Source: Candidatus Kapaibacterium sp.
Lineage (GTDB): Bacteria > Bacteroidota > Ignavibacteria > Kapaibacteriales > WFXC01
Length of the DNA stretch: 64,000 nucleotides
Assembly (NCBI GenBank): GCA_015490805.1
Contig: WFXC01000021.1
Span: forward strand, 1 to 64,000
Direction: 5' to 3'
Shown: positions 1-64,000 of the stretch, piece after piece
Numbering within the stretch: the first letter of the stretch is position 1
Layout of the letters: each line of letters opens with the position of its first letter
Made by a program: the position numbers and the translations under genes
Notes under the pieces: generated by a model
Databases searched by the model: none
The model's input: only the letters and a program-made list of their open reading frames with translations
Told to the model about the DNA's origin: nothing

Positions 1-295
1 CCACAGCACTGTGTCCCGAAAGCGAACATATTCTTGCAGTGGCATTGTCGTCGAATCAACTTCCCAGATCCCGATTTGATTCCATCCTCCGTACACTTTG
101 TAATTGACGCCCACGATTGCTTCTCTGCCCACTGCGGGTTTTTCCAGATCAAAGGTTCGGGTCACAGCGTTGGAAATACCGATGGTGCGTTCAAAGACAT
201 GCAAGCCCTGGGCAAGTGCTGGGAGGGTCATCGCAAGCAGGAGTGTGTACACACACACACACACGATTTGCAGAAAATGTTTTCGCTGACATCAT
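1..295 (-). CDS. Exported protein, N-terminal part (runs off the window); start and signal peptide in different frames across a (GT)8 tract
   Basis: Seen: an ATG at 295 (second ATG at 292) lies about 36 nt below a strong promoter and opens MMSAKTFSANR. The reading frame then enters (GT)8. The hydrophobic core TLLLAMTLPALAQ, ending in a signal-peptidase-like ALAQ, lies one base out of frame with that ATG: the ATG at 295 and the in-frame ATG of the core at 231 are 64 nt apart, not 63 or 66. From 231 the frame stays open to base 1 (77 codons, mature part beginning GLHVFERTIG). One extra GT unit would join start and signal peptide; otherwise translation would need a GTG inside the repeat or the ATG at 231. 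Family not recognised; mature start looks periplasmic or secreted. Inference: phase-variable gene caught OFF, or an assembly error at the microsatellite. Confidence 0.6.
249..264. repeat. Dinucleotide microsatellite (AC)8 / (GT)8 in a signal-peptide coding region
   Basis: Sixteen bases of perfect AC repeat, read as GT on the minus strand, lying between the start codon and the hydrophobic core of the left-edge exported protein. A unit of 2 bp changes frame with each gain or loss. Confidence 0.9.
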
Positions 296-337
296 TTTCC
301 AGATCCTGAAATTGTGAAACGAACTCACAGTGTGAGG

Positions 338-368
338 CAAATATACAAAAAATTCCGGACACAGGCAA
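338..368 (-). promoter_or_regulatory. Bacteroidota-type promoter of the left-edge gene
   Basis: On the minus strand TTG (368-366) is followed by exactly 20 nt and then TATATTTG (345-338), matching TTG-N20-TAnnTTTG. Transcription would begin near 331, giving a leader of about 36 nt to the ATG at 295. This supports the upstream ATG as the intended start. Confidence 0.75.
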
Positions 369-390
369 GACCATCGGAGAAGGTCCGGGA

Positions 391-590
391 GGGTATGCTT
401 CAGCGGGCATTCCCTGGGAACGCACCCTTTAAGGTGCATCCGTGCCGACTAAAGTCGGCACTTCCGGTTTACTGGGAGCGCACGCTTCAGCGTGCATTTA
501 CCGGGAACGCACTCCCTTAGGGTGCACTTTCTTTGCCGGCTAAGTCGGCGCTCCCAATTGTTGCCGGCGAATATCGGCGCTTCCGGCCGA
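391..590. repeat. Palindromic repeat cluster 1 (three-way-junction family)
   Basis: Fills most of the 310-640 gap between the left-edge gene and the 3' end of pnp. The clearest copies are at 416-465, 473-503 (left half only) and 503-555. Each full copy has an outer arm (GGGAA or GGGAGC pairing with TTCC or GCTCCC), an inner hairpin of the GCACnCT..AGnGTGC type and a second inner hairpin GCCGAC-TAAA-GTCGGC. No gene is seen in this stretch. Confidence 0.85.
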
Positions 591-641
591 CACTGCCTGG
601 TAGTCGGGTATGGGGAATTGGCTGGTGCTGGGGAAATCCCC

Positions 642-2870
642 TTAGAATGGGAGATTCGGCTTGTTCCCCCGTGGTTTGCGGTGTTCGGTGCCTCGCTGCT
701 GCCGCGAACGCGGAGGGTTCCCACGCTGGGGACGTCCTCCTCGGTGCTGCTGCTCTGGCGGGGGCAGCAGCTCCTTGCGGCTGAGTCGGTACTTGCCGTC
801 CTGCACCGCGATGAGCTTGACTTTGACTTTGTCCCCGACTGCCAGCACGTCGCCGACATTGTGGATGCGGCGGTAGTCGATCTGGGAAATGTGGAGCAAG
901 CCGACCTTGTTGGGGAGAAATTCGACCAGTGCGCCCAATCCCTCGCGAATTTCCCGTACTACGCCCTCATACACTTCGCCAACTTCTGGCTTTTTGACCA
1001 GGTCCTTGATGATGGCTTCGGCTTTCTTTGCTGCTTCCTCGTTAGGCGCATAGATCAGGGCAACGCCTTCCTGCTCGATGAAGATCTCCGTTCCGGTGTC
1101 CTCCGCAATAGCACGAATCGTCGAACCACCCGGTCCGATCACCGCACCGATCATTTCGGGTGGGACAGGGACGCGCCAGATTCGGGGAGCATACGGTGAA
1201 AGCTCCGGACGTGGTGCTGCCAGTACGGCGTTCATTTTTTCCAGAATGAACAGTCGCCCTTGTCGAGCCTGTTCCAGCGCTTTGCGAATGATGTCGTATG
1301 AGATGCCCTGCACCTTAATGTCCATCTGGCACGCGGTGATCCCATCCGCTGTTCCTGCAACTTTAAAGTCCATATCGCCCAGCATATCTTCATCGCCCAG
1401 AATGTCGCTGAGTACGGCGTAGCGACCATCTTCTTCGATAATCAAACCCATCGCAATACCAGAAACAGGTTTGCGGATGGGAATTCCCGCATCCATCAGT
1501 GCTAAGGAGCCGGAGCATACCGTTGCCATTGATGAAGAGCCATTGGACATCAGGATGTCCGAAACCACCCGGATGGTATACGGAAACTCTTCCTCTGGCG
1601 GAATAACGTGTTCCAGAGCCCGTTCTGCCAGATAACCGTGCCCAATTTCTCGACGTGAGGTTGCTCCCATTCGCCGAACTTCGTTGGTACTATAGGGCGG
1701 AAAATTGTAGTGGAGCATAAAGCGCCGGGTATACGTTGGAAGTAATCCCTCAATGACCTGTTCATCGAATTTGGTACCCAGCGTTGCTGTTGCCAGACTC
1801 TGCGTTTCGCCACGTGTGAAGAGAGCAGAGCCGTGCGTTCGCGGCAACAATCCGACTTCAATGGTGATCGGTCGAATTTCGTCCAGCCGCCGCCCGTCAA
1901 TCCGGATGCCTTCATCCAGAATTTTTTTGCGCATCTCCTGCCGCTCAATGTCGCTGACAACGGCGCTGATGATCCGGCTCAGGTTGAGATCCGCATACTC
2001 CGGATTCTCCGCAACGATGGGTTGCAGATGTTCTTCCACTCTCTCCTTGAGTTGCTTGCGAAATTCGGAGCGTTCGGATTTAGTCGTCGGTTTACTGAGA
2101 AATTCCTGGATCTGCGGTTTGGCAAACTGCTCAATTGCCGCTACCAGTGCTTCTGGATACGCTGGTTCGGTGAATTCTTGCTTGGGTTTCCCGGCTTTTG
2201 CCACCAGTTCTCGCTGCAATGCGTTGAGGCGGCGGATGTGGTGATGGGCAAATTCCAGAGCAGCGACAAAATCTTCTTCAGAGACTTCTGAGTAACTTCC
2301 TTCCACCATCACGATGGAATCATCGGTACCGGCGACCACCATATCGAAATCCGAGTATTCCAGTTGGCTCACCCGTGGATTGATAATCCATTCTCCTTCG
2401 ACTCGCCCAACGCGAACTTCGGAAATGGGCCCATTGAACGGGATAGAGGAGAGCATTAGCGCTGCTGATGCTCCCGTTGCTGCCAGCACATCCGCATCGA
2501 ATTCTTGATCGTGCGAAAATACCGTTGCGATAACCTGCGTTTCTTTCCGCCATCCTTTTGGAAACATTGGACGACAGGGACGATCAATCAGTCGGGCAGA
2601 CAGGATTTCCTTGTCCGATGGTTTTGCTTCCCGTTTGAAAAATCCCCCAGGAATTTTCCCAGCCGCCCCCATTTGCTCCCGGTAATCGACAGTCAGAGGG
2701 AGAAAATCCAGATCCATTTCGTTGCCAGAAACGGCTGTGACTAAGACCATCGTCCCTCCCTGCCGTACCATTACTGCTCCGTCTGCCAGGCGGGCAAAAC
2801 GACCGGTTTCGATGGAAAATTCTACTTCGTTTAATTCGCACGATACAGTGTGGACACCTGCTTCCTCCAT
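642..2870 (-). CDS. pnp: Polyribonucleotide nucleotidyltransferase (PNPase)
   Basis: Phosphorolytic 3'-5' exoribonuclease and RNA-tailing enzyme of mRNA decay. The 742-residue protein has two RNase PH-like cores; the second carries the metal-binding segment DILGDEDMLGDMDF near residue 490. A KH domain follows (IGPGGSTIRAI near residue 577), then an S1 domain from about residue 632. The last ~35 residues are rich in Arg, Gly and Pro, a basic disordered tail beyond the usual core length. The ATG at 2870 has a clear GGAAGGAG ribosome-binding site. It follows rpsO after 54 nt in the conserved rpsO-pnp arrangement and is the last gene of the minus-strand translation/RNA block. A short GGGGA..TCCCC inverted repeat directly follows the stop, but without a T-run it is not a convincing terminator. 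Confidence 0.98.
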   Translation of the reverse strand: MEEAGVHTVSCELNEVEFSIETGRFARLADGAVMVRQGGTMVLVTAVSGNEMDLDFLPLTVDYREQMGAAGKIPGGFFKREAKPSDKEILSARLIDRPCRPMFPKGWRKETQVIATVFSHDQEFDADVLAATGASAALMLSSIPFNGPISEVRVGRVEGEWIINPRVSQLEYSDFDMVVAGTDDSIVMVEGSYSEVSEEDFVAALEFAHHHIRRLNALQRELVAKAGKPKQEFTEPAYPEALVAAIEQFAKPQIQEFLSKPTTKSERSEFRKQLKERVEEHLQPIVAENPEYADLNLSRIISAVVSDIERQEMRKKILDEGIRIDGRRLDEIRPITIEVGLLPRTHGSALFTRGETQSLATATLGTKFDEQVIEGLLPTYTRRFMLHYNFPPYSTNEVRRMGATSRREIGHGYLAERALEHVIPPEEEFPYTIRVVSDILMSNGSSSMATVCSGSLALMDAGIPIRKPVSGIAMGLIIEEDGRYAVLSDILGDEDMLGDMDFKVAGTADGITACQMDIKVQGISYDIIRKALEQARQGRLFILEKMNAVLAAPRPELSPYAPRIWRVPVPPEMIGAVIGPGGSTIRAIAEDTGTEIFIEQEGVALIYAPNEEAAKKAEAIIKDLVKKPEVGEVYEGVVREIREGLGALVEFLPNKVGLLHISQIDYRRIHNVGDVLAVGDKVKVKLIAVQDGKYRLSRKELLPPPEQQHRGGRPQRGNPPRSRQQRGTEHRKPRGNKPNLPF

Positions 2871-2924
2871 TCTGCTCCTTCCAGATTTATTTGTTGTACC
2901 TTCTTGTTGTTTGTCAGCAGCGCA

Positions 2925-3197
2925 TTAAAACGGGCGTCGGATGCCCAGCCGATCGCAGACATCCAGATATCGCTGGTAGTCGGTTCGGTAGAGATACCGA
3001 AGTAAGCGACGGCGCTTACCAACTAACAAAATCAATCCTCGCCGGGAATGTTTATCCTTTGGGTGACGTTTCAGATGTTCGGTAATATCAGCGATGCGTT
3101 CTGTCAAAATAGCAATTTGAACGGCTGTATCGCCGGAATTTTTGGGATCGCCACCAAATTGCTGGATCAACTCTGCTTTCCGCTCTTTGGTTACCAT
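2925..3197 (-). CDS. rpsO: 30S ribosomal protein S15
   Basis: A 90-residue protein of normal S15 length that binds 16S rRNA in the platform of the small subunit. Typical signatures are visible: [19 protein letters not shown] N-terminal helix (here [15 protein letters not shown]), the HxKxHxKDxHSRRGL turn ([15 protein letters not shown]) and the basic [11 protein letters not shown] helix. The ATG at 3197 is preceded by AAGGATG. It lies between ribF and pnp on the same strand, as expected for rpsO-pnp. Confidence 0.98.
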
Positions 3198-3225
3198 TGC
3201 AACATCCTTTTGAGTTCAACTTCCT

Positions 3226-4188
3226 TTATGAATGGTCAAGGGTTGCCTGCTGATACTGTGCGATCAACTCTTCACATTGCATCCGATCTTCGAACAGTTG
3301 CGAAAGGAACAAATCGACTGTGTCAAATTTCCGCTCCTCCCGCAAATATTGATGGAAGACCACACAAATGCGTTCGTCATACAAGTACTCGTCGAAATTT
3401 AGGAAATGCACTTCTAATCGCGGATTAGAATCGCGTGTAAACGTTGGACGGGTGCCAATATTTGCCATTCCAAATACCTGACGCCCGCGAATCTGTGCCG
3501 ATACGAAGTAGACGCCATTTTTCGGCAACAGCTTTTGCGGTTCCAGCGGTTCAATATTCGCTGTCGGGAAACCCAGCAGTTGGCCACGCCCATCGCCTCG
3601 CACGACAGTTCCGCACACGAAGTACTCATATCCCAGCATTTGATTAGCTTCCGCAAGCTGCCCCTCCCGCAGCGCTTTGCGAATCCGGGTACTGCTGATT
3701 TTTTCTCCGCCTTCCATTACGGGCGGAACAGCGTCGACGGTGAAACCGTATTGTTTTCCTAATTGCTGGAGAAGCTGGACATTGCCTCGCCGTCCTTTGC
3801 CGAAAGAGTGGTCTGTGCCAACGAAGATCCGGGATACGCCGATGGCATCAACCAGAAACTGTTTGACAAATTCCTCCGCTTCCAGCGCCGCTACTGTTTT
3901 ATCAAAATGTACCACCAGGGTGTACTGTACCCCGAATTTTGCCAGAAGATCCAGCCGTTCTTCGATCGTGGTGAGCAGTTGAATGGGGGGACGACGATCG
4001 CCAGCCAGCACCTGGCGCGGATGAGGATGGAAGGTTACTACCAGGTCACGACAATTGTCCTGCTGTGCCGCAATGAGCATATTCTGCAGAATCACCTGAT
4101 GTCCACGATGGACACCATCGAACGTACCGACGCTTAAGACGGTATGGGGATCGCGCGGAACGTCCTGAACGCGCCAGAAGACTTTCAT
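3226..4188 (-). CDS. ribF: Bifunctional riboflavin kinase / FAD synthetase
   Basis: Converts riboflavin to FMN and FMN to FAD. At 320 residues it is the normal length. The N-terminal nucleotidyltransferase domain has SVGTFDGVHRGHQ near residues 20-32 and STRIRKAL near residue 167. The C-terminal riboflavin kinase domain starts near residue 190 with GDGRGQLLGFPTAN and continues to the RKFDTVDLF segment. Its start ATG overlaps the truB stop in an ATGA, so the two genes are probably translationally coupled. The placement rbfA-truB-ribF-rpsO-pnp is the common bacterial order. Confidence 0.97.
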   Translation of the reverse strand: MKVFWRVQDVPRDPHTVLSVGTFDGVHRGHQVILQNMLIAAQQDNCRDLVVTFHPHPRQVLAGDRRPPIQLLTTIEERLDLLAKFGVQYTLVVHFDKTVAALEAEEFVKQFLVDAIGVSRIFVGTDHSFGKGRRGNVQLLQQLGKQYGFTVDAVPPVMEGGEKISSTRIRKALREGQLAEANQMLGYEYFVCGTVVRGDGRGQLLGFPTANIEPLEPQKLLPKNGVYFVSAQIRGRQVFGMANIGTRPTFTRDSNPRLEVHFLNFDEYLYDERICVVFHQYLREERKFDTVDLFLSQLFEDRMQCEELIAQYQQATLDHS

Positions 4189-4940
4189 TCGCTGGTTACC
4201 TGTGCCTTTTTTCCAACTTGCTGAGCAAGCTCCTCGGGCGAAAGTGCCATTGCGACGCGGTACGGTCCGATCGCAGTGCGCCGCAATTGGTACAAATATC
4301 CGCCGGTGCCCATTGCGCTACCAATGTCGCGTGCCAGCGCTCGGATGTACACTCCTTTACCACACCGAACTCGCAGATGAACCAGCGGAGGAGTTATGTC
4401 CAGAATGTCAATTGCATAGATTTCCACTTCCCTCGGATCTAATTCCACCTTTTCTCCCCTGCGAACCCGGCGATAGCTTCTTTTGCCACCCTGTTTGATC
4501 GCTGAATATGCTGGTGGAACCTGAAGAATTTTTCCCACAAACCGCTGAAGTACATCTTCCAATTGTTTGCGGTCGATGTGGTCGACAACTGCGTGGATCT
4601 CCTCTGGAGCTTCACGATCGTCGGTAGCGGTTGTTGCCCCCAGCTTGATGACCGCTTCGTATTCCTTGGGTAGTTGCTGAAAAAAGGATACAAATTTCGT
4701 GGCTTTGCCGACGCAGAGGATCAGCAATCCTGTAGCTAAGGGATCCAGCGTTCCGGTATGACCAATTTTGTACGCTGGAAGAAGAGGGCGAATAAATCGG
4801 ATGACGTCATAGGATGTCCAGTGCAGTGGTTTATCGATGAGAATCTCACCACCGATAGCCGGGAGCATACGGAGCCAATCCGAAAGGGATGAAGAGCGGG
4901 TCAGAATATTGAGCATTGCTTCAGGTGGATTGCTGCTCAT
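4185..4940 (-). CDS. truB: tRNA pseudouridine(55) synthase
   Basis: Makes pseudouridine 55 in the T-loop of tRNAs. The 251-residue protein carries the catalytic motif GTLDPLATGLL with Asp66, and the RCGKGVYIRALARDIG segment typical of TruB. The ATG at 4940 overlaps the end of rbfA by 20 bp; an internal ATG at 4916 is an alternative start that would remove the overlap and eight poorly conserved residues. The C-terminal PUA-like extension is short. Confidence 0.96.
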   Translation of the reverse strand: MSSNPPEAMLNILTRSSSLSDWLRMLPAIGGEILIDKPLHWTSYDVIRFIRPLLPAYKIGHTGTLDPLATGLLILCVGKATKFVSFFQQLPKEYEAVIKLGATTATDDREAPEEIHAVVDHIDRKQLEDVLQRFVGKILQVPPAYSAIKQGGKRSYRRVRRGEKVELDPREVEIYAIDILDITPPLVHLRVRCGKGVYIRALARDIGSAMGTGGYLYQLRRTAIGPYRVAMALSPEELAQQVGKKAQVTSE

Positions 4941-5301
4941 CCGTATTTTTGCCCTCTTGCCGTTCTTGCTCCAGTTGTTTGAGCAGTCGTTGAATTCGTT
5001 CCATATGGTCCAGAGTGTCGTCCAGATAAAACTGCAAACGGGGGATCACTCGCATTCGGACTTGCGGTGCTAAGAGGCGGCGGAATTCCCTGGCGTGGTG
5101 GTTCAGATACGTGATCACCCGCTCCGGATCGCCATCAGCGCCGTAGATACTCACGTATACTTTGGCAACGCTGAGGTCCGGGGACATCCGCACGTGGGTC
5201 AACGTCACCAAACCATTGGTTACTTCAGAGGCTTTTGCTTCGACTGATCCCGCCAGAATTTCCCGCAGTAGATGTGCCACTCGTTCCGGTCGATATCCCA
5301 T
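4921..5301 (-). CDS. rbfA: 30S ribosome-binding factor A
   Basis: Late 30S maturation factor that binds the 16S rRNA 5' end region. The 126-residue protein begins GYRPERVAHLLREIL and shows the KH-like fold signatures LTHVRMSPDLSVAKVYVS and RRLLAPQVRMRVIPRLQF-like strands with the terminal DDTLDHMERI helix. It follows infB after 18 nt and is followed by overlapping truB, the standard cluster. Confidence 0.96.
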   Translation of the reverse strand: MGYRPERVAHLLREILAGSVEAKASEVTNGLVTLTHVRMSPDLSVAKVYVSIYGADGDPERVITYLNHHAREFRRLLAPQVRMRVIPRLQFYLDDTLDHMERIQRLLKQLEQERQEGKNTDEQQST

Positions 5302-5319
5302 CGCATATCGAGATCGTTT

Positions 5320-8300
5320 TTATGATGTTGTTGTTTCCAGTACACGCTGGACTTCCACGATTTGTACTGCTTCGATGATGTCTCCCACCTGAATATCATT
5401 GAAACTTTCCAGCAGGATACCGCACTCGTATCCTGCTTTCACTTCGCGAACATCGTCTTTATGGCGACGCAGGGAGCGGATTTTCCCTTCGAAGATTTCG
5501 ATTCCATCCCGAATAACGCGCACGGTATCATTGCGGTGGATCACACCTTCCTGGACATAGCAGCCGGCAACGGTTCCCACTTTCCGAATGCGGAAAATTT
5601 CCCGAACTTCAGCGATTCCCACCACTTCTTCTCGCTGTTCTGGCTGGAGCATCCCCTGCAGAGCTTTCTTCACATCGTCCACGCATTCATAGATCACTCG
5701 ATAAATCCGGATTTCGACGCCTTCGCGTTCAGCCGCTTGCTTGGCAGCCGAGGTGGGACGAACGTGGAAGCCGATCACGATTGCGTTGGATGCGGCAGCC
5801 AGCATTACGTCCGATTCGGAGATTGCACCGATACCTTTGTGGATAACGTTGACAGCGACTTCCGGGGTGGAGAGCTTGTACAAAGCTTCGGTCAGCGCTT
5901 CCAGGGAGCCAACTACATCGGCTTTGAGTACGATGGGCAATTCTTTGACGGCGTGTTCCTGAATCAAAGAAGAAAGATTTTCCAGACTCATCTGTCGGCG
6001 GCGATGGAGCAGCTTTTCGCGTTTGAGAATTTGCCGTTGCCGGGCAATTTCCCGCGCTTTGCTTTCCGTGTCAACAACGACAAAGCTGTCTCCTGCTTCT
6101 GGCACTTCGTTGAAGCCCAGAATCTGAACAGGGGTTGCTGGTGTTGCTTCCTTGACCCGGTGACCGCGTTCATCGAGCATCGCCCGGACGCGGCCGAAGG
6201 TGGAACCGCAAACGAAGATATCGCCTTCGCGCAACGTTCCCTGCTGCACCAGAACCGTTGCGACCGGACCTTTGCCACGATCCAGTTTTGCTTCGATAAC
6301 TGTTCCTCGCGCTTTTTTTCGAGGGTTCGCTTTCAGATCTTGGAGTTCTGCCACGAGCAAAATGGTTTCCAGTAATTGATCGACGCCCTGCCCGGTTTTT
6401 GCCGAGACCTCGACGCACGGCACATCACCACCCCATTCTTCGACCAGCAGTCCCTTTTCCGCCAGTTGTTGCTTAATCAAATCGGGATTGGCTTCGGGTT
6501 TGTCAATTTTATTGATCGCAACGATGATTGGAACGCCAGCAACCTGTGCGTGGCTAATTGCCTCTTCGGTTTGAGGCATCACGCGATCGTCAGCGGCAAC
6601 GACCAGCACCACAACATCGGTCACCTGAGCGCCGCGTGCCCGCATTGCCGTGAATGCTTCGTGTCCCGGCGTGTCCAGAAAGGTAATGGCTTTATTCGGA
6701 TCGTCTGGCAGGGTAACTTTGTAAGCACCAATGTGCTGGGTAATGCCACCAGCTTCCCCTGCTACAACGTTGGATTGTCGGATATAATCCAGTAGTGAGG
6801 TTTTTCCGTGATCCACGTGTCCCATAATGGTGACGACCGGTGGACGAGGCTGGAGATCTTCGGGGCGATCCTCTTCGTCTTCTATCAGCGCATCTTCCAG
6901 CGGCTCTTCAACAAACCGGACCTCAAATCCCATATCTTCAGCAATCAGCGAGATGATGTCCCGGTCTAACCGCTGGTTGATTGACACGATGACTCCCAAT
7001 TCCATACATTTGACAATGATCTGGTTGGGCGTAACGCCCAGAACGTTGGCTAATTCAGCGACCGTGATAAACTCTGGAATTTCCACAACTTTTTCCAGTT
7101 GTTGCAACTCTTCCTGACGCTGCTGTTCTTCCTGCTTTCGTTGCTGCTTTCGGAGTTTTCGCTGGCGTCGGCGCTCTTCCAGAGCTGTTTCGCCACCGCT
7201 CATCGCTTGGAGCGTCTTTTTCAGTGTTCGCTCAACATCTGCCTGATCAACCTGCTGCTTACTCTTCTTGCGGCGCTTGCGGAAGCGAACCGGAGGCGAA
7301 GCTTCGGCTAAGGCGTCCTGGGGTGACACTTCAGGCGCTTCCAGTTTTTCAGTTTCTGGCTCGTGCTCTTCGCCTTTCGCCCGTCGTTGCCTTGCCCCCT
7401 TTTCCGTTCGCTTTTTCCGCCCTTTTCGCTGTTCCCGCTCACCAGTGTCCCACTCGTCCAGATCAATGCGTCCCAGAATGCGGAATGTTGGAATGCCACT
7501 TTCTGGCTCGTCTTCTGCCTGCTCTTCCGGCAGGGTTGTATCTTCTGCACGGACAGTTGGTTCTTCATCCCCTTCTCTGGAAGGTTCCACTGCTCCCTGC
7601 GGAGCGGTCAGGACGATATCTTCGCCGAAACCTTCAGCAGGTTGTAGTTCGATAGAGTCAGCAATGGTTAATGCTGTTTCCAGATCGGTGGTTTCGACGG
7701 ATTTTGTCTCCGGTGTCTGCTCCGCTGGCGGTGCTGTCATCGCTGGTGTTTCAGCCGCCCGTGCCTCAGCGGTGCCTTCCTTTGCCTCCGCGGGTGTTTC
7801 CTGCTTTTCTGAAGGTGTGGATACTACCTGCTTGCGTTCCTCTTCTACCACCTGGGGTTTCTGTGTTTTCCCTTTCTTACGTCCTGCACGCTTTCCTTTG
7901 AGTTTGGCTTCCTTCGTAGAAGAAGTTTTTTTCTTCTTTGCCTTTGGCTCCAGCGCTTCCAGATCGATTTTGCCGATAATCTTCGGTTCTATGAGCGTTT
8001 CAGTGGCTTCTTCTGAAGGTGCAGGCTCTGTTACTGATTGCGGAGTTTCTTCCTGCTCTACAGGTGGAGAGGGTTCCGGCGGTGATGCAGTTACTGATGC
8101 TTCAGCTCTTTCCTCGGTTACCGTTTCTGCTGCCTGCGCCGCTACTGATTCCACCAGTACTTCCTCCTGAACAGTTGCCTCTTCTGCCTCCTGCCGTAAA
8201 CGCTTGGCTTTTTTGAGATCCGTTTCGAAAGCCTCAGTGACCAGTGCGACCATTTCCGGCGTCAAAACCGCCGTTGCTTTCTCCTCGATCTCGTAGCCCT

Positions 8301-8391
8301 TTTCTTTCAAAAACCGGACAATGGCGTCTTTACCGACATTCAACTGTGCTGCTATTTTAAAGAGCCGCACTTTTTTGCTTTTGGGAGCCAT
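5320..8391 (-). CDS. infB: Translation initiation factor IF-2
   Basis: GTPase that delivers formyl-Met-tRNA to the 30S subunit. The 1023-residue protein starts with an IF2_N winged-helix-like segment ([17 protein letters not shown]). Roughly residues 60-440 are low complexity, rich in Glu, Ala, Thr, Pro and Lys. The GTPase domain begins near residue 523 with [14 protein letters not shown], followed by DTPGHEAF and NKIDKPEAN. Domains II-IV follow to the end. The length comes from the expanded disordered linker, common in Bacteroidota IF-2. nusA lies 33 nt upstream and rbfA 18 nt downstream, so it is probably one transcript. Confidence 0.98.
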
Positions 8392-8424
8392 ACACCTGCA
8401 CCACTTTGTCTGTTGAAAAAACTT

Positions 8425-10128
8425 TTATGTCGTTGTTGTGTCGTTTGCACTTTCTTCGCTGGATGTAGACGATAATTGAGCGCCGGAATTCTGATCTGCT
8501 GCCATTTCCGGCTGCTGAATCGGTGCTTCCTTTTCTGCTGGCACAGCGGTTTCGTCACTGGCAGTTTCCGGCGCTGGACTTTCTGTTCCCTTCGCAGCAG
8601 GTGCGTTGTCCATTTCCTCTTCCCCATTTGTTTCTACCGACAATGGCTCGGCTGTGTCCGCAGCAGGACTCTCCGCAGTCGTTGTAGGCTCTGTTTCGCC
8701 ATCTTCAGATGCGGCGATAGACGTTGCTGCTGCGGCTTCTCCAGCCTCAGTTTCGGCGATGTTTTCTGCTGCCTGCGCTTCGCTCTGCGCTTGCAGTTTT
8801 TCTCGCATTGCCATAATCTCTTCCTGGGTAATCGCCTCGATGCGCTCGCGCATCTCTTCGGTTTCCTGCTCATCGAACTCGTCCAGCATAATCTGTCGAA
8901 GTTCCAGGAGGAAGCCTTTGTCCATACCGGGCAGCGCTAAGAGCATCACGGGATCGGCTGCCAGGAATTCTCGAGCCGTGGTAATGCCCAGTTTCTCCAG
9001 CTCTTCGTAGAGACCAATGCCCAATTCTTCCACGAATTCTTTCAGTTCGATATCTTCACCGATTTCCTTCACCACCTGAATTTCGTACCCAGTGAGTTGC
9101 ACTGCCAATCGGATGTTCTGTCCGCCTCGTCCAATTGCCAGCGGAATCTGATCCTCGCTAACCACGACAATAGCAGTCCGGGTTTCTGGAAATACCTGTA
9201 CCTCCTTGATTTTCGCTGGTGCCAGCACGCGAGCAATAAATTCTCGAGGGTCGTCCGACCACTTGATCACATCGATGTTCTCGTTATTGAGCTCTCGCAC
9301 GATGGAATGGATCCGCACCCCTTTCATTCCAACACAGGCGCCAACGGGATCGATTCGCGGGTCGTGGGAATACACTGCCACTTTGCTCCGCTCTCCGGGT
9401 TCCCGAGCAATGGCTTTGATCACAATGACGCCATCATAAACTTCCGGGATTTCCAGTTCAAACAGTTTTGCCAAGAATTGGTTATCTGCTCTGGAGACGA
9501 TAATCTCCGGTGCGCCGCCACCGTGGCGGCGAACTTCTTTGACCAGAACACGCACGCTTTCTCCTTTGCGATACCGCTCACCGGGAATTTGCTCTTCCCG
9601 TGGCATTCGGAGTTCTACCCCGTTGTACAGCAGCAGGACATCGCTGCGTCGTACCTGATAGACTTCTGCAAGGATAATATCGTTGAGCCGCTGCTGAAAT
9701 TCCTGGTAAATATGTTCACGTTCCACTTCGCGAATTTTTGACACCAGAATTTGTTGTGCCAGATGGATCATTCGCCGCCCAAATACGTCGGCTAATTCCT
9801 GCAGGCTGATTTCCTCTACAAATTCATCGCCGACTTCGTATTCCTCGTCCATCAGGCGAGCTTCTTCTAGGGAAATTTGCGTGGTTGGATCTTCGACTTC
9901 TTCCACAATTTCCCGGATAACGTAGATTTCAATGTCTCCCTTTTCCAGATTGACCACGATGTCAAACTGCACATCCGGCCCGTACTTTTTCTTCACTAAG
10001 GTTGCAAACGTATCCCAGATGATGGCGTGCAGTTTCTCCTTGTCGATGTTGTGTGAGCGCGCCATCTCCATAAAGGCTTCAACGATCTGTTTTTTGTCTG
10101 GTCCCTTGGATTGTTTTTTCTTTGCCAT
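8425..10128 (-). CDS. nusA: Transcription termination/antitermination factor NusA, with long acidic tail
   Basis: RNA polymerase-associated elongation factor acting in pausing, termination and antitermination. The 567-residue protein has the N-terminal RNAP-binding domain, an S1 domain near residues 135-200, two KH domains near 230-345 (including DPVGACVGMKGVRIHSIV and IGRGGQNIRLA) and a helix-hairpin-helix region to about residue 430. The last ~130 residues are a Glu/Ala/Thr/Ser-rich, strongly acidic low-complexity tail absent from the compact NusA of many bacteria. It sits between rimP and infB. Confidence 0.97.
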   Translation of the reverse strand: MAKKKQSKGPDKKQIVEAFMEMARSHNIDKEKLHAIIWDTFATLVKKKYGPDVQFDIVVNLEKGDIEIYVIREIVEEVEDPTTQISLEEARLMDEEYEVGDEFVEEISLQELADVFGRRMIHLAQQILVSKIREVEREHIYQEFQQRLNDIILAEVYQVRRSDVLLLYNGVELRMPREEQIPGERYRKGESVRVLVKEVRRHGGGAPEIIVSRADNQFLAKLFELEIPEVYDGVIVIKAIAREPGERSKVAVYSHDPRIDPVGACVGMKGVRIHSIVRELNNENIDVIKWSDDPREFIARVLAPAKIKEVQVFPETRTAIVVVSEDQIPLAIGRGGQNIRLAVQLTGYEIQVVKEIGEDIELKEFVEELGIGLYEELEKLGITTAREFLAADPVMLLALPGMDKGFLLELRQIMLDEFDEQETEEMRERIEAITQEEIMAMREKLQAQSEAQAAENIAETEAGEAAAATSIAASEDGETEPTTTAESPAADTAEPLSVETNGEEEMDNAPAAKGTESPAPETASDETAVPAEKEAPIQQPEMAADQNSGAQLSSTSSEESANDTTTT

Positions 10129-10151
10129 ATCAAACTCCGTCGTTTCGTTGT

Positions 10152-10610
10152 TTATACAAATTCGATTTGAATGATGCCAGATTCAATCGTCTCAAAAGCA
10201 ATGGTCTCTTCTTTCCTGCTCCGCTGATCTTTCAACGTCAGCTTTGCATCATCAACGGCAACAATCTGCCCTTTGCGCTGTGTTCCGTCGATCAGCGTGA
10301 GCAGTACCGTTCGACCGACGTGTTTTCGATATTGCCACGGAAATTGCAGCGGTCGATCCACGCCCGGCGATGAAACTGTCAGCCGATAATTGCCCGGTAC
10401 GGCTTCTGCTTCCAGCAGATCTAACACCGCTTGCGTGATTTCCTGACACAGGGCAATGGTGACGCCGGTTTCGTTGTCTACAAAGACCTCGATCACCGGC
10501 TCACGTCGATTGCCGCGGACCACAATTTCAATCACTTCTGCTCCTAAGGCTCGAACAATGCGATGGATGCCACTTTGAACCGCCTCCGATGACGCAATTG
10601 TCTCTTGCAT
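10152..10610 (-). CDS. rimP: Ribosome maturation factor RimP
   Basis: Needed for assembly of the 30S subunit. With the ATG at 10610 the protein has 152 residues, the usual RimP length, and shows ALGAEVIEIVVRG, the LEVSSPGxDRPL-like RLTVSSPGVDRPLQFPWQY and a C-terminal Sm-like domain. The longer frame reaches ATG 10634, but that codon directly abuts the T-run of a terminator-like hairpin, so I prefer 10610, which has GGGAG ten bases upstream. The nusA start is 24 nt beyond the stop. Confidence 0.93.
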   Translation of the reverse strand: MQETIASSEAVQSGIHRIVRALGAEVIEIVVRGNRREPVIEVFVDNETGVTIALCQEITQAVLDLLEAEAVPGNYRLTVSSPGVDRPLQFPWQYRKHVGRTVLLTLIDGTQRKGQIVAVDDAKLTLKDQRSRKEETIAFETIESGIIQIEFV

Positions 10611-10634
10611 ATCCTGATTACTCCCAACAGTCAT

Positions 10635-10659
10635 AAAAAATGGGCTCCCTTGGGAGCCC
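10635..10659 (-). terminator. Intrinsic terminator or attenuator just upstream of rimP
   Basis: On the minus strand GGGCTCCC AA GGGAGCCC (10659-10642) is followed by A and six T residues. It either ends the upstream xdhC-mocA transcript or, if a promoter lies at 10700-10735, works as an attenuator in the rimP-nusA-infB leader. Confidence 0.75.
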
Positions 10660-10663
10660 TTTC

Positions 10664-10694
10664 CATTTGCGAGGAGTGCGATCCTCGGCAAATG
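10664..10694 (-). other. Long stem-loop directly ahead of the rimP terminator hairpin
   Basis: CATTTGC(C)GAGGA pairs with TCCTCGCAAATG around a 6-nt loop: twelve base pairs with one bulged C. It stands 4 nt upstream (minus strand) of the terminator hairpin, so the two form a tandem pair. Confidence 0.6.
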
Positions 10695-10742
10695 CGCTAT
10701 AGTAAACGCTTCTGCCGGGGAGATATTGCAAACTTTTTCTTC

Positions 10743-11333
10743 TCAGGATTGCTGGAGAAGATGCTGATAATCTTCCTCAGTATCCACGTCGATCAAGATA
10801 CCCGGATCATCGAGATCGAGCCACCGCACCTGGTCAGCATAGCGCTGGAGAAGTGAACGGGCACCCTGATCACCGGAAAGCTGGAGCAGTGCATCCCGGA
10901 AACGGGCGGGAAAAAGAACGGGATTGCCTCGCTGTCCGTGATACCGCGGAACCAGGATGCGATCGGGAAATCGGTCGTGCTGGTGCAGGATCGTTGCATA
11001 CGTGCGAGGTTGCACTTTCGGCATATCGCCCAGAACAAACAGGTAGCCCGTTGCTGCATTGGAAGCTGCCCGGACCCCGTACTGAATAGAACGTGCCAAC
11101 CCGTATTCGGCTTCGGGATTTTCCACCCAGCGTACCGGGAAGGAAGTGAGCAGATGATGAAAAGGGGCTATTGATTGGACGACAACGATCGTTTCACCCA
11201 GCGGCAGCGCAGCCAAGGATTCCAGTACCCAGCTTAAGATGGGCTTTTGCTGCAATGGAAGAAGCAGTTTTTGTTTCTGCTGCATCCGCCGTGCAAATCC
11301 CGCAGCGAGGACGATGGCAGACACATTGCTCAT
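10743..11333 (-). CDS. MocA/MobA-like molybdenum cofactor nucleotidyltransferase
   Basis: A 196-residue GT-A-fold nucleotidyltransferase. The N-terminus has the nucleotide-binding signature VLAAGFARRM with the conserved Lys in QKLLLPL; LGDMPKV supplies the metal-binding Asp; RGNPVLFP and LSGDQGARSLL match MocA-type CTP:molybdopterin cytidylyltransferases; the end DIDTxEDY-like (DVDTEEDY) is also typical. It would attach CMP (or GMP) to molybdopterin for xanthine-dehydrogenase-family enzymes. Its start overlaps the xdhC-like stop in an ATGA. That partnership favours MocA over MobA, but substrate choice cannot be settled here. Confidence 0.82.
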   Translation of the reverse strand: MSNVSAIVLAAGFARRMQQKQKLLLPLQQKPILSWVLESLAALPLGETIVVVQSIAPFHHLLTSFPVRWVENPEAEYGLARSIQYGVRAASNAATGYLFVLGDMPKVQPRTYATILHQHDRFPDRILVPRYHGQRGNPVLFPARFRDALLQLSGDQGARSLLQRYADQVRWLDLDDPGILIDVDTEEDYQHLLQQS

Positions 11334-12385
11334 TCTTCACCCGTTTTGCCATACTTCGCCGCTACGATTTCTGCAATGATACTCACCGCAATTTCTGCTG
11401 GTGTGATGGCGCCAATCGGTAATCCAATGGGGGCAGCAATGCGAGCAAGTTCTGCTTCCGTGAATCCCTGCTGTTGAAGGCGTTGCACTCGTTTCTGGTG
11501 TGTTTTTCTGCTTCCCAGCGCTCCGATGTATCGAGCTGGCGATCGCAGGAGCCATCGCAGCGCATCATCATCGATTTTTGGATCGTGGCTGAGCACCACT
11601 GCATACGTTTCTTCCGTGATGGGCAAAGCCGGTAATACTTCCGAGGGCCACTGATGGAACAGCCGATCTGGCAGTTGCGGAAATCGCTCAGGGTTCGCAA
11701 AGACCTTCCGGGGATCGATCAGAACGGTTTCCATTCCCAGCCGGTGTCCAAAAATGATAAGATCGAACGCAGGAAAACCCGCTCCGATAATCAGCAGCAT
11801 TGGCTTCGGTGGAAGTACGCCGAGAAAATATTCTTCCGATTGCTCGGCCACCGTCATCGACCGTCGCTGCTGGTATGCTTCAGCGATCGTTGTATTCAGG
11901 GATTCGGGGATGGAAACCGGCAGCGGAGCAATCCATCCACGATGGGCGCTCCAGACGCCGTCGAGCACAGGCTCTCCTTCTGTTGTTGGTAACCGAACGA
12001 CCCACACGATGCCCTCACCGGACTGGAGTGCGCTGGACAATGCGTGCCAGACGCTTTGCCGTTCAGGATCCACCGCTGGATGGAGTGCAACGAGCACCCG
12101 GATAGCACCGCCACAGGACAGTCCTACATTCCAGGCTGTTTCGTCATCGACGCCGAAGTCAGCGACCACTGGTATTCCTGTACGCAACACCTGCTGGGCA
12201 ATTTCCACCACAGCAGATTCGACGCAGCCACCACTGACTGCTCCTTCGATCTGAAGGTCATCGGCGATGAGCATCTGGGTGCCGACCGGCTGCGGTGCTG
12301 ATCCCACCGTCCGAAGCACTGTTGCGGCAGCGAAGCGTTTGCCTGCCCGCAGCCATCGTTCAATTGTTCCCAGCAATTCCCGCAT
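11330..12385 (-). CDS. XdhC/CoxF-family molybdenum cofactor maturation protein
   Basis: Accessory protein that binds and hands over sulfurated molybdenum cofactor to xanthine-dehydrogenase/CO-dehydrogenase-type enzymes. From the ATG at 12385 it has 351 residues. The N-terminal XdhC/CoxI domain shows ATVLRTVGSAPQPVGTQML and GAVSGGCVESAV; the C-terminal Rossmann-like domain shows LIIGAGFPAFDL, VLSHDPKIDDDAL and RYIGALGSRKTHQKR. The open frame extends to 12472, but the added residues are unlike the family. It is divergent from leuS and coupled to the MocA-like gene. No xanthine-dehydrogenase subunits are in the window, so the client enzyme is elsewhere. Confidence 0.9.
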   Translation of the reverse strand: MRELLGTIERWLRAGKRFAAATVLRTVGSAPQPVGTQMLIADDLQIEGAVSGGCVESAVVEIAQQVLRTGIPVVADFGVDDETAWNVGLSCGGAIRVLVALHPAVDPERQSVWHALSSALQSGEGIVWVVRLPTTEGEPVLDGVWSAHRGWIAPLPVSIPESLNTTIAEAYQQRRSMTVAEQSEEYFLGVLPPKPMLLIIGAGFPAFDLIIFGHRLGMETVLIDPRKVFANPERFPQLPDRLFHQWPSEVLPALPITEETYAVVLSHDPKIDDDALRWLLRSPARYIGALGSRKTHQKRVQRLQQQGFTEAELARIAAPIGLPIGAITPAEIAVSIIAEIVAAKYGKTGEE

Positions 12386-12582
12386 TGTGCCATCATCACG
12401 TTGTGCATTCAACAAAACTTCCGCCTTTGAAAGGACAAACCATAAAACGGGAAAAGAACCGATGCCGTGCACATCCGATGTCTGAAACGATAACGAAGCC
12501 CACCCCGCCAGCGCTTTTTACCATTGTGCTGCAAAGCCTGACCGCTGGCAACTTGATCCTGCTAACGCTGCTGGAGTTCAAT

Positions 12583-12613
12583 TTGTTCCTTTTCCCAAAA
12601 GGTTGTAATTTTG
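12583..12613 (+). promoter_or_regulatory. Bacteroidota-type promoter of leuS
   Basis: TTG at 12583-12585, exactly 20 nt, then TAATTTTG at 12606-12613. Predicted start of transcription is near 12620, about 37 nt before the leuS ATG. The remainder of the 12386-12656 gap holds no other recognisable feature. Confidence 0.75.
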
Positions 12614-12656
12614 CAAGCTCGGCGGTTGAGGTGTTAAAAGAAAGAAATTCTCTGCG

Positions 12657-15407
12657 ATGAGTTATCCATTTCGAGAGATCGAGCAGAAGTGGCAAAAAGA
12701 GTGGGAAGCGCAGCAGTTATACCGTACTCCGGAGGTTCTGCAGGGACCGAAGTACTACGTGCTGGATATGTTTCCGTACCCCAGTGGAGCAGGGCTGCAC
12801 GTTGGACATCCTGAGGGCTATACAGCAACAGATATTGTGGCACGATACAAACGGATGACGGGCTATCACGTGCTCCATCCGATGGGCTTTGATGCTTTTG
12901 GATTGCCCACGGAACGATATGCCATTGAAACCGGCATCCATCCTCGCGAAGTGACGCGCCGCAACATTCGCACTTTCCGCCGACAACTGAAAATGCTGGG
13001 CTTTTCCTACGATTGGTCACGGGAAATCATCACCAGTGAACCGGAGTATTACAAATGGACGCAGTGGATTTTTACGGTCATCTTCAACTCGTGGTACGAT
13101 CCCCAGCAGCGACGCGCCCGTCCAATGAGTGAATTGCCGATCCCCGACGATTTGCAGGATCCGGAGGAAATCGAAGCGTACAAAGATCAACACCGGCTGA
13201 CGTATATTGCGGAGTTGCCGGTGAATTGGTGTGTGGAGCTGGGCACGGTGCTGGCAAATGAGGAAGTGGATGAGTGGCGCGAAAAGGGGTATACCATCGT
13301 TCGCCGTCCGATGCGCCAATGGATGATGCGGATTACTGCTTATGCAGATCGTTTGCTGGAAGATCTGGAACTGGTGGATTGGCCCCCCGCTACCAAAGAG
13401 ATGCAGCGGAACTGGATCGGGAAAAGTGAGGGAGCGGAAATTTTGTTTCCGGTCGCGGATGGATCGGACAAAGTAATTCGGGTATTCACGACGCGTCCCG
13501 ATACCTTATTCGGTGCAACGTATGTCGTGCTGGCGCCCGAACATCCGCTGGCAACAGCCTTGCTGACCCCGGAGCATCGGGAAGAAGGGCTACGGTACAT
13601 TGAGCAGGCATTGCAAAAGACAGAGCGGGAACGGCTGGAAGGGACGAAAAAGAAAACGGGGGTTTTTACCGGTAGCTATGCCATTAACCCGGCAACGAGA
13701 GAAAAAATTCCGGTCTGGATTGCTGACTATGTGCTTTATCATTATGGAACCGGTGCTATTATGGCAGTGCCCGGACACGACGAGCGCGATCACGACTTTG
13801 CCCTTGCTTTTGGTTTGCCGATTCGGCAGGTTGTGTGTCCACCGGATGGGTCTCACTGGGATATTCAAAAAGCGGCATACGTTGATCCGGGAGTCAATTG
13901 TCATTCTGCCAATGAAGAAATTTCGCTGGATGGATTGCCCACCGAAGAGGCAAAGAAACGCATTGTAGAATGGCTGGAGCAGAAAGGATATGGCAAGCGG
14001 TCTGTTCAGTATAAACTCCGCGACTGGCTCTTTTCTCGACAGCGGTATTGGGGCGAACCCATCCCGGTTCTGTTCTACGAAGACGGAACTAAACGGGCTC
14101 TGGAGCTGGACGAACTGCCGCTATTGTTGCCGGAGCTGGACGATTATCGACCAACGGAGTCCGGAGAACCGCCCTTAGCACGGGCAAAGGACTGGGTGCA
14201 TATCATCGATCCCAAGACGGGGAAACCAGCACGGCGGGAAACCAATGTTATGCCTCAGTGGGCAGGGTCGTGCTGGTATTACCTGCGCTTTATCGATCCA
14301 CACAATGACCACTGGTTCTGCGATCCTGCCAAAGAGCGGTACTGGATGGCGCCTCATGGCGTTGATCTGTATGTCGGCGGTGCAGAACACGCTGTGCTCC
14401 ATCTGCTCTATGCTCGCTTCTGGCACAAAGTGCTCTTTGATTATGGCTATGTGACAACGCCGGAGCCGTTTTACAAACTCTTCCATCAGGGGCTTATTCT
14501 GGGCGAAGTAGAGTATACCGCTTTTGTAGATAACACCGGGCGCATTCTATCGGTCGATGCAGTCGAGGAAAATGAGCAGCGGCAGTACGTAGAGAAAGCT
14601 TCCGGGCAGGTGGTTCGTATCAAGCGCTTTGCGCCGGAAGAAGTAGAAAAGCGTGGCGATGCTTTTTACCTCCGAGAACATCCCGACGTTCGGGTAGAAG
14701 CACGGGCGTATAAGATGTCCAAAAGCCGCGGCAATGTGGTCAATCCTGACGACATCGTGCAGCAGTACGGTGCCGATGCCCTCCGCGTTTACGAAATGTT
14801 TATGGGACCGCTGGAAATGACCAAACCCTGGTCAACCAGTGGGGTTGAAGGCGTGTTCCGATTTCTCAATCGTACGTGGCGAATGCTCATTGATGAGTCC
14901 ACCAATCACCTTTCCTCGGCGGTTGTGGATCGACCGATGACACGCGAAGAGGCGCAAATGCTGCACGCAACGATCAAGAAAGTTCGGGAAGACATTGAGA
15001 ATCTGCGGTTTAACACCGCCATTGCGCAAATGATGATCTTTGTCAACTTCTTCCTGAAACAGGAAACCCGTCCACGGGAAGCGATGGAAAAATTCCTGCT
15101 CTGCCTTGCCCCCTTTGCCCCCCATATCACGGAGGAACTTTGGCATCGCCTGGGGCATTCCAGATCGATTCACCTGGAGCCATTTCCCGAATACGACGAA
15201 GCGTTGTTGCAGAAAGAGGAAGAAGAAATTGTGGTGCAGGTGAATGGGAAAGTGCGCGGACGGATAACCGTGCCCGTAGACATTTCGAAGGAAGCCTTAG
15301 AGGCGCAAGCCAGAGAGCTGCCAAATGTTCGGAAGTATCTGGAAGGCAAAACTGTTCGCCGGGTTGTCCACGTTCCGCATCGATTGATTAACTTCGTAGT
15401 CGGATGA
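12657..15407 (+). CDS. leuS: Leucyl-tRNA synthetase
   Basis: Class I aminoacyl-tRNA synthetase of 916 residues. The HIGH-box region [16 protein letters not shown] is near residue 40, the class signature [14 protein letters not shown] near residue 685, and the CP1 editing domain lies roughly at 225-420 with [19 protein letters not shown]. The C-terminal anticodon and [15 protein letters not shown] ([14 protein letters not shown]) domain is complete. It is longer than some bacterial homologues, with an insert around residues 620-680. The stop overlaps the fmt start in an ATGA. Confidence 0.98.
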
Positions 15408-16363
15408 AGGCAAAAACCGACGCTCCGGTAATTTTCTTTTTCGGCACGCCCGAATTTGCCGTTCCCAGCCTGGAAGCACTGCATCGGGAATTTGGCATTC
15501 GGGCAGTTGTGACAGGTCCTGATAAACCTCAGGGACGCGGATTGCGGCGCCAGCCGCCACCGGTTAAGGTGGCAGCCCAACGTTTGGGCATTGATCTCAT
15601 TTTGCAGCCTGTGCGGCTGAAAGATCCAGACTTTCAACGTCACCTTGCAGCGCTCCAGCCTGACATCATCGTTGTTATTGCTTTCCGCATTTTGCCTCCA
15701 TCCGTCTATACCTTAGCACGCAAAGGAGCTTTCAATGTTCATCCCAGTCTTCTGCCGGCGTATCGGGGTGCTGCGCCGGTCCACTGGGTCATCATTCGAG
15801 GGGAGAAACAGACTGGTGTGACCTCGTTTTTACTGCAGGAAACAGTCGATACCGGACCGATTGTGCTCCAGAGAGCAGTCCCTATTCCGGAGCGCTGCAC
15901 TGCCGGGGAATTGCACGACCTTCTGGCGCCACTGGCTGCGGAGATTGCGGTCGAAACAACCCGCCTTCTGCTGGAAGACAGAGCACAGCCGCGACCGCAG
16001 CCGTCGGGGGAGTATCCAACAGCACCCAAGCTGCGTCCGGAAGATTGCTGGATCCAGTGGGATCGACCTGCCGAAGAGGTTTGCCAGTGGATCCGGGGAT
16101 TGTCACCTATTCCGGGTGCCCGGACGCTGTGGGATGGCAAATTGCTGAAAATTTTTCAGTGTGATCCGGTAGCCAATGAGCGCCATCTGTCGCCGGCGCA
16201 GTTTTTCATCGATTCCCACACCTTTGTTGTGGGGTGCGGAAACAATACCGCTATAGCCATTGCAGAACTTCAGTTGCAGGGAAAAAAGCGCCTGAGTGTT
16301 GGAGACTTTCTCCGGGGATATCGTGGACAGCAATCGGGGCAGTTCAATGCGCCCGCTGGCTGA
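15404..16363 (+). CDS. fmt: Methionyl-tRNA formyltransferase
   Basis: Formylates initiator Met-tRNA using 10-formyl-tetrahydrofolate. The 319-residue protein starts with the Rossmann strand [15 protein letters not shown], and the catalytic region has [19 protein letters not shown] near residue 110 and DTGPIVLQ. The C-terminal OB-like tRNA-binding domain ([21 protein letters not shown]) is present. Its ATG overlaps the leuS stop. Confidence 0.97.
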
Positions 16364-17120
16364 GTTTGTTCGCCAGACGCCCCAGTTTGTGGTTGCTCAC
16401 CGGGGAGTGTCTGCCGCAGCACCGGAGAATACCATTGCCGCTTTCCAGCGCGCCATTGAGGCGAATATTCCGATGATCGAGCTGGATGTTCAGTTGAGCC
16501 GGGATCAGGAGCTGGTTGTGATTCACGATTTCTCGCTGGATCGAACGACCAATGGATCGGGAGCGGTGCACCACCACACGATGGAACAACTGGAGCAACT
16601 GGACGCCGGGAGCTGGTTTGCGCCGGAATTTGCGGGACAGCGCATTCTTCGACTGAGCGAAGCACTGGATCTTTTGCTTCCGCACTGCTATCTGAACATT
16701 GAGATCAAGCCACCAGCGATCCCCGACCATTTCCCGCTCAAAGTCCAGCGTGCCGCCGAACTGGTGCAGCAGCGGCAGGCTTTCCCTTTTGTCCTGTTTT
16801 CTTCCTTCCATTATCCTTCCCTGCAATGGCTGACAACCCACTTCCCGGAAGCGCAGACTGCACCTATTCGTTTTCCGAAGGATCGTACGGCTCCATCCCA
16901 ACTGGTGCGCTGCTGTAATGCCGCTGTTTTTGTTGCCGATCTTGAAAGTATTACGGCAGACGATGTAGCGGATTTCCAGCGTCACCAGTTGTATGCGGCT
17001 TACTATACGATCAATTCGGAAGCGGCGCTGGAGCGGGCATTACAGCAGCAGGTTACCGCAATTGTGAGTGATAATGCTGTGTACATTCAGCAGCTTTTGC
17101 ATCAATGGCAGCACAAGTAG
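16347..17120 (+). CDS. Glycerophosphodiester phosphodiesterase family protein
   Basis: Likely hydrolyses glycerophosphodiesters to glycerol-3-phosphate and an alcohol. With the ATG at 16347 (257 residues) the domain begins FVVAHRGVSAAAPENTIAAF, then MIELDVQLSRDQELVVIHDFSLDRTTNGSG and NIEIKPP, which hold the His pair and the metal-binding Glu/Asp residues of the GDPD TIM barrel. The frame is open back to 16296, but this would deepen the overlap with fmt; the chosen start overlaps fmt by 17 bp. No signal peptide is visible, so it is probably cytoplasmic. Confidence 0.9.
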   Translation: MRPLAEFVRQTPQFVVAHRGVSAAAPENTIAAFQRAIEANIPMIELDVQLSRDQELVVIHDFSLDRTTNGSGAVHHHTMEQLEQLDAGSWFAPEFAGQRILRLSEALDLLLPHCYLNIEIKPPAIPDHFPLKVQRAAELVQQRQAFPFVLFSSFHYPSLQWLTTHFPEAQTAPIRFPKDRTAPSQLVRCCNAAVFVADLESITADDVADFQRHQLYAAYYTINSEAALERALQQQVTAIVSDNAVYIQQLLHQWQHK

Positions 17121-17680
17121 GCAGAAAACCCGGAAAATCGCACAAAACAGCGGTGGTGTGGATCCCTCCGCTTGCGCTGTGGGAGCCCATCCAGCAGATA
17201 CGGCGACAATACGACCGCAAGATCCATCGGTGGATGCCGCATATTACCCTGCTGTATCCCTTCGTTCCACTGCCTTTTTTCGCCTCGACGGTTCCAGCGC
17301 TGGCGCGTGCGCTGCAACAGTGTGCTCCGTTTGAAACGCATCTCCGCCAGTTCCGCTGGTTTCAGCATTCGTCAACTTCTTTTACCCTCTGGCTTCGCCC
17401 GGAGCCTGTGGAAAAGTGGAAGGAATTAGCATCGCATCTGGTGAGCGGTTTTCCCGATTACCGGGACCAGATGGCGTATTCATCGGGGTTTGTCCCTCAC
17501 CTCAGCGTTGGACAGTTTTACGGCACGGAGCAGGAAGTCCGGACGTTGTGTGATCAGCTCCAGCAGCAATGGACGCCGTTGAGCACCACTGTGACTGCCC
17601 TGTTTCTGATCTACCGCGATGACCCACCTTATGATCGGTTTCGCATTGGCGCCAGAATAGCGATGGAATCGCCCGAATAG
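17105..17680 (+). CDS. 2'-5' RNA ligase-like (2H) phosphoesterase
   Basis: A 191-residue protein with the two histidine motifs of the 2H superfamily: HITLLYPF with His46 and HLSVGQF near residue 131, spaced as in the two-lobed LigT/ThpR fold. Members act as cyclic phosphodiesterases or RNA ligases on 2',3'-cyclic or 2'-5' bonds. The start overlaps the upstream phosphodiesterase by 16 bp. Substrate is not deducible. It converges on tnaA with 4 nt between the stops. Confidence 0.82.
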   Translation: MAAQVGRKPGKSHKTAVVWIPPLALWEPIQQIRRQYDRKIHRWMPHITLLYPFVPLPFFASTVPALARALQQCAPFETHLRQFRWFQHSSTSFTLWLRPEPVEKWKELASHLVSGFPDYRDQMAYSSGFVPHLSVGQFYGTEQEVRTLCDQLQQQWTPLSTTVTALFLIYRDDPPYDRFRIGARIAMESPE

Positions 17681-17684
17681 GGAA

Positions 17685-19055
17685 TCACACCGGTGCCAGC
17701 TTGGCGGTGAAATGGCGGAGAAAACGGGGTTGTTCCAGAATACGAAAACCGCGAAGCTGTTCCCGCTGCTGGGCGACCAATGCTGCAACTTCGATGACAT
17801 AGTCGATATGGCTCTGGGTATAAACTCGCCGGGGGATTGCCAGACGAACCAGTTCCATTGGAGGAGCAATGTGATTACCTGCCGCATCGGTTTTACCGAA
17901 CATCAGCGATCCAATTTCCACGGTCCGGATTCCCCCTTCGAGATAAAAAGCACACACCACTGCCTGCCCCGGAAACTGTTCCGGTGGGATATGGGGCACC
18001 AGCGACCGGGCATCGATGTAGATAGCGTGCCCGCCCGGCGGTTGCACAATGGGGATGCCAGCAGCCAGCAGCTTCTCGCCTAAGTATGCAACGGAGCGAA
18101 TGCGGTATTTGAGATAGTGCTCATCGAGCACTTCCAGCAAGCCCTGGGCAACCGCTTCCAGATCGCGTCCAGCCAGTCCGCCGTACGTGGGAAATCCTTC
18201 AGTGACGATGAGCACTTCCCGCGCTTGCTGTGCCCATCGCGGATCCCGAAAGGCTAAGAAACCGCCAGTGTTGGAGAGCCCGTCTTTTTTTGCACTCATT
18301 GTGCAGCCATCGGCGTAGGAAAACATTTCCCGTGCGATTTCCAGAATGCTTTTGTCCTGATAGCCCGGCTCTCGACACTTGATAAAGTAGGCGTTTTCCG
18401 CAAAGCGGCAGGCGTCTAAGAATAGAGGAATGCCATAGCGTTCAAGCGTTTCCTTGACTGCCCGGATATTTGCCATCGATACCGGTTGTCCTCCGCCTGA
18501 GTTATTCGTGACGGTCAGCATACACAGTGGAATGCGGTCTGGTCCCACCCGTTCAATCAATGCTTCCAGTGCCGCTACATCCATATTGCCTTTGAAGTCG
18601 GCAATGAGAGCTGGCTGTTTGCCCTCAGCGCAGAGGAGGTCAACAGCTTCCGCTCCAGTAAGCTCAATGTTCGCACGGGTTGTATCAAAATGCGTATTGC
18701 TGGGAATAATCCTGCCCTTGCCGCCAGCAATCGTGAACAGAATCCGTTCTGCCGCCCGCCCCTGATGGGTGGGAATGACATACGGAAAACCAGTAATATG
18801 CTGGACGACCTCCTGAAATCGGAAAAAACTTTTTGCACCTGCGTACGACTCGTCTCCCTGCATTATCCCTGCCCACTGCTGCGCGCTCATAGCACCCGTG
18901 CCACTATCGGTGAGCAGATCGATCAGTACGTCCTCAGCCGGGATTGCGAACACGTTGTAGAATGCTTTTTGCAGGATGGTTTCTCGCTCTGCACGAGTTG
19001 TAAATTTCAGCGGTTCAACACTTTTGATTCGGAATGGTTCGATGATTGTCCGCAT
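17685..19055 (-). CDS. tnaA: Tryptophanase (tryptophan indole-lyase)
   Basis: PLP-dependent beta-eliminating lyase, splitting tryptophan to indole, pyruvate and ammonia. The 456-residue protein opens EPFRIKSVEPL and carries the PLP lysine in MSAKKDG near residue 254. The related tyrosine phenol-lyase is disfavoured because the positions that separate the two enzymes read as tryptophanase: FDTTR (Asp, near residue 122) rather than FTTTR, VEIGS rather than MERG, and LRHFTAKL (His) rather than LRFFTA. It directly follows ric and is probably in the same transcript. No TnaC-type leader peptide is seen, unlike in enterobacteria. Confidence 0.9.
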   Translation of the reverse strand: MRTIIEPFRIKSVEPLKFTTRAERETILQKAFYNVFAIPAEDVLIDLLTDSGTGAMSAQQWAGIMQGDESYAGAKSFFRFQEVVQHITGFPYVIPTHQGRAAERILFTIAGGKGRIIPSNTHFDTTRANIELTGAEAVDLLCAEGKQPALIADFKGNMDVAALEALIERVGPDRIPLCMLTVTNNSGGGQPVSMANIRAVKETLERYGIPLFLDACRFAENAYFIKCREPGYQDKSILEIAREMFSYADGCTMSAKKDGLSNTGGFLAFRDPRWAQQAREVLIVTEGFPTYGGLAGRDLEAVAQGLLEVLDEHYLKYRIRSVAYLGEKLLAAGIPIVQPPGGHAIYIDARSLVPHIPPEQFPGQAVVCAFYLEGGIRTVEIGSLMFGKTDAAGNHIAPPMELVRLAIPRRVYTQSHIDYVIEVAALVAQQREQLRGFRILEQPRFLRHFTAKLAPV

Positions 19056-19750
19056 TATGCTTCTTCAGGGTGGCGTTGTTGCAACGCTTGTTCCAGTTTG
19101 GAAAAGAGCACGTGATTTTCCAAGAAAGCGTGCTGGTGGAGGTCGAAGTAAAGATGGCGGAGCAGATCGTAGGTGCGCTGGGTTTTGCGACATTCAATCG
19201 GCGGCGGCTGGAAGTCGCGGGTCAGCGTTCGGAGCCGTTCAAATTCCGCAGCTTCCAGATCGTGCTCAGAACGGAGCGCGTCCAGAATCTGCGGAGGAAT
19301 TTTCTCCAGCTCGCCTGATTGGACAAATGGAAAGACCCACTGTTCCTCGCGTTCAAGGTGGGCGCGAAATTCCCGGTCGATCCGCTGGAAAATTTCCCAC
19401 AGCGAAACAAGCACGGGCAGCCGCTCCTGATGATGCTTTAGCACGGTGGGCAGGAGCTGTGCTAACTCATCTAGTGCCGCTCGAGCAAATCGGTGGTGGT
19501 TCTGCAGGATAAAATCCACCACCAGCGGCAGATCCCAGAACTGTACGTGGAGCAGGCTGCCCGGCGGTTGCAGAGCGATGGACTGAAACGTTTGCAGGAG
19601 TTGCTCTATAGCGATGCCCCGCTGTTGACACAGTTGACCAAGCGGAGAATCTCCTCTGCAACAGTAGTCAATGTGGTATTGCTCAAAAACACGGATCCAT
19701 CGAGGATCCTGGCTTGCTAATTCGGCTACTGTTAATGTTTCGATTGACAT
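19055..19750 (-). CDS. ric: RIC-family iron-sulfur cluster repair di-iron protein (ScdA/YtfE type)
   Basis: Repairs iron-sulfur clusters damaged by nitric oxide or peroxide. The 231-residue protein has the N-terminal ScdA_N domain with IDYCCRGD (Cys30, Cys31) and a C-terminal hemerythrin-like four-helix bundle whose ligands are spread over the NHHRFARAAL, LKHHQERLP, AHLEREEQWVFPF, LRSEHDLEA and FLENHVLF segments. It is sandwiched between the TonB receptor (7 nt) and tnaA (1-bp overlap), downstream of nirS on the same strand. A repair protein downstream of an NO-producing nitrite reductase makes physiological sense. Confidence 0.93.
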   Translation of the reverse strand: MSIETLTVAELASQDPRWIRVFEQYHIDYCCRGDSPLGQLCQQRGIAIEQLLQTFQSIALQPPGSLLHVQFWDLPLVVDFILQNHHRFARAALDELAQLLPTVLKHHQERLPVLVSLWEIFQRIDREFRAHLEREEQWVFPFVQSGELEKIPPQILDALRSEHDLEAAEFERLRTLTRDFQPPPIECRKTQRTYDLLRHLYFDLHQHAFLENHVLFSKLEQALQQRHPEEA

Positions 19751-19757
19751 TGCGATT

Positions 19758-21791
19758 TTACCAGTTGGCAGATATTTTCACGAAAAATGTTCGTCCCCAG
19801 CTCACTGGCCGGGGTGGTGGCGTTGTTTGCCCCCGCTGAAGTTTGACCAGCGTATCGTTGACCAGACGCACATCCAGAGCATTAGAAACACCAACGCTGA
19901 GTTGAATTTTTCCATCCCAAAAGGTTCGGGCGATGCCAAAGTCCAGTAGAGTATAAGGGTCGATAGATCCTGCTTTGACTTCATTTTTGCGAGTGTCGAT
20001 GAGATAGCCCGGTGTTTTGCCTACATATCGATATTGTGCCCACGCAGTGGAGGCAATCCATGGGATCCATTGCTGGAGTATGCCTGTCACATCCGGCGAA
20101 TAGCTATACGGTTCCACTTCGTCATATGCTTCTGCTCCATCATTACTTCGACCTGTAATGGCAAAGCCGAATCGGAAAAGGGTCGTCGAAGATTGAAGGC
20201 GGAGATTGATTTCGCCACCGTGTGTTCGATATTCTGCCCGGTTCCGGTACGTGATGGTATCTCCATCGGGCGTTGGCACACGCTCAATCAGATCAGTGAT
20301 AGTGTTGACAAAGCCCCGGAGTTGCGCTTCAATGCTCCAGTTGCTCCACTGGAGGTTCCAGCGAAGTTGCGCTGAGAAGTGCTGTGAGCGTTCAGGTTGC
20401 AGATTTTCGTTACCAACGATTTCATACAGGAGTCGTCCTCCCCAATAAAAAGGAAAGTACAGGTACAGCTCCTTGATGGTAGGACTCCGGAAGCCTTCAG
20501 CATAGGACAAATTCAATGAGAGAGATGCCAGGGGTTGAAAGTGGACGTTAACCGTTGGAGTAAGGGGAACGGCGAAAGTCTTTGTCTGTCCAAAACGAAT
20601 GGAAGGCTGTATAGTCAGCCACGGTTGGAAGGTGTACTGTCCACTGAGAAAGATTGACCCTTCGTAAACGGACTGTTTGCGATCTAAGATACGCGCTGTT
20701 TCTAAGGTTTGATAGGTTAATTCATATCCAATATGCGCTTGCAGTTGAGGAAGTAACTGACGAAATGTCAAGAAACCACGGGAAAACCACGTGGCATATT
20801 GAGTTGTATCACTTCGCTCACTCAAAAATGTGGATGCGTCTGTTTGCAAATCGACTTGATATACCTGCCGTCGACGCTGATACAATGTATAAGCAGCAAC
20901 GAACTGGGAGTAAATCGAAGATGACAGGTCGCCGCTGATTGTTACGGCATTAATCCATCGACCAGTTCGGTAGAATTCATCGTATGCCGCTGTAGCTGTC
21001 GGATTCCGGGGTTCCAGAGCGTTTTGCTGGTCATCCCAGACATAAAAAGAGTTTATGGTACCGTACAAAGAGCCTACGGGAAATCCAATACTTAGCAAAC
21101 CAGATAATTGCGTCCGTGGGATAAAATCATATTTTCGGATTGTCGATTGCTCTTTCAATCCCGGGAAGCGATACACCCCGGCAGCCAACGATATGGGAAT
21201 CTTGCCTATGCTCCATTGCACACCTCCTGAGATTCGGTAATTGCCACGAGAATCAACCAGTGCAGATATCGAAGGGTGTAATTGCGTGGTAGGATATGGT
21301 GTTCGGGTAATAATGTTCACAGCTCCACCGATAGAATTCGATCCGTAGAACGTTGAAACTGGTCCTTTGATAACCTCAACCCGCTCTATTTGATGAAGAG
21401 CGATCTGGCTTAAGTCCAGCACCCCCTTAAGTCGCCCTTCGATCGGAATACCATTCCATAGCAGCTTGACGTGTTCGCTGCTGATGCCATCGATTTCAAT
21501 ACCGCTTCCCTCGACGTCATTGTAATTAATCCGTAGGGCGGGAAGGGAGAAAAGTAATTCTCGCACAGTGAATGCTGAAAGCGGCTGGAATTCCGCTTTT
21601 GAAATGACGGAGATAGGGAAAAGCGACTTCGAATAATGGGTTGGTTCATATTGGGCTGTAACTACCACGCTGTCTATGCGGTAGATTTTTTCCGGTGGCG
21701 GAGTCTGAGTCCCTGATGACAAAGACTGAGACCACGCGATTCCACTGCTACCTACGATAGTCACAATCATTATCCACAGAGTGGAGCGCAT
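19758..21791 (-). CDS. TonB-dependent outer-membrane receptor
   Basis: A 677-residue outer-membrane transporter with a signal peptide (TLWIMIVTIVGSSGIAWSQ). A plug domain at about residues 40-150 includes SVVVTAQYEPTHY, VRELLFSLPALRI, IERVEVIKGPVSTFYG and GGAVNIITRTP. A 22-strand-type barrel follows and ends in an aromatic residue (FFVKISANW). Substrate could be an iron or heme compound, copper or cobalamin; nothing in the sequence decides. It lies between nirS and ric in the same direction. Confidence 0.93.
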   Translation of the reverse strand: MRSTLWIMIVTIVGSSGIAWSQSLSSGTQTPPPEKIYRIDSVVVTAQYEPTHYSKSLFPISVISKAEFQPLSAFTVRELLFSLPALRINYNDVEGSGIEIDGISSEHVKLLWNGIPIEGRLKGVLDLSQIALHQIERVEVIKGPVSTFYGSNSIGGAVNIITRTPYPTTQLHPSISALVDSRGNYRISGGVQWSIGKIPISLAAGVYRFPGLKEQSTIRKYDFIPRTQLSGLLSIGFPVGSLYGTINSFYVWDDQQNALEPRNPTATAAYDEFYRTGRWINAVTISGDLSSSIYSQFVAAYTLYQRRRQVYQVDLQTDASTFLSERSDTTQYATWFSRGFLTFRQLLPQLQAHIGYELTYQTLETARILDRKQSVYEGSIFLSGQYTFQPWLTIQPSIRFGQTKTFAVPLTPTVNVHFQPLASLSLNLSYAEGFRSPTIKELYLYFPFYWGGRLLYEIVGNENLQPERSQHFSAQLRWNLQWSNWSIEAQLRGFVNTITDLIERVPTPDGDTITYRNRAEYRTHGGEINLRLQSSTTLFRFGFAITGRSNDGAEAYDEVEPYSYSPDVTGILQQWIPWIASTAWAQYRYVGKTPGYLIDTRKNEVKAGSIDPYTLLDFGIARTFWDGKIQLSVGVSNALDVRLVNDTLVKLQRGQTTPPPRPVSWGRTFFVKISANW

Positions 21792-21850
21792 TGCAACGTT
21801 ACCCTTTTTGGTTAAACTGGAAACTGCATTTTGTTAGTGAGCGTTTATAA

Positions 21851-21882
21851 GCAGAGTCCTCACAGCCTTGTGAGGACTCTGC
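21851..21882 (-). terminator. Strong hairpin between nirS and the TonB receptor gene
   Basis: A perfect 14-bp stem (GCAGAGTCCTCACA / TGTGAGGACTCTGC) with a 4-nt loop, 15 nt after the nirS stop. Only two T residues follow, so it may be a 3' stabiliser or partial terminator rather than a strong intrinsic terminator. Confidence 0.6.
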
Positions 21883-21896
21883 CGGGATGCTGCGAT

Positions 21897-23552
21897 TTAG
21901 TAAATGTCGTGTACTGTGTTGTATACGTTAAAGTGTCCGGTGGGAGTTCGGACCCAATCTCCGGTAATGGTCTTCTTCAGTGTAAGCGTTTTATCATCGT
22001 AGATCAGGATTGCGGTGGACTGGTGCTTCGTCCCCCATACCGAGACCCAAACTTCATCGCCAGCTTTGTTGTATTCCAGATGGACAGCCCGACCGGGAAA
22101 CTCTTTGGGAATTTCAATAGTCTTAATCACTTCCAGAGAGTTTTTATCGATGACAAAAACGCTCCGTTGCAGCTTGGGATCGGGATTAAGGGGACGGTCG
22201 GCCCAAATGTGGGGGGATTTTGGATGCGTTTTGATAAAGAGGTTGCCTCCACCTTTGCCAGGTAGATGAATTTTCTTTACTACTTGCCACGGTTTAGTTC
22301 CATTACCATCCGTTGGAGTTGTAATGCAAGCAATAGTGTTGTCTCCCAGATGTCCAGTGAGCCACAGATTCCCATATTGGGGATGCTTTAGCGTTGCTCC
22401 CCGACCCGGATGGGGGCGATTTCCCGTAGGAATAATCGCACTAACGACTTTCTCTTTGGCATCAACGGCGACAATACGGTTCATAGCATTGGCAGCTACT
22501 AAGAAGTAGCGTTTTGTCAGATCCCAACCGCCGTCGTGCAAGAACTTTTCAGCATCTAACGCTGTAATATCGACGCGTCCCTTGTCCAGGTTTTTGTAGT
22601 TCACAATCCAAACGATCCCGGCTTCCTTGAGGTTCACGATCCACGACGGTTCAAAATGTGAGGCAACAATCGAAGCAACGCGGGTTTCCCGCATAAATTC
22701 GTTGTCGTCATACGTGTAGCTGCTGGTTGAAATGATCTTCAATGGTTCTAAGGTTTGTCCATCTAAAATCACCAAGTGAGGGGGCCAGTAACCACCGACA
22801 ACCACATACTTATCCAGAAAATCTCCTTCCGGTCCTTTGTATTTGCTGGATTCCACCGAGCGGGCATCGTACGCAACTTTGATCTCAGCAACCTTGTCCG
22901 GTTTCTTCATCCACAGGTCGATCATCGTGACTTTTCCATCACGCCCGATGGAGTAAAAGTAGCGTCCGGTAGCAGAAGAGCGGAGAATGTGTACGGCAAA
23001 ACCAGTGTTGACAATGCTGACCAGCTCTTTGGTATCGCCGTCGATGATGGCGACTTTGCCGACATCGCGGAGAATGACACCCATAAAGTTTTTCCAGTTC
23101 CGATTATGTTCTGGCTTTTTGGGGCGATCTTGCGGCTCAACATATACTTTCCATGTATCGTACATTTGCTCCATACTCATTTCTGGTGGTGCTGGTGGTT
23201 CGTTGTGGAGAAATTTGATCATCAAATTGATCTCATCTTTACTGAGTACGCCCTGACGCCCCCAATCTGGCATACCGCCTGGTTTTCCATACATAATGGT
23301 CTGGAAGAGCTGGCTGTCAGGAATAGTTGCTATGCGATCTGGTAAAAGACTGGGTCCTGTCGCTCCTTTACGTGTCGTCCCATGACATCCAGCACAAGTG
23401 TTAAAGTAAATATCCGACGCTTTTGCCATTTCTTCTTTGCTCAGTGCGTATTTGCCTTGCTCATTAAGCTCAACGAAGCCCATAATAAATAAAGCGCTGG
23501 CAGTTACTAATATCCCCAAGATAATCGCTGACCGCTGTAGAACCCGACGCAT
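21897..23552 (-). CDS. nirS: Cytochrome cd1 nitrite reductase
   Basis: Reduces nitrite to nitric oxide in the periplasm. From the ATG at 23552 the protein has 551 residues: an N-terminal export/anchor helix (about 8-28), a cytochrome c domain with CAGCHG at 53-58, and an eight-bladed d1-heme propeller. NirS marks are NTGFAVHILRSSATG (proximal d1 ligand His), GGYWPPHLVILDG, the two active-site histidines in LTGHLGD and IKTHPKS, and the end HFNVYNTVHDIY. The frame opens at 23609, but the promoter would start transcription there, so 23552 (with AGGGA upstream) is preferred. No d1-heme biosynthesis genes are nearby; the membrane helix may anchor the protein. Confidence 0.93.
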   Translation of the reverse strand: MRRVLQRSAIILGILVTASALFIMGFVELNEQGKYALSKEEMAKASDIYFNTCAGCHGTTRKGATGPSLLPDRIATIPDSQLFQTIMYGKPGGMPDWGRQGVLSKDEINLMIKFLHNEPPAPPEMSMEQMYDTWKVYVEPQDRPKKPEHNRNWKNFMGVILRDVGKVAIIDGDTKELVSIVNTGFAVHILRSSATGRYFYSIGRDGKVTMIDLWMKKPDKVAEIKVAYDARSVESSKYKGPEGDFLDKYVVVGGYWPPHLVILDGQTLEPLKIISTSSYTYDDNEFMRETRVASIVASHFEPSWIVNLKEAGIVWIVNYKNLDKGRVDITALDAEKFLHDGGWDLTKRYFLVAANAMNRIVAVDAKEKVVSAIIPTGNRPHPGRGATLKHPQYGNLWLTGHLGDNTIACITTPTDGNGTKPWQVVKKIHLPGKGGGNLFIKTHPKSPHIWADRPLNPDPKLQRSVFVIDKNSLEVIKTIEIPKEFPGRAVHLEYNKAGDEVWVSVWGTKHQSTAILIYDDKTLTLKKTITGDWVRTPTGHFNVYNTVHDIY

Positions 23553-23613
23553 CGCTCTGATCCCTGTTTGTTTGACACAATTCACTATACGTGCTGTGCC
23601 GTTAAGCACATTA

Positions 23614-23644
23614 CAAATTTAAGACTTTTTCATCTTTTAAGCAA
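23614..23644 (-). promoter_or_regulatory. Bacteroidota-type promoter of nirS
   Basis: On the minus strand TTG (23644-23642), exactly 20 nt, then TAAATTTG (23621-23614). Transcription would begin near 23607, leaving about 55 nt to the nirS ATG. Confidence 0.8.
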
Positions 23645-23650
23645 CAGGTA

Positions 23651-23674
23651 GAAAATGAAAATTCTGTCATTTTC
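23651..23674. promoter_or_regulatory. Inverted repeat upstream of the nirS promoter, candidate operator
   Basis: GAAAATGA, 8 nt, TCATTTTC: a perfect 8-bp inverted repeat centred near -55 relative to the predicted nirS start. It resembles a dimeric regulator site, but is not a canonical FNR box. The rest of the 23,622-23,877 gap shows nothing else. Confidence 0.45.
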
Positions 23675-23877
23675 GAGCGAAAGGTCGTATTGATGACAAA
23701 AGCAAGGGATATTCAGAGGGATAGAGAGCACGAAAATGTAGAGAGCGGGTGAAACATATTGCAGTTTTCTCCCTTCCTTGTGCCACTGGCGGCAAAATAT
23801 TTAGGATGCAAGTGGAGCTGAAATTTCCCATTTCATTGCTCGTTGTAATGGCTTTTGTAGAGTCGGGCGGAAGGGCG

Positions 23878-25023
23878 ATGCAAATTCCCTTTTTGGATTT
23901 ACGAACACAATATCAGCAGCTTGCTGAGCAGCTTGAACATCGTGTTTTGCACGTCCTTCGATCGGGGCAGTATATTCTGGGTCCAGAAGTCGAAGCATTC
24001 GAAAATCGGGCTGCTCAATATCTGGGAGTTGCCGATGCTATTGCGGTGTCCAGCGGAACGGATGCGCTATTGATGGCGTTGATGGGACTGGGAGTTGGTC
24101 CCGGCGATGAAGTGCTGGTCCCGGATTTTTCGTTCGTTGCAACTGCGATGGTCGTGGCACGCGTGGGAGCGACGCCGGTTTTTGTTGATGTTGAACCTGA
24201 TACGCTGACCATCGACGTTCAGCAGGCAGCCGCAAAGGTGACACAAAAAACACGAGCGATCATCCCGGTCCATCTCTATGGGCAGATGGCAGATATGGAT
24301 GCAGTGCTGCAGCTTGCCCGGGAACACGATTTATGGGTCATTGAAGATGCAGCGCAGGCATTTGGGGCAGAGCACCGGTCGGGTAGGAAAGCAGGGACGC
24401 TGGGCACTATCGGATGCTTTTCTTTTTATCCCACAAAGAACCTGGGAGCAGCAGGAGAGGCAGGATTGATTGCGACGAATGATCCAGCGCTGGCAGCGCG
24501 ACTTCGTATCATCCGAAACCAGGGACAGGAATATCGGTACGACAGTACAGTGATCGGAGGAAACTTCCGGATGGATGCGGTGCAGGCTGCGATATTGAAT
24601 GTGAAGTTGCCGATGGCAGATCGGTGGAATCAGCAGCGGCAGCAACTTGCCCATACATATCGCCGTTTACTGGAGCAGGCAGGATTGGTAGAACACCCGC
24701 ACCGTCCTATCCGGTTGTTGAATGTTCGCTATGCTGACAGCCAGGCAGTATTCCCGCACGTCTATCACCAGTTTGTGGTACTTGCCCACCGTCGAGATGC
24801 GTTGCGACAGTTCCTTGCACAGCAAGGAATCGAAACGCAGGTGTATTATCCTGTGCCTTTTCACCAGCAGCAATGTTTTTCGCAGTATCCGTCTATTGCT
24901 GATCCATTTCCAGTGGCAACGGCTGTAGCGCAACAGGTGTTAGCGTTGCCTATTTATCCGGGACTGTCCTTAGCAGCGCAGCAGGCGATTGTGCAAGCAA
25001 TGAAACAGTTCTACGATGCATAG
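23878..25023 (+). CDS. DegT/DnrJ/EryC1-family sugar aminotransferase
   Basis: PLP enzyme that typically transaminates nucleotide-linked keto-sugars for surface polysaccharide synthesis. With the ATG at 23878 (strong GGAAGGG upstream) it has 381 residues, the family norm. It begins IPFLDLRTQYQQL; the cofactor lysine is in YPTKNLGAAGEAG near residue 187, and VIEDAAQAFGA supplies the Asp that contacts the pyridine nitrogen. The frame is open back to 23749, but the added 43 residues are unlike the family. It overlaps the next gene by 8 bp; no other polysaccharide genes are nearby. Confidence 0.92.
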   Translation: MQIPFLDLRTQYQQLAEQLEHRVLHVLRSGQYILGPEVEAFENRAAQYLGVADAIAVSSGTDALLMALMGLGVGPGDEVLVPDFSFVATAMVVARVGATPVFVDVEPDTLTIDVQQAAAKVTQKTRAIIPVHLYGQMADMDAVLQLAREHDLWVIEDAAQAFGAEHRSGRKAGTLGTIGCFSFYPTKNLGAAGEAGLIATNDPALAARLRIIRNQGQEYRYDSTVIGGNFRMDAVQAAILNVKLPMADRWNQQRQQLAHTYRRLLEQAGLVEHPHRPIRLLNVRYADSQAVFPHVYHQFVVLAHRRDALRQFLAQQGIETQVYYPVPFHQQQCFSQYPSIADPFPVATAVAQQVLALPIYPGLSLAAQQAIVQAMKQFYDA

Positions 25024-25894
25024 GGGATGGATAGGATTATGGATGTTTACCCTGCTGGTCAGTTGGGCACAGCAAGGACCACCCAGGGTGCAGGACAGCA
25101 TCTGTTTTCGGTATCAACTTCGTCCCGGCGATTCGCTGGTATACTATGTGATTGGGAGTGATAGCATTCTTACCTATGAAACTCCTCCGTTGCAACAGCG
25201 ATGGTTTCTCCGGCTGATCGTTGTCTGTGATTCGGTCGATCAACAGGGCTACTTTCATTTCCGGCAGTGGATCGACAGTGTCTACCGGCAACGGTGGTAT
25301 GAAGGTAAGCCGCATTCGCTGGTTATTGATACCAGCTCCCCGTGGGAGCAGGTTGTTATCCATTTCGAGATGAACGATCAGGGATGGATTACGGAATACC
25401 GGTACAGTGATACTTTGCGTCGGATGACCAGCCCCGGCGGAATGTTTCTACCCCGCCTGTGGCGAGCGGGTGCTTACGGTTGCTGGCTCTCCCACCGAAG
25501 CTGGACAACCGAGCGGTTGATTGAGCGTGTGCCGGAAAACGCATATCCGCCGCCGGCGCGCAAGTATCGAACTGTTTTTACTGCCCGTTACCGCAAGGAT
25601 TCTCTCTCGATTCCCATTGCGAAGTGCACATTTGCTTCCGTTGTCAAGCAACAAGCGGCTGTTCCAATTGATGGGCGATCAGCAATCTTGGAAGCAACGA
25701 TTCACGAGTACGGTTTCCTGATTCAAGATACCCGATGGTTTGTTCCTCGGCATCTCTATGCAACGGCACAGGCAGATTTCACTCTGTGGTTTTCCAAAAA
25801 AGATAAGCTACAAGGTACGCATTTTACCCGCGTGGACTATTACCTGCACACCGCTCGGTTTGCGCCGTCTCACAAAGGACAACGCTTCAAATGA
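25016..25894 (+). CDS. Exported protein of unknown function
   Basis: A 292-residue protein with a short signal peptide (WIGLWMFTLLVSWAQQ). The mature part is rich in aromatic residues and alternating strand-like stretches (CFRYQLRPGDSLVYYVIGSDS, shown here only in part), with beta-rich character suggesting a periplasmic or outer-membrane-associated protein. No catalytic motif is visible. It overlaps the aminotransferase by 8 bp and the next VWA-OmpA gene by 4 bp (ATGA), so the three are translationally linked and it may be a partner of the VWA-OmpA protein. Family not recognised. Confidence 0.75.
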   Translation: MHRGWIGLWMFTLLVSWAQQGPPRVQDSICFRYQLRPGDSLVYYVIGSDSILTYETPPLQQRWFLRLIVVCDSVDQQGYFHFRQWIDSVYRQRWYEGKPHSLVIDTSSPWEQVVIHFEMNDQGWITEYRYSDTLRRMTSPGGMFLPRLWRAGAYGCWLSHRSWTTERLIERVPENAYPPPARKYRTVFTARYRKDSLSIPIAKCTFASVVKQQAAVPIDGRSAILEATIHEYGFLIQDTRWFVPRHLYATAQADFTLWFSKKDKLQGTHFTRVDYYLHTARFAPSHKGQRFK

Positions 25895-27231
25895 AACTGC
25901 TTTGCTGGATTGCTACTATCACCGCCTGGCTCTATGGTGCGACGATGCTCCAGCTCTACGGACAGGATACAGTGCGCTCGCCGTCAAAGCCAGTAACACC
26001 AGAAACGGTGTTAAAGCGGGCAAAGATCAAGGCGGAGAATCGTCCATTGACCATCACCATACGGGATGTTGATATTCGCCACTTCCCCATCATTGGAGTT
26101 ATTGTAGAAGCACTGGACCGACAGGGGCAACCAGTGGATACGCTCCGGGCAACCGATGTGCGAATTTTTGAAAACGGCGTTGAAAAGTTGATTCTGCGGG
26201 TTGAACGCGTCCGCATCAATCAAAAAAAGCCGGTAGACTTCGTTTTTGTTCTGGATGTAACCGGTACAATGGGAGGCTACATTGAGGGGATTCGCAAGCA
26301 TTTGCAACGCTTTACGGAAGTACTGCAACGACGCGGCATCGACTATCGATTGTCACTGGTGCTGTTTACTGATGTGGTCGAAAAAACCTATCCTTTTACC
26401 CGGAATGTTCAGGAATTTCTCGGCTATCTCCGGAATCTGACAGCGGCAGGGGGGCTGGATGAGAAGGAAAATGCTTTGGAGGCAATGGCAGCCGCTATCC
26501 ATCTTCCCTTGCGGGATAGTGCGGAGCGGGTCATTGTCCTGATCACGGATGCGCCATATCACCAGAAAGGGGAATATGGTGCTGGTACGACCCAGTTCAC
26601 CACGCAGAGTATTATTGAGTTGCTCAAACGTAAGCACATTCGGGTCTTCTGCATTACGCAGCCGAAGCTGAAGGAATACTGGCAAATTGCCAGAGAAACC
26701 CGGGGAGCAGTCTTTGACATTGAGCAGCCGTTTTATGATATTTTGAACCGGTTTTCGCAGCAACTGACTACGCTCTTTGCGATCTATTACCGAACGGACA
26801 AAGAAATTCCGCCAGATTCTATTGAGATTGGCATCTACGATCGCCGCGCCAAACGGCTGGTCAGGAAGAAAATTTCTATCATCGAGATTGGGCGGCGGCT
26901 TATCATCGAGAATTTGCTGTTTGAGACGGGCAGTGCTGCTTTGCCGGATACTGTTCCTGAGCTGGATCGCATCGCATTGTTTATGCAGCGACATCCAAAC
27001 GTGAAAATCCGGGTTGAAGGGCATACCGATGCTGTTGGGAGAGCACGATTCAACTACCGACTCTCTGTTCGGCGAGCACAGGCGGTCAAAAACTATCTGG
27101 TTGCCAGAGGTGTTGACCCCAAACGGATTTTGGTGTATGGATATGGGGAATCGCAGCCGATTGCCAGCAATGAAACGGAATTTGGCAGGCGGCTGAACCG
27201 GCGGACGGAGATCGTCATCGTGAGCAAATGA
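25891..27231 (+). CDS. VWA-domain protein with C-terminal OmpA peptidoglycan-binding domain
   Basis: A 446-residue exported protein. After a signal peptide comes a beta-rich segment (to about residue 110), a von Willebrand factor A domain with the metal-site loop DVTGTMGG near residue 123 (Thr in place of the usual Ser residues of DxSxS) and LITDAPYH further on, then an OmpA-like domain from about residue 325 (LLFETGSAALP, RVEGHTDAVG, YGYGESQPIASN, RRLNRRTEIVI). The OmpA part should bind peptidoglycan while the VWA part binds a protein partner. It is coupled by ATGA to the exported protein upstream. Confidence 0.9.
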   Translation: MKLLCWIATITAWLYGATMLQLYGQDTVRSPSKPVTPETVLKRAKIKAENRPLTITIRDVDIRHFPIIGVIVEALDRQGQPVDTLRATDVRIFENGVEKLILRVERVRINQKKPVDFVFVLDVTGTMGGYIEGIRKHLQRFTEVLQRRGIDYRLSLVLFTDVVEKTYPFTRNVQEFLGYLRNLTAAGGLDEKENALEAMAAAIHLPLRDSAERVIVLITDAPYHQKGEYGAGTTQFTTQSIIELLKRKHIRVFCITQPKLKEYWQIARETRGAVFDIEQPFYDILNRFSQQLTTLFAIYYRTDKEIPPDSIEIGIYDRRAKRLVRKKISIIEIGRRLIIENLLFETGSAALPDTVPELDRIALFMQRHPNVKIRVEGHTDAVGRARFNYRLSVRRAQAVKNYLVARGVDPKRILVYGYGESQPIASNETEFGRRLNRRTEIVIVSK

Positions 27232-27331
27232 ACGGTGCAATCTCGATGTGGACATCCGCACGATTTGCTGCGGTTATTCGTATTGATTGTGCAAAGGGAG
27301 CAGTACAACGAAAAAGGGTTGATACAGAGCG

Positions 27332-28588
27332 TTGAACACAACACCGGAACCTGCGGTATTGGTTGGCATTGTGACTGCGAAGCAGCAACGCCGGAATGTT
27401 GAGGAGCATCTGCAAGAGTTAGCACTTCTGGCTGAAACAGCCGGCGCTACCGTTGTTCGCACCATCATTCAAACCCGGACCCATCCAGATCCTGCCACAT
27501 TTATCGGGAAGGGAAAGGTCGAAGAACTGCGACAGTGGCTTCAGGATCACCAGGTTCATCTGGTCATTTTTGATGATGATCTTTCCCCGTCACAGGCGCG
27601 GAACTTGGAGCAGCAGTGGGAAGCCAAGGTCATTGACCGCACACAACTGATTTTGCAAATTTTCGCCCAGCACGCCCGGACGCGCGAGGCGCGCACCCAG
27701 GTGGAATTAGCACAACTGGAGTATCTCCTTCCCCGATTGACACGGATGTGGACGCACCTTTCCAAGCAGTATGGAGGCATTGGCACCAAGGGACCGGGGG
27801 AAAAACAAATTGAAATGGACCGCCGATTGTTCCGTTCTCGGATCGCCACGCTCAAGCGGAAGCTTCAGCAAATCAGCCAGCAGCGACAGCAGCAGCGGAA
27901 AGGGCGACAGCAATTCCTCCGGTTTTCTCTGGTTGGATATACGAATGCTGGAAAGTCAACCCTTGCCAATGTCCTGGCAAATGCTGGAGTCTATGCAGCA
28001 GACAAGTTGTTTGCAACCTTAGATACCATTACCCGGAAGATTGTGCTGCCCAGCGGAAAGCCAGCATTGTTATCCGATACCGTGGGGTTTATTCGTAAAC
28101 TGCCGCCTTCCCTCATTGCTTCCTTCCATTCGACCTTAGCAGAAATCGTGGAATCGGACATTTTACTGCACGTCGTTGATATTTCTCATCCTGCTTATGA
28201 AGAGCACATTCAGGTGGTACTGGATACGCTTCGGCAGTTAGGCGCCGATCAAAAGCCTGTTCTGACCGTGTTCAACAAGCTGGATGTACTGGAAGATCGC
28301 CAGGTGCTTCCCTATGCACTCCAGCACTATGCACCGGCAGTTGCGGTCTCGGCTACGCGAGGCATTAACATTACCGGTTTGCTGGAAAAGATGGATGCGA
28401 TGGCAGCGCGCCACCAGATTGTACTCAACCTGCACGTGCCCTATTCAGAAGCTGCCGTCATAGGGCGACTCTATGAAACGGGATCGATTCTTCAGCGGTC
28501 GGATGAAGAGCAGGGCATTCGTCTGGTCGTTCGATTACCAGCGACGCAGGCAGCACAGTTTCAGCATTATTTGCTCCCCACCTCATAG
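27332..28588 (+). CDS. hflX: GTPase HflX
   Basis: Ribosome-associated GTPase that rescues or splits stalled ribosomes. The 418-residue protein has the N-terminal HflX glycine-rich region (TFIGKGKVEEL), the linker GGIGTKGPGEKQIEMDRR and the GTPase domain with GYTNAGKSTLAN near residue 203, DTVGFIRKLP and VFNKLDVL. The start taken is a TTG at 27332; no in-frame ATG is close and the ribosome-binding site is weak, so the start is uncertain. About 100 nt separate it from the VWA-OmpA gene. Confidence 0.95.
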   Translation: MNTTPEPAVLVGIVTAKQQRRNVEEHLQELALLAETAGATVVRTIIQTRTHPDPATFIGKGKVEELRQWLQDHQVHLVIFDDDLSPSQARNLEQQWEAKVIDRTQLILQIFAQHARTREARTQVELAQLEYLLPRLTRMWTHLSKQYGGIGTKGPGEKQIEMDRRLFRSRIATLKRKLQQISQQRQQQRKGRQQFLRFSLVGYTNAGKSTLANVLANAGVYAADKLFATLDTITRKIVLPSGKPALLSDTVGFIRKLPPSLIASFHSTLAEIVESDILLHVVDISHPAYEEHIQVVLDTLRQLGADQKPVLTVFNKLDVLEDRQVLPYALQHYAPAVAVSATRGINITGLLEKMDAMAARHQIVLNLHVPYSEAAVIGRLYETGSILQRSDEEQGIRLVVRLPATQAAQFQHYLLPTS

Positions 28589-28712
28589 TGGCACCGGCAG
28601 TTTGTTCATACCAACACAAGGGGACGCTGTGAAGCTCCCGTGATGCCTCTTTGCAGGAGGAATGTTATTTTCGCAGGATGTGGAAAACAAATGAACGGGG
28701 TACTGCACAACA

Positions 28713-30179
28713 ATGATCCAATCGGTTTTGATTGCGAATCGGGGCGAAATTGCCCGGCGGATCATTCGAACCTGTAAGCGGCTGGGCATCCGCTCTATTG
28801 CTATCTACTCGGATGCCGATCGTCTGTCGCTCCACGTGCGCGAAGCGGATGATGCCATTGGCATTGGGGGATATACGCCGCTGGAAAGCTATCTGGTGAT
28901 TGACAAGATCCTGGAGGCTGCTGAACAAAGCAGGGCTGAAGCAATTCATCCGGGATATGGCTTCTTAGCAGAGAATCCTGCATTTGCACAGGCGGTCATT
29001 GACAGCGGACGGATTTTTATTGGTCCGAAACCGGAAACGATCCGGTTGTTAGGTGATAAGACCGCAGCTCGACAACTGGCACAGCAGCATAACATTCCGC
29101 TGTTACCGGGAACAACCGAAGCGTTAACGTCGGTCGAACAGGCGCTGGCAGTTGCGCAGGAAATAGGCTATCCAGTGCTGCTCAAAGCAGCGGCAGGAGG
29201 CGGTGGGAAGGGGATGCGCGTTGTCTATTCCGAAAAAGAGTTGCCGTCGGCATTTACTGCTGCCCAGAGTGAAGCATTTTCTGCCTTTGGTGATCGCCGC
29301 GTGTTCATCGAAAAATTTCTGGAGCGTCCACGACACATCGAAATTCAGATCATAGCAGATACGCAGGGCAACGTGTTGTACTTCCCGGAACGGGAATGTT
29401 CCATCCAGCGGCGGCATCAGAAGGTGGTGGAAGAATCGCCTTCAGCGGCGGTTACTCCGGAGCTGCGGGAAGCGATTGGTCAGGCAGCGGCGCGGCTGGC
29501 AAAAGCAGCAGAGTATCAAAATGCTGGCACCGTTGAGTTCCTGATGGATGAGCAGGGACAGTTTTACTTTATGGAAGTTAACACCCGCCTCCAGGTAGAG
29601 CACCCGGTGACGGAAATGCTGACCGGACTGGATCTGGTCGAACTCCAGATCCGAATTGCTGCTGGCGAACCTTTGCCTCTTTCACAGGATCAAATTCAGT
29701 GGAAAGGGCACGCGATCGAATGCCGTATTTGCGCCGAGGATGTTTACAATAATTTTTTCCCGGAATCCGGAATCGTTCGTTTCTTGCAGGAACCGGAAGG
29801 CGACCATATTCGCGTGGACTCAGCACTCTTTGTGGGTTATGAAGCCAGTGTGCATTTCGATTCAATGGTTGCCAAGTTGATCGTCTGGGGAGCGGATCGC
29901 TCAGAAGCTATTCACCGAATGCAGGAAGCATTGGCACGGTATCACCTGGCGGGTTTCAACACGACCATTCCGTTCTGCCAGTTCGTGATGCGCTCGACCC
30001 CTTTCCAGCAGGGTCGCTACTCCACCCATTTTGTCGAAGAACAGTGGGATGGGAAGCCCGATCCTGAGGCGTGCGAAGTGGCAGCAATGATTGCCGCTGC
30101 TGCTTTTGTGCACAAACAACAGGAACGAGCACCGGTCTTTGCAAAGGAACATCCGTGGAAATTGTCCGGTTCCTTATAG
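28713..30179 (+). CDS. accC: Biotin carboxylase subunit of an acyl-CoA carboxylase
   Basis: ATP-dependent carboxylation of biotin on a carrier protein. The 488-residue protein has the biotin carboxylase N-terminus (VLIANRGEIARRIIR), the ATP-grasp glycine loop AAAGGGGKGMR near residue 163, RHIEIQIIAD, ERECSIQRRHQK and EVNTRLQVEHPVTE. It is longer than the minimal AccC (about 450), with a C-terminal extension that lacks a biotinyl-lysine motif. No carrier or transferase subunit is adjacent, so acetyl-CoA and propionyl-CoA carboxylase roles are both possible. It converges on the receptor-channel gene with a 6-bp overlap. Confidence 0.92.
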   Translation: MIQSVLIANRGEIARRIIRTCKRLGIRSIAIYSDADRLSLHVREADDAIGIGGYTPLESYLVIDKILEAAEQSRAEAIHPGYGFLAENPAFAQAVIDSGRIFIGPKPETIRLLGDKTAARQLAQQHNIPLLPGTTEALTSVEQALAVAQEIGYPVLLKAAAGGGGKGMRVVYSEKELPSAFTAAQSEAFSAFGDRRVFIEKFLERPRHIEIQIIADTQGNVLYFPERECSIQRRHQKVVEESPSAAVTPELREAIGQAAARLAKAAEYQNAGTVEFLMDEQGQFYFMEVNTRLQVEHPVTEMLTGLDLVELQIRIAAGEPLPLSQDQIQWKGHAIECRICAEDVYNNFFPESGIVRFLQEPEGDHIRVDSALFVGYEASVHFDSMVAKLIVWGADRSEAIHRMQEALARYHLAGFNTTIPFCQFVMRSTPFQQGRYSTHFVEEQWDGKPDPEACEVAAMIAAAAFVHKQQERAPVFAKEHPWKLSGSL

Positions 30180-31253
30180 TCCCCACTTGTTCAAAACAGT
30201 GGCGATGGTGCCTTGCTCCATAGCGTGCAAAATAGCCTGATTGATCATTTCGCGGTATGGCGATTGCTGCTGGAGGGCACAGGCATATCGCTCGGTGATA
30301 ACGGGTAATTTGATCAATTCCAGCGACCATTCCGGGCGTTGTTTCAGGGCATATTGGAGCACCGGATAGTCATACACCACAGCGTCAATGTCGCCACGTG
30401 CAAGCTGCGTCAACAGGGTTTCCAGAGAATTAGCCGTGACCAGTCGTGCATTGTACCGCTGAGCAAAATCGCTGCCAGAGGTTCCCTTGATACTCCCGAC
30501 TTTTCTGCCTCGAAGGTCTTCTGCTCGGGTAATAGGCGTTTGCTGAAATTGCACGTACGTCATTGCTGAGGCTAAGCCGGCGACAACCGAAGAAGCGATC
30601 ATCAGGGAAACGATCATCCACGTTCCTGCCAGAAACTTTCCCACCACCGATCGGGGAGCAATGTCTCCGTATCCGACAGTGGTAAAGGTGGCAATGGCAA
30701 GCCAGATCCCCTGTCCCAGTCCTGGCAGAAAACGCTCAGGAATATCCGGATTCTGCCTGCGTTCTACCAGCCAGAACAAAAAGCCAACGGCGGTAAGCAT
30801 CAAGAAGAAGCTGCCCAGGGCATAGAAGATAACGGGTTGCAGCAAAGATCGCAGAAACTCTGCAAGGGAAAAGTGGCTGGGCGGCACTGCGATTGCCAGC
30901 GTGCTTTCCATAAAGGCGTGGCTGAAATCGAAGTGCTGTTCCCGTTCAGCCGTGATGCTGATTGAACCAACGGCGATATCCACCTGTTGCTGCTGGAGCA
31001 ATGACAGCGCTTCGGGAACGGAGCCAGATCCAACGGTGATGGTTGGGGTCGTAATGAAAGGTTGCAGCGCTTTCCACAGCTCATACGAAATACCACGCTG
31101 CTTATCCAGCACAAAAGGGGGAGAACCACACAGGAAGACACGCAGGGTATCCGCAGCGAAGGTGGCAGTGTTAATTCCAATGAGAACGAAGACGATGCTG
31201 GCCGCCAGCACCTGTTGCAAGCGCAGTGCCAGCCACCGAACGTCGATGCTCAT
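30174..31253 (-). CDS. GluR0-like ligand-gated potassium channel (periplasmic binding protein/pore/binding protein)
   Basis: A 359-residue membrane protein with the topology of prokaryotic ionotropic glutamate receptors: signal segment to ~34, first half of an SBP_bac_3-type amino-acid-binding domain (37-120, with VGSISITAERE), a transmembrane helix (141-163), a pore loop containing the potassium selectivity filter TTVGYGD at 191-197, a second pore-lining helix (about 206-230) and the second half of the ligand domain (235-359, with GSIKGTSGSDFA and IDAVVYDYPVL). It is probably gated by an amino acid in the periplasm. Its start overlaps the methyltransferase stop in an ATGA. Confidence 0.92.
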   Translation of the reverse strand: MSIDVRWLALRLQQVLAASIVFVLIGINTATFAADTLRVFLCGSPPFVLDKQRGISYELWKALQPFITTPTITVGSGSVPEALSLLQQQQVDIAVGSISITAEREQHFDFSHAFMESTLAIAVPPSHFSLAEFLRSLLQPVIFYALGSFFLMLTAVGFLFWLVERRQNPDIPERFLPGLGQGIWLAIATFTTVGYGDIAPRSVVGKFLAGTWMIVSLMIASSVVAGLASAMTYVQFQQTPITRAEDLRGRKVGSIKGTSGSDFAQRYNARLVTANSLETLLTQLARGDIDAVVYDYPVLQYALKQRPEWSLELIKLPVITERYACALQQQSPYREMINQAILHAMEQGTIATVLNKWGL

Positions 31254-32488
31254 TCTGTCACTCCGGTCTCGCTCCGACTCCCTTCTTTACGGTAAAAGAG
31301 GATGTGTTCTTCGTGCCATTCATCTCGCGTCCCTTTAATCGGCTTTGGAATATCCCGATACAGACGGAACCCCTGCTGCTCCACCATCTGCTGAATGCGA
31401 TCGAGAAAATCTGCCGGAGCTTCCCGTAATGTTGGCTTGCCAATGACCAGGATGAACCATTTGTGCGGCTTCAGTACCCGGGCGATAGCGCTAAATACCT
31501 GCTCCATATCGGTAAAGTACCGTTCCACCCGTTCCTTGACATTTTTGGGGGTAAGTCCGATTAACTTTTCCCGCAGTTCGTGAATGTCAATACCCAGAAA
31601 CTGCAACTGGGGGTAATCGCTGCGGACGTAATCGCTGGCTAAGGAATACGGTGGAGAGGTCAGGACCACATCCACTGACGCATCTTCAATTCCTTCAAGG
31701 GTTCGAGCATCGACATTCGGAAGTACTCGTAGCGATCCCAGTTCGTAGGGATGGAATTCTGGATTGGTCACGAAAGTATGAATGATGCGGTAGTAATGAT
31801 GAAGGGCGCGGCGAAACAGGGCAGGAGAGACCTTCGGCGGGCGCGATGCGCTGCGCGATTGCCGATTACTTGCCCACCGCAGGGCGTGAAGGAAAGCTAA
31901 GAGGGCAAGGTAGTGGATCGTGCCTTCTTCCGAGTTTTCCATTGCCCGAATGCTTTCCAGTTTGGCAGGATCGCTGACGGTTTCGAACAATTCCTGCGCG
32001 CGATCGGGAATTTGCTCTAAGGTTTCCAGCGGCAGTTTGAGCACTTCGTACTTCACCCGCGTCATCAATCGGTTAATGGGATTCAGATCCACTGCTATGG
32101 AGTCAGCGCCTAAGAAAATCGCTTCCAGATTGGTCGTCCCGCTGCCGCACAATGGGTCCAGCACGACATCGCCGCGGGAGACCTGCACTGCGTTCAAAAT
32201 TCCTTTGACAATCTGAGGGTGAAGGCGCGCTCGCGATGGATATAAGTCGTGAACTGCGTAACCCGTGGAGATTTTGTTTTTCTCAAAAAGCAGATAGTGC
32301 TTCGTTGGAATTTCGTCAATGGTCTGGAAAAATGCCGATCGTTCTTTGAGCTGATACGAATCCAGCACCTGCGTTTCCAGCCACGCAAGCTCTAATTGGA
32401 AAATTTGCGTCACGGACGGTAACAGTTGGGCATGGAGGCCATCGAAAACAACGGTGTAGAACGCCGGTAGCTCTTCCAGACGCTTCAT
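31250..32488 (-). CDS. Amino-methyltransferase of the N4-cytosine/N6-adenine DNA methylase class
   Basis: A 412-residue SAM-dependent methyltransferase. Motif I (SAM binding) is DPLCGSGTTN at 111-120 and the catalytic motif is TSPPY at 277-281, the SPPY form most common in N4-cytosine enzymes. Motif I precedes the catalytic motif by ~165 residues, an alpha-class-like order with room for target recognition between them. No restriction endonuclease is adjacent, so it looks like an orphan methylase; an RNA target is not excluded. The ATG at 32488 has a strong AGGGGGAAAG site. Confidence 0.85.
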   Translation of the reverse strand: MKRLEELPAFYTVVFDGLHAQLLPSVTQIFQLELAWLETQVLDSYQLKERSAFFQTIDEIPTKHYLLFEKNKISTGYAVHDLYPSRARLHPQIVKGILNAVQVSRGDVVLDPLCGSGTTNLEAIFLGADSIAVDLNPINRLMTRVKYEVLKLPLETLEQIPDRAQELFETVSDPAKLESIRAMENSEEGTIHYLALLAFLHALRWASNRQSRSASRPPKVSPALFRRALHHYYRIIHTFVTNPEFHPYELGSLRVLPNVDARTLEGIEDASVDVVLTSPPYSLASDYVRSDYPQLQFLGIDIHELREKLIGLTPKNVKERVERYFTDMEQVFSAIARVLKPHKWFILVIGKPTLREAPADFLDRIQQMVEQQGFRLYRDIPKPIKGTRDEWHEEHILFYRKEGSRSETGVTE

Positions 32489-32507
32489 TGCTTTCCCCCT
32501 GATTGTC

Positions 32508-32813
32508 TTACAGCACTACCTGCAAAGTTTTATCGGTAACCCGTTGATCAGTACCCTGTTCCTGCACTACCTGCCAGAAGGCGGTTGATTCAAAAGCTGG
32601 TGCCGGGGTCTTGATTTTTTGTCCTGCGTATACCTGAGCATTATCCCGGGGAACCGCGTACCAGCCATATTGGGCACTACTGCGCTGACCGGTCCGCTCT
32701 ATTCTCCGGCTGCCACCTGTGTCCATACCGGGATTCCGGCACTGCATTTGCTCCCCATTTGTCAGTTCTAAAAAGTTCTTATCGCGTCCACAGCCTTTCC
32801 CGCAGCTCACCAC
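32508..32813 (-). CDS. Small protein of unknown function ahead of the methyltransferase
   Basis: A 101-codon frame opening with tandem GTG codons at 32813/32810, or 80 codons from the ATG at 32750 which is preceded by GGGGAG. It contains a cysteine-rich start (SCGKGCGRD, then QCRN) and a polar rest with YGWYAVPRDNAQVY. A promoter lies immediately upstream and the methyltransferase begins 19 nt after the stop, so it is either a real first gene or the leader of the operon. No family recognised. Confidence 0.45.
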   Translation of the reverse strand: MVSCGKGCGRDKNFLELTNGEQMQCRNPGMDTGGSRRIERTGQRSSAQYGWYAVPRDNAQVYAGQKIKTPAPAFESTAFWQVVQEQGTDQRVTDKTLQVVL

Positions 32814-32826
32814 AATTTCTTTCGGT

Positions 32827-32857
32827 TAAAGTTACGAAAAATTTTGGAATTATCCAA
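32827..32857 (-). promoter_or_regulatory. Bacteroidota-type promoter of the small protein-methyltransferase-receptor operon
   Basis: Minus strand TTG (32857-32855), exactly 20 nt, then TAACTTTA (32834-32827), seven of eight matches to TAnnTTTG. Predicted start near 32820, so the GTG at 32813 would be almost leaderless. The rest of the stretch up to smpB (33033) holds no recognisable gene. Confidence 0.6.
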
Positions 32858-33032
32858 GGTTCGCCCGGTGGTATTGGCGTGCGATGATCGTTCGGAATCC
32901 GCAGACAACATCGATGCCAGATGAGGGATGGCGAGGATAGATGGGGAAGAATTCCGCTTGATGTTCAGGCTTTCAGATTTCACTCACTTATGCGTCTTCA
33001 GCCGAACGGAACGAAAGAAAGGGTGAGAAGCT

Positions 33033-33500
33033 GTGAGTACAAAACCGAATCGACCCAGAAAGATCATAGCGCAGAACCGCCGGGCGCGGCACGATTACGA
33101 AATTATCGAGACATACGAAGCTGGCATTGTCCTGCAGGGAACGGAAGTCAAGGCACTTCGGGAGGGCAAAGTCAGCCTGCAGGATAGCTTCGCAATGTTC
33201 AAAGATGGAGAATTGTGGCTGGTTGGAATGTACATCGGTCCCTATTCACAGGGCAACATCAGCAATCACCCGCCGCGGCGCGATCGGAAATTGCTGCTGC
33301 ACCGGCGAGAGTTGCGCAAATTGGAGCAGCGGGTCAAAGAGCGAGGGTTTACCCTGATCCCGCTCAGTGTGTACTTCTCCGGTCCGTATGTCAAAATCGA
33401 ACTGGCGTTAGTCCGCGGCAAGCGGAAATATGAGAAGCGGGAAGCGATCAAAGAGCGAGATGTGCAGCGGGAATTGCGGCGAACGCTGCGACAGCGATAA
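33033..33500 (+). CDS. smpB: SsrA-binding protein SmpB
   Basis: Partner of tmRNA in trans-translation rescue of stalled ribosomes. The 155-residue protein starts with GTG at 33033 (AAAGGG upstream) and shows NRRARHDYEIIETYEAGIVL, LQGTEVKALREGKVSL, HPPRRDRKLLLHRREL and the basic C-terminal tail that enters the mRNA channel (KYEKREAIKERDVQRELRR). No tmRNA gene was identified nearby. Confidence 0.97.
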   Translation: MSTKPNRPRKIIAQNRRARHDYEIIETYEAGIVLQGTEVKALREGKVSLQDSFAMFKDGELWLVGMYIGPYSQGNISNHPPRRDRKLLLHRRELRKLEQRVKERGFTLIPLSVYFSGPYVKIELALVRGKRKYEKREAIKERDVQRELRRTLRQR

Positions 33501-33533
33501 TGGGAGCAAGAGTTTCACAAATGATGGAAGTCG

Positions 33534-34766
33534 ATGAGTGAGCGACGAACGTTTCCGCCAGTGGCGGAACAGATGGACATTATTCGGGAAAATGTCGAAG
33601 AAATTCTCCCCGAAGAAGAGCTGGTGCGGAAGCTGGAACGGTCCTGCGAAAAAGGGATTCCACTCAACGTTAAACTGGGGTGTGATCCCACTTCACCCGA
33701 TTTACACGTTGGTCATTCCGTGGTGCTGACCAAGCTCCGGCAATTTCAGGATCTGGGGCATCAGGCGATTCTTATCATTGGCGATTTCACCGCGATGATC
33801 GGCGATCCCTCCGGGCGGTCGAAGACGCGCCCGCCGCTGTCGCTGGAAGAAGCCCGAAAGCGGGGGCAGACGTATTACGAGCAGGCGTCGATCATTCTGC
33901 GATCCGACCGCCTTCGCATTGTGTATAACTCGGAATGGCTGGGCAAAATGACTTTTGACGAAGTGATCCGGCTGACCGCTCACTACACCGTTGCCCAGAT
34001 GCTGGAGCGGGAAGATTTTGCCAAACGGTACAAAGCGGGGATTCCCATCGGACTGCACGAATTCCTCTACCCGTTAGCCCAGGCGATGGACTCGGTTGCC
34101 ATCCGTGCAGATGTGGAGCTGGGCGGAACGGATCAGCGGTTCAATTTGCTGGTTGGACGTACGATTCAGGAAAAATACGGACAGGAGCCACAGGTTATCC
34201 TGACAATGCCGTTGCTGGAAGGGCTGGACGGACGGGAAAAAATGTCCAAGTCGCTGGGCAATTACATTGCGCTCACGGATCCCCCGGAAGAGATGTTTGG
34301 CAAAGTGATGTCCATTCCCGATGAGCTGATTCTCAAATACTACCGCCTGGCGGTTTTTGCGCCGGCAGAGCAGGTGGCGCATCTGGAACGGCAGCTCAAA
34401 GAGCAGCGAATCAATCCACGCGATGCGAAGTTTCAGGTTGCAAAGGCATTGGTACGCCGCTACTACGGCGAAGAAGCAGCCGAAGTGGCAGCAGCGCATT
34501 TCGAGCGGGTGTTTGTCAAAAAAGCTATACCCGACGATATTCCGACGGTAACGGTAGCGCCGGGAACGACGGTGGGGTTGGTAGAACTGCTGACACAGCA
34601 CCAATTAGCCGCTTCCAAAAGCGAAGCTCGCCGATTGATCCAGCAGCGGGCGGTATCCGTCGATGGCAAGAAAATCGTGGACATCCACGCCACCATCACG
34701 GTGGAGCATCCTGTGGTGATTAAAGTTGGTAAGCGACGATTTCTCAAGCTCCAGCCATCGGCATAG
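33534..34766 (+). CDS. tyrS: Tyrosyl-tRNA synthetase
   Basis: Class I synthetase of 410 residues. The HIGH-like motif is PDLHVGHS (HVGH at 58-61), and the second motif GREKMSKSLGN is near residue 236. A C-terminal S4 RNA-binding domain spans roughly 345-405 (ASKSEARRLIQQRAVSVDGKK). The PDLHVGH form is typical of the longer TyrRS group. It follows smpB after 33 nt. Confidence 0.97.
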   Translation: MSERRTFPPVAEQMDIIRENVEEILPEEELVRKLERSCEKGIPLNVKLGCDPTSPDLHVGHSVVLTKLRQFQDLGHQAILIIGDFTAMIGDPSGRSKTRPPLSLEEARKRGQTYYEQASIILRSDRLRIVYNSEWLGKMTFDEVIRLTAHYTVAQMLEREDFAKRYKAGIPIGLHEFLYPLAQAMDSVAIRADVELGGTDQRFNLLVGRTIQEKYGQEPQVILTMPLLEGLDGREKMSKSLGNYIALTDPPEEMFGKVMSIPDELILKYYRLAVFAPAEQVAHLERQLKEQRINPRDAKFQVAKALVRRYYGEEAAEVAAAHFERVFVKKAIPDDIPTVTVAPGTTVGLVELLTQHQLAASKSEARRLIQQRAVSVDGKKIVDIHATITVEHPVVIKVGKRRFLKLQPSA

Positions 34767-34848
34767 TTCCGTTGCTCAGCAAGTGTGGCTGGTAGGTGCG
34801 CCGGTTCTCAGTTGCCCATCCATCGGCATAGCTCAGTCGCCCAGCAAG
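34755..34848. repeat. Imperfect direct repeat linking the tyrS and yvlD-like 3' ends
   Basis: CCATCGGCATAG followed by GCnCAGCAAG occurs at 34755-34783 and again at 34820-34848 (65-bp period). The first copy includes the end of tyrS, the second the end of the convergent membrane-protein gene. It looks like a local duplication; no terminator is seen in the gap. Confidence 0.6.
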
Positions 34849-35177
34849 CCGTTGATGATGCCGCCAGTGATACTAATCACCAGTCCGGCAAGCAGCGCGT
34901 CCCAGAATGTCGCAATATGGAGGGAGTCCAGCAGCGCATCGGTAAGCAACAGCATCAATGCGTTAATCACCAGCGAGAATAATCCAACGGTCAGAATCAG
35001 CAGCGGTAGCGAGAGCAACTGAACAATCGGTTTGATCAATGCGTTTATGACGCCGAAGACCAGCGCAATGAGCAGGACACTGCCAAAATCCAGATCAATG
35101 GTAAAACCATCGATCAACTTTGCTGCCAGCCAGAAACCAAAAGCGTTGGCAAAGATCCGAATTACAAATCCCCGCAT
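34833..35177 (-). CDS. Phage-holin-family (YvlD-like) four-helix membrane protein
   Basis: A 114-residue integral membrane protein with four hydrophobic segments and the conserved GVINALIKPIVQLLSLPL and GLFSLVINALMLLLTDAL stretches of the YvlD/DUF360 family. Function in the cell envelope is unknown despite the holin name. ATG at 35177 with AACAGGAGAG upstream. It is divergent from rpsA; a GTGAC..GTCAC inverted repeat sits at 35221-35237 in the shared upstream region. Confidence 0.9.
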   Translation of the reverse strand: MRGFVIRIFANAFGFWLAAKLIDGFTIDLDFGSVLLIALVFGVINALIKPIVQLLSLPLLILTVGLFSLVINALMLLLTDALLDSLHIATFWDALLAGLVISITGGIINGLLGD

Positions 35178-35274
35178 TATGGCTCTCTCCTGTTATTCGT
35201 CCTTTTTTCTGCAATGTTCAGTGACAAAAATCGTCACAGGCTGTGCGCATATCCTTTTTATGCCGGTTTTTCCG

Positions 35275-35282
35275 TAAATTTG
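35275..35282 (+). promoter_or_regulatory. Promoter -7 box of rpsA
   Basis: TAAATTTG, a perfect match to TAnnTTTG, 26 nt upstream of the rpsA ATG. No TTG occurs 20 nt further upstream, so only the -7 element is supported. Confidence 0.6.
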
Positions 35283-35308
35283 AATTCTTTTTGTCCTGAA
35301 ACAAGAGT

Positions 35309-37381
35309 ATGTTGAACAAAAACAACGTGGAACACGTGGAGAAATTGATGAGTGAAAAGGAAGCTGTTGTTTCACAAACGCAGACCGAAGAGCAGAACAC
35401 CGTTGAAACCGCTCAGCCGACCATTCCTTCGTACAAAGCCTTTTCTCTGGAGGAGTTCTTAGAGCAGCAGGAAGAAGGAAACCTGCCGGTGCCGCTGGAA
35501 AGCGACGATGATTTTGTCAAAGCGATTGAGCAGACGCTTTCTTCCGTGCAACCGGGTGAAATTGTCAAGGGCGTGATTGTTGGCTTCGATGATGACAATG
35601 TGCTGGTCGATGTTGGCTTGAAGTCTGCGGGCATTGTCCCACGTATTGAGTTCCCTGCCGATGCAGAGTTAAAAGTTGGCGATGAAGTGGAGGTCTACGT
35701 TGAAAAGCTGGAAGATGGCGAAGGGAAACCGGTGCTTTCCCGTCGCCGGGCGGAATTCCTGAAAGTATGGCGGAAGATTAACGAAGCATATGAGAATAAA
35801 CAGGTGTTGCGGGCAAAAATTTTGCGCCGGATTAAAGGCGGTTTTGTCGTCGACCTGATGGGAGTCGAGGCATTCCTCCCCGGTTCTCAGGTGGATATTC
35901 GCCCTGTTCGGGATTTTGATGCCTGGATCGGAAGGGAAATTGATGTGCAGGTGGTAAAGATCAACCACGCAACGGAAAATGTGGTGGTCAGCCGCAAAGT
36001 GTTGCTGGAAGATCAGCTCAAGGAGCAGCGGGAAGCATTGCTGAGCAAGCTGGAGCGGGGAATGATTCTGGAAGGATACGTCAAGGCGATTACCGACTTC
36101 GGAATCTTTGTCGACCTTGGCGGCGTCGATGGATTGGTGCATATCACTGACATTTCGTGGGGACGGGTCAATCATCCTTCCGAATTTGTGAAGCTGGATG
36201 AAAAGATCAAGGTCGTGGTGCTGGACTTCGACGAAGAGAAAAAACGCATTTCCCTTGGAATGAAGCAATTGACCCCGCATCCGTGGGAGAACATTGGCGA
36301 TAAATATCAGCCGGGTGTGAAGGTTAAAGGAAAAGTGGTCAGTCTGACCGATTACGGCGCCTTTGTCGAAATTGAAAAAGGCATCGAGGGGCTGATCCAC
36401 GTCAGCGAAATGTCCTGGACTGAACATATCAAACATCCCTCTCAGGTGGTGTCCCTGGGACAAACGGTGGAAGCGGTCGTGCTGAATATCGACAAAGAGA
36501 ACCGCAAACTGTCTCTGGGCTTGAAGCAATTGCAGCCAGATCCCTGGAAGGAACTGGTCAAGAAATATCCGGTCGGATCCCGTCACAAAGGGATTGTGCG
36601 GAACATCGCCAATTTCGGTGTGTTCGTCGAGCTGGAGCCCGGTGTTGACGGCTTGATCCACATCAGCGATCTTTCGTGGACGAAAAAGATTCGCCATCCG
36701 GCGGAAGTGGTCAAGCGGGGACAGGAAATCGAAGTGGTGGTGCTTTCGGTCGATCTGGAGCAACGCCGCATCTCCCTTGGACATAAGCAATTGCAGGAGA
36801 ATCCGTGGGATGAGCTGGCAGAGAAGTACAAAGTCGGAACGGAGACCGAAGGACGCATCGTCCGCATTCTGGACAAAGGCGTGATTGTAGAGTTACCCGA
36901 TGGAGTAGATGGTTTCGTCCCCGCCTCGCAACTTTCCTTTGCACCCATCGACAACATCGGGAACTACTTCCGGGTCGATGAAATCATCCCGCTGGAAGTC
37001 ATTGAGTTCGATAAAGATGCCCGTAAAATTGTCCTTTCCGCCGTAGAGTATCTCAAGGACAAGGACGAAGAGGTGATCAACACCTACAATGCCAATCACC
37101 CCGTGCCGGGCGCCGATGAATTCGTGGAGCAACTCCGCTACCAGCAACTCAAAGAGCAGGGACTGCTGGATCAGGAAGCACCTGCTCCGACGCTGGCAGA
37201 CCATCTGGAGGAAGTGCCAACAGTGGAAGTCACAGCAGAAGTCGTGGAAACGCCAGCGCAGGAGCCAGAAGCGACAAAGCAGGAAGAGCCATCATCAGTG
37301 GAAGCACCAGCGGAGGCTTCGACAGAAGAAGAAAACACTCCTTCCGACAGCGACGATGCTTCGGAGAGCAAGGAAGCGTAA
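35309..37381 (+). CDS. rpsA: 30S ribosomal protein S1
   Basis: A 690-residue RNA-binding ribosomal protein with six S1 repeats between about residues 85 and 600; typical repeats show [33 protein letters not shown] strands (for example [16 protein letters not shown] and [20 protein letters not shown]). An N-terminal ~70-residue acidic segment and a C-terminal ~80-residue Glu/Ala/Pro/Thr-rich tail are low complexity. It has its own promoter and terminator and is a monocistronic unit. Confidence 0.97.
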
Positions 37382-37416
37382 TCCTGATCCTGACAAAGAC
37401 AACGACGCATATACAC

Positions 37417-37445
37417 AAAGGCAGCTCTTTCGAGCTGCCTTTTTT
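37417..37445 (+). terminator. Intrinsic terminator of rpsA
   Basis: AAAGGCAGCTC, loop TTTC, GAGCTGCCTTT: an 11-bp stem running into a T-tract, 36 nt after the rpsA stop. A textbook rho-independent terminator. Confidence 0.92.
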
Positions 37446-37451
37446 GTATGC

Positions 37452-37815
37452 TCTGGAGCCGGCGAAGTCGACACTTCCAGCTCACGGGAGCGCGAGCACG
37501 CATCTCCTGGGAGCGCATACTTCAGTGTGCAAATTTTTCCCTCACCCTTACCATCTCCCAGAGGGAGAGGGAATTTTTGCACTGGTAGGAACGATCCGAC
37601 TGGTCGGCCTCACGGGCGAAGCACCACTTCACCCCTACACAGTGCATATTTTGCCGACGAAAGTCGGCGCTGCCAGTTTGCCGGGAGCGCACGCTTCAGG
37701 GTGAATTCTGTGCCGGCTAAAGCCGGCGCTCCCAGTAGGAGTACGCTCTTAGGGTGCATTTTTGCCGACGAAAGTCGGCGCTCCCCAGAGGCGCTCCCGG
37801 TGAGGTGCTCCCAGA
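37452..37815. repeat. Palindromic repeat cluster 2 between convergent rpsA and moeA
   Basis: Contains a near-complete copy of the three-way-junction repeat at 37682-37735 (outer arm GGGAGC/GCTCCC, inner stem GCCGGC-TAAA-GCCGGC), a further copy at 37737-37784 with a GAAA loop, and partial copies at 37508-37530 and 37652-37678. A different palindromic element rich in CTCCC/GGGAG lies at 37538-37576. No gene is present in this stretch. Confidence 0.85.
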
Positions 37816-37824
37816 GGGGGATTT

Positions 37825-39036
37825 TTACACCACGGCTCCGGGGAACAGGTACGCCGTCACCGTCGCACCGGCTGGGAGCTTCGTCCAGGGTTTGACTTTT
37901 ATGTAACCGTCGGCACCGGCGATGGTGGTGAGCATATAGGATGCCTGCCGGGGCAAAGGCGTGGCAGTGATCGCATCATCTTCCCGTCGAAGGCGAACGC
38001 GGACGAAGTGGAGTCGGTCCTGCGTATTCTGCACTTCCTGCGTTAATACCGCATCGAGTGTGTCCAGGTGTGGACGGGGATGGTGTTGCCACCGACGCAA
38101 CAGGGGGTACAGGTAGTGGACGAAACAGATGTAGGCAGACACGGGATTGCCGGGAAGGCCAAAAAACAATTTTTCCGATCTGGTGGCAGCGAACATTGGT
38201 TTACCCGGCTTCTGTTTGATACGCCAGAACAGCTCCTGAAATTCCAGCCGCTGTAAGGCTGTCCGGATGTGATCGTGTTCACCAACTGATACCCCGCCGG
38301 AGCTGATGACAATGTCCGCTTTAGCCACTGCTTCTTCGACGGCGGCGATGGTTGCTGCCAGGTGATCCGGCACCCGGCGCACCTGCACGACCGGTGCCCC
38401 TGCCTGCGCCGCAGCCAACTGGAGCATCAGAGAATTGGAATCCCGGATCTGCCCGAACTGCGGCTCTGCTGTTATGTCGACCAGCTCATCGCCGGAGACC
38501 AGAATGGCGACGCGAGGCGGCGCGTAAATTGCAACCTGCGTAATTCCCTGGGAGGCGATCAGTGCCAGATGCGGTGGGAGCAGGAGTTGTCCGGCGTTAA
38601 TGAGCATTGCTCCCGGTGAAAATTCCGTTCCTGCTACTTTGACGTGCTGTCCTTTGCGCGGCGGCTGCTCGATGTGCAGCGCATCGCCGTCCACCGTAAC
38701 ATCTTCCACCGGCACGACCGTATCAGCATCGGCTGGCAGCGGTGCACCCGTGCTGATTTTCACCGCCCCACCTTCGGGAATCTCACCCTGGTACGGATGT
38801 CCGGCGGCACTTTCGCCGACGATGCGGAAAGGAGTAGCGTTGCCCAGGCGTTGATAGTCGGCAAAGCGAATTGCGTATCCATCCATTGCGCTGTTGGTGA
38901 ACGGTGGCGATGGTTCGCGCGCCCGGATGGGTTCTGCCAGTATGCATCCAATTGCCTGTGTTAGCGGACGGTGTTCGATGCGCGTTGCACACGGCAGATG
39001 TGCCAGCAGAGACTCCGCTTCTGCTACCGTGATCAT
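37825..39036 (-). CDS. moeA: Molybdopterin molybdenumtransferase
   Basis: Inserts molybdate into adenylylated molybdopterin. The 403-residue protein has the domain order of MoeA: AREPSPPFTNSAMDGYAI near residues 40-57, VKISTGAPLPADADTVVPVED, the MoaB-like core with SGDELVDI, SSGGVSVGEHDHI and GLPGNPVSAY, and a C-terminal beta domain. The ATG overlaps the stop of the moaC/moaB fusion in an ATGA. It is the last gene of a four-gene operon moaA-transporter-moaCB-moeA. Confidence 0.96.
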   Translation of the reverse strand: MITVAEAESLLAHLPCATRIEHRPLTQAIGCILAEPIRAREPSPPFTNSAMDGYAIRFADYQRLGNATPFRIVGESAAGHPYQGEIPEGGAVKISTGAPLPADADTVVPVEDVTVDGDALHIEQPPRKGQHVKVAGTEFSPGAMLINAGQLLLPPHLALIASQGITQVAIYAPPRVAILVSGDELVDITAEPQFGQIRDSNSLMLQLAAAQAGAPVVQVRRVPDHLAATIAAVEEAVAKADIVISSGGVSVGEHDHIRTALQRLEFQELFWRIKQKPGKPMFAATRSEKLFFGLPGNPVSAYICFVHYLYPLLRRWQHHPRPHLDTLDAVLTQEVQNTQDRLHFVRVRLRREDDAITATPLPRQASYMLTTIAGADGYIKVKPWTKLPAGATVTAYLFPGAVV

Positions 39037-39989
39037 TCTTCCTCCGGCTTTGCTTGATGGACTGCCGCCCGCTCGTCGTGCTGCCGTGCTGCCATCATCA
39101 CAAAGGCGTGGAGCACACCCGGAAACACCGCTTGCAGGGATTCCAGCACGCCGCGAGAGCTGCCCGGCAGGTTGAGGATCAGGGTGTTGCCTCGCTGTCC
39201 TGCAATGCCACGAGATAGCATTGCAAATTGCGTACGCTGCTGTCCAAAGTGCCGCATTGCTTCTGCAATGCCCGGAATTTCCCGATCCACAACGTCCGCT
39301 GTTGCTTCTGGCGTCTGATCATACGGACCCAACCCGGTGCCGCCAGCAGTGAGGATCAACTGGAGTTGCTGCTGGTCTACCCATTCCCGGAGCGTGTCAC
39401 TGATCTGCTGTGGATCATCGGGAATGATCTTGAAAGCGACAATGTCAACGGGATAATCTGCCAGAAACTCGCGAATGACAGCTCCCGCTTTATCTTTCCG
39501 CTTCCCCTGAGCCGTTGAGGTTGAAATGATCAGAACACCGGTGCGAATCTTTTCGGGGAAGCGATCCAGAAAGTCGCCACTGCCCCCTGTTTTCCGCAGC
39601 AGCCGGATTTCCCGGATTTCCAGATGCTCATCGACCGGCTTCAACATATCGTACACATTGAGCAGCGCCACACTGACAGCCGTCAGCGCTTCCATTTCAA
39701 CGCCGGTTTTCCAGACGCTTTTTACTTCCGCCGTTACGGTGATCGAGGCTTCGTCCGGATTCAATGCTGCCCGTGCCTCAATCCAATCCAGCGGGATCGG
39801 ATGGCAGAAGACCAGCAAATCGCTCGTTTTCTTTGCCGCCGCTAAGGCACTCAGCCGGGCTGTTTCCAGCACGTTTCCTTTCGGAATGGCATCATTTTGA
39901 ATTTTTTCCACTGTTTCGGGTGAAAAGAAAATCTTTCCCTGCGCTTTCGCGTAGCGCAAGGACGAAAATTTGGCACTCACATCTCTCAT
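39033..39989 (-). CDS. moaCB: MoaC-MoaB/MogA fusion protein
   Basis: A 318-residue two-domain cofactor enzyme. Residues 1-~150 are MoaC, cyclic pyranopterin monophosphate synthase (MRDVSAKF, AAKKTSDLLVFCHPIPL, VWKTGVEMEALTAVSVALLNVYDM). Residues ~155-300 are a MoaB/MogA domain (VLIISTSTAQGKRKDKAG, LTAGGTGLGPYDQTPE, LPGSSRGVLE), which would adenylylate molybdopterin. The ATG at 39989 is chosen over the longer GTG at 40016 because it forms the ATGA overlap with the transporter stop. Such fusions are known in other bacteria; here the two steps flank molybdenum insertion by MoeA, encoded next. Confidence 0.94.
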   Translation of the reverse strand: MRDVSAKFSSLRYAKAQGKIFFSPETVEKIQNDAIPKGNVLETARLSALAAAKKTSDLLVFCHPIPLDWIEARAALNPDEASITVTAEVKSVWKTGVEMEALTAVSVALLNVYDMLKPVDEHLEIREIRLLRKTGGSGDFLDRFPEKIRTGVLIISTSTAQGKRKDKAGAVIREFLADYPVDIVAFKIIPDDPQQISDTLREWVDQQQLQLILTAGGTGLGPYDQTPEATADVVDREIPGIAEAMRHFGQQRTQFAMLSRGIAGQRGNTLILNLPGSSRGVLESLQAVFPGVLHAFVMMAARQHDERAAVHQAKPEEE

Positions 39990-41164
39990 TGCACCGTCTC
40001 CGGTTCTTTTTTCCACCGCGTGAGCACAAGACGAACAACCCAGCCCAGAATCACAGCCAGGGTTAAGTTGTGGAAAAGGAAGGCAGAGACGCCGACCAGC
40101 ACAGCAATGATCTGATCAGTGCGGCGATCCAGCAGGGTAAAGAACCACGCCATTCGTCCCGCATCAAACAGCAGCAGGGCAGCCAGGATAGGAATGGGGA
40201 CGAAAAAGAGAAAAGGACGGAGCGGGGGGATAAGGGCAGTCAGGATCAGGAGGCTGCCAATGATTGCTGTTGCCATTCCAGAACGGGCACCCAGTTGGGC
40301 GTGGGCAGCGATACCGCCAGCACCGTGGCAGACGGGGAAGCCACCGCAGAGGCCAATGCCGGTGTTGAGTGCTCCGATAGAAAATGCCAAATGCCGGGGC
40401 GTTGCCCGCTGCCGGGCACGGGGCCACAACGTGCAACAGACGTCGGAAGCAGCATAAACCGCATTCCCGATGGTCAGTGGCAGTTGGGGAAGAATCAGGA
40501 TCCAGAGAGCGTCGATCAGCAACTGCCACTTCGGAAAGGTCAGGGTCCACAGCGGAAGGGTTTCACTGGCTGGAACGACCGGATTTGTGCCCATCAGCAA
40601 TGCAGCAGCGATGCCAGCGATAATCAGCACCGGCGCTATGGGAATCGATCGCCGAATCTGCACCATCCATAGCGCCGCTACGACCGCGGTGGTCATTCCC
40701 AGCAACAGCATTGGGGAATCGAACGGAACGCCCAGAAGAATTTCCCGATTCCACACCAGTTCCAGCGCCTTAAAACCCAGGGTCAGTCCGATACCCAGTT
40801 GAATGCCCCGGATAATAGCGATCGGAAAAATTCGCTGGAGCCATACAATCAATCCCGACAGGGAGAAAATCAGAAACAGGATGCCATAGACAACGGCAGC
40901 GGTTGCAATCAAGTCGAGCGGTGCCTGAATGGTAATCGCAATGACCGCCATCGCTTTGAGCGGCTGGATACTGACCGGAATTCGGTAGTAGGCTGCGGTA
41001 ACGAGATACGCGATGCCCCACAGTACAAACAGCCGTTCCACCGGGATGTGGCAGAAATAAGCAATCGCAAAAGCAAGCGGGAGCGTTGTTCCCAGATCGC
41101 CGAAAGCACCGCTCAGATCCTCCCAGAAAGTGCGGAAGGTATACCCCGGAAGCGGTGATTTCAT
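39986..41164 (-). CDS. MOT1-type molybdate (sulfate) transporter
   Basis: A 392-residue polytopic membrane protein with about ten helices. The family signatures are near the N-terminus, GAFGDLGTTLPLAFA, and near residue 285, GGFPVCHGAGG, which correspond to the paired substrate-site motifs of the MOT1 molybdate family (related to SulP). Its position between moaA and moaC/moaB, with ATGA overlaps at both ends, supports molybdate as substrate over sulfate. Confidence 0.9.
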   Translation of the reverse strand: MKSPLPGYTFRTFWEDLSGAFGDLGTTLPLAFAIAYFCHIPVERLFVLWGIAYLVTAAYYRIPVSIQPLKAMAVIAITIQAPLDLIATAAVVYGILFLIFSLSGLIVWLQRIFPIAIIRGIQLGIGLTLGFKALELVWNREILLGVPFDSPMLLLGMTTAVVAALWMVQIRRSIPIAPVLIIAGIAAALLMGTNPVVPASETLPLWTLTFPKWQLLIDALWILILPQLPLTIGNAVYAASDVCCTLWPRARQRATPRHLAFSIGALNTGIGLCGGFPVCHGAGGIAAHAQLGARSGMATAIIGSLLILTALIPPLRPFLFFVPIPILAALLLFDAGRMAWFFTLLDRRTDQIIAVLVGVSAFLFHNLTLAVILGWVVRLVLTRWKKEPETVQ

Positions 41165-42141
41165 CCACCAATGGTTGCCATCGATTGTACAACTGGCAGC
41201 GCAAAGCGTTCCGCTTCGTAGCCGTCTCGAAACCTCCTGCCAATATGATGCAGAATAACCTGCTTGATCGCTTCATCGGTAGCGCCGGCGCGCAGGCGAT
41301 CCCGCAGATTGTCAACACCCTGATCGTACAGGCAGGTTTTAAGCACGCCAACGGGTGTCAAGCGAATGCGGCTGCAACTGTGGCAGAAGGTGCGAGAGAA
41401 ACCCGCAATTACGCCTACAGCGCCACGCCAGCCGGGGGCAGTAAACAATTCCGCTGTTGCATCTGCCTCCGTGGCAACCGGGTGCAGCGCTGGCACAATG
41501 TGGTGGAGATGCTGGCGTATTCGATCTGCCGTCCATTGTATCGCCGTCGCCCCCTGTTTGCCATCAAACGGCATCTGCTCGATGAAGCGGACGTGAATCG
41601 GATACTGCGCTGCCAGGGCGACGAAATCCGGCAATTCGTCGGTGTTGATCCCTTCCAGTACCACCACATTGAGTTTCAGCGGGATGTTCAGCTCCAGCGC
41701 CGTATGGAACGTTTCCATCACTTTCGCAAATCCCTGTCGCCGCGTGATGCGCTCGAACTTTTCCGGCTGGAGTGTGTCCAGGCTCAGGTTGATGCCGTCC
41801 AGAACGTCCGCCAGTTGAGGTAGAAAACGTGCAGTGAACACGCCATTGGTGGTGATGGTCAATTTCTGAAGCAGTGGCAGTTGCCGCAGTTGCAACAAAA
41901 ATTGATCGATGTCCTTGCGCAGGAAGGGCTCACCACCCGTGATACGAATTTTGTCAATTCCCAGCTCGGTGAAAATGCGGCAGAGTCGAAGTAATTCCTC
42001 GTAGGTGAGCAACTCCGAGCGCGGGCGGAAATCGATGCCTTCGGCGGGCATACAGTACTGGCATCGTAAGTTGCAGCGATCGGTCACTGCCAGACGCAAA
42101 TAGCGAATTGGGCGCCCATAGTTGTCAACCGGTGCTGCCAT
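41161..42141 (-). CDS. moaA: GTP 3',8-cyclase (radical SAM)
   Basis: First committed step of molybdenum cofactor synthesis. The 326-residue protein has the radical-SAM cluster motif CNLRCQYC (Cys23, 27, 30), GGEPFLRKD, and a second iron-sulfur cluster region FCHSCSRIRLTPVGVLKTCLY. The essential C-terminal Gly-Gly is present (the protein ends TIGG). It is the promoter-proximal gene of the operon and overlaps the transporter start in an ATGA. Confidence 0.97.
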   Translation of the reverse strand: MAAPVDNYGRPIRYLRLAVTDRCNLRCQYCMPAEGIDFRPRSELLTYEELLRLCRIFTELGIDKIRITGGEPFLRKDIDQFLLQLRQLPLLQKLTITTNGVFTARFLPQLADVLDGINLSLDTLQPEKFERITRRQGFAKVMETFHTALELNIPLKLNVVVLEGINTDELPDFVALAAQYPIHVRFIEQMPFDGKQGATAIQWTADRIRQHLHHIVPALHPVATEADATAELFTAPGWRGAVGVIAGFSRTFCHSCSRIRLTPVGVLKTCLYDQGVDNLRDRLRAGATDEAIKQVILHHIGRRFRDGYEAERFALPVVQSMATIGG

Positions 42142-42215
42142 TCGGACTTCTTGATCTCATTGCTTCCCAACCGTTCCATTCTCAAACGCTTAGCCGGCGT
42201 GTGGATTGTGTGCCG

Positions 42216-42403
42216 AACGTACCCTGTACGTTGCAGTCCAGACCGTCGTTATCCACAAATCCACCGCTGAAGTGTGGATAACGGGATAGCGAGTGCAGAG
42301 TTCTGGTGCACTGAACTACCTTCATTGCTGGGGACCCGCACCGAGTTTAAGGAGATAGTCAAAGAGCTAAGCAGCACTGATCTGTCGTCCATTGCTGAGG
42401 ACC
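42216..42403. other. Structured intergenic region upstream of moaA
   Basis: The 340-nt gap contains no gene. It holds a hairpin AACGTAC-CCT-GTACGTT (42216-42232), the inverted DnaA boxes at 42249-42281, an AGTTC..GAACT inverted repeat (42299-42317) and two direct copies of CATTGCTGrGGACC (42323-42336 and 42390-42403). Confidence 0.65.
42249..42281. promoter_or_regulatory. Pair of perfect inverted DnaA boxes
   Basis: TTATCCACA at 42249-42257 and its exact complement TGTGGATAA at 42273-42281, 15 nt apart, extended by one CG-type base on each outer side. Both match the strongest DnaA consensus. Confidence 0.65.
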
Positions 42404-42481
42404 AGCAGTAGAGGTGAAGAAATCCTGAATTGTTATTCCGCCACGTGCTCTACCATTCCTTGCCAGGCTGACGGGGGTATT

Positions 42482-43270
42482 TCAGACCTTGCGGGAGAGT
42501 TCCCGGAGTCGCCGCTTTTCTTTCCAGCTCAGCGATTGATATCCAGAAGCAGCGATTTTATCCAGCAGCGCATTGAGTTCCTCTTCTTCGGCTGCGGTCA
42601 TTTCTTCCGGTTGATGCTTTCGCCGTAATTCCCGGTAGGAAGCGCCGTTTGGAGTCAGCGGTGACGGCTCCGCCGACGATGCGGTAAGCACGTGCAGGAG
42701 AATGCCAGCGGCGATGCCGAAGCCGTGCACGGTGATGATGTGGAGCAGCATCAGCGGCGTTGTGGCAAGCTGGAGCAGCCGGGGAACGAGGCTGAGCCCA
42801 GTGACCAGCAGCCACAATTGCCAGAGCAGCAGGGTGAACCAGCCAAAGAACGAAACCGGCTGCTGCGCTTCCCGGATCGTTTTCCACGTCAGCAGTGCCA
42901 GAATGAGTGCCAGCGGACTTTCCAGCGGAATAGGAACCGCGTAGAGCACAATTGTGTAGAGAATGCCATTGGTTAGCAGTACCAGGACCGCAAATCGCCA
43001 CAGCCGGGCAGTACCCAGAGACCGTTCGAAATCAGCCGCAAACAGGTACAGCACGATACCTGTTGCTGCCATATCGAAAAAGTTGCGGATTGCCAGAGGA
43101 TAGCTGAGAATGCGCCACCACTGCCCGCTGCGGACCAGTTCGGGCGCCAGTGCCAGCCACGTGGACAGGAAGCCGTGAGAGAGGACATTCACAAGATAAC
43201 TCAGCCCCAGCACCAGCAGCGCAATGTGCAATGTTGAATGCGGCACCCGTATGACGGCAAAAGGATTCAT
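42482..43270 (-). CDS. Rhomboid-like membrane protein, apparently without the catalytic serine motif
   Basis: A 262-residue protein from the ATG at 43270 (the frame is open to 43315). Six hydrophobic segments are followed by a cytoplasmic tail with LDKIAASGYQSLSWKEKRRL, a tail commonly seen on rhomboid proteins in Bacteroidota. The GxSG active-site motif expected around the fourth helix is replaced by a segment reading PLESPLALILA, while HGFGIAAGILLHV retains a histidine in the last helix. It is therefore probably a non-proteolytic rhomboid relative. Start choice is uncertain because the ribosome-binding site is weak. Confidence 0.7.
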   Translation of the reverse strand: MNPFAVIRVPHSTLHIALLVLGLSYLVNVLSHGFLSTWLALAPELVRSGQWWRILSYPLAIRNFFDMAATGIVLYLFAADFERSLGTARLWRFAVLVLLTNGILYTIVLYAVPIPLESPLALILALLTWKTIREAQQPVSFFGWFTLLLWQLWLLVTGLSLVPRLLQLATTPLMLLHIITVHGFGIAAGILLHVLTASSAEPSPLTPNGASYRELRRKHQPEEMTAAEEEELNALLDKIAASGYQSLSWKEKRRLRELSRKV

Positions 43271-43508
43271 TTGGACAACGCTGTCCTTTTGTTGTGCAAG
43301 GCGAAAAACGAGCAATTCGAGGGAATCTTTTCCATAAGTGGGACGGTGAGCGGAGCGGTTGAGCGATCAAGTGAACGGATTGATAGGGCGATCAAGAAGA
43401 TCACCCACCTGAGGAAACGCTCCCAGAAGCGGGGCGGTAAACCTTTCGCTCATCCGGGGTGTCCAAAGGGTTTCAAGAAACGAGAACAAGATGGAGGGAG
43501 CGTTCCTG
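43271..43508. other. Intergenic region between divergent rhomboid-like and hydrolase genes
   Basis: About 240 nt. No promoter match to TAnnTTTG, no strong hairpin and no convincing gene were found. It contains a few short direct repeats (GCGATCAAG) only. Confidence 0.5.
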
Positions 43509-44759
43509 ATGTCGAGTGTACTTCGTTCTCTGTGGCTGCTCTGGATAACCGTTGCTTCGCTTGCGGCTCAGCCAGTGACTCGATTTATCGATCCAGCCGT
43601 AACAGATTCGGCGATCGACCAGTGGTTGGAGCCACACCTGGTGTCTTACGATCCCTCCATACCGCATCGACAGCAACTGTTCGTTTTTCTTCCCGGTTCC
43701 TTCGGACAACCTCGCCATTACCAGCAATTGCTACGGATGGCTGCACGTCTGGGTCTTTACGTGATCGGACTGCGTTATCCGAATAGTTGGACGGTGTATT
43801 CACTGTGCAGCGAAAGTCCGGACTCCGCTTGTCATTTCAAAGTCCGATTTGAAATTGTCGAAGGTGTTGATCTGTCACCGCTGGTCGACATTACGCCTGC
43901 CAATAGCATTCACAACCGTTTGCGAGCACTGTTGCAGTATCTGGTTCAACGCTTTCCGAATGAAGGATGGGAGCAGTTTCTGGACGAAGATGGGGACATT
44001 CGATGGGAGCGAGTGCTCGTTGGTGGGCATTCGCAGGGTGGGGGACACGCAGCACTTATTGGCAAATTCTACCGGGTTGCACGAGTGCTGATGTTCGCCT
44101 GGAGCGATCTGTGGAAAGAAAACGGGCAGTGGCGGCTGGCACCGTGGGTAGATTCGCTCAATGCTACTCCATCTAATGCTTTCGTCGGTTTCGCACATGT
44201 AAAAGATGCTCTGCTTGCCAACCTTGCAGCGTGGCGCGGACTGGGGCTGGCTCAGTTCGGTCCGCCGGTGCTGGTGGATACGGTTCCGCCGCCGTACCGC
44301 CATTCGCATCAACTGCTCACGGACGTCACGCCGGCACGTTCAGGGGCATATCACGGAAGTGTTGCAACGGATTATGCAACGCCGCTGGACAGCAATGGCG
44401 TGCCGATCCTTGCTCCCGTGTGGGCGTATATGCTCCTGGGCGATGCTACGACGGTGCCCACGCCAGCAGAAAGTTCTGCCGTGTCTTCACTATCCACCGC
44501 GCGCATTGTTCGCATCGGCACTCCGTTGCCGCTCCCATCGCCCCTGCCGCCGCAGTCGGTCATCGAACTCTGGTCACCCATCGGTCAGCGATTCCTTCTG
44601 CTGCCCCGCACATCCGGAGTAGCGGCTTCCAGCGCAGTGTGGCACTGGACCGGCAAGGACTTTGCTGGCGCTCCCATTCCGCCGGGGATCTACGTTCTCC
44701 GGATTCTGACGCCCCAGCAAGCTGTTGTCCAGCAGCAGGTGATCCTCTGGCTGCCGTAG
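43509..44759 (+). CDS. Secreted alpha/beta-hydrolase-like protein
   Basis: A 416-residue protein with a signal peptide (SLWLLWITVASLAAQP). A nucleophile-elbow motif VGGHSQGGGHAALIG near residue 180 and LFVFLPGSFGQP earlier identify an alpha/beta-hydrolase fold. The last ~80 residues after a Pro/Ser-rich linker look like a small beta-sandwich with WHWTGKDFAGAPIPPGIYVLRI, similar to FlgD/sorting-type domains of Bacteroidota exported proteins. The ATG at 43509 has GGAGGGAG upstream and is preferred over the ATG at 43491. Substrate unknown. Confidence 0.8.
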   Translation: MSSVLRSLWLLWITVASLAAQPVTRFIDPAVTDSAIDQWLEPHLVSYDPSIPHRQQLFVFLPGSFGQPRHYQQLLRMAARLGLYVIGLRYPNSWTVYSLCSESPDSACHFKVRFEIVEGVDLSPLVDITPANSIHNRLRALLQYLVQRFPNEGWEQFLDEDGDIRWERVLVGGHSQGGGHAALIGKFYRVARVLMFAWSDLWKENGQWRLAPWVDSLNATPSNAFVGFAHVKDALLANLAAWRGLGLAQFGPPVLVDTVPPPYRHSHQLLTDVTPARSGAYHGSVATDYATPLDSNGVPILAPVWAYMLLGDATTVPTPAESSAVSSLSTARIVRIGTPLPLPSPLPPQSVIELWSPIGQRFLLLPRTSGVAASSAVWHWTGKDFAGAPIPPGIYVLRILTPQQAVVQQQVILWLP

Positions 44760-44799
44760 GAGTATTCTGCCGGGATGCCTGGGTGGATGTTTGAGTGTG

Positions 44800-45016
44800 C
44801 GCTGGAAGCGCACGCTCTTAGGCGTGCATCTACAGGGAGCGCACCTTTAGGGTGCATATTTGCCGACGGAAGTCGGCGCTTCTGGTAAGGTGCTCCCTGT
44901 TACTGGGAACGCACGCTCTTAGCATGCATCTACTGGGAGCGCACCCTTTAGGGTGCAACGATGCCGGCTAAAGCCGGCGCTCCCAGTGCATGCCGACGAA
45001 AGCCGGGGCTTCCTGC
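44800..45016. repeat. Palindromic repeat cluster 3 between convergent hydrolase and MOSC genes
   Basis: Copies at about 44803-44828 (GCACGC..GCGTGC stem), 44834-44883, 44903-44928 and a near-perfect full copy at 44934-44986 with outer GGGAGC/GCTCCC, inner GCACCCT-TT-AGGGTGC and GCCGGC-TAAA-GCCGGC. No gene lies in this stretch. Confidence 0.85.
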
Positions 45017-45043
45017 AGATGTTCTCAGAATCCGCTGCCGATG

Positions 45044-45802
45044 CTACACTGTCAACACGTCGCCAACACGGAGCTCGCTTCCAGCAAGAATGCGAGTGTT
45101 GATGCCCAGCTTGTAGAAATGCTCGATTTGCTCAGCACTTACAGCAGGATCCGTGTGCTGCTTGCGCCACTGGAGAAACTGCTGGCGGAAGCGGGGAAGA
45201 ATGGCACCGGTGTCAGGATCGCGGGGTGGAACGCTGCACCGGCTGCAAATGTTGACGCCGGCAAAGCGGACTGAGCCGATGGCAAAGAGGCGAGGACGAT
45301 CCTTCGTGGTGCCAACCAGCATATCTTCTGCCAGTGGCTCCGTAAAGCCAATTTCCAGATTCATCCGGAATCGCCGCCGAATGTTCTCAGGTGGCAACTG
45401 GAAGAGATGCGCCAGCGCTTCAATCGTTGCAGTGCCGATAATCGTCGGTCCCGGTGCGTTCGTATCATCCGGAAAGCCCTGAGGATCGTAGCGCAACTGC
45501 ACGGGCTGTTGTAATACCTCGCTGAGCCATTCTGCCAGGAGCGATGCCTGGTCGGGCAGCACCGCCGTTACACTCTGGTGCGCCGGGTGCGATAACGTTA
45601 CCCCGTTGCTGTCGTAGCGCGCCCGCACACGCAGGATCGCTGGATAGCGCTTGCCGTTGACGTAGCGGCCGTCCCGGTCGAAGAAAGCATATTCCCGGTC
45701 GCCAGCCAATTTGCCATTGGCAATAGTAATGCGATCGAGCGTGAGCCCGTCCAGACTCTTGATGGGGAAAATGGTGATGCGTTGTAGTGCTGGCTGTGCC
45801 AT
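45044..45802 (-). CDS. MOSC-domain protein (molybdenum-cofactor sulfurase C-terminal type)
   Basis: A 252-residue protein with an N-terminal MOSC_N beta-barrel (ITIFPIKSLDGLTLDRI) and a C-terminal MOSC domain containing RFAGVNICSRCSVPPRDPDTG, with the conserved Cys near residue 190 of the mARC/YcbX group. Such proteins bind sulfurated molybdenum cofactor; YcbX/mARC members reduce N-hydroxylated compounds. No fused ferredoxin domain is present. It lies 1 nt after the cupin gene on the same strand and may be cotranscribed. Confidence 0.88.
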   Translation of the reverse strand: MAQPALQRITIFPIKSLDGLTLDRITIANGKLAGDREYAFFDRDGRYVNGKRYPAILRVRARYDSNGVTLSHPAHQSVTAVLPDQASLLAEWLSEVLQQPVQLRYDPQGFPDDTNAPGPTIIGTATIEALAHLFQLPPENIRRRFRMNLEIGFTEPLAEDMLVGTTKDRPRLFAIGSVRFAGVNICSRCSVPPRDPDTGAILPRFRQQFLQWRKQHTDPAVSAEQIEHFYKLGINTRILAGSELRVGDVLTV

Positions 45803-45803
45803 C

Positions 45804-46247
45804 TTAAACCCGGATCATTGCCGCTATAGCCGGATTTGCCCGTAACTGCTCCAGCTCCTCTGGCGTTGGTCGCTGGGGACGATCCCGCTCGCAATCGACG
45901 ATGCACAGAAATCCCAGCGGCTCGTTGTCGGCTGCGTAAAACTGGTGCCAGGTCATCGGGGGAATTTCGACCACATCGAAGGGTTCGATAGCAGCGATGG
46001 AGTCGCCGATCAGCACCTGTCCGCTGCCGCGGAGGATTAAAACAGCGTGGGCGTGCTGATGCCGCTCCAGAGAAGAATAGCCGCCCGGCTGGATCTCAAA
46101 GTATCGAAGCTGGCAGGCCAATCCGGACAGGTTTTTGACTAACTCAAAGCGGGAAATGTCGCGAAAATGCGTTCCGCTGGTTTTATAAACTTTTTCCGGG
46201 ACACCTGACCACCGAAACCGGGTAGGGTCGAACTTTTTGATCGCCAT
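45804..46247 (-). CDS. Cupin protein paired with the RuBisCO-like gene
   Basis: A 147-residue single-domain cupin from the ATG at 46247. The metal-binding motif is in GGYSSLERHQHAHAVLILRG, with the second His-containing motif in MTWHQFYA. Known for the family: in Rhodospirillum rubrum a cupin acts after a RuBisCO-like protein and releases methanethiol from 1-methylthioxylulose-5-phosphate. Here it follows the RuBisCO-like gene after 29 nt. That parallel suggests, but does not prove, the same type of C-S cleavage. Confidence 0.85.
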   Translation of the reverse strand: MAIKKFDPTRFRWSGVPEKVYKTSGTHFRDISRFELVKNLSGLACQLRYFEIQPGGYSSLERHQHAHAVLILRGSGQVLIGDSIAAIEPFDVVEIPPMTWHQFYAADNEPLGFLCIVDCERDRPQRPTPEELEQLRANPAIAAMIRV

Positions 46248-46276
46248 TGCTTTACGGTTGTATTGCCTTACACCGA

Positions 46277-47365
46277 TCAGGCGCTGAGACGATGGATCGT
46301 TTCTACAAATTGCGCAATAGCACGCTGCGGCTGCGGATCCCGGAAAAGATCGCCACCGATCATAAAGACCGTGTCTCGCCCGTACTGTTCGAAAGCAGTT
46401 GCCAGCATTGTTCTTTGCAGTCCACCGGCTGGCGCCGGGAACGCCGGCGGGAAGTGGAAAAGCGGCTGGCGGAGGAAATGCGCCAATTGTTCTAAGTGCT
46501 GTGGATCCCATCGAAATCGTCCACCGCTGTAAGGAAAGATCGAAATATCCGCACCCAGCAAACGAAACATTTTACCCAGGAGGCTCGCTGGTGACCATCG
46601 CACTGCGCCGCTCAACGCTGGGTGCGCCATCAGGACCATTGCGATCTGCTGACGCAACTCTGCGAAGGTGGGTAAGCCAATGATGGCAGGAATTACCAGC
46701 GCTCCAGCGATGCCCAGGCGGGTGCAGAACTCTACCTGTCGGTAAAGCAGCGCCGGGGATGCATTCAGCGTAGGACAATACAGCACGGGACGACCCGTTC
46801 GGCTCCGGTATTCTTCCACGTATGCCTGACAGCGTTGCACCCGTTCTGCAAAGGGAGCGAACGCAAAGTCGTTCAAGCCGTGATCTTCTTTGACAATGTC
46901 AATGCCATTTTCCACAAACAGCGCCAGCCGCTGGAGCAACTCATCCGTGGTTAACCCCATCGGCTTCAGCACTGCGCAGGTCAGCGCCCGCCCGGAAATG
47001 CCCAGCAACTGCCGGATTCCCGGAATGCCAAGTCGCGGTCCGGGAAACAGCGATGCCAGGGATTGGGTGATGGTGAAATCTGCTAAGGTAACATCCGGCA
47101 GGAGTGAGGCGTTGCCAAAGAGGACGGTGATAAACTGCGCTATGGACGGAGCAACAATCGCATCGTCGTAGCGAATGCGAATAGCAAATCGGCGGTGTTC
47201 CAGTGGGGTGATTTCTTCAACCGTTCCGATAATCTGCCGGTGGATGAACGCAGAATCCACCGCCTCCGGTGGAAATTCAATCGTTTGCTCCACCGCCAGT
47301 GCCCGCGCCCGCGCTTCAATCTGATCCGCATCATCGGTGATGTGATACGTTGCGAACAGGGGCAT
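46277..47365 (-). CDS. RuBisCO-like protein (form IV)
   Basis: A 362-residue member of the RuBisCO large-subunit superfamily. The N-terminal domain and barrel are recognisable by LTCAVLKPMGLT (the KPxxG lysine), NGIDIVKEDHGLND at the carbamate-lysine site and MIGGDLFRD at the phosphate site. The Lys-Asp-Asp-Glu quartet of true carboxylases reads Lys-Glu-Asp-His, and the loop-6 region reads FPYSGGRFRW, so carboxylation is unlikely. Relatives are isomerases or enolases of thiosugar phosphates. The ATG at 47365 is chosen over the open extension. It lies 11 nt after a DeoA-type phosphorylase and before a cupin. Confidence 0.9.
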   Translation of the reverse strand: MPLFATYHITDDADQIEARARALAVEQTIEFPPEAVDSAFIHRQIIGTVEEITPLEHRRFAIRIRYDDAIVAPSIAQFITVLFGNASLLPDVTLADFTITQSLASLFPGPRLGIPGIRQLLGISGRALTCAVLKPMGLTTDELLQRLALFVENGIDIVKEDHGLNDFAFAPFAERVQRCQAYVEEYRSRTGRPVLYCPTLNASPALLYRQVEFCTRLGIAGALVIPAIIGLPTFAELRQQIAMVLMAHPALSGAVRWSPASLLGKMFRLLGADISIFPYSGGRFRWDPQHLEQLAHFLRQPLFHFPPAFPAPAGGLQRTMLATAFEQYGRDTVFMIGGDLFRDPQPQRAIAQFVETIHRLSA

Positions 47366-47376
47366 TACTTTGCCGC

Positions 47377-48666
47377 CTACTGGAGCACTTTTAACACAAT
47401 GGGCCGTTGCTGTGGTGCTTCGGCAATCTGGATGGCGTCGCGCAACTGCTGCCGCGCTGCCTCCGCCCGCTGACGATCGCTGGCAACGATCCACGCGATA
47501 GGTTCACCCGTTTCCACCGTTGCCCCTTCTTTTTTGAGAAACACAAACCCTGCGGCGGGATCGACGGTGTCATCGGGGTAAGTGCGTCCAATGCCCAGCG
47601 TGATCCCGGCTTCCCCTACCTTGCGGGCGTGGATCTCGGTGATGACCCCTGATTGCCACGCTTCCAGCGGTATCCGTTCAGCCGCTGCATATCGCTGTCG
47701 ACTCGCTTCCAGATCGCCACCCTGAGCACGGACGATCTGGTGGAACACTTCCAGCGCTTCGCCACTTTGCCAGACACGCCGCACTCGCTGCTGCGCCGCT
47801 TCCAGTGAGGATTCCAGTCCCGCCAGCTCGACCATCGTGGCGGTTAAAAAGAGGGTCAGTTCGAACAGATCATCAGGACACTTGCCTTCCAGACACTGGA
47901 GCGCTTCTTCCACCTCTACCCAGTTCCCGACGGCATTACCCAGCGGTTGGTCCATAGCGGAGAACACCACCCGCATTGGCAGCGGTACCCGGTGAGCCAC
48001 CGCCAGCATCTGGTCAGCTAATTGCTGTGCTGCTTCCATCGTGGGCATAAAAGCCCCTTTACCGACTTTCAGGTCGAGCACCAATCCGTCCAGATCTTCA
48101 ATGATTTTTTTGCTCAAAATCGATGCGGTGATCAAACCAATCGATTCTACGGTTGCCGTGACATCCCGAATGTGATAGAGTGTTCGATCGACTGGAGCAA
48201 TATTGGGTGTTTGCCTGGCGAAAAAGCCACCGTTTTGCCGCAGCAACGATCGATATTCTTCGGGGGAAAAAGCCAGTTGCATACCCACAATGGACTCCAG
48301 CTTATCGACCGTTCCGCCGGTATGTCCCAGCCCGCGTCCGGAGATCATCGGGACGGCGCAGCCAGCGGCGACTGCCAGCGGGAGCAGGATCAGGGAAACG
48401 GTGTCCCCAACGCCGCCGGTTGAATGCTTATCGATCACCGGGCGGTCGTGATCCAGTTGGAGCTGCATCCCTGAGCGCGCCATTGCTAAGGTCAGCGTTG
48501 CCGTTTCTTCCCCGTTCAGCTCCTGCAGATACGCTGCCATTAACCACGCCCCGATCTGTGCTTCGCTGATACGCCCTTCGGCAACGCTCTGCACGAACCA
48601 TTCAATTTCTGCCGCACTCAGCGTTTCCCCGTCACGCTTTTTGCGTAAAATCTCCACGATGTTCAT
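47377..48666 (-). CDS. deoA: Thymidine/pyrimidine-nucleoside phosphorylase (DeoA/Pdp family)
   Basis: Cleaves nucleosides with phosphate to give (deoxy)ribose-1-phosphate and a base. The 429-residue protein shows the family motif DKHSTGGVGDTVSL near residue 79, MISGRGLGHTGGTVDKLES, LKVGKGAFMPT and the C-terminal swivelling beta domain (GITLGIGRTYPDDTVDPAAGFVF). The archaeal AMP phosphorylases are longer homologues, so substrate is not fixed. It lies 3 nt after the SLC13 gene and 11 nt before the RuBisCO-like gene. Confidence 0.92.
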   Translation of the reverse strand: MNIVEILRKKRDGETLSAAEIEWFVQSVAEGRISEAQIGAWLMAAYLQELNGEETATLTLAMARSGMQLQLDHDRPVIDKHSTGGVGDTVSLILLPLAVAAGCAVPMISGRGLGHTGGTVDKLESIVGMQLAFSPEEYRSLLRQNGGFFARQTPNIAPVDRTLYHIRDVTATVESIGLITASILSKKIIEDLDGLVLDLKVGKGAFMPTMEAAQQLADQMLAVAHRVPLPMRVVFSAMDQPLGNAVGNWVEVEEALQCLEGKCPDDLFELTLFLTATMVELAGLESSLEAAQQRVRRVWQSGEALEVFHQIVRAQGGDLEASRQRYAAAERIPLEAWQSGVITEIHARKVGEAGITLGIGRTYPDDTVDPAAGFVFLKKEGATVETGEPIAWIVASDRQRAEAARQQLRDAIQIAEAPQQRPIVLKVLQ

Positions 48667-48669
48667 TGC

Positions 48670-50232
48670 TTACGATCCTGCCAGATCCCACAAAATCATT
48701 ACGATGGAAACAATGACCCAGGCTAACAGGTTCATTCGGAAGCCCATACGAATCATTGTGGGCAGAGGAATTTTGCCCGTTCCGAAGATCAGCGCATTTG
48801 GCGGCGTTGCTACCGGCATCATAAACGCCAGGGATGCACCGATCGCAACCGCAATGACCACCAGTTGCGCATTGGCGCCGACATCCAGGCACAGGGCAAT
48901 GATAATCGGAACCATCAGGGACGTAACCGCCGTGTTGGAAGTGATTTCCGTCAGGAAATTCAGCAGGAGTACCAACGAAACGATCAGCACTGGCGTGGAG
49001 AGCGTTCCGAGCGTTTGCAGAAAGAGATCCACGATGATGTGTCCGCCGCCGGAGGCAATGAGCAATTTCGACAGCGCCAGGCCACCTCCGAAGAGCAGCA
49101 GCGTTCCCCAGTCCACGCTGCGGACGGCAACGTGCCAGTCCAGCACGAAACGTCGATATTCCAGTTGGATCGGGATCAGGCAAGCGGCGACACCACCGAT
49201 GATCCCGATAAGCCACGTGGAAAGCGGCTGGACGGCAGCAGAGATCACCGGTATTTCCATTCGGCGGAGGATCGGAACAACAATCCAGCCAAGGACAGTT
49301 ACCGAAAAAATTGCCACCGCCCACCTCTGCTCTCTGGTAAACCGCACTTTCGCTTCTTGCAAGAGTTGAATTGCCGCCGTGTCCAGCGGTTGGTCCGGGA
49401 GCAGGCGGGCTAAAAACCACCATCCTGCGGGGAGAAGCAAAAGGGTCACCGGCAATCCGTACTGCATCCACTCCAGAAAGCTCATCGTTGCGATATGATG
49501 TTGCCGCATCAATGCCACTGCAATGCCGTTGGGTGGAGTGCCAACGATCGTTGCAATGCCGCCGATGGAAGAAGCCCAGGCGACGCCGAGGAGAAAAGCC
49601 AGCGCAATGTTCCGATGTCGGCTTTGATTTTCCAGTGGCGCAATAATTGCCAGCACCAGGGGGAGCAGCATTGCGGTAACGGCAGTATTACTGAGCCACA
49701 TCGATAGTCCAGCAGCCGTCAGCATCAATCCCAGCAGCAGCGAGCGGTAGGAGCGAGCAAACAGGGGCTGTTGCAGCATCCAGCGCGCAACTGCCCGATC
49801 AATTTTCCGGTACTGCAACATTGCTGCCAGCAGAAAGCTGCCCAGAAAGAGGAAAATGATGGGGTCGGCGTACACGCCAAGCAGTGCTTTGCTCCCTAAG
49901 GGATGCACGCGCGTGTCAGCAATCTCCGATAGGTGGAGTAACGGTGCAAATACCGCTGGTAGCAATGCTGTGACCGGAAGTGGTATCGCTTCCGTTACCC
50001 ACCAGATCACCATCAGCGCCAGCAGGGCAAAGACTTTCTGCACATTAGCAGCTGCCAGCGTCAGTTGCTCAGCAGGAAGTTCCGGATAATGGCGATGGAG
50101 CAGGGCTGCCAAGTGTTCTGACGGTGGAAGGAGCAGAATCAGGATAAACACAAGAATTCCAATCCAGAACGCTACTGAGCGGATTGGAAATTGCCGTTTG
50201 CTGTGTCCATTTTCCGAGGTTTTTTCGTTCAT
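48670..50232 (-). CDS. SLC13/DASS-family anion transporter
   Basis: A 520-residue polytopic protein from the ATG at 50232. The duplicated substrate signatures are visible, LSNTAVTAMLLPLVLA and EITSNTAVTSLMVP, each followed by a helix with GTPPN or ATPPN, as in sodium-coupled dicarboxylate, citrate or sulfate carriers. The ion and substrate cannot be resolved. It heads the deoA/RuBisCO-like/cupin string and is preceded by the EnvC-like gene after 14 nt. Confidence 0.9.
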   Translation of the reverse strand: MNEKTSENGHSKRQFPIRSVAFWIGILVFILILLLPPSEHLAALLHRHYPELPAEQLTLAAANVQKVFALLALMVIWWVTEAIPLPVTALLPAVFAPLLHLSEIADTRVHPLGSKALLGVYADPIIFLFLGSFLLAAMLQYRKIDRAVARWMLQQPLFARSYRSLLLGLMLTAAGLSMWLSNTAVTAMLLPLVLAIIAPLENQSRHRNIALAFLLGVAWASSIGGIATIVGTPPNGIAVALMRQHHIATMSFLEWMQYGLPVTLLLLPAGWWFLARLLPDQPLDTAAIQLLQEAKVRFTREQRWAVAIFSVTVLGWIVVPILRRMEIPVISAAVQPLSTWLIGIIGGVAACLIPIQLEYRRFVLDWHVAVRSVDWGTLLLFGGGLALSKLLIASGGGHIIVDLFLQTLGTLSTPVLIVSLVLLLNFLTEITSNTAVTSLMVPIIIALCLDVGANAQLVVIAVAIGASLAFMMPVATPPNALIFGTGKIPLPTMIRMGFRMNLLAWVIVSIVMILWDLAGS

Positions 50233-50246
50233 CTGCCTACTCTTAC

Positions 50247-51443
50247 TTATCGAAGTAACTTCCGGGGATCCAGACTTTGCGTTCCGTTCCACACTTCAAA
50301 GTGCAGATATTCTCCATCCACCGAGCTGCCACTTTCTCCAATCTCTTCGCCCTGGCGCACGACCTGTCCTTCGACCACGTAAGCCTTCGACAGGTTTGCG
50401 TACACCGTCCGAATTCCGCTCCCGTGATCGATAATCACCACGGTGCCGTAGCCGGGCAGCCAGTGAACCAGGGAGACAACGCCACCGGCGGCAGCGTAAA
50501 CCGGAGAGCCGCGGGGCATCCCAATGCCAATGCCGATGTTGTCCACAATGACGCCAGTCTGTGGATTGCGATAGCTACCGTACGGCTGGACGATTCGCCG
50601 ACTTTTGGTGGGCCACCGAAGAGATCGGAGAATGGCGTTGGATTGTTGCGTATTTCGGTTTCGTCCACTGTAAACCTCCCGTTGTTCCTGTTCCAACTTC
50701 GCAATGATGGTTTGCAACATTCGAGCGCTCCGCTTTCGCTGCTCCAATTGCCGGGCAATCTGTGACCGGTTCCGGCGCACCTGCTGGAGTAATTGCTGCG
50801 TCACTTTCTGCATTTGTTGATAGCGTTGCTGCTGTTGCTGGTATTCTGCCAGCAGCTTCGACCATCGCTGCCACTGCTGTTCCAACTGGAGAGCGACACA
50901 ATCCAGTGAATCCTGCATTTGCAGAATTCGTTTTGCCTGCTGATTTGCCAGGGCTAATAACTGCTGAGAGTATTTCCGTACCCGTGCCTCTGCCTGTAAG
51001 TGTTCCGGAAGCACTAAGAATTCCTCTGCCGACAGCGGGCGATCTCGATAGAGCCGCTGGATCACGGTCCGAAAAGCTGTGCGCAATTGCTCCAGTTTCC
51101 GTTGCAGTGTGTCATATCGCATATGCGTTGCTGCAATCGCCCACTGTAACTGCTCCATTTCCTGCTGCAACAGCTCGATGTATTGCCCCACATAGTGCAA
51201 CTGTTTCTGATACAGTCCCAGTTGCGTTGTCAGATGTTGTTCTTTCTGGTGCAATGTCTGGAGTTTTCGCTGAAGTCGCTGGATGATTTTACGCGTTTTC
51301 CGTAGCTCCTGCTGCCGACGCTTGAGCTCCGGCGTTTGATCCTGTAAGGGCGTTGCACTCGTAGCGATCGCCCAGCAGCAGAGGAATGCTGACAGAGTCC
51401 AGAACCACCACCGCCGCCTTATGGTCCACCGCCTGCTTCGCAT
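50247..51443 (-). CDS. EnvC-like murein hydrolase activator with degenerate LytM domain
   Basis: A 398-residue exported protein: signal peptide (WWFWTLSAFLCCWAIATSA), a long coiled coil at about 35-250 rich in Gln and Leu, and a C-terminal LytM/M23 domain at about 300-398. The zinc-site residues are missing: the HxxxD position reads VDNIGIGIGMPRGSPV and the HxH position reads YLHFEVW. This degeneration is as in EnvC/NlpD-type activators, which switch on amidases rather than cut peptidoglycan. Its start overlaps the murA stop. Confidence 0.87.
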   Translation of the reverse strand: MRSRRWTIRRRWWFWTLSAFLCCWAIATSATPLQDQTPELKRRQQELRKTRKIIQRLQRKLQTLHQKEQHLTTQLGLYQKQLHYVGQYIELLQQEMEQLQWAIAATHMRYDTLQRKLEQLRTAFRTVIQRLYRDRPLSAEEFLVLPEHLQAEARVRKYSQQLLALANQQAKRILQMQDSLDCVALQLEQQWQRWSKLLAEYQQQQQRYQQMQKVTQQLLQQVRRNRSQIARQLEQRKRSARMLQTIIAKLEQEQREVYSGRNRNTQQSNAILRSLRWPTKSRRIVQPYGSYRNPQTGVIVDNIGIGIGMPRGSPVYAAAGGVVSLVHWLPGYGTVVIIDHGSGIRTVYANLSKAYVVEGQVVRQGEEIGESGSSVDGEYLHFEVWNGTQSLDPRKLLR

Positions 51444-52708
51444 CAGAATTCGTCTGTTGCAACTCGCTGAATTCGAGCGCCTAACGCCTGTAATTTTTCC
51501 TCGATCCGCTCATACCCGCGGTCGATGTGGTAGATGCGAAGAATTTCGCTGGTGTTTTCTGCCACCAGCGCAGCTAAGATCAAAGCAGCACTGGCACGCA
51601 GATCGGTCGACATAACTTTCGCACCCATCAGCGGCGTTCCGCCATTGACAATAGCAGTGTTGTCCACGACCTGAATGTCTGCACCCAGCCGAACCAGCTC
51701 CGGTACGTGCTTGAAACGATCGTGGAAAATGGTGTCAGTGATGCGAGAGGTGCCCGGAGCCAGCGTCATAAATGCTGTCCACTGGGCTTGCATATCCGTT
51801 GGAAATCCGGGGTAAGGAGCGGTGGTGATGTCGGTTGGTCTGGGTGCATCTTCCATCGTAATGGTGATGGTGTCCGTTCCTGTTTCCAGTTGGCAACCGG
51901 CTTCCTCTAACTTTGCCAGTACGGCGGTCAGGAGGGAGGGATCGACGTCGACCAACTGCACCGTGCCACGCGTCATAGCAGCAGCAACCAGGAAAGTGCC
52001 TGCTTCAATACGATCGGGAATGGTCGTTACATCTGCTGGATGCAGCTCCGAAACGCCCTCGATTCGCAGTGTCGGCGTTCCAATTCCTTCAATGTGCGCT
52101 CCCATTGCAACTAACATTTCCGCCAGCGACTGAATTTCCGGTTCCACGGCTGCGTTCGTGATCACCGTTGTCCCTTCTGCCAGCACTGCCGCCATCAAAA
52201 GGTTGCCGGTTGCACCGACACTGGGAACGTCCAGATGGATATGTGTTCCTCGCAGCTTCGAGGCTTTTGCCACAACGTATCCCCGTTCCAGTCGAATATC
52301 AGCACCCAGTTTTTCCAGCCCCTTCAGGTGCAAATCCACCGGTCGAGGACCCCAGGCACAGCCACCGGGCAGGGAGACCCGCGCATAGCCGTAGCGGGCG
52401 AGCAGCGGACCCAGAACGTAAAACGACGCCCGCATTTTTTTGACCTGCTCATACGGCGCTTCAAAACTGGTAACGGTTCGGGAGTCGATGATGCAGGTTC
52501 CGTCCGGATGAAGCTGGCAGTCAACGCCCATCTCGCCCAGCAGTTGCGCCATTGTGCGAACATCCCGCAGATTCGGTGTGTTGGTCAACCGATAAGTGCC
52601 CGGTGCTAACAGCGTCGCCGGCATCAGTGCTAAGGATGCATTCTTAGCGCCGGAAATCCGCACCTGCCCCTGCAACCGAGCGCCCCCTTCAACAACAAAT
52701 TTTTCCAT
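51443..52708 (-). CDS. murA: UDP-N-acetylglucosamine 1-carboxyvinyltransferase
   Basis: First committed step of peptidoglycan synthesis, adding enolpyruvate to UDP-GlcNAc; target of fosfomycin. From the ATG at 52708 the protein has 421 residues. It starts KFVVEGGARLQGQVRISGAKN; the catalytic cysteine is Cys117 in PGGCAWGPRPVDLH, so the fosfomycin-sensitive Cys is kept. The frame is open to 52780 but the leader is not conserved. A TACTTTTG promoter box lies 46-53 nt upstream. Confidence 0.97.
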   Translation of the reverse strand: MEKFVVEGGARLQGQVRISGAKNASLALMPATLLAPGTYRLTNTPNLRDVRTMAQLLGEMGVDCQLHPDGTCIIDSRTVTSFEAPYEQVKKMRASFYVLGPLLARYGYARVSLPGGCAWGPRPVDLHLKGLEKLGADIRLERGYVVAKASKLRGTHIHLDVPSVGATGNLLMAAVLAEGTTVITNAAVEPEIQSLAEMLVAMGAHIEGIGTPTLRIEGVSELHPADVTTIPDRIEAGTFLVAAAMTRGTVQLVDVDPSLLTAVLAKLEEAGCQLETGTDTITITMEDAPRPTDITTAPYPGFPTDMQAQWTAFMTLAPGTSRITDTIFHDRFKHVPELVRLGADIQVVDNTAIVNGGTPLMGAKVMSTDLRASAALILAALVAENTSEILRIYHIDRGYERIEEKLQALGARIQRVATDEF

Positions 52709-52753
52709 TGTCCACGCCTGCTCCTTCCAACTTCCGTTCCCATAGCTGTGTTG

Positions 52754-52761
52754 CAAAAGTA
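52754..52761 (-). promoter_or_regulatory. Promoter -7 box of the murA operon
   Basis: TACTTTTG on the minus strand matches TAnnTTTG. Transcription would start near 52747, about 39 nt before the murA ATG. No TTG is found 20 nt upstream. The 247-nt gap to the next gene holds nothing else recognisable. Confidence 0.55.
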
Positions 52762-52955
52762 CGAAAAAAGCAGCGGACACACGTTCGTTCCAGCCGTTGA
52801 TTGTTCTCCGTTTCCGCTATCATATGCTGGAGCAAGCATCCTTGGCGTGCAGCTTACGGAGTACATCGCAAAGAACCCGGAAACACAGCTTGTCGAGGGA
52901 TCTTCAACGCTATGCTGAGGAGCACAGGAAACTCAGCACAGTTCTGGAATACGGA

Positions 52956-54455
52956 TCACCACAGCTTCGGAATGTGGAAATCCACCACTGCCGCTGTTGC
53001 TGACAATACGGGTGTTGTGCGAAGTACCAGTGCCAGCACATCCGCAGTGCCGAGGCGCAGGTTGAGCAATCCATTGAGCAGCTCTATGTGTGCAAACAGC
53101 GACAGCACGGGGCGTGGCAGGGCGCCGCCCAGACTGAGCGCAGGATACAGGGAGATCCAGGTGTCCAGCGGTATTACGGTGCCTGCGGATAAGAACGGTT
53201 GCGGCAGATTCCCCACTGCTTTGTTCAGTGGCACACCAAGGGTGACGGAAGCTGAAGGGAAGCCGAAGCGGTGCACTGCCGGTGGCAGGGCAAAGGTGGC
53301 ACCAATGTACAGGCGCGTGGGCAGCCAGGAGCGCAGCCGCCACAGCCCGTGCCATTTGAAAAAATTGCCCTTCCCCGTGATTTTGGGAATTTCTTCCAGC
53401 AGGTTGAGTGTGCGGAAACCCGATGAACCTAAGCCATTGAGGACAGTGTCTTCTGCTGTGAATAAGTTGCCTTCCCAGTTGAGAAACCCAATGTCCAGAA
53501 CGGTAATACCGAGTGCCAGACGGGGAAACTGGAATTGAATACCAGCATCGGCACCGAGTCCCCAGCCGATAGGGACCAGGGTATTGGTGTCCAGAAGTGA
53601 GGGTGAAACTGCTTTGCCATAGTCAATGCCAAAAGCAGGATTGATTGCCGAAAACGCCCGAAGCTGCTGCTGAGTAACCCTGCCTTCCAGATACGCATAC
53701 CCCTGCACATACTTCAGATTCATTCCCCAGCTCAGGCGGAAAGCCGGATCGTCCAGAACGATGGTTCCCCAGCCAGCGGAGTATTCCCGAAACCACACAA
53801 AGTCCAGAATGGTGCCGGCGAACAATTCTGAGAAGCGGTGGGGACGGGTTGAAAAGCCCACGGTATCTCCATCGATAACGGCGATGGAGTCGAAGTATGG
53901 ATGAAAGCGACCGTAGAAACTGAGTTCCGAGATGAAGCGATTAAAGCGGAGGTATGCGCTGATCCGCTCCCGCACCGCCACACCAACCGCGGTATGAGGA
54001 GCCAGGCGCAGCCATCCGGCGCCATAGACCATCTGGGTGGAGAGTGCCAGACCATTGTTCACAAACGCCTGCACCAGTCGCTGCTTTTCTGCTGTTGTCA
54101 GCGGCGTCGAAATTTTTGCCACCAGCATATTCAACAGCTCCGAACGGTCGAGTGCAGAGGAAAAAACGGCAGCGGAGGGTTGCAGCAATGACAGTTCCAG
54201 AAACGGAACAATTTCTGTTTCCGCCGGCAGCAGCGGTGAAGGGATGCGGAGGGTATCCACTGGTGGCTGCAACGCCAGGTTACCCGGATTGCTCCACAGG
54301 CTGTAAATACCGCGGCTCTGCGTAACGGCGCTGGCTGGCTGAAAACTGGCAAAAACATCCTGCGCTTCTGGCTGCGCCCGAAGCAACAGCGGCAATCCGA
54401 AAATGAGTAAACCAAGAAACCAGCGTTGCTGCCGTGTACCGTCTGCTCTATCCAT
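52956..54455 (-). CDS. Outer-membrane beta-barrel protein of unknown function
   Basis: A 499-residue protein with a signal peptide (FLGLLIFGLPLLLRAQ). The rest alternates amphipathic strands and polar turns with many aromatic residues and ends DFHIPKLW. The start of the mature part (FASFQPASAVTQSRGIYSLWSNPGNLAL, quoted here only as a region near 36-62) resembles the N-terminal signature of the FadL/PorV-like outer-membrane family in Bacteroidota. It follows another barrel gene after 75 nt. Role unknown. Confidence 0.75.
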   Translation of the reverse strand: MDRADGTRQQRWFLGLLIFGLPLLLRAQPEAQDVFASFQPASAVTQSRGIYSLWSNPGNLALQPPVDTLRIPSPLLPAETEIVPFLELSLLQPSAAVFSSALDRSELLNMLVAKISTPLTTAEKQRLVQAFVNNGLALSTQMVYGAGWLRLAPHTAVGVAVRERISAYLRFNRFISELSFYGRFHPYFDSIAVIDGDTVGFSTRPHRFSELFAGTILDFVWFREYSAGWGTIVLDDPAFRLSWGMNLKYVQGYAYLEGRVTQQQLRAFSAINPAFGIDYGKAVSPSLLDTNTLVPIGWGLGADAGIQFQFPRLALGITVLDIGFLNWEGNLFTAEDTVLNGLGSSGFRTLNLLEEIPKITGKGNFFKWHGLWRLRSWLPTRLYIGATFALPPAVHRFGFPSASVTLGVPLNKAVGNLPQPFLSAGTVIPLDTWISLYPALSLGGALPRPVLSLFAHIELLNGLLNLRLGTADVLALVLRTTPVLSATAAVVDFHIPKLW

Positions 54456-54530
54456 TCCCTTGCTCGTCGCCTTTCCCTGTAACCAACACCGCAGGATTGC
54501 AACCGTTACGCTCTGTACTCCAACGTTGAT

Positions 54531-55457
54531 CTATGGAGACGAAGCGAGGACATCGGGAAGGAACAACCCGATCGCTCCCCAGATGATGTTTCGATTCCAC
54601 ACATTTTTTCCCCACAGAAGCACGCTGAACCCTGCTTCTGCAAAGATCTGTTCGGAAACAAACACGTGGAAGACCATCCCGCCGTCGATCCACTGCTCGC
54701 GCACCGGCTGCTGCGTCGTCGGGAAATCTTCTTGAGGCGTCAGCAGACTTAGGGTGCTACGCGCAAAAAGGTGCAACCGAGTGGAACGAACGATAGGAAG
54801 ACGGTAGCTCGTGGTCAATGCCAGCGCATCATTATACGGTGGTGATCGCCATTGGTAAGCCACGCGGAAATGGAGTCGTCCATTCTGAATATCTGTACTT
54901 CCTTCAGCAGCGAGGTGTACTTCGACTTTCGGCGCTCGGAACAGAATGGGATCATCGGTGAACATCGGCGGGCGGAGCACAATCTGCGGTTGCAACGCAA
55001 ACTGGCTCTGCGCACGTTTCCATAGAAACAGGCGGATGCCACCATACAGGGTCGGAAAACGGACAGTGGTGTAAGCGGAGTCAAAGCGATACCGGAAGCC
55101 GCCTTCGTAAAGTCGGGTGTGCGTTGTGACGTGGCGAAATTGTTCCAGGCGCACGCCGATCGTGATGCTACTCAACTGCCATGGTCGGAGTTCCGCCTCT
55201 ACACCCATCTCCCATTGCTGATACTCCAGTCGCCACCGCTCTTGATACCCCAGTGTATCCGCATTGAGGCGGAGCACCGAGATTAACTGGCCGTCGGCGT
55301 TATAGAAGGCATTGGCAGAAGTGTAGAATCCGCTCAGCCGCAGTCGGAGTGTGCCGATTGCTGGAGGCTCTGCCATAAACAGAAAATTGGAAAATTGTGC
55401 TCTGGCACTCATTACGATGCACAGCACAGCCATTCCGTAGATCCACCATTGCCGCAT
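54531..55457 (-). CDS. Predicted outer-membrane beta-barrel protein
   Basis: A 308-residue exported protein with a signal peptide (WIYGMAVLCIVMSARAQ) followed by regularly alternating strands rich in Arg, Tyr, Phe and Leu, as in outer-membrane barrels. No catalytic motif is seen. It starts 15 nt after the M1 peptidase stop, so the two are probably cotranscribed. Family not recognised. Confidence 0.7.
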   Translation of the reverse strand: MRQWWIYGMAVLCIVMSARAQFSNFLFMAEPPAIGTLRLRLSGFYTSANAFYNADGQLISVLRLNADTLGYQERWRLEYQQWEMGVEAELRPWQLSSITIGVRLEQFRHVTTHTRLYEGGFRYRFDSAYTTVRFPTLYGGIRLFLWKRAQSQFALQPQIVLRPPMFTDDPILFRAPKVEVHLAAEGSTDIQNGRLHFRVAYQWRSPPYNDALALTTSYRLPIVRSTRLHLFARSTLSLLTPQEDFPTTQQPVREQWIDGGMVFHVFVSEQIFAEAGFSVLLWGKNVWNRNIIWGAIGLFLPDVLASSP

Positions 55458-55472
55458 TCCATCGCATCCTTT

Positions 55473-58400
55473 CTACAATTGCCACAAAGTTGCAAGCTCC
55501 AACGACCATCGGCTGATGCCAATTGCAGGATTCGCCGTCGGATCAATCCATCGGAGCGTATTGCCATCCCACTGAAGCAGGGACATCCGCCACCGCACCT
55601 CTATCCTGCCGACGTCCGGTGGCAGCAGCATTGGCAGCCAGCGGAACAGCCGTGGCAGGTGGAGTCGCCAGTCAATACCGATTTCGGCTGCCCAGTGCCA
55701 CCGCCCGCTGAGACGCTGGTCAGCATTCCAGCTCAGAAACGTTCCGTATGGCTCAAAGGTAAGAACTGATAGCAGGGAAGTGAGAGATCGCAGCGGAGCA
55801 AATTCCTCGACACTCAGTGAGATACCAGCGAAATGCTGCACCGTTGTTGGTGGAAAGTCCGGAGCTAATCGCAAAGCGGCTGGCAGGAAAATGGCGGGCG
55901 AAGAGCGGTCTTCCAGAAAGGAGAAAAAGCGGTAGACGGGATTGCGAAATCGCTGGATCGGGGAAGCCACTCCCGGCTGGAGTCGATCCCACTCGTGAAC
56001 GTTACCAATGTTCCCGGAAGCAGCGGCTGTTACCGTCAGTTGAGGCGCGCCGATAGGAAATCGCTGCTGGTAAACGCCGGTCAACCGAACACCTGCGTCC
56101 CATCGAGGCAGCGGGGGCAGGCGTTCTGTAATGCCACCAGCAATCTCCAGCCACAGGTTCCACCGGGTGGTTGCTACCCGGAGCGCGCCGGTCAACCGGT
56201 AGAGCCATTGGTCCAGTGGAAGCAATGCCGACCGGAGTGCTGCAGAAGGCAAAAAGTGCCAGAATTCCACACCGCCGCCGTACTGAATCTGCACAGGATG
56301 CGTGTAGTGCTGCGGGTGTACCGTTCCGGATACCAGTAACTGTCCCAGATGCACCCCATCCATATTGGCAGCTGCCAGGTGGATTCGTCCAGATGGGCGG
56401 AGAAGGGACAGCGGATGAGAAAAGCGGAACTGCCAGTTCCACGACCGATTGCCCAGGTTGTAGTAAACGCCTGCGACGGTGCGGTAGCGATCGAAATCGA
56501 TCAACCCATCAGCACGCAGTCCCACCTGCCACCCCGACTCTGAAAGATACCAGACAGTCGGTCGGAGCGAAATTCCATAAAACTGGAGCGGTTGCGCTGC
56601 CCAGAAATTCGTGTACAGTCCCACCCGGATGGGCGCTATAGCGGGTAGCCACCATCGGTTTCGGATGACATTGTCGCCTGCAAAACGGTCGATCAACTTT
56701 CCAGTTGTGTCGAACGTAATTGAGGTGATCCGGGCATTCGTCGTCAGGTGTGCTGTATATTCCAGATCGGTCCAGAACCACGGTGGAAGCTGGTTCGGGC
56801 GCGATCGATACGGAATGTCCATCGGAATCGAAAAACTGGTTTGTTGAGCATCCGCCGTACGAACCAGCAGTCGCAGTGGCACGTGCGCTCGATTTTCTTT
56901 GGTCAATCGCACCGTTGTGTGCCATTGCCCTTTCTGGTCAACAGAATCGCTGATGGAGACAAACCCGTAATTCGGCACTTCGGTGTCGCCAATGAAGGTA
57001 TCGAAGAAGGCATCCAGCCGCTGTTGAAAAACATCTTCGCACGTTTTCTCAAAATCTGCCGGATACGGATGGCGGAATCGCCACCGCTGCACGTACTGGT
57101 GGAGAAGCGAATCCACCGCCCGGCTGCCGAAGCTGTATTCCAGTTGCCGCAGCATTGCCGCCCCCTTGCTATACACCTGCCGGGCAGTGAACCAATCACG
57201 GAATCGATCGTGCGGCGTGGTCAGCGGTTCTTCAAAACCACTTTCCACAACGCGCCAGTGGGGAAGGTTCAGCGCAATGCCCGGCGGGCGCTCCGGGATG
57301 AGCCACCGTTCCAGCCACGACCGCGGCGTTTCCCATTCTGATCGAAAAGCCTGATGCAAAGCCTTTGCCGTGATGAACGTGGTAAAACCTTCGTCCATCC
57401 ACGCGTGTTTCGTTTCATTGTTAGCAACCAGTCCATAGAACCACTGGTGTCCAATTTCGTGAACGATCACGCCCAGCAGCGATCGGCGGTTCCGGTGGGT
57501 GATCATAATCAGTTGCGGGTATTCCATTCCTCCATCGCCCGCCTGAGCGCACGTAAAAGTTGCGTACGGATAGGGAGTGTAGCGTTCGCCGAAGAATTGA
57601 AGGGTTCGGCGAATCCAGTCAGCGACCGGAGCCCAGGCGTGGCGCAAAGATCGCTTGAAGAGAATGTGGATCGTCAGCGTATCCAGATGGGCGATCTGGT
57701 GCGCATACGCATCGTCCGCAACCCACGCAAAGTCGTGAACCGGAGAAGCAATAAAGTGCCAGCGGGTGATGCTGTCGCGGTGAGTGGGTTGGGGAAACAG
57801 GATGAGCGTATCTTTGCGGAACTGATACCCATAGCCTACTTCTTCCGGATTCTGCAAAACGCCGGTAGCGCCAACGGTGTATCGCGCTGGTAGATGGAGC
57901 GTGACATCGTATGTTCCCCAGATGCCGTAAAACTCCCTGCCGATGTACTGATTGTTCTGCCAGCCGTGCTGATCGTACTGGCACAGCTTCGGATACCACT
58001 GCGCCATTGAAAATCGAATTCCCTGAGCGTTATCCCGCCCTGCGCGCCGCACCAGTCGGGGAATTTGCCCCCGAAAGTGAAAAGCAACCTGAACCGTATC
58101 ACCCGGCTGAATGGGCTCGGAAAGGTCGATGCGTGCAATGGTGCCGAACCGGTGCACCGATGCTGGCTGCCCGTTGACCTGTACATCGTGCATTTCCAGT
58201 CGCCCGTATTCTTCCGGCGAAAGCTGGTTGATGCGATCGGCGATCCGGGAATGAATTGCCTGCGCCCGGCGGTGCATCGCACTGCCCGGCTGAAAGGCGT
58301 TGAAGTACAGGTGGTAGAACAGGTGTGAAAGCGTATCGCCAGATCGGTTAATGAAAAACGTTTCTCCCGTTCCCCAGTACTGAAACGTTGAGTCCTCGAC

Positions 58401-58562
58401 CCATACCACCATCCGCTGTCGAAATTGGTCAAATCGTTCGCCGTATTGCGACCAGAGCACCGGAGGCAGCAGCACAATGGCAAAGATGACGAATCGTTTG
58501 CACCAGTTACTGCCAGAAGGGATGGAAGCAGCAGGGATGCGGAAAATTTCGGCATTGATCAT
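55473..58562 (-). CDS. M1-family zinc aminopeptidase with C-terminal predicted outer-membrane barrel
   Basis: A 1029-residue protein from the ATG at 58562. An N-terminal hydrophobic segment ending in LLPPVLWSQ looks like a signal peptide. The M1 domain carries the exopeptidase-like motif GDGGMEYPQ and the zinc site HEIGHQWFYG at 368-377, with the third ligand in NNETKHAWMDEG 18 residues on. From about residue 640 to the end the sequence changes to long aromatic alternating strands typical of an outer-membrane barrel. It leads an operon with two further barrel proteins. The start overlaps mltG; other starts are possible. Confidence 0.85.
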   Translation of the reverse strand: MINAEIFRIPAASIPSGSNWCKRFVIFAIVLLPPVLWSQYGERFDQFRQRMVVWVEDSTFQYWGTGETFFINRSGDTLSHLFYHLYFNAFQPGSAMHRRAQAIHSRIADRINQLSPEEYGRLEMHDVQVNGQPASVHRFGTIARIDLSEPIQPGDTVQVAFHFRGQIPRLVRRAGRDNAQGIRFSMAQWYPKLCQYDQHGWQNNQYIGREFYGIWGTYDVTLHLPARYTVGATGVLQNPEEVGYGYQFRKDTLILFPQPTHRDSITRWHFIASPVHDFAWVADDAYAHQIAHLDTLTIHILFKRSLRHAWAPVADWIRRTLQFFGERYTPYPYATFTCAQAGDGGMEYPQLIMITHRNRRSLLGVIVHEIGHQWFYGLVANNETKHAWMDEGFTTFITAKALHQAFRSEWETPRSWLERWLIPERPPGIALNLPHWRVVESGFEEPLTTPHDRFRDWFTARQVYSKGAAMLRQLEYSFGSRAVDSLLHQYVQRWRFRHPYPADFEKTCEDVFQQRLDAFFDTFIGDTEVPNYGFVSISDSVDQKGQWHTTVRLTKENRAHVPLRLLVRTADAQQTSFSIPMDIPYRSRPNQLPPWFWTDLEYTAHLTTNARITSITFDTTGKLIDRFAGDNVIRNRWWLPAIAPIRVGLYTNFWAAQPLQFYGISLRPTVWYLSESGWQVGLRADGLIDFDRYRTVAGVYYNLGNRSWNWQFRFSHPLSLLRPSGRIHLAAANMDGVHLGQLLVSGTVHPQHYTHPVQIQYGGGVEFWHFLPSAALRSALLPLDQWLYRLTGALRVATTRWNLWLEIAGGITERLPPLPRWDAGVRLTGVYQQRFPIGAPQLTVTAAASGNIGNVHEWDRLQPGVASPIQRFRNPVYRFFSFLEDRSSPAIFLPAALRLAPDFPPTTVQHFAGISLSVEEFAPLRSLTSLLSVLTFEPYGTFLSWNADQRLSGRWHWAAEIGIDWRLHLPRLFRWLPMLLPPDVGRIEVRWRMSLLQWDGNTLRWIDPTANPAIGISRWSLELATLWQL

Positions 58563-59559
58563 ACTGATTGCTGTGGGACTGGCGGGATGGTGGGCATACC
58601 GCCTGTTCTGGATGCCTGTTGCCATACCCGCTTCGTCAGAATCCGTTGAACTCCGTATTCCGAAAGGAGCATCTGCAGCAGACGCCATCGAGGTGCTTGC
58701 CCAACACCGCCTGATCACTGATCCAGTGCTGGCGTTGTGGAGTCTTCGACTCTTAATGCTACTGACGGAGAAACCCATTTATGCTGGCTCCCACGTTTTT
58801 ACTGGAACGCAAACGCAATATACGATTTTGCGTCAATTACTGCGTAGTCCGAGGGCAAAAACCCGCAACATCACCATTCCTGAAGGGAAGACAGTGTGGG
58901 AAATTGCCGGATTGCTGCATCGCCAGTTGGGACTGGATTCTGTCCGGTTGTATCAGTTGATGACCTCCGACTCGCTCTGTGCCGCCTGGAAGATTCCTGC
59001 CTCGACGGTGGAAGGGTATCTCTACCCGGAAACGTACAACGTGTATGAAGACATCACCGAGGCGCAGATGATTGACCGGCTGCTGCGGCAGCATTTTGCT
59101 GTGTGGCGTCGATATTTCGATTCTGCCGCGCAGCGCCGGGGACTATCACACCACGAAGTTGTTACCTTAGCGTCGATCATCGAAGCGGAGGCGCAGGATA
59201 CCTCGGAGCGGCGGCGGATCAGCGGCGTTTTTTACAACCGCCTGCGGCTGGGAATGCCATTGCAGGCGGATCCCACGGTGCAGTATGCCATTGGCAAAAA
59301 GCGGCGGCTGACCTATCGCGATTTGCAGATCGATCATCCGTACAATACGTACCAGCGACCGGGCTTACCGCCCGGACCGATTAACTCACCCGGCTTCGGC
59401 GCTTTGTGGGCAGCGCTCCATCCGGAACACCATCAGTATCTCTACTTTGTCGTTGCTCCCGATGGGAGTGGCAAACACATTTTTTCTGAAACGTATGCTG
59501 AGCATCGGCGAGCCGTGCGGGCGTATCGACGGTATCGACAACAGCAGGTGACTAAATGA
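58537..59559 (+). CDS. mltG: Endolytic murein transglycosylase
   Basis: Membrane-anchored enzyme that cuts nascent glycan strands. From the ATG at 58537 it has 340 residues: a transmembrane anchor (SALIILIAVGLAGWWAY), a LysM-like region, and the YceG catalytic domain with LASIIEAEAQ (catalytic Glu near residue 216), RLRLGMPLQADPTVQYA and GPINSPG. Upstream ATG codons at 58522 and 58477 are alternatives. The 5' end overlaps the divergent M1 peptidase by about 26 bp. Confidence 0.95.
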   Translation: MRKISALIILIAVGLAGWWAYRLFWMPVAIPASSESVELRIPKGASAADAIEVLAQHRLITDPVLALWSLRLLMLLTEKPIYAGSHVFTGTQTQYTILRQLLRSPRAKTRNITIPEGKTVWEIAGLLHRQLGLDSVRLYQLMTSDSLCAAWKIPASTVEGYLYPETYNVYEDITEAQMIDRLLRQHFAVWRRYFDSAAQRRGLSHHEVVTLASIIEAEAQDTSERRRISGVFYNRLRLGMPLQADPTVQYAIGKKRRLTYRDLQIDHPYNTYQRPGLPPGPINSPGFGALWAALHPEHHQYLYFVVAPDGSGKHIFSETYAEHRRAVRAYRRYRQQQVTK

Positions 59560-60560
59560 AAGCAATCGTGGTGCAGCCGGATGGGGCGTTGCGGTGGATG
59601 GACGTGCCCGAACCATCAGTGGGACCAGCGGAGGTGAAAATCCGGGTTCGTGCCACTGCGCTTAACCGCGCGGATCTGCTCCAGCGGAAAGGGCTCTATC
59701 CGCCGCCACCCGGCGTGACCGATATTCTGGGACTGGAATGTGCTGGCACCATCGTCGACGTTGGGCCGAAAGTGCGCGACTGGCACGTTGGCGATGCAGT
59801 GTGTGCCCTGCTGCCCGGCGGTGGCTACGCTGAATTTGTGACGGTGCACCATCAGCTTCTCTTCCCCATCCCCAATGGGTGGAGCGTAGAAGAAGCGGCG
59901 GCGTTGCCCGAAGCCCTGTGTACGGCGACGGTGAATCTGGTCAAAGAAGCAAAGATGCGCCGCGGAGAGAAGGTGCTGATTCATTCTGGCGCTGGAGGCG
60001 TGGGAACGATCGCCATTCAATTGGTTCGCCAACTGGGAGCAATTCCCATCGCAACGGCGGGGACGACGGCAAAACGCCGCCTGTGCGAACAACTGGGAGC
60101 GCAACTGGCAGTGGATTACAAATCCAGTTCGTGGATGGATCAGATCCAGCAGGCGGTTGGTAAGCTGGATATCGTCCTGGATACCGTCGGTGCTGCCTTT
60201 TTGCCACAACACCTGGCATTGCTGAATTATCGCGGACGGTTGGTGCTCATTGGGCTGCTGGGGGGACGTACGGCGGAAATTCGACTGGATCAGGTGCTGT
60301 TGAAAAACCTCCGGATCGTGGGTTCCACGTTGCGGAATCGCCCGTTGAGGGAAAAAATTCGCCTGTGCCGCTTTATTCGTTCCCGCCTCTGGTATCTGGT
60401 GGAAAATCGCCGCATTGTCCCGGTCATTGACTCGATCTTTGATATTCGGGACGCTGAAGCAGCACACGATCGAATGCGGCGTAATCTGCACACTGGAAAA
60501 ATTGTTCTGAAGATACCGGGGAGAAGTGCAACAAGCGAGAGGAAAAGCAATGAATCGTAA
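59556..60560 (+). CDS. Zinc-independent quinone oxidoreductase (MDR superfamily)
   Basis: A 334-residue NADPH-dependent oxidoreductase of the quinone reductase/zeta-crystallin type. It shows the GroES-like N-terminus (ALNRADLLQRKGLYPPPPG), LGLECAGTIVDVG, and the nucleotide-binding region LIHSGAGGVGTIAIQLVRQLG. The catalytic-zinc cysteine and histidine pattern of alcohol dehydrogenases is absent. Its ATG overlaps the mltG stop in an ATGA. Substrate unknown. Confidence 0.92.
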   Translation: MKAIVVQPDGALRWMDVPEPSVGPAEVKIRVRATALNRADLLQRKGLYPPPPGVTDILGLECAGTIVDVGPKVRDWHVGDAVCALLPGGGYAEFVTVHHQLLFPIPNGWSVEEAAALPEALCTATVNLVKEAKMRRGEKVLIHSGAGGVGTIAIQLVRQLGAIPIATAGTTAKRRLCEQLGAQLAVDYKSSSWMDQIQQAVGKLDIVLDTVGAAFLPQHLALLNYRGRLVLIGLLGGRTAEIRLDQVLLKNLRIVGSTLRNRPLREKIRLCRFIRSRLWYLVENRRIVPVIDSIFDIRDAEAAHDRMRRNLHTGKIVLKIPGRSATSERKSNES

Positions 60561-61944
60561 GACGCAAGGCTTCCGCTGGCTGTTCAGCATCGGTCGCCTG
60601 TGGACCATTGTGCCGATCCTGATCTTCAGCAGCGTAGGGCTTTTCGGACAGCAGTACACGTTCCGCACCGTTGTGACCAATCTGGACACTCCGTGGGAGA
60701 TTCTCTGGGGACCGGACAACTGGATCTGGGTCACGGAGCGAAGGGGACGGGTGTCGCGGGTGAATCCGGAAACCGGTGAGCAGCAGGTGCTTGCGGAGAT
60801 CAGTGAGGTTGCGGAGGTAACCGAAAGCGGATTGATGGGAATGGCATTGCATCCGAACTTCGCAGATTCTCCCTTTGTTTATCTGGTCTACACCTACCGC
60901 ACGCAGGATGGCAACTTGTGGAATAAAGTGGCGGTGTACGAATACACGGGCGATTCGCTCCGATACCGGGCAACATTGCTGGATTCCCTGTACGGCTGGC
61001 GGATTCACGATGGTGCGCGGCTGTGGATCCTGCCCGATCGGACCCTGCTCATTACGATGGGCGATGCAGGCGTGATGCAGCGATCGCAGCAGTTGGACAA
61101 TCTGAACGGTAAGGTGTTACGCATTCGCCTGGATGGCACGATCCCGGCGGATAATCCATTCCCCGATAGCCCCATCTATGCCTACGGATTGCGCAATTCC
61201 CAGGGATTGGTCGTCGTTGGTGACCGCATCTATCTTTCCGATCATGGTCCTGCCAGCGACGACGAAGTGAATCTGATTCTGAAAGGTCGCAATTATGGTT
61301 GGCCCAACGTGATGGGATGGTGCGACGATCCCGATGAGCAGCAGTTCTGTCAGGAGCATCAGGTAGTCGAGCCGATGGCAGCGTGGACACCGACGCTGGC
61401 AGTGTGCGGTCTGGATTACTACAATGGTCCGAAATTTCCGGAGTGGCAGCATTCGCTGCTGCTGGTCACCCTGAAAGCTGCGCGGTTGGTGCAGCTAAAG
61501 CTCAATGCAGCAGGCGATTCCATCGTTCAGGAAAGGCATTTTTTCGTTAAGCAATTCGGTCGGTTGCGCGATCTGTGCATCTCTCCCGATGGGCGAGTGT
61601 TTATAGCGACCAGCAATCGGGACGGACGGGGACGGTCGCCGTTCCCGCTGCCGGAGGATGATCGCATTATCGAAATTCTGCCTGCGGTCAATCGCAAAGA
61701 TGAGGGGCGGCTGGATCCGCCACTCCGGATCTGGACGCAGCCGCAACGGTTGCAAATAGCGGTGCACCACCAGTCTCCATCTGCCACGTTGCAGGTCTAT
61801 GATCTTTACGGACGTCTCCTGTTCGAACGCTCCTTTCAGGGAGCCCAGCAATTTGCCATCGTGCTTCCGGCGGCAGGCGCATATCTGTGCCAGCTTCGAG
61901 ACGATCGATCCATCATCGCCACCCGGTGGGTAGTGGTGTGGTAG
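60550..61944 (+). CDS. Secreted PQQ-dependent sugar dehydrogenase-like protein with T9SS-type C-terminal domain
   Basis: A 464-residue protein from the ATG at 60550, which has AGAGGAAAAG upstream. A signal peptide ends near GLFGQQ. The beta-propeller belongs to the soluble aldose sugar dehydrogenase family: TPWEILWGPDNWIWVTER, ESGLMGMALHPNFA, IHDGARLWILPDRTLLITMGD, LDNLNGKVLRIRLDGTIP and GRNYGWP. From about residue 397 comes a sorting-like domain (ATLQVYDLYGRLLFE, then GAYLCQLRDD), as used for type IX secretion. Whether PQQ is bound cannot be told. Confidence 0.88.
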   Translation: MNRKTQGFRWLFSIGRLWTIVPILIFSSVGLFGQQYTFRTVVTNLDTPWEILWGPDNWIWVTERRGRVSRVNPETGEQQVLAEISEVAEVTESGLMGMALHPNFADSPFVYLVYTYRTQDGNLWNKVAVYEYTGDSLRYRATLLDSLYGWRIHDGARLWILPDRTLLITMGDAGVMQRSQQLDNLNGKVLRIRLDGTIPADNPFPDSPIYAYGLRNSQGLVVVGDRIYLSDHGPASDDEVNLILKGRNYGWPNVMGWCDDPDEQQFCQEHQVVEPMAAWTPTLAVCGLDYYNGPKFPEWQHSLLLVTLKAARLVQLKLNAAGDSIVQERHFFVKQFGRLRDLCISPDGRVFIATSNRDGRGRSPFPLPEDDRIIEILPAVNRKDEGRLDPPLRIWTQPQRLQIAVHHQSPSATLQVYDLYGRLLFERSFQGAQQFAIVLPAAGAYLCQLRDDRSIIATRWVVVW

Positions 61945-61961
61945 GAAGAGCAATCCTGCTA

Positions 61962-62215
61962 TCACCGGGAGCAGATGCTTCAGCGTGCCGGGGAGCGCAC
62001 GCTTCAGGGTTCACTGGGAGCGCACGCTTCAGGGTGCATCTACTGGGAACGCACACTTCAGTGTGCATTTTGTATTTTTGCCGACTAAAGTCGGCGCTCC
62101 CAGTGGGGTTTACCGGGAGCGCACGCTTCAGGGTGCATCTACTGGGAACGCACACTTCAGTGTGCATTTTGTATTTTTGCCGGCTAAAGTCGGCGCTCCC
62201 AGTAGGGCGCTCCCG
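61962..62215. repeat. Palindromic repeat cluster 4 with a tandem duplication, between convergent dehydrogenase and rsmB
   Basis: Two near-identical 89-bp blocks (62016-62104 and 62115-62203, 99-bp period) each hold the outer arm GGGAGC/GCTCCC, stem GCACGCT-TC-AGGGTGC, a second stem GCACACT-TC-AGTGTGC and the GCCGrC-TAAA-GTCGGC hairpin. They differ by a single A/G change in the last hairpin. A third partial copy lies at 61990-62015. No gene is in this stretch. Confidence 0.9.
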
Positions 62216-62244
62216 GCTCTTGTGGTAATTGCCCGAATGCTGCC

Positions 62245-63618
62245 TTACGAGGCTGCTTTCCGAAGGCGGGCAGCGAAGGCGGCGTCGGTTGGGAATTGGT
62301 GCGGAAGTATTTTGAGATACCCTTCCCGGCAGAGTTCTGGAGGCAGGAATGCCTCGGCAGGTTCCAGATGGAAATCGGGAAAGTGGCGGAGGAACCACGC
62401 AATGTTCTCCTCGTTTTCTTCAGCGGTCAGAGTGCACGTGCTGTAGATGAGTACTCCGCCGGGCTTGAGCAAAGCAGCAGCGGCAGCAAGGATGCGGCGT
62501 TGCTGGCGTTGCAGAGTTGCAATCAGATTTGCGCTTTTCCGCCACTTGATGTCCGGATGCTTCCGAATCGTTCCCAGATCGGAGCAGGGAACATCTGCCA
62601 GCACGAGGTCATACTGTTCGCCGGGACGATGCGCTTCTACCGTGGTCGTTTGCACCGCGACACTGTGAAGTCCCAGCCGCTCCACATTTGCCTGCAACTG
62701 CGCTGCCCTCCGGGGATCGGGTTCCAGTGCAACGATCGAGGCAGCGTCTTTCGTCCATTCCGCCAGGAACGTCGTTTTCCCTCCCGGTGCGGCGCAGCAG
62801 TCCAGAATACGGCGGGCAGCATCTGGAGCAGCTACGTGAATGACCATCGCAGCAGCCGGATCCTGAAGCGAAAACCAGCCGGCACGATACGCCTCGCTCT
62901 GCTGAAGAGCAAAGACAGAAGCGACCTGATAGCAGCGGTCGTCATATTGCCACTGGCGAAATGCGGTCTGCTCGCCCAGCCACTGTTCAAAAGAGCGTTT
63001 GTCGATTTTCAACGCATTCCGGCGAATGCCAAAGAGGGGACGTTCGTTCAAAGAGCGGAGCAGTGCTTGTGTTTCATCACCATAGTGCGATTGCAGTTGC
63101 CGCACCAGCCAGGGCGGGAAGCTGTAGCGGATGTCCAGCGGAGCACGCGCCAGTTGTGCCGCTACCGGCGTGTCGGTGCAGGAGCGTTGCAGATTGCGGA
63201 GCACAGCATTTACCAGCTTCACGCGAGCGGATTTCCGAAGAAACCATTTGCTCAGTTCAACAGTGGTGTCAATGGCGGCGTACGCAGGGACAGCGTCAAG
63301 AAAGAGCAGTTGGTAGGCGCCGGAGAGTAGCAGTGCATCCAGCGTCGCTCGATACGGCGCTTTCGGCGGTTGATAGAACGGGCGGAGCAGGAATGCAAGG
63401 CTGCGCTTCCATCGGATCGTGCCATACACCACTTCCGTAATGAAATCCCGATCCTGCTGCGATAGGTGGTGCCATTGCCGAAGCGTCCGGTGTAGCAGCG
63501 TGTCCAGCGGGCGGTGGTCAGAGGAAAGAAACTGGCGCACAATCTCCACCGCAACGGCACGGGGCAGCAACGATGCATCGGCGTGGAGGAGTTGCTCCAA
63601 GGGAGTCAATTGTTGCAT
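62245..63618 (-). CDS. rsmB: 16S rRNA (cytosine(967)-C(5))-methyltransferase
   Basis: A 457-residue SAM-dependent RNA methyltransferase. The N-terminal NusB-like RNA-binding helix bundle is followed by the catalytic domain with LDCCAAPGGKTTFLAEW near residue 271, VLADVPCSDLGTIRKHPDIKW near residue 341 and the second cysteine motif IYSTCTLTAEENE near residue 395. The PCSDLGT form replaces the usual PCSGLGT; both catalytic cysteines are present. A small membrane-protein gene ends 8 nt upstream. Confidence 0.95.
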   Translation of the reverse strand: MQQLTPLEQLLHADASLLPRAVAVEIVRQFLSSDHRPLDTLLHRTLRQWHHLSQQDRDFITEVVYGTIRWKRSLAFLLRPFYQPPKAPYRATLDALLLSGAYQLLFLDAVPAYAAIDTTVELSKWFLRKSARVKLVNAVLRNLQRSCTDTPVAAQLARAPLDIRYSFPPWLVRQLQSHYGDETQALLRSLNERPLFGIRRNALKIDKRSFEQWLGEQTAFRQWQYDDRCYQVASVFALQQSEAYRAGWFSLQDPAAAMVIHVAAPDAARRILDCCAAPGGKTTFLAEWTKDAASIVALEPDPRRAAQLQANVERLGLHSVAVQTTTVEAHRPGEQYDLVLADVPCSDLGTIRKHPDIKWRKSANLIATLQRQQRRILAAAAALLKPGGVLIYSTCTLTAEENEENIAWFLRHFPDFHLEPAEAFLPPELCREGYLKILPHQFPTDAAFAARLRKAAS

Positions 63619-63626
63619 CGAATCAC

Positions 63627-63761
63627 TCAGTACACCTGACTTTCTACCGCAGCAAAGACGAGTAACAGCGGCAGACCCAGAAAAAGCATCATAGCTGGTG
63701 TATCAGCAGCCGTATGCCGCTTCGGAGCGCTCCGCATCTGTCCACCACATTCTGGGACCAT
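63627..63761 (-). CDS. Putative small single-pass membrane protein upstream of rsmB
   Basis: A 44-codon frame from the ATG at 63761: a Cys/Arg-rich start (VPECGGQMRSAPKRH) then a hydrophobic helix (MMLFLGLPLLLVFAAVE). A near-match promoter box (TACCTTTT, 63812-63805) would give a leader of about 37 nt, as for other genes here. It ends 8 nt before rsmB. No family is recognised; it is supported only by position and composition. Confidence 0.4.
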   Translation of the reverse strand: MVPECGGQMRSAPKRHTAADTPAMMLFLGLPLLLVFAAVESQVY

Positions 63762-63883
63762 AGAACGGCAAGTGCCAGCATAACAATCCCAATTCTGCTT
63801 GTTGAAAAGGTATTGCGTATTTCGAGATTATTTTGTAGATTGGCAACGCGTTAGTAGTATGTTTAACAAAACCTCGAAGGGCG

Positions 63884-64000
63884 ATGAAAGCTCGCACTAC
63901 CTTCTCGCAGTGTCGCAGCAGTTTTCCGCAGCAGTTTTCCGCAGCAGTTTTCCGCAGCAGTTTTCCTGATTCTCTTCATCGTAGGGACACTTCTTCTATT
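63884..64000 (+). CDS. Exported protein, 5' end (runs off the window); start and signal peptide in different frames across a 13-bp repeat
   Basis: Seen: the ATG at 63884 has a good GAAGGGCG site and begins MKARTTFSQC. It then enters four perfect copies of a 13-bp unit. In the present four-copy state the ATG frame reads on through polar residues (FPDSLHRRDTSSI) to the window end. A hydrophobic stretch FLILFIVGTLLL is encoded just after the repeat in another frame that has no start codon. Removing one unit, or adding two, would place it in frame with the ATG and give a typical signal peptide. Inference: a second phase-variable exported-protein gene in the OFF state, or a repeat-count error in assembly. 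Confidence 0.5.
   Translation, partial: MKARTTFSQCRSSFPQQFSAAVFRSSFPDSLHRRDTSSI
63914..63965. repeat. Four perfect tandem copies of a 13-bp unit
   Basis: CGCAGCAGTTTTC repeated at 63914-63926, 63927-63939, 63940-63952 and 63953-63965. The unit length is not a multiple of three, so each gain or loss changes the reading frame of the gene starting at 63884. Confidence 0.95.

Follow-up and report, generated by a model that had tools for sequence, protein, structure and literature searches.

The gene at the left edge of the window (the whole 64-kb stretch analysed here, i.e. the first 64 kb of contig C20 of the 2.67-Mb source genome, G000) very probably belongs to a multicopy family of operons that encode exported proteins and undergo phase variation of the slipped-strand type, as judged from comparison of the sequences. 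The source genome has at least nine copies, this one included. Further copies are found in two sister species, represented by the MAGs G001 and G002, both labelled Candidatus Kapaibacterium. The copies have in common an identical promoter core, a (GT)n tract and a leader that resembles MTKAKTFSANR.

The window copy and its reading frame

The first position of the window is a contig end that falls inside the first gene of the operon (gene A), so that its copy of gene A is cut. All elements of the gene lie on the minus strand. The promoter assigned to it by the original prediction is indeed present and is of the Bacteroidota type: the −33-like TTG (366–368), shared by nearly all copies, is separated by 20 nt from the −7 element TATATTTG (338–345). 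All 23 copies have this −7 element, and also the promoter core TTTTTTGTATATTTG, in identical form. The leader ATG has its A at 295, with a second ATG at 292, and opens the codons MMSAKTFSANR (265–295), the n-region of a signal peptide, whose reading frame and length are kept in all copies. The (AC)8/(GT)8 tract, the candidate switch, follows at 249–264. The remainder of the signal peptide (211–248) reads YTLLLAMTLPALA in the core frame, with which the ATG is not in phase at n = 8. MTLPALAQG begins at the core ATG (A at 231), which lies 64 nt (frame +1) from the leader ATG across the tract. Read from the leader ATG, the window copy gives MMSAKTFSANRVCVCVHTPACDD... and stops after 34 aa; the core frame is open up to the contig edge and contains the 5′ part of a gene A body of type 1 (1–231; MTLPALAQGLHVFERT...), which is cut by the contig start. 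The gene A fragment of the window shows 95% identity over 77 aa with an intact 495-aa body. The locus adjoins pnp; at this place the copy of G002 is cut at the tract, and none is present in G001.

On recomputation, the originally predicted ATG at 295, the core ATG, the 64-nt spacing and the out-of-frame (GT)8 are exact to the base. It was also claimed that one added GT unit restores the frame. This is correct, but it is automatic for any out-of-frame dinucleotide tract (by plus or minus one unit) and is no evidence alone; hence, the case rests on the comparison between copies.

(GT)n encodes Val-Cys in every frame, and the tract therefore supplies the hydrophobic core of the signal peptide. 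A three-unit step adds two residues to the core and leaves the phase unchanged. Products of in-frame (ON) copies, read from the ATG, carry signal peptides such as MTKAKTFSANRVCVCVYTLLFAMTLPLLAQ. We suggest that the repeat would serve both as the switch and as the hydrophobic core of the export signal. The mechanically called ORF of the window copy begins at GTG 264, in the core frame, and similar GTG starts occur in out-of-frame (OFF) copies, since GTG is present in each of the tract's frames. Were a GTG inside the tract the true start, the tract length would slightly alter the signal peptide and never the frame. We regard this as very unlikely: all copies preserve the upstream ATG and, at unchanged spacing, an n-region that is positively charged and contains KTFSANR; internal GTG starts would produce proteins without an n-region; and the ON copies, when read from the ATG, yield textbook signal peptides.

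Tract length and phase across the copies

A pattern search finds the leader 9 times each in G000 and G002 and 3 times in G001, and not in the backward controls. Two further G002 contigs (C105 and C20) start inside the same leader and are cut at the tract. The cassette DNA was not found in the 38 other genomes of the same order that were searched, and a protein-profile search with the gene A body in 123 genomes of the order gives only weak relatives outside the genus.

With the ATG taken as the start, a non-triplet tandem repeat in the 5′ coding region sets the frame of gene A. Its n ranges from 5 to 16 across the copies with eleven different values, and all three frames occur. Rather than homologues that start inside or after the repeat and lack length variation, we find 21 homologues that keep the upstream ATG and the n-region, with variable n. 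The repeat number thus varies between alleles, namely between copies and at one orthologous locus. At the latter, G001 C90 has n = 13 and G002 C27 has n = 12, with the upstream flanks 97.7% and the downstream flanks 95% identical; both genomes are short-read MAGs with a k-mer coverage of about 2–3x in the contig names, so single n values may be wrong.

Since some copies carry a decoy ATG (GGAATGACAAAATG), phases were read from the in-frame leader ATG instead. Four of the 20 readable copies are ON (G000 C27 with n = 12, G000 C45 with n = 9, G000 C32 with n = 10 and G002 C135 with n = 5), and 16, including both wrong frames, are OFF; G002 C59 is assigned OFF by inference, as its post-tract bases match those of G002 C27, and G002 C132 is cut in the tract, so that its phase is not readable. 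The ON share, computed as 4/19, does not differ from that of random frames (P = 0.19), and a random one-third ON is compatible with it.

Pattern searches show that long GT tracts are concentrated in this family. All nine (GT)≥7 tracts of the 2.67-Mb G000 genome and all three of G001 fall within it. The one such tract of G002 outside the family is a (CA)11 in the signal-peptide region of a different secreted protein. Among the 38 other genomes of the order, outside the genus, 31 have no (GT)≥7 tract and seven have one each; on inspection, none of these seven tracts belongs to the gene A family. The excess of long GT tracts in the family over chance is overwhelming.

This distribution bears on the reading that the OFF state of the window copy and part of the variation are assembly errors in a repetitive short-read MAG. 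The window does begin at a contig end within the gene, many copies break inside the gene, and the k-mer coverage in the contig names of the sister MAGs is low. However, tracts of 10–32 bp fit one read, n is variable in three independent assemblies, the non-repeat bases beside the tract differ between copies too, and assembly error would not place every long GT tract in one family. We consider this explanation highly improbable.

Gene A, gene B and possible exchange between loci

Complete gene A bodies have 489–495 aa and no stops, whether the copy is ON or OFF. The dN/dS values are 0.11 for G001 C90 vs G002 C27 and 0.13 for G001 C159 vs G002 C131, all four copies being OFF. By these ratios, the OFF bodies are under purifying selection and not decayed. 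The contingency-locus architecture proposed by the original prediction is therefore borne out by the variable n of the homologues, by the presence of all three frames and by OFF alleles with an intact and selected downstream coding sequence.

In Pfam, NCBIfam and PDB sequences we find nothing convincing for gene A, and no Pfam family scores above its cut-off. The best score with the SBBP beta-propeller lipoproteins (NF047494) is 15 bits, far below the curated cut-off of 400. The AlphaFold model has a mean pLDDT of 42 and a pTM of 0.52. Its structural matches include many beta-propellers, with TM of 0.45 or less for all of the best 50, and we take this as a hint only that gene A may be a beta-propeller.

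As the window copy is cut, the operon arrangement is read from the other copies. Gene B starts within tens of bases 3′ of gene A wherever the contigs reach it and has about 1400 aa when complete. It contains IgGFc_binding (PF17517) above the gathering cut-off (E values of 2e-29 and 1e-31) and a stalk of ASH/choice-of-anchor D (NF012200) Ig-like domains. Between operons the N-terminal part of gene B is variable and the stalk is near-identical, which would explain the contig breaks there. Gene B thus has the same domains as the IgGFc_binding and choice-of-anchor D surface proteins, but differs from them in its position after a first gene that is a candidate for phase variation, in its many copies and in combining variable N-terminal parts with a near-identical stalk. 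At several loci (G000 C36, C16 and C44, and G001 C67) gene B is preceded only by a remnant of gene A, its last ~60 aa, and the −7 element has a 1-bp deletion in the four aligned. In G001 C90, about 1540–1900 nt past the leader ATG, gene B seems frameshifted near its start relative to G002 C27, a difference that is either genuine or due to low coverage.

The same locus in different species was identified by upstream flanks. Each of the four readable comparisons between G000 and a sister genome (C1/C131, C45/C7, C32/C115, and C5 vs C50 and C47) shows different body types, and the G001/G002 pairs C90/C27 and C50/C47 keep the type. Within G000 the leader similarity is 0.881 for equal and 0.880 for different body types. 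This suggests that recombination between copies accounts for the body differences; misassembly through the shared leaders could account for them too.

An interspersed, partly palindromic repeat family (GGGAACGCACGCTTCAGCGTGCATT...) has dozens of copies genome-wide, often beside the operons. In the window it occurs at 385–590 (unstranded, upstream of gene A and outside the switch), 37642–37817 and 61962–62207. It may promote recombination.

The possible exchange also raises the question whether OFF copies are silent pseudogenes or sequence donors that are not switchable. Such a role would fit the 16 OFF copies among the 20 readable ones, as well as bodies that differ between species at upstream-matched loci and leader similarity that is unrelated to body type, as if cassettes move. 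However, the promoter core is intact in every gene A copy, the bodies are intact and under purifying selection, and every OFF copy is one unit from ON. Silent donors are an improbable explanation of the family in our view, and donor use and phase variation can coexist.

Proposed mechanism and relation to known systems

We suggest the following sequence of events for the phase-variable operons. The fixed promoter and ATG would feed a signal peptide with a (GT)n-coded hydrophobic core, and replication slippage would add or remove one or more GT units. In the right frame, which comes with every third n, a complete signal peptide, e.g. MTKAKTFSANRVCVCVYTLLFAMTLPLLAQ, would be made, followed by the exported gene A protein of ~490 aa. 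In the wrong frames translation would stop after about 16–50 codons with no gene A product, and the expression of gene B may drop by polarity. The copies would switch independently, so that the mixture of surface variants in the population would keep changing. Bodies and switches may also be reassorted by recombination between copies. Switching, that is slippage in living cells, as well as export, the effect on gene B and the protein functions are inferred. MutS and MutL usually reduce dinucleotide slippage, and since the genome has the genes for both, the switching rate may be modest.

More tentatively, and with doubts of our own, we propose that the system could provide combinatorial surface variation, in which dinucleotide switches in a common promoter-leader cassette are joined with the exchange of bodies among about a dozen loci and with a second surface protein, which is variable but has a homogenised stalk. 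It would perhaps be driven by phages or predators, not by host immunity.

Host-adapted pathogens provide the best-known surface-protein families that switch by slippage. If the proposed mechanism is true, the at least nine independently switchable copies in an uncultured Kapaibacterium would represent the same solution outside this group. In the open-access literature we found no paper on phase variation in Kapaibacterium or on slipped-strand tandem repeats in Bacteroidota. GT repeat lengths are readable from metagenomic reads, which would make natural switching accessible without culture.

Two known systems are close in design. Neisseria opa has (CTCTT)n in the code of its leader peptide (PMC3960869). 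As an architecture analogy only, it shares with the gene A family the multicopy surface proteins, the repeat within the signal-peptide code, ON/OFF control by frame and the repertoire reshuffled via inter-copy recombination. Unlike in opa, the repeat is a GT dinucleotide and not a pentamer, the operon includes a second surface protein, and the phylum is different; no relation of gene A to the Opa protein was found in the Pfam search. Helicobacter pylori oipA has (CT)n in its signal-peptide code (PMC10564699), and the dinucleotide tract in signal-peptide codons and the frame-dependent ON/OFF are common to both systems. However, unlike in oipA, the Val-Cys core is GT-coded, one promoter-leader cassette is common to all copies, the protein is unrelated, and MutS and MutL are both present. 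The best reading is that the gene A family would work like opa and oipA, with no sign of homology to either.

Two further repeats were observed. In locus L134 (G002 C64), another secreted-protein gene (1955–3076 of the locus) has a (CA)11 tract immediately ahead of the signal peptide's hydrophobic core. It is in frame in this assembly and is a second candidate phase-variable gene. At the other end of the window (63914–63966), in a region that has no long ORF, the 13-bp unit CGCAGCAGTTTTC is repeated perfectly in tandem (4.1 copies).
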